Positions 1 to 12,903 of a stretch of DNA of 12,903 bases are shown in pieces (within the stretch, counting starts at the first letter, position 1; each line of letters starts with the position of its first letter). Location: contig JAQCER010000026.1 of the NCBI GenBank assembly GCA_027618625.1, forward strand, positions 1 to 12,903, written 5' to 3'. Source of the stretch: Verrucomicrobiota bacterium. Lineage in GTDB: Bacteria > Verrucomicrobiota > Verrucomicrobiia > Verrucomicrobiales > DEV007. The position numbers were made by a program, and so were the translations under genes. The notes below the pieces were generated by a model. The model ran no database searches. It saw only the letters and a list, made by a program, of their open reading frames with translations, and was not told the DNA's origin.

Positions 1-1862
1 TCGAGTTCCCTTGCCCAAAGTGTGGTGAACCGCTGATCTCCGATGAAGAGACAGCCGGGAAGGAAGCTGTCTGCCCATATTGCGACAAGTTGATTTTAAT
101 GCCGAAGCAAGCGAAGTCGCCGACTGTTCCGACCGACCGGGCATCAGCTGCGAAATCCCAGCTGCCCAGTCGTCGGCGATCCGCGACGCCATTGCCTGAA
201 ACTCCTGTGGTGAGTGCCGAATTTCAGGAAGCTGTGCTCGAAGAGCGCCGGAAAACCGGTGGGGTCACCCGCCTTCCGTCGGGAGCGTCGCGTGAGGCGC
301 GTGAGGATTTTGGGCAACTGTCTGCAATGGCGGCTGGGCCGCAGATCGATCCGATGGCTGCGTCTCGCACGAAGGGTCAGATCTCTTTTCATTGTCCGGG
401 ATGTGCGCGGTTGATTTGGATCCGCCCCAAGGATGCCGGGAAGGTGGTGAACTGTGCGGGGTGTAGCCAGGATGTGATCTGCCCAGCACTGGGAATCGAG
501 GCTAAGCTTCTCAAGGTGACCGATCCAGCGGCCACGGTGTCGCCTCCCAGGACCCAATTGCCATCCCAGCGTTCTGCGGATCACATGCCCGCCGAAACGG
601 TGTCTGCAATCCCCAGCGGCAGCGCTCCTCGCACGCTCCTTCCGTCCGGGCCCAATCGACCTGGCAGGACGCTGAATGATTCACCCGCGCCATCGCCGAT
701 GCAGAAACCGAAGGCGAATGTGAAACCGATCCCTAAGCAGCGCGATGTCGAGATCAGCCCGTCCGAGTTGAAGCGTTATAGGGCCGTTTCCAAGGAGCGC
801 AAGATTCAGCGCGCCACTGCGTCACACGAAGACTTCAAGTCGTCTGCAGGTGGGGCAGCGAAAGAAGGTGGAACGCCACTGCCCTCGTCCAGCCAGATTC
901 CATTGGGGCGGGCAGGTGGTAGAGCAACTGCTGGATCTATTCCGCCTCCAGGTGGAGCGGGTCAACGGATGCCTGCATTTGTCGGGCGCGAAGAAATGGA
1001 GGACGCTGCCGCGGAGCAGGCGAACGCGTGGGGAGCAGCCAGTGGTCGGCCCGCGCGGGGAACTCGGCGGCTCGTAGTTTTGGCGCTACTGTTGGCATTG
1101 CCCGCGCTGGCGGCTGCGATCTACTTCATGATCAAAAACCAGAACGATGCGCCCACGGTTTCAGTTGGCGACGCGGTGGTCGATCATTCCATCGATGAAT
1201 CCAAGGCTGCCGAAGCCCTGCTGAGGAGTTTCCTCGCGACCCGGAAGATTGAGGAGCAGCTGCCGTTCGTGAGGCATCCCGAGGTCACGGAGCCACGGAT
1301 GAAGATCTACGCCGACCAGGGGAATTCGCCGTTTGCTCAAGAGGTCGAATTTGGATGGCCCGTCACGGGGTGGATCAGTGGTAAAAAATTCACGTGGATC
1401 GACGTTAAATTCAAGGACGGCGCTTCCCGTACTGCGGTATTTGAGATTACCCCTGAGGGGCCAAAGCTGGACTGGGAAAGTTTCGTTTTGTTCGCCGATC
1501 CGTTGATGTCGGATTTCGTTTCGAACCAGCCATCCGAGCCTGCAGTCTACAGGGTTACTTGCACCCTGGGGGATTATTACAACAGGCTCTACAAAGACGA
1601 ATTCAAGTATCTCTGCCTTGAGGTGCTCGGTGCAGATGAGGTTTCCAGTTGCTGGGCTTACACCGAAACGAATTCTGAAATCGCTATCGAACTCGCCAGG
1701 CTATTTGCGGAAAAGGGCCAGCATGTGACGGGTGCGGATGGCGAGAGCAGACCCGCTATCAAGGTCATGTTGATGCTCCACTTTGAAAAAGACGAGGAGG
1801 GGCAATCCAATTCGCAGGCATGGATTGACGCAGTGGTATCGGAATCGTGGATGGTTCCGTAG
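1..1862 (+). CDS. Zinc-ribbon, single-pass membrane protein of unknown function (5' partial)
   Basis: The reading frame is open from base 3 to the TAG at 1860-1862, and its first codons already encode half of a zinc ribbon (CPKC at 12-23, CPYC at 72-83). The true start therefore lies left of the window, and the TTG at 90 is internal. A second zinc ribbon follows at about 390-485 (HCPGC, then CAGC about 16 residues later). Next comes a long Pro/Ser/Lys-rich, probably disordered stretch to about base 1060. It is followed by a single hydrophobic segment (about 1070-1130) preceded by a cluster of Arg residues, which predicts a cytoplasmic N-terminus and a C-terminal domain of about 240 residues outside the membrane. 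I do not recognise the C-terminal domain. The short token LPS recurs five times in the linker. The zinc ribbons suggest nucleic-acid or protein binding, but no function can be assigned. The gene converges on moeA with a gap of only 29 bases. Confidence 0.85.
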   Translation, partial: EFPCPKCGEPLISDEETAGKEAVCPYCDKLILMPKQAKSPTVPTDRASAAKSQLPSRRRSATPLPETPVVSAEFQEAVLEERRKTGGVTRLPSGASREAREDFGQLSAMAAGPQIDPMAASRTKGQISFHCPGCARLIWIRPKDAGKVVNCAGCSQDVICPALGIEAKLLKVTDPAATVSPPRTQLPSQRSADHMPAETVSAIPSGSAPRTLLPSGPNRPGRTLNDSPAPSPMQKPKANVKPIPKQRDVEISPSELKRYRAVSKERKIQRATASHEDFKSSAGGAAKEGGTPLPSSSQIPLGRAGGRATAGSIPPPGGAGQRMPAFVGREEMEDAAAEQANAWGAASGRPARGTRRLVVLALLLALPALAAAIYFMIKNQNDAPTVSVGDAVVDHSIDESKAAEALLRSFLATRKIEEQLPFVRHPEVTEPRMKIYADQGNSPFAQEVEFGWPVTGWISGKKFTWIDVKFKDGASRTAVFEITPEGPKLDWESFVLFADPLMSDFVSNQPSEPAVYRVTCTLGDYYNRLYKDEFKYLCLEVLGADEVSSCWAYTETNSEIAIELARLFAEKGQHVTGADGESRPAIKVMLMLHFEKDEEGQSNSQAWIDAVVSESWMVP

Positions 1863-1891
1863 CCTCGCCTAAGCAGGACGCCGCATGGGTG

Positions 1892-3103
1892 CTACTGCCA
1901 AGGTAGGAGATAAGCGTCGACGGAGGTTCCCGCAGCGACCGAGCATTCCGGTTCGACACAAACCAGAGCATTCGCCTTCGATAGCGAGAACAGGGCGTGG
2001 GATTCCTGCAGTCCTAGTGGCTCGAAATGCGCGCCGGTGATGCGACCTCGGAACCAATGAGCGCGATCGCCCTTGTTGTGAATTTCTGCAGATGCGCTCA
2101 CGCTTACAACCGGGAGACTCAAGTCTGTTCCGGTGGCGCCCATCATTCTGCGCAACGAAGGGAAAACGAACAGCCAGAACGTGACGAAGGCAGATACCGG
2201 ATTCCCCGGCAGGCCGAACGCAAGGCGGCACCCCGTGGGATCGACTCCAAATGCCAGCGGCTTGCCTGGCTTCATGCGTACTCTCCAAAAATCCATCTCA
2301 TAGCCAGCCGCCAGCATCGCCGGGCGCACATGATCGTGGTCGCCAACCGAAACGCCTCCCGAGACAATGACTACGTCACATTGATCCGACAGGTCGCGCA
2401 GGCAGTCACTGAGCGTCGCCAGATCATCTCTGCAGTGTTCCACCCTGACACATTCACTACCAGAGGACACTACCAGCGCCTTGAGCATCGGGCCATTGCT
2501 GTTGTAGATGCAAGCTGAGGACGGCAGGGGCGCTCCAAGTGGAACCAGTTCGTCGCCAGTCGAAAGAATTCCAACCTTTGGGATGCCGCCAACTGTCACG
2601 TTCGCCCACCCCTGAGTCGCCAGAACAGCCAGCAGGGACGGCGTGATGCGCTGCCCCACTTCGGCGATGCGTTGTCCTGCGCAGACGTCGGCACCAGCCC
2701 GGCGGATGAACTCGCCGGGTTCGGCTGGAGTATCGAGCGTGACCGTGCCATCCGGGTGCGCGGTGACATCTTCCTGCATGATCACTGCCGCAGTTCCCGG
2801 GGGGACCGGAGCCCCGGTGAATACACGCACCGCTTGGCCATCGCCGACGGCAACAGTGGCTTCGCTACCGGCAGCGACCTCTGAAATAACCTGCAAACGC
2901 GATCGATCTCCGGAGCTGCCGCAATTTTTGCCCGCGATCGCATAGCCATCCATCGATGACTGGTCGAATCGGGGCAACGACAGGTGCGCCTGCATCGGCT
3001 GCGCGAGAAACCTCCCGAGTCCGGCGTCGAGGGCCACTTCGGAGGTTGCGAGTTGCGGAGTTTTTGCAAGTATGCGCTCCAGGGCATCGGTGGTGGTCAA
3101 CAT
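1892..3103 (-). CDS. moeA: Molybdopterin molybdenumtransferase MoeA
   Basis: MoeA is the cytoplasmic enzyme that inserts molybdate into adenylylated molybdopterin in the last step of molybdenum cofactor synthesis. The 403-residue length is normal for the family. Hallmarks in order are DQSSMDGYAI (residues 47-56), FTGAPVP (95-101), the MoCF-fold motifs STGDEL (181-186) and SGGVSVGDHD (248-257), MKPGKPLAFG (277-286), and GLPGNPVSAFVTF (297-309). The last region is the nucleotide/molybdopterin-binding loop area of the gephyrin/MoeA family. The C-terminal beta-barrel domain is present to the end. The start is the ATG at 3103; the frame is the only good one and the first residues (MLTTTDALERI) look like a normal MoeA N-terminus. 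No clear Shine-Dalgarno is visible, but a GC-rich inverted repeat lies 13-29 bases upstream. No other cofactor gene is in the window; the gene is divergent from the radical SAM operon and convergent with the zinc-ribbon gene. Confidence 0.96.
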   Translation of the reverse strand: MLTTTDALERILAKTPQLATSEVALDAGLGRFLAQPMQAHLSLPRFDQSSMDGYAIAGKNCGSSGDRSRLQVISEVAAGSEATVAVGDGQAVRVFTGAPVPPGTAAVIMQEDVTAHPDGTVTLDTPAEPGEFIRRAGADVCAGQRIAEVGQRITPSLLAVLATQGWANVTVGGIPKVGILSTGDELVPLGAPLPSSACIYNSNGPMLKALVVSSGSECVRVEHCRDDLATLSDCLRDLSDQCDVVIVSGGVSVGDHDHVRPAMLAAGYEMDFWRVRMKPGKPLAFGVDPTGCRLAFGLPGNPVSAFVTFWLFVFPSLRRMMGATGTDLSLPVVSVSASAEIHNKGDRAHWFRGRITGAHFEPLGLQESHALFSLSKANALVCVEPECSVAAGTSVDAYLLPWQ

Positions 3104-3115
3104 TCCCGGAACATC

Positions 3116-3132
3116 CGCCCGTCGACCGGGCG
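3116..3132. promoter_or_regulatory. GC-rich inverted repeat between moeA and the radical SAM gene
   Basis: CGCCCG and CGGGCG form a perfect 6-base inverted repeat around the 5-base spacer TCGAC. It lies 13-29 bases upstream of the moeA start, in the divergent gap to the radical SAM reading frame. It could be an operator or a hairpin in the moeA leader. It is too small to be the molybdenum cofactor riboswitch. Short GC-rich palindromes also arise by chance in DNA of this composition, so the regulatory reading is weak. Confidence 0.25.
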
Positions 3133-3160
3133 TTTCAAGATCTCTTGCCGTAAAGATCCA

Positions 3161-3166
3161 GAGGTG
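3161..3166 (+). promoter_or_regulatory. Shine-Dalgarno candidate for the radical SAM gene
   Basis: GAGGTG lies just before the ATG at 3169, with only two bases between them (four if GAGG is taken as the core). It is the best ribosome-binding match in the operon and the main argument for starting the radical SAM protein at 3169. The spacing is somewhat short, and the downstream ATG at 3400 remains a serious alternative. Confidence 0.45.
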
Positions 3167-3168
3167 AA

Positions 3169-4677
3169 ATGACGTGGGCAGTGAGGCTGTCGGCCTGTTT
3201 CCCTGTCGGCGCCTTTCTTGAGAAGCTCAGGGCTCCTTTCCGCGTTCCATTGAATGACACTGAACATCAGCGGGAATTCGTCTGGTTTCCGAGCTTGTTT
3301 CCAGTCGTCGCAATCCGAGGCGGAAAGCTTGCATTTACCCCAGATGCTGGATCAATGTGGCCACGCTACCGCGACTCAGTCTCAAGTGGCTCCCACCTTA
3401 TGATATTTCAGCTCGGCAGCCGTATTTTGCGCACCACCGATCCCCGCCTTCTGCTGAAGATGGCGTGGAATTTCGGATTTAAAGGGGCGCGCTCGGTGCA
3501 ATTGTACAAAAATCGGATGAAGCGCGGCGAGTACTTCCCGGCGTTTCTCTACATTTCGATTTTGAACTCCTGCAATCTCCGCTGCCAGGGCTGCTGGGTC
3601 GATGTCGACAAGCCACAGGTGAAGATTGAACTCGATCAGCTGAATCGACTCGTGAATGAGGCAAAGGCCCACGGCAACAGCTTCTTCGGCATTCTTGGCG
3701 GTGAACCCTTCATGCATCCGGAGTTGTTCGACTTCCTCGCGCAGCATCCAGATTGCTTCTTCCAGGTCTTTACCAATGGTCAGCTGATCACCGAAAAGGT
3801 CGCAAAAAATTTGCGGCAGCTCGGCAATGTGACGCCGCTGGTGAGCATCGAAGGCTCCGAGATCATCAGCGACGAACGCCGTGGAAAACAGAACGTGCTC
3901 ACGCGCACGCTGCGCGGACTCGATCACTGCATCGAAAACAAACTGCTCACTGGAGTCGCCACCAGCCTCTGCCAGACCAACATCGGCGACCTGTTGACCG
4001 AAAAATGGCTGCGCACGCTCATCGATCGCGGCGTGCACTATGCCTGGTATCATACCTACCGTCCAGTCGGGCCGCAGATTCATGAGGAACTCGCGCTCAC
4101 CCGTGAACAGGCGCGGCAGGTTCGCCAGTTCGTAGTCGACATGCGGGCAAAATTGCCGATCGTTCTGGTCGATGCCTACTACGATCACAACGGCAAAGCG
4201 CTTTGTCCCATGGCCACCGGGATCAGCCATCACATTTCTCCAAAAGGTGCCATCGAGCCGTGTCCGATCATTCAGTTCGCGACCGACAACATCAACGACC
4301 AGCGCAACATCTTCGATGTGATGAATGGCTCGTCGTTCCTGAAGGACTTCCGTGAGACCGCTGCGCGCCACACCCGTGGATGTATCGTTCTGGAGCGGCC
4401 AGACATTGTGAAGGAACTGGCTCTCAAACATGGAGCGACCGACACCACCATACGCGGCACGGCGATCGCCGAACTCGACTCCATGTCGAAGAAGGGCAGC
4501 CAGGTGCTGGAGGAGGAGATTCCAGAGAAGCACTGGATGTACCGGATCGCAAAGAAGTTTTTCTACAACGATTTTGGTGTCTATAGTGACTTGCAAAACG
4601 TAATTGCTTCTGTACCAGGCAGTTCCGAGTCCGCCGGCAGCAAACCAGACGCAACACCAGAAAAAATTGCTTCGTAA
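3169..4677 (+). CDS. Radical SAM protein, first gene of the polyprenyl/iron-sulfur operon
   Basis: The radical SAM cluster motif CNLRCQGC is at residues 135-142 (Cys135, Cys139, Cys142), followed by the SAM-binding GGEP at 177-180. These coordinate a [4Fe-4S] cluster that cleaves S-adenosylmethionine to a 5'-deoxyadenosyl radical. Three further cysteines in the C-terminal third (346, 365, 405) have a SPASM/twitch-like layout and may hold an auxiliary cluster. The substrate is not evident. Its position ahead of an HdrA-like protein, a ferredoxin and a polyprenyl synthase suggests action on an isoprenoid or a prenylated molecule (inference). The start at 3169 has a Shine-Dalgarno. However, the first 77 residues have less biased third codon positions and look unlike the rest, so the protein may really start at the ATG at 3400 (425 residues). 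The stop is 8 bases before the next gene, implying one transcript. A long open frame on the opposite strand is a shadow of this gene. Confidence 0.9.
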   Translation: MTWAVRLSACFPVGAFLEKLRAPFRVPLNDTEHQREFVWFPSLFPVVAIRGGKLAFTPDAGSMWPRYRDSVSSGSHLMIFQLGSRILRTTDPRLLLKMAWNFGFKGARSVQLYKNRMKRGEYFPAFLYISILNSCNLRCQGCWVDVDKPQVKIELDQLNRLVNEAKAHGNSFFGILGGEPFMHPELFDFLAQHPDCFFQVFTNGQLITEKVAKNLRQLGNVTPLVSIEGSEIISDERRGKQNVLTRTLRGLDHCIENKLLTGVATSLCQTNIGDLLTEKWLRTLIDRGVHYAWYHTYRPVGPQIHEELALTREQARQVRQFVVDMRAKLPIVLVDAYYDHNGKALCPMATGISHHISPKGAIEPCPIIQFATDNINDQRNIFDVMNGSSFLKDFRETAARHTRGCIVLERPDIVKELALKHGATDTTIRGTAIAELDSMSKKGSQVLEEEIPEKHWMYRIAKKFFYNDFGVYSDLQNVIASVPGSSESAGSKPDATPEKIAS

Positions 4678-4685
4678 AGTCGCAG

Positions 4686-5072
4686 ATGTCCGAAATTTCG
4701 CCACAGTCCCACAGGATTCTCTATTGCCGCTGCGCCTATGCCAATACGGTGCCGCAGGGGGTGAAGGACGAGGTGTTGCAGCGCCTGAGCGACGCCGGGC
4801 GACCGTTCGAGGCGGTGTCCGACCTGTGCGAAATGTCCGCCAGTCGCGATCCACGATTGAAGAGCATCGCTGAAGGCAGTGGTTGTGTTAGGATAGCGGC
4901 CTGCTATCCGCGCGCCGTGAAGTGGCTGTTCCACGCGGCGGGTCATCCACTGCCGGAGCAGGGGATTGAGGTCGTGAATATGCGCGAGCTTTCCGGCGAG
5001 GAAGCCGCGGCACTGCTGCTCGACGGGAATATCGCATCTTCAACATCATCGCATACCTCAAGTCATGCTTAG
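4686..5072 (+). CDS. Small cysteine-rich protein resembling the HdrA N-terminal domain
   Basis: The protein has 128 residues with cysteines at 14, 16, 48, 67 and 73. The pattern is YCRCAYAN near the start, then DLCEMSASRDP, then IAACYPRAVKWLF. The spacing and surrounding residues recall the N-terminal iron-sulfur domain of heterodisulfide reductase subunit A, which reads roughly CxCG/N, then a single Cys in a 'MCSxxG'-like turn, then 'ASCSPR..LF'. The flavin domain of HdrA is absent. If the resemblance holds, this is a stand-alone electron-transfer module. It starts 8 bases after the radical SAM stop and overlaps the ferredoxin start by 8 bases, so the three are very probably co-translated. 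The Shine-Dalgarno is weak. The C-terminal tail after about residue 110 is Ser/Thr/Ala-rich and probably flexible. The family call rests on remembered motifs; existence of the gene is more certain than its function. Confidence 0.82.
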   Translation: MSEISPQSHRILYCRCAYANTVPQGVKDEVLQRLSDAGRPFEAVSDLCEMSASRDPRLKSIAEGSGCVRIAACYPRAVKWLFHAAGHPLPEQGIEVVNMRELSGEEAAALLLDGNIASSTSSHTSSHA

Positions 5073-5934
5073 TAACGACAACAGTCCGATACAAGTCATT
5101 ATTTACGAAGGCAAAGGTGCGTCCCCCCTCGCTGACGAGACACGCCTCGCCGTGCTCAGCCAGTTGCTCGACAAAGGATTCGCAGTGGCACTTGCAAAGG
5201 AAGGCGGCAGGGAGATTTCGGCCCCAACTTTGAAGGGAAAACAACGTCTCCTGGTGCTGGGGGATTTTGCCGGTGACGCACCGAGCCTGGAAGACGCTTC
5301 GGGTCAGGCATCGATTGAAACCGTTACCGTCTCTGGGCTTTCCGCGGACGAGGTTCTCGGCCGGGTCGAACAATTTCGAGAAGGTCAGCCGATGAATGAA
5401 CCCGGCAAGTGGAAGCCCTGGTTCCCGGTGATCGACTACGATCGATGCACCAATTGCATGCAGTGCCTCAGCTTCTGCCTGTTCGACGTCTACGGTGTCG
5501 ACACGGAGAACAGGATTCAGGTGCAGAACAATGACAACTGCAAGACCAACTGCCCGGCATGCTCGCGCGTTTGTCCAGAAGTCGCGATCATGTTCCCGAA
5601 GTATTCGGGTGGCCCGATCAATGGCGACAAGGTGAACACCCAGGACCTTGAGCGCGAGAAGATGAAGGTTGATATTTCGTCTCTGTTAGGGGGCGACATC
5701 TACGCCAGCCTCCGCACCCGCTCCGAGCAGGCAAAGTCCCGGTTTTCCAAGGAGCGGAGTCCGGACAAAGCGCTGAGTGAGCGCAAAAAATGCCTTACAA
5801 AGCTCCAGCAGGACGGTATGATCCCCGCCGAAGTGCTGGAAAACCTCCCATCTCCCGAAGAAATTCTACGCCGCGCGGCCGCCGCAGCGGCAAAAGCAGA
5901 TGTTGCCCTCAAAGCCCAAACATCCGCAAACTAA
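5065..5934 (+). CDS. Two-[4Fe-4S] ferredoxin with an extra N-terminal domain
   Basis: The centre of the protein has two cluster motifs: Cys128-x2-Cys131-x2-Cys134-x3-Cys138 and Cys159-x3-Cys163-x2-Cys166-x3-Cys170. The last is followed by Pro, as in bacterial-type ferredoxins. It should carry low-potential electrons, and the radical SAM enzyme encoded two genes upstream is the obvious acceptor (inference). The first 110 residues form a separate alpha/beta-like domain (VIIYEGKGASP near the start, a strand LLVLGDF at 62-68). This faintly recalls the N-terminal domain of eukaryotic-type biotin protein ligases, but I cannot confirm that. The C-terminal 100 residues are charged and helical, ending in an Ala-rich segment. 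The ATG at 5065 lies inside the last codons of the preceding gene (8-base overlap). At 289 residues it is far longer than a simple ferredoxin (55-80 residues). Confidence 0.9.
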   Translation: MLSNDNSPIQVIIYEGKGASPLADETRLAVLSQLLDKGFAVALAKEGGREISAPTLKGKQRLLVLGDFAGDAPSLEDASGQASIETVTVSGLSADEVLGRVEQFREGQPMNEPGKWKPWFPVIDYDRCTNCMQCLSFCLFDVYGVDTENRIQVQNNDNCKTNCPACSRVCPEVAIMFPKYSGGPINGDKVNTQDLEREKMKVDISSLLGGDIYASLRTRSEQAKSRFSKERSPDKALSERKKCLTKLQQDGMIPAEVLENLPSPEEILRRAAAAAAKADVALKAQTSAN

Positions 5935-5959
5935 TCGTCTCTCCTTTTTCTAATCTCTC
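5935..5959 (+). promoter_or_regulatory. Pyrimidine-rich leader without Shine-Dalgarno
   Basis: The 25 bases between the ferredoxin stop and the ATG at 5960 contain only three purines and no Shine-Dalgarno-like sequence. Initiation of the DUF116-polyprenyl synthase must be SD-independent, perhaps helped by ribosomal protein S1 binding to the U/C-rich leader or by coupling to the upstream gene. The base composition is directly visible; the mechanism is inference. Confidence 0.45.
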
Positions 5960-7738
5960 ATGAGCACGTTGACCTCCGAAATTGCCTCAATCGCACTGCC
6001 GAAAACGGTTCCGATCACGACCACCCGCGTTCGTCCACCGAAGAAAAATATTCCGCAGACCAAGGCCGAGCGCGATGCGCTGCTGGCGGCGATCCGCGAT
6101 TACGTCGAGGTACACAATCCCGTTCCTCCGATGCCTCAGGACGAGCTGGAAGTCCACGCCCGCAAAATCCATGCGATCACCGGCACAGCCGAGATTTACC
6201 TTCACTACACCGCAGTTTGTTTGAACAACGAAATGTGGCGGGAGACTCTGGCATCGATCCCCTACGAGCGCCGGTTGCTTTTGATGCCGAAATGTCTGCG
6301 CGTCGAAGACAAGTGTCCCGCGCCGTTCGACGAGTTCGGTCTCCTGTGCAAGCAGTGCGGACTTTGTACCATCCAGGATTTTCAAAATGAGGCCGAGCGC
6401 CTCGGTTATGCAGTCCTTGTAGCAGAGGGTTCGGCCGTCGTGATGTCGCTCATTCAGACTGGCAAGATCGAAGCCATCGTCGGTATCAGCTGCCTCGCAG
6501 TGCTTGAGCGCACCTTTCCATACGTAGAAGCCGCCGCGATCCCATCCGTCGCAGTTCCACTTTTGCAGGACGACTGTATCAACACTACCGTCGATAACGA
6601 CTGGGTGTGGGACTACATCCATCTCAGCAGCGAGGACAAAACCCGGCGCCTCAATCTTAACGCCCTGCACGATGACGTACGCACCTGGTTCGACCGCGAT
6701 TCGCTCGAAGCCATCATGGGCACGGCCAGTGGCCAAACCGAGTCCATCGCTCTCGACTGGATGGCGCGCGCGGGCAAACGCTGGCGACCATTCCTCACTG
6801 TCGCAGCCTATCAGGCGCTGCGTGACGATCGCGGCGAACCGATCCCGGATGACATCAAGAAGATCGCTGTTGCCGTGGAGTGTTTCCACAAGGCATCGCT
6901 CATTCACGACGACATCGAGGACGAAGATCACGAACGCTATGGCGAAAGCACGCTGCATCAGGAATACGGAGTGCCCGTTGCTTTGAACGTCGGCGACCTG
7001 CTCATCGGCGAAGGCTACCGCCTCATCGGTGAGTGCAATGTCAGTGACAAGCAGAAGACCGAGATGATCCTGGCGGCGTCCGTGGGGCAGCGCGAACTCT
7101 GCCGTGGCCAGGGGGCCGAACTCCTGTGGGCGCGCAATCCCGAAGTCCTCAAGAGCACCCAGGTGCTGGAGATTTTCCGCCAGAAGACCGCGCCAGCTTT
7201 CGAAGTAGCGCTTCAGGTCGGTGCTGCATACGCGGGTCATCTCGACGAAGTAGCCACCGTTCTCCACGAATACAGTGAAGCCCTCGGCATCGCTTACCAG
7301 ATCCGTGACGACCTCGACGACCTCTCCGAAGATTCAGGCAAGAACGAGCTTGGCACCATCCGCCCCAGCATCCTCCTGTCCACCACCTACGAGAAAGCCA
7401 AAGGAGAAGATCAGGAATTCATGGCCGAGCTATGGTCTGGAAAAAACGCCAGCGCCGACCTCGACCGCGTCCGCGCCCTGGCCCACGGCGTCCAGGCAGA
7501 CGACCGCTGCATGTTGCTTCTGGAATCGTATAAAGAGACCGCCATCCGCTCCCTCCAAAGCCTCGAAAACGCCAACCTCAAAGGCCTGCTCCGCCGAGTT
7601 CTCGGCAAAATCTTCAACGACCTTGAGATCAAAGGCTGGTGCCGCGAATACGAAGTAAAGAACGGCGTCCGCGAAGATGAAGGCACCCCTGGATCACCTA
7701 TGACGGAAGACGAAGTCTCAGCCGTAGCCGCAGGATAA
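5960..7738 (+). CDS. DUF116 - trans-polyprenyl diphosphate synthase fusion protein
   Basis: The protein has two domains in 592 residues. Residues about 60-230 match DUF116: LLLMPKCLR (Cys112), Cys119, then CKQCGLC (Cys130, 133, 136), a GISC motif (Cys178) and Cys206. These cysteines could bind a metal or iron-sulfur cluster. Residues about 245-560 are a trans-prenyltransferase of the polyprenyl synthetase family. It has GKRWRP (272-277), the first Asp-rich motif DDIED (317-321), GDLLIGE (345-351), KTAPAF (409-414) and the second Asp-rich motif DDLDD (450-454). All motifs for Mg2+-diphosphate binding and chain elongation with isopentenyl diphosphate are intact. The residues four and five positions before the first motif are small (Ser, Ala), which in this family usually allows longer products than C15/C20. 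It is the last gene of the operon. The ATG at 5960 follows a pyrimidine-rich leader. I know DUF116 and polyprenyl synthases as separate proteins; the fusion is unusual. Confidence 0.93.
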   Translation: MSTLTSEIASIALPKTVPITTTRVRPPKKNIPQTKAERDALLAAIRDYVEVHNPVPPMPQDELEVHARKIHAITGTAEIYLHYTAVCLNNEMWRETLASIPYERRLLLMPKCLRVEDKCPAPFDEFGLLCKQCGLCTIQDFQNEAERLGYAVLVAEGSAVVMSLIQTGKIEAIVGISCLAVLERTFPYVEAAAIPSVAVPLLQDDCINTTVDNDWVWDYIHLSSEDKTRRLNLNALHDDVRTWFDRDSLEAIMGTASGQTESIALDWMARAGKRWRPFLTVAAYQALRDDRGEPIPDDIKKIAVAVECFHKASLIHDDIEDEDHERYGESTLHQEYGVPVALNVGDLLIGEGYRLIGECNVSDKQKTEMILAASVGQRELCRGQGAELLWARNPEVLKSTQVLEIFRQKTAPAFEVALQVGAAYAGHLDEVATVLHEYSEALGIAYQIRDDLDDLSEDSGKNELGTIRPSILLSTTYEKAKGEDQEFMAELWSGKNASADLDRVRALAHGVQADDRCMLLLESYKETAIRSLQSLENANLKGLLRRVLGKIFNDLEIKGWCREYEVKNGVREDEGTPGSPMTEDEVSAVAAG

Positions 7739-7766
7739 TCGTTTCGCACATTTTACTAGCCTGACC

Positions 7767-8426
7767 TCACTCCTTCCCGAGCACGCTGATGAGTAGAACG
7801 AAGAAGCAGAGAACGAGATTGAACAGAGGGATCTGCAGGAGGAGGGGAAGGGAGTAAATGATCGATGCGGCTGGGATCCAGACGAGCCAGACGGCGAGGA
7901 GGACGCCGGGGATTTCGTAGGTGAATAAGCGACGATTGAACTGCTTTCGAAGGGCGTTCCAGCTGAATCCACCATCCTTCCACCCGAAAATTATGGCTGT
8001 CACGGGTGCCGACCAGAATGGGCAATAGAGAAACTGATCGACGGTTACTTTGGTCAACACCGTTTTCCAATCAAGGGCGCTGCCAAACATCCAGTCCTGG
8101 AGGCGATAGAACGCGTCGACTTCGACTCCCCGCCACATCCAATACAGCACAAAAAAGATGAGCCATGAGCGGACGCGGCCTGGTGGAACTTTTCTGGCTC
8201 TGTAAAGGTAAGCGAAGGGAATGAGGCCGCCGAAGATCCCGGTAGCCACTGCAGAGAAGAGGTACCCATACGCCAGCTTCAAATCGGCGATCGCGATGAA
8301 TACTCCGCGTGCGGAATCGGCGAAGTAGTAAATCAGCACGACTGACAGACCAATGGTTTGCAGGATGATGCCTGGAATGAGGTTCGCCTTCAGTCCGACA
8401 AGGCTATTGTTCCAAAGTGCTTTCAA
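7767..8426 (-). CDS. Multi-pass membrane protein resembling the Mpv17/PMP22 family
   Basis: The 219-residue hydrophobic protein has about four to five membrane segments (about 17-36, 55-75, 85-98, 130-148, 172-216). Features recalling the Mpv17/PMP22 family of eukaryotic peroxisomal and mitochondrial inner-membrane proteins are an N-terminal LWNNSLVGLKANLIPG, VDQFLYCPFW (129-138) and a C-terminal VWLVWIPAASIIY-x-LP. These match the family's 'DQ....P' and 'W..WP....I.Y..VP' signatures. The role of that family is debated (small-molecule permeability or channel activity), so no function is given for this bacterial relative. The start codon is TTG at 8426, since an in-frame TGA lies two codons upstream and the N-terminal family-like motif begins at once. 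The gene converges on the polyprenyl synthase with a 28-base gap; no clear terminator hairpin is seen there. Assignment is from remembered motifs. Confidence 0.8.
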   Translation of the reverse strand: MKALWNNSLVGLKANLIPGIILQTIGLSVVLIYYFADSARGVFIAIADLKLAYGYLFSAVATGIFGGLIPFAYLYRARKVPPGRVRSWLIFFVLYWMWRGVEVDAFYRLQDWMFGSALDWKTVLTKVTVDQFLYCPFWSAPVTAIIFGWKDGGFSWNALRKQFNRRLFTYEIPGVLLAVWLVWIPAASIIYSLPLLLQIPLFNLVLCFFVLLISVLGKE

Positions 8427-8469
8427 TCTTCAATCGATAGGTCGTAAGTGCGGTGGAGTGCGGAAGGTA

Positions 8470-8673
8470 CTATTTTTCACCTTTGCCAGAAGGGTGAAAG
8501 GAATCGGAATAGTCGTCCGAAAGGGAAAAATAAGCGCGGTCGCCTGCGGGAGAATTGAAGTCACCGCCAACCCAGCGGAAGGTGAACAGCAGGAAGAGCA
8601 CACCCTGGCAGGCAACTAAAGGCGCGGGTATCAGCACTCTGATCTTTGCCAGTGCTCGTGCGCGGAATCCCAT
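8470..8673 (-). CDS. Possible small single-span membrane protein (doubtful)
   Basis: This 67-codon frame starts at an ATG and lies in the gap between two same-strand genes, 44 bases before the Mpv17-like gene and 51 bases after the caspase-like gene. It has a basic N-terminus (MGFRARALAKIR), one hydrophobic segment (about residues 13-33) and a polar, acidic tail, which is a sensible membrane topology. A weak purine-rich stretch (GAGAG) precedes the start. No family is recognised, and overlapping frames of similar length exist on both strands, so it may be spurious. Confidence 0.35.
   Translation of the reverse strand: MGFRARALAKIRVLIPAPLVACQGVLFLLFTFRWVGGDFNSPAGDRAYFSLSDDYSDSFHPSGKGEK
8475..8499. 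repeat. Inverted repeat in the gap upstream of the Mpv17-like gene
   Basis: TTTCACC (8475-8481) and GGTGAAA (8493-8499) are perfect inverted copies separated by 11 bases. It sits at the end of the doubtful 67-codon frame and about 50 bases before the TTG start of the Mpv17-like gene. Neither strand has a run of T after the stem, so a classic terminator is unlikely; an operator or a leader hairpin is possible. The rest of the 8427-8724 gap shows nothing else I can name. Confidence 0.3.
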
Positions 8674-8724
8674 GGCTCTCAGTTTGTCACGTGCCCTTCA
8701 GACGATGGGCCAAAGTGCGTCACC

Positions 8725-9915
8725 TCACGGCTCCGGCGATTCGCCCGGTGTAACAACGGGAGACTCAACTTGCTCCTCGTCACCGTTCTCTACGGGCGGG
8801 GTCTCTGCCTCCACCGCTGGTTTTGGTTCAGGCTCGGGAGATGCTTCGTTCTCGGTGTAGATACGGGCGATCTCCAGCAGAATCGGTTCGGTAACAGCGT
8901 AGAATTGTGATTCATCCGCGTATTCAGTGCGCTTGCGGCTCAGTTCCAAGATCTGGCGCTCAAGAACATTGCGCCGACGTCGCTGGTCTGGCGTGAGCTT
9001 CATTTCATCCTCGTTGAGGACAAGACTCCAGAGCCGTGAGTAGTCGCCATCCACGATGCGGTTGGTACTGGTCTCGAAGCGCACAAGAAGTTCGAGTTCG
9101 CTTCCGCGACCGTCGCCGTTGTCATCGATGAGGGCGCTTTCTGTGGCGAGCAGGCCATTGGTCTCGTAGAACGCGCTGGTCTGGCGTGCTGCGTGGAGGA
9201 AACATTCGTAAACAGAGGCCTGGCCATCGTTGTTCAGGTCCGCTGACTGCAGCGCCCTGGCCATGAAGGTGCCGAAGCGAGTGTAATTGATTTCCGAGCC
9301 TTTTTTGGTCGCGGTAATAATGACGCGGCCTTCGCGGCTGAGTCTGTTCACGTAGGGGGCGCTGGCGGCACCGCCATGAATCAGAATGATTGGTCGCTTG
9401 AATTCGTCGAGCCATTCTCCCAAGTCGAGCGCACTAACATCTTCACCAGTGAGGTTGAAATTTGCCGCGGGCCGATGGTACGTGCCATGACCGATGAGCA
9501 CGATCCAGAGCGGGACGGGAGAATCCGGCTGCATCGCGGCGATCGATTCCTTGAGCTTTTCCCGCTGCTGTTCGTTTTCGGGGCCGATGTGGATCACTTT
9601 CGACATCCCTTTCTCACCGGCTTCTTTCCAAAGTTCGGCACTGGCGGCAAAATCTTCGGTGTAAGTCTCTTCACCGGGAGTGCCCTGAACGATGATCAGT
9701 TCTGCATTGACTTTTCCTTCGTCTGGGCCGGTTTCCGCTGGCGCTGCCTCTACCTCTACTTCTACTTCTACTTCCGGTGGTGCAACCGGTGCTGCTTCCC
9801 TTTCGTCCTGGGCGGGACAGGGGAGGGTGGTAGCGACCGCCACAGCCGCCAGCAGCGAGAACGGATACGCGCGTTGTAATTTGGTGAGGATATTCAATGG
9901 GTATCTTCTCATCAT
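8725..9915 (-). CDS. Exported caspase/C13-peptidase-like protein with EF-hand loops, catalytic Cys apparently missing
   Basis: A start at 9915 (ATGATG, 396 residues) is chosen over 9945 because it gives an ATGA overlap with the VWA gene stop and has GAGGGG 7 bases upstream. Residues 1-36 look like a signal peptide (basic start, hydrophobic LLAAVAVATTL, then PCPAQ). A low-complexity Val-Glu repeat follows (49-56). The core resembles caspase/legumain-type peptidases: VLIGHGTY with the His at 143, a strand PIILIHGGAAS (175-185) where the catalytic Cys would be expected, then ITATKKGSEINYTRFG (200-215). No Cys is present at the nucleophile position, so it is probably a non-catalytic member. Two EF-hand-like calcium loops follow: DLNNDGQASVYE (226-237) and DDNGDGRGSE (264-273). 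The C-terminal 40 residues are Pro/Glu-rich. A binding or scaffold role at the cell envelope next to the VWA protein is inference. Confidence 0.85.
   Translation of the reverse strand: MMRRYPLNILTKLQRAYPFSLLAAVAVATTLPCPAQDEREAAPVAPPEVEVEVEVEAAPAETGPDEGKVNAELIIVQGTPGEETYTEDFAASAELWKEAGEKGMSKVIHIGPENEQQREKLKESIAAMQPDSPVPLWIVLIGHGTYHRPAANFNLTGEDVSALDLGEWLDEFKRPIILIHGGAASAPYVNRLSREGRVIITATKKGSEINYTRFGTFMARALQSADLNNDGQASVYECFLHAARQTSAFYETNGLLATESALIDDNGDGRGSELELLVRFETSTNRIVDGDYSRLWSLVLNEDEMKLTPDQRRRRNVLERQILELSRKRTEYADESQFYAVTEPILLEIARIYTENEASPEPEPKPAVEAETPPVENGDEEQVESPVVTPGESPEP
9748..9774. repeat. Hexanucleotide repeat encoding Val-Glu
   Basis: About four and a half copies of a 6-base unit (CTCTAC / TTCTAC on the + strand) lie inside the caspase-like gene and encode the alternating Val-Glu run after the signal peptide. 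Slippage would change the length by whole Val-Glu pairs without breaking the frame. Confidence 0.7.
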
Positions 9916-12317
9916 GGCAGTCCCCTCAAGCGTTTGATGCCCCACTCAGCCATGAAGCAGGCGAGTGCCAGGATCAGCACCCATGGCGCGTGCCAGAGTG
10001 GACGACGTTTGGTTTCCATTACGGGAACGGATTTCTTCTCAAGTGTTTTCACCAGTTCGTCTACCTCGGAAAGTTTGATCACCTCACCTCCGGTGCGTGC
10101 AGAGAGTTCTTTGAGAAGATCGGCATTGCCAGTCAATCTCTGGAATTCCTCAAGGCCTGGATTGACGACCCAGCCGGCCTCGGTATTGCCAATGATTTCG
10201 TTTGCGCTGTCCTTGGCTACGATGGCTGCCCTATAGATTCCTTCGTGACCTCCGGAAAACTCAGCGGTGTAAAGACCTGGCTTCTCCAGAGAGAGATTAC
10301 CTTCGATCGTTTGTGCGTCTCCGTTAGGGTCGGTGATGGAAATTTCGACTGCGGCATCGCTCATCGGATCGTATTCACGGTTGTTGACGATCGTCTGGAT
10401 GCGGGCGGTGGGCAGGAACCGGCTCGAGTCGAGGATGATCTCGGTCTGCACTGGTCGAGGGACGTCGGCGATGAGCTTCCGGCACAGTTGCCGCTGGAAC
10501 TTGTAGAGATCCTCCATGCGCTGACGATTGCCCAGACTGCCTTTCCAGAGGTCAGAAACCGGGAGCACCATGCTACGGCCCTTGCCGAACGACTGCGTCA
10601 CCAGAGCGGGGTAACTGGTGGCGTCCGCGCCGCTGATCTGGTAGGAAGAAATGACGCTGGCCCCAGGTTTTGGGGCACCGATTTCGGCGATCGTATGGGC
10701 ACTTGGTGAGTTAGCCAGTCTCACTTCTTCGCTGGCGCGGTCGTCGCGCAGGCGTGCCCAGGGCTCCAGCCAGCCTTCACGCGTGAGGTCGAATTTCTGT
10801 TCAAATGGCGGTGGCGAGCCCTCTGGGAATTTGCCTTCGCGAATCCCCTGACTCCGATCGAGCATCGCTTTAGGATACCGCATTTCGCCTTCGATGAAAA
10901 CCGGTAGGACTTCGGCGATAGGGGTGTTTGCCCAGTTGCCATAAGCGAGTGAATGATTGCCACCGAGCATCAGGAATCCGCCTCCTCGCTTGGTGACGAA
11001 CTCGCGCACCAGAGACTGCTGATCCGCACGCAGGAATTCTGCTTCGACTCGATCGAAAATAATCGCGTCGTATCGGAACAGATCTTTTGCGACCAGTGGG
11101 AATCCTGTGGCAAATTCATTTTCATCGATCACGCCCAGGCGCTTGAGTACGGGCTGATCATAGGAAGCGTCCGTGGTGGCATCGGCATCAGCGCCGCGGA
11201 ACAGTGGGTTGGTGTCCTCTCCTTCACGGCTGAGAAATTCAAAGCGAGGCTCTTTTCTGGCAACGCGGATCAGGCGTACCAGCGACATCTGCTTATCTTG
11301 AGTGATCGCTCGATTGAGGAACTTGCCACTCGGCATAAAGGTTCCGGCGACATAGAGGATGCGGTAGGGGCCCTTTTCCCGATTGACGACAACGTATTGG
11401 GTATTGTTCTTCAGTGTTGCTTCCTGTTCTGTTCCTGTCTGCTCGACCTCGAGTTTGTAGAATGCGACTCCCGGTTGTTCCGGCTTGAGGCTGAAGTGCA
11501 CGCTCTGGACGTGCTCGACGCTTTCTCCGGTTGGCACCTTGAACGTCTGAGTTTCGAGCTTGTTCCCGTTTTCACCGTAGACGTTTATTGCCACATCCGC
11601 TCCCTGCGACTGACTCGAAATGATGTCGCCGCTGATCGTGATTGGCGAATCTTCGAAAATGCTTTGGGTAACGACAATGTTGCGGATCGTGCTGTCGCGA
11701 CCAGCGGCACCCTCAGCGGTATTCACGGTGTAGACCGGAGCAGGGAAATCGAGCTCGCCTGCTTCGGCCTGGAACCCGCTGATATTGCCATCTGTCATCA
11801 ACAATACGCCGCCGACGGGCTTGTCAGCATAGCGATCCCGCAGATCGGCGAGGGCAGATTGCAGTGTGGAGCTGCGTTCATCGAAATTCAGATCGGCAAA
11901 ATCGTCGCGTCGCAGGAGGCGTTCGCCGAAGGTGTAGTTGTGAACTTTGAAGCGCTCCTTGAGTTGTTCCTGCCACTGGTCGTCGCCGGTCTGATTCAGC
12001 ACCTCCTTCATCTGATCACTTCTGCTACTGGTAGCACCTTCTTCCGTGATTCCCTGGCTTTCGCTATTGTCAATGAGAGTGATGAAAAAGTTGGCACCCT
12101 TCTTGGCTACTTTCTGTTCCAGCACAGGCTCTAACAAAGCCAACAACAGGAGGACGATCCCGAGCATTTTGATCAGGCCGGCACCCAATCGCCAGCCTCG
12201 GAGTTCCGGCATCTTCCAATAGGTGATCGCCACGGAAATTACTGCCAATGCTGCTAGCAGCAGCAGCAGTGGCCACAGGGCTTTCTCCTGGAATTCTAAA
12301 GTCGCAATAAAAACCAT
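9912..12317 (-). CDS. VWA and glutamine-amidotransferase-like domain membrane protein
   Basis: The 801-residue protein has two N-terminal membrane segments (about 14-34 and 46-66), a large extracytoplasmic part and a C-terminal membrane segment (about 777-791) ending in basic residues. After the second span comes a von Willebrand A-like fold with a metal-site motif DNSES (83-87) and a second motif LLMTDGN (172-178). Residues about 415-600 look like a class I glutamine amidotransferase-like fold (KRGGGFLMLGGNHSLAYG at 443-460) without a nucleophilic Cys, so no amidotransferase activity is expected. A beta-rich region (about 625-720) precedes the last span. Such proteins occur in MoxR/BatA-type clusters of PVC and other bacteria. 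The start at 12317 (ATG) is 18 bases after the preceding gene's stop and has no Shine-Dalgarno. The stop overlaps the ATG of the caspase-like gene by four bases (ATGA). Long open frames on the + strand here are shadows. Confidence 0.9.
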   Translation of the reverse strand: MVFIATLEFQEKALWPLLLLLAALAVISVAITYWKMPELRGWRLGAGLIKMLGIVLLLLALLEPVLEQKVAKKGANFFITLIDNSESQGITEEGATSSRSDQMKEVLNQTGDDQWQEQLKERFKVHNYTFGERLLRRDDFADLNFDERSSTLQSALADLRDRYADKPVGGVLLMTDGNISGFQAEAGELDFPAPVYTVNTAEGAAGRDSTIRNIVVTQSIFEDSPITISGDIISSQSQGADVAINVYGENGNKLETQTFKVPTGESVEHVQSVHFSLKPEQPGVAFYKLEVEQTGTEQEATLKNNTQYVVVNREKGPYRILYVAGTFMPSGKFLNRAITQDKQMSLVRLIRVARKEPRFEFLSREGEDTNPLFRGADADATTDASYDQPVLKRLGVIDENEFATGFPLVAKDLFRYDAIIFDRVEAEFLRADQQSLVREFVTKRGGGFLMLGGNHSLAYGNWANTPIAEVLPVFIEGEMRYPKAMLDRSQGIREGKFPEGSPPPFEQKFDLTREGWLEPWARLRDDRASEEVRLANSPSAHTIAEIGAPKPGASVISSYQISGADATSYPALVTQSFGKGRSMVLPVSDLWKGSLGNRQRMEDLYKFQRQLCRKLIADVPRPVQTEIILDSSRFLPTARIQTIVNNREYDPMSDAAVEISITDPNGDAQTIEGNLSLEKPGLYTAEFSGGHEGIYRAAIVAKDSANEIIGNTEAGWVVNPGLEEFQRLTGNADLLKELSARTGGEVIKLSEVDELVKTLEKKSVPVMETKRRPLWHAPWVLILALACFMAEWGIKRLRGLP

Positions 12318-12335
12318 GAGGGCAGATGCGGTGGG

Positions 12336-12903
12336 TTACTTCCCTTTGCCGAGTTCTTCGTAGTATTTCTGCACCAGCTCTGAGTAGGCTTCGGGCACAG
12401 GGTCCTTGTCGATGGGTACCAGCTTCTGTTGATCATCCCCCAGTCGCGTCAGTTCGTCCTCAACGCGTGAGTTGAGTTCGCCGAGAGGATTGAGGACGTA
12501 ATTCTTGATCGTCTCCTGGGTTGGAACCTTGCTGGTGCGTTTCAGGTCGCGGAGCATTTCCTTTACGTCGTCCTTAATCTGACCAGCGGAACCCCGCATC
12601 TCCGGATCGTCGAGAATGTCTTGAACGTCGCCCAGTTTTTCTACCCAGTCCCGCATGGCTTCGTCGGGATCTTGAGGTGTTTGCTGCTGGCCGGTGGGAT
12701 TGTTGCCTGCCTGTGGCTGCCCCATGCCACTTGTTCCTCCGGCATTGGGAGATCCTGTGCCGTCAAGTGTAGGCCGTGGGCTGCGGCCCTGATCGCCGGG
12801 TTGCTGACCACCGGGTTGCTGACCACCGGGTTGCTGACCACCGGGTTGCTGACCACCGGGTTGTTGACCGCCGGGTTGTTGACCACCGGGTTGCTGTCCT
12901 GTT
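12336..12903 (-). CDS. C-terminal part of a Gly-Gln-Gln-Pro-repeat/helical protein (5' partial)
   Basis: The frame is open from the TAA at 12336-12338 to the right edge of the window, so the start lies beyond 12903; the ATG at 12725 is internal. The visible part begins with a GQQPG pentapeptide repeat (7 units), then a Gly/Pro/Asn/Gln-rich linker. It ends in a charged, helical domain of about 110 residues finishing VPEAYSELVQKYYEELGKGK. Long proteins with Gln-rich linkers and a similar 'VPxxYxxxVxxYY' end (DUF4175-like) often precede VWA/GATase proteins in PVC and related bacteria, so this is probably the same type, but the defining N-terminal part is not in the window. It is first of the three visible genes of this block, 18 bases ahead of the VWA gene. 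Confidence 0.82.
   Translation of the reverse strand, partial: TGQQPGGQQPGGQQPGGQQPGGQQPGGQQPGGQQPGDQGRSPRPTLDGTGSPNAGGTSGMGQPQAGNNPTGQQQTPQDPDEAMRDWVEKLGDVQDILDDPEMRGSAGQIKDDVKEMLRDLKRTSKVPTQETIKNYVLNPLGELNSRVEDELTRLGDDQQKLVPIDKDPVPEAYSELVQKYYEELGKGK
12791..12895. repeat. 15-bp in-frame tandem repeat (7 units) encoding GQQPG
   Basis: Seven head-to-tail copies of GACCACCGGGTTGCT (+ strand). The first unit (12791-12805) and the two at 12851-12880 carry base changes that are mostly silent; the unit nearest the linker changes a Gln to Asp. The unit is a multiple of three, so copy-number changes keep the frame. There are no spacers, so this is not a CRISPR array. Confidence 0.92.

Follow-up and report, generated by a model that had tools for sequence, protein, structure and literature searches.

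The four genes described here, together with their partner genes, may form a dedicated pathway of the Verrucomicrobiota to a cyclised long-chain terpenoid lipid (probability roughly 0.5). It is quite probable that the four genes and a terpene cyclase found with them serve a single pathway. The four genes encode a radical SAM protein, two Cys-rich proteins (SML and FDX), and a fusion of a DUF116 domain with a polyprenyl synthase. The original prediction read them as a unit for radical chemistry on an isoprenoid. This combination is still plausible, but the gene set proved to be larger, to include the terpene cyclase, and to be often scattered.

Gene organization of the window

The window, that is, the whole stretch of DNA that was analysed, is an entire 12,903-base contig from an assembly that is 71% complete. 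All four open reading frames (ORFs) were verified on the + strand (Table 1), the first as an ORF of 3169-4677, and the spacings of 8, -8, and 25 nt between them agree with those given originally. The coordinates of the unit hold for the ORFs as listed, but probably not for the start of the radical SAM gene. Its true start is probably the ATG at 3400, since most homologues begin at or near this point and residues 1-72 of the 502-aa frame were modelled at pLDDT below 50. In 23 of the 30 aligned radical SAM sequences, the starts of which were chosen automatically by script, at most 10 residues precede the position of residue 78, which corresponds to this ATG. Scanning the window for Rfam families and tRNAs gave no matches.

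Table 1. Positions of the four genes and of the two domains of the fusion in the window
Feature	Positions	Strand	Basis or remark
Radical SAM protein	3400..4677	+	listed ORF starts at 3169; ATG at 3400 is the likely start
SML, 128 aa, four invariant Cys	4686..5072	+	sequence and alignment
FDX, 289-aa protein	5065..5934	+	8-Cys dicluster ferredoxin domain, residues ~119-174
DUF116-polyprenyl synthase fusion, 592 aa	5960..7738	+	Pfam; homologues spanning both domains
DUF116 domain	6167..6616	+	seven invariant Cys, alignment; model
Polyprenyl synthase domain	6761..7447	+	Pfam and two Asp motifs

The wider module

In some relatives, the four genes form the middle of a longer run, as in the locus L023 (contig JAUIAH010000032.1). 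In this run, eight genes lie on one strand, encoding a GcvH-like protein, a CobW-like GTPase, the radical SAM protein, SML, FDX, the fusion, an alpha-toroid protein (PF00432), and a squalene-hopene-cyclase-like (SHC-like) enzyme. The surroundings of the fusion gene were read in two sets of loci. The first set comprises the best 80 of 198 fusion relatives, in 79 of which the fusion ORF could be read. On the same strand and within 10 kb of the fusion, these 79 loci have at least 9 radical SAM, 14 SML, 18 FDX, 12 toroid, 7 SHC-like, 7 CobW-like, and 8 GcvH-like genes; the counts are lower bounds, since many contigs are short. Under the same limits, 59 of the 79 loci have none of the seven partner genes. 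The second set comprises 40 distant loci from other families of the phylum, in which the fusion is 34-58% identical. Among the 38 of these with a fusion ORF, 24 have the radical SAM gene, 18 SML, 26 FDX, 26 the toroid, 20 the SHC-like gene, 5 the CobW-like gene, and 3 the GcvH-like gene, and 6 are without any. A one-strand core of SML/FDX, radical SAM protein, fusion, toroid, and SHC-like enzyme recurs in distant members (e.g., L205, L208, L210, L211, and L213). In a sister genome (G001), the four genes, the toroid and SHC-like genes, and the CobW- and GcvH-like genes occupy three separate places, and the toroid and SHC-like genes are on a different contig from the four genes.

Three further protein clusters, named from their members in L210, were counted in the 40 distant loci: NapH-like proteins in 12, NapG-like proteins in 11, and NHL-propeller proteins in 10. 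They suggest an alternative, in which the genes belong to a membrane redox system: a quinone-like terpenoid would carry electrons for the NapG/NapH-like ferredoxins and beta-propeller proteins, and DUF116 would be an electron-transfer domain. This seems quite unlikely. Among 57 relatives in the window's order, a NapH-like gene is rare (any match at 1e-10 in 10, a strong match in 4), and it was rejected as a core part there. Furthermore, no aromatic prenyltransferase or quinone gene was found among those neighbour proteins that were annotated, a subset of the total. A quinone or a prenylated cofactor had also been suggested as the product in the original prediction. The larger module points elsewhere: it has the SHC-like cyclase, the toroid, and the CobW-like and GcvH-like proteins, and therefore a cyclised terpenoid is favoured over these products.

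Co-occurrence and distribution

Presence of the genes was scored in the 57 genomes, which are of the same order or closer and include the window's own; fragments at contig ends were scored as present. The fusion was found, over both domains, in 37 of them, the radical SAM protein in 38, FDX in 39, SML in 37, the toroid in 39, the SHC-like enzyme in 41, and the CobW-like protein in 37. The fusion is separated from other matches by a clean gap in E value (counted matches at 8.7e-219 or below, the next at 2.6e-44 or weaker). All four window genes are present in 33 genomes, none in 17, and part of them in 7; for the six core genes, the corresponding numbers are 32, 14, and 11. The unit is more than a chance arrangement, because homologues of all four genes occur in 33 of the 57 relatives (own genome included). 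The original view that the four genes belong together is supported by this co-occurrence, as well as by the joining of SML and FDX described below.

Scattering of the homologues had been named beforehand as evidence against a functional unit. They are indeed scattered in many genomes: 35 relatives have both the fusion and the radical SAM gene, and in 10 of them the two lie within 10 kb of each other. The genes nevertheless stay in the same genomes; by and large, a genome keeps or loses the module genes as a set, though the run is often broken up. The corresponding fractions for other pairs are 15/37 for the fusion and FDX, 31/36 for FDX and SML, and 22/39 for the toroid and the SHC-like gene. 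The toroid and SHC-like genes occur without the four genes in two relatives (G003 and G006), and the SHC-like gene occurs alone in one (G025).

In a search of 387 genomes of the phylum (fusion matches at E ≤ 1e-60), at most three candidates were scored per genome, so that the counts are lower bounds. The fusion was found in at least 64 genomes, the SHC-like enzyme in at least 61, and both in at least 60. As found, four genomes have the fusion only (G000, G259, G337, and G385), one has the SHC-like enzyme only (G291), and 322 have neither. For this association, the Fisher p is 2e-64, a value that ignores shared ancestry. The best 80 of the 198 fusion relatives are all titled as members of Verrucomicrobiota groups, and most are MAGs; they include Prosthecobacter, Phragmitibacter, Chthoniobacter, Akkermansiaceae, and one record named Akkermansia muciniphila. 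Two of the 80, Brevifollis gellanilyticus NBRC 108608 and Verrucomicrobium sp. BvORR106, are strain records; in neither does any module gene that was looked for lie near the fusion gene.

The DUF116-polyprenyl synthase fusion

The N-terminal half of the fusion scored 120.6 bits with Pfam DUF116 (PF01976; cut-off 25). Seven Cys residues of this domain, Cys112, Cys119, Cys130, Cys133, Cys136, Cys178, and Cys206, are invariant in 30 aligned sequences, and three of them form a CxxCxxC motif (residues 130-136). These residues might bind an Fe-S cluster. The structure model of residues 1-245 has a mean pLDDT of 84. Comparison of DUF116 with the PDB gave no Foldseek match at E ≤ 0.001 and two sequence rows at E 0.5. 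The HdrA N-terminal domain was considered as a match for both DUF116 and SML; the top HdrA-complex row for DUF116 is within noise. DUF116 is also present in methanogens, which were used as control genomes.

The synthase half scored 144 bits with Pfam polyprenyl_synt (cut-off 27), and has the sequence features of a polyprenyl synthase. In the first Asp motif, Asp317-Asp318-x-x-Asp321, the three Asp residues are invariant in 30 aligned fusions, and the second motif, Asp450-Asp451-x-x-Asp454, is nearly invariant. The residue at position -5 from the first Asp motif, which we take to set the prenyl chain length, is an invariant Ala in the fusion alignment. The octaprenyl synthase 4jxn also has Ala at this position, as does 3oyr; the GGPP synthases 1wy0 and 5jfq have Tyr and Phe, respectively. 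The fusion copy is probably not the housekeeping synthase, since 36 of the 37 relatives with the fusion show one or more additional synthase matches elsewhere. The original observation of a prenyl synthase beside a radical SAM enzyme and Fe-S proteins is borne out by the gene content.

The fusion itself has been published: Psta_0175 from Pirellula staleyi, a planctomycete, is a DUF116-polyprenyl synthetase with the same domain fusion as in the window (PMC5898192). For DUF116, the same paper predicts that it binds metal (at least six Cys, CxxCxxC), has a flavodoxin-like fold, and takes part in electron transfer. The section concerned mentions the fusion in a single sentence and names neither a partner (radical SAM, SML, FDX, toroid, or cyclase) nor a pathway to terpenoids (PMC5898192).

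SML and FDX

The invariant Cys residues of SML are Cys14, Cys16, Cys48, and Cys73 (24 aligned sequences). SML has no family match in Pfam or NCBIfam, and its profile gave no credible match in the PDB (a single row, E 0.78); its sequence suggests an Fe-S protein. SML and DUF116 were ruled out as mutual relatives (hhalign probability 0.1%). FDX scored above the Pfam cut-offs for Fer4_2 (26.2 bits) and Fer4_10 (25.9 bits), and the eight Cys residues of its ferredoxin domain were read directly from the sequence. Both proteins were read in 34 loci, the window included; in 17 of these, all of them distant loci, SML and FDX form a single ORF. By the gene-fusion argument, this joining indicates that the two proteins work together.

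The radical SAM protein

The first protein of the unit scored 51.4 bits with Pfam Radical_SAM (cut-off 29.5), which places it in the superfamily. The CxxxCxxC motif is at residues 135-142 of the 502-aa frame, and its Cys135, Cys139, and Cys142 are invariant in 30 aligned sequences. Three further Cys residues, at 346, 365, and 405 in the same frame, are also invariant, and the protein is twitch/SPASM-like. Among solved folds, it best matches two peptide maturases, SkfB and SuiB, and anSME, a protein-modifying enzyme. Viperin and BlsE, which are enzymes acting on small molecules, score nearly as high. The archaeal tetraether synthase Tes/GDGT-MAS (PDB 7tol) shares 16% identity over 253 aligned residues and ranks below the peptide maturases, BlsE, and viperin.

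The terpene cyclase and the toroid protein

The SHC-like enzyme, the gene of which is not in the window, scored 136.5 bits with Pfam SQHop_cyclase_C (cut-off 26.1). A PDxDD motif is present in 23 of 23 sequences, where x is Ala in 22 and Gly in one (L226), and it aligns with the PDVDD of a solved SHC. By its Pfam domains and the DXDD motif, the protein is classed as a class II (DXDD) terpene cyclase, with this activity being a prediction.

Hopanoids are synthesized by HpnCDE, HpnF/SHC, and HpnH. In a hopanoid-type reading of the module, squalene from PF00494 enzymes would be the substrate of the SHC-like cyclase, the radical SAM protein would act as HpnH and attach an adenosyl group to the polycycle, and the fusion would supply the precursor. 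The PDxDD motif of the cyclase agrees with this, and all 57 relatives have PF00494 enzymes. Two copies were scanned, and the best model was HpnD for one (240 bits, below the cut-off of 278.6) and phytoene synthase for the other. Furthermore, the gcvH-cobW pair adjoins a PF00494 gene in one relative (G002) and is one gene away in another (G010). LepA and signal peptidase genes, which adjoin the PF00494 gene in L280, were regarded as housekeeping neighbours and not as module parts. However, the two SHC-like members scored with TIGR01507 (squalene-hopene cyclase) reached 114.5 bits (L057) and 91.2 bits (L210) against 431.1, and the radical SAM protein reached 36.6 bits against 225.05 with NCBIfam TIGR03470 (HpnH). 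Hopanoid membership of both proteins was rejected, since they are far below these curated cut-offs for HpnF-type cyclases and HpnH. In addition, we know of no place in hopanoid synthesis for a long-chain synthase or DUF116. A hopanoid-type pathway is thus considered unlikely.

The toroid profile weakly resembles protein prenyltransferase beta subunits, and the GcvH-like protein retains the lipoyl-lysine context. Together with the best fold matches of the radical SAM protein, these features could be explained if that protein matures a protein or peptide, for which the GcvH-like protein could be the carrier or the substrate, with the terpenoid genes acting to prenylate or decorate it. This alternative appears improbable. 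Viperin and BlsE score almost equally to the peptide maturases, and at the loci themselves neither the spacings of the window unit nor the L023 run leaves space for a precursor gene, though one may lie elsewhere. Protein prenyltransferases carry a DxC zinc motif, whereas the conserved toroid columns contain no Cys; the toroid was not adopted as a zinc protein prenyltransferase on this ground.

Proposed pathway

In the terpenoid lipid pathway that we propose, the synthase half of the fusion would produce a long polyprenyl diphosphate. The DUF116 half may act as a redox domain with an Fe-S cluster, either holding the bound chain or reducing it, and SML and FDX may supply both DUF116 and the radical SAM enzyme with low-potential electrons. 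The radical SAM enzyme would functionalise the isoprenoid through radical chemistry. The chain would then be cyclised by the SHC-like class II cyclase with the single toroid protein, and the CobW-like and GcvH-like proteins may have accessory roles in maturation or as carriers. The analysis establishes which genes make up the set, that they co-occur, what their domains are, and that catalytic motifs are conserved. Fe-S binding by DUF116 and SML, the reactions catalysed by DUF116 and the radical SAM protein, the order of the steps, and the product are all putative.

In a more specific version, DUF116 would be IspH-like: its [4Fe-4S] cluster would reductively remove, or couple through, the diphosphate of the chain from the fused synthase, and together with the radical SAM protein this would yield a polyprenyl hydrocarbon, to be cyclised by the SHC-like enzyme. 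Such a mechanism seems very unlikely. If true, bacteria would have one more route to polycyclic membrane terpenoids, one that does not depend on squalene.

Comparison with known pathways and significance

The module shares an isoprenoid precursor, a class II DXDD cyclase, and a radical SAM enzyme with the hopanoid pathway, and differs from it in the DUF116-fused long-chain-type synthase, the two Cys-rich proteins, and the toroid protein. The Bacillus sporulene pathway (HepST, YtpB, and SqhC) also proceeds from a long-chain prenyl diphosphate to an SHC-family cyclase; unlike the module, it is not known to involve radical SAM or Fe-S proteins. One published squalene-hopene cyclase cluster, located on a contig of the Opitutales, is assigned to hopanoids (PMC8692599); its cyclase could be of the same kind as the SHC-like enzyme of the module. 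As originally noted, no described pathway with this gene set was found in the open-access literature, subscription papers being mostly outside the search.

If the set of the radical SAM enzyme, the fusion of a Cys-rich domain with a synthase, and the class II cyclase acts as proposed, it would represent a new type of terpenoid biosynthesis. A polyprenyl diphosphate would become the first testable substrate for DUF116, a family whose function is unknown. Analysis of the lipid looks feasible, since the two strain records mentioned above carry the fusion. The lipid might be a new marker for the Verrucomicrobiota.

Other Genes in the Window and Its Assembly

The MoeA/Glp-like gene adjoins the four-gene unit also in L022, a locus from the same genus as the window; no match to it was found in the remaining 79 of the named loci (best 80 of 198 relatives), within the locus sequence compared. 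At the far end of the window, the minus-strand ORF containing the tandem repeat encodes a GGQQP-type repeat. The second radical SAM piece in the window's own assembly (G000, contig C618) is either a paralogue or contamination.

Coordinates of features in the window and in related sequences
Feature	Position	Strand	Remarks
MoeA/Glp-like gene	window 1892-3103	-	divergent to four-gene unit
ORF neighbouring the large ORF	window 8725-9945	-	no match in Pfam scan
Large ORF	window 9912-12317	-	sub-threshold GATase1-like Pfam match, nothing else
15-base tandem repeat	window 12796-12896		6.7 copies; inside minus-strand ORF
Partial second radical SAM gene	G000:C618:872-1327		73% identity to window radical SAM residues 188-339
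GcvH paralogue/CobW-like region	L023:5901-7485		example locus
GcvH paralogue region	L100:6816-8546		example locus

Gene Neighborhoods of Related Loci

The DUF116-polyprenyl synthase fusion is present, with 68% identity, at locus L071 of a lake MAG titled Akkermansia muciniphila, which is probably a loose name. In genome G003 (locus L273), the toroid and SHC-like genes are present and the four window genes are absent; a further polyprenyl synthase gene and an HpnD/CrtB-like gene lie within 10 kb of the toroid and SHC-like genes.

A GcvH paralogue, in which the lipoyl-lysine context is kept intact, is close to the module in 11 loci (including L023 and L100), accompanied in nine of them by a CobW-like GTPase. 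This GcvH-like/CobW-like pair adjoins a PF00494 synthase gene in genome G002; in genome G010 its distance from such a gene is one gene.

Among the distant loci, L208, L210, L213, L217, L220, L221, and L235 encode, close to the core genes, ferredoxins of the NapH-like and NapG-like types together with NHL-propeller proteins; PQQ-type propellers are also present in some of them. This neighborhood spans several Verrucomicrobiota families, and its proteins are a possible membrane redox partner.
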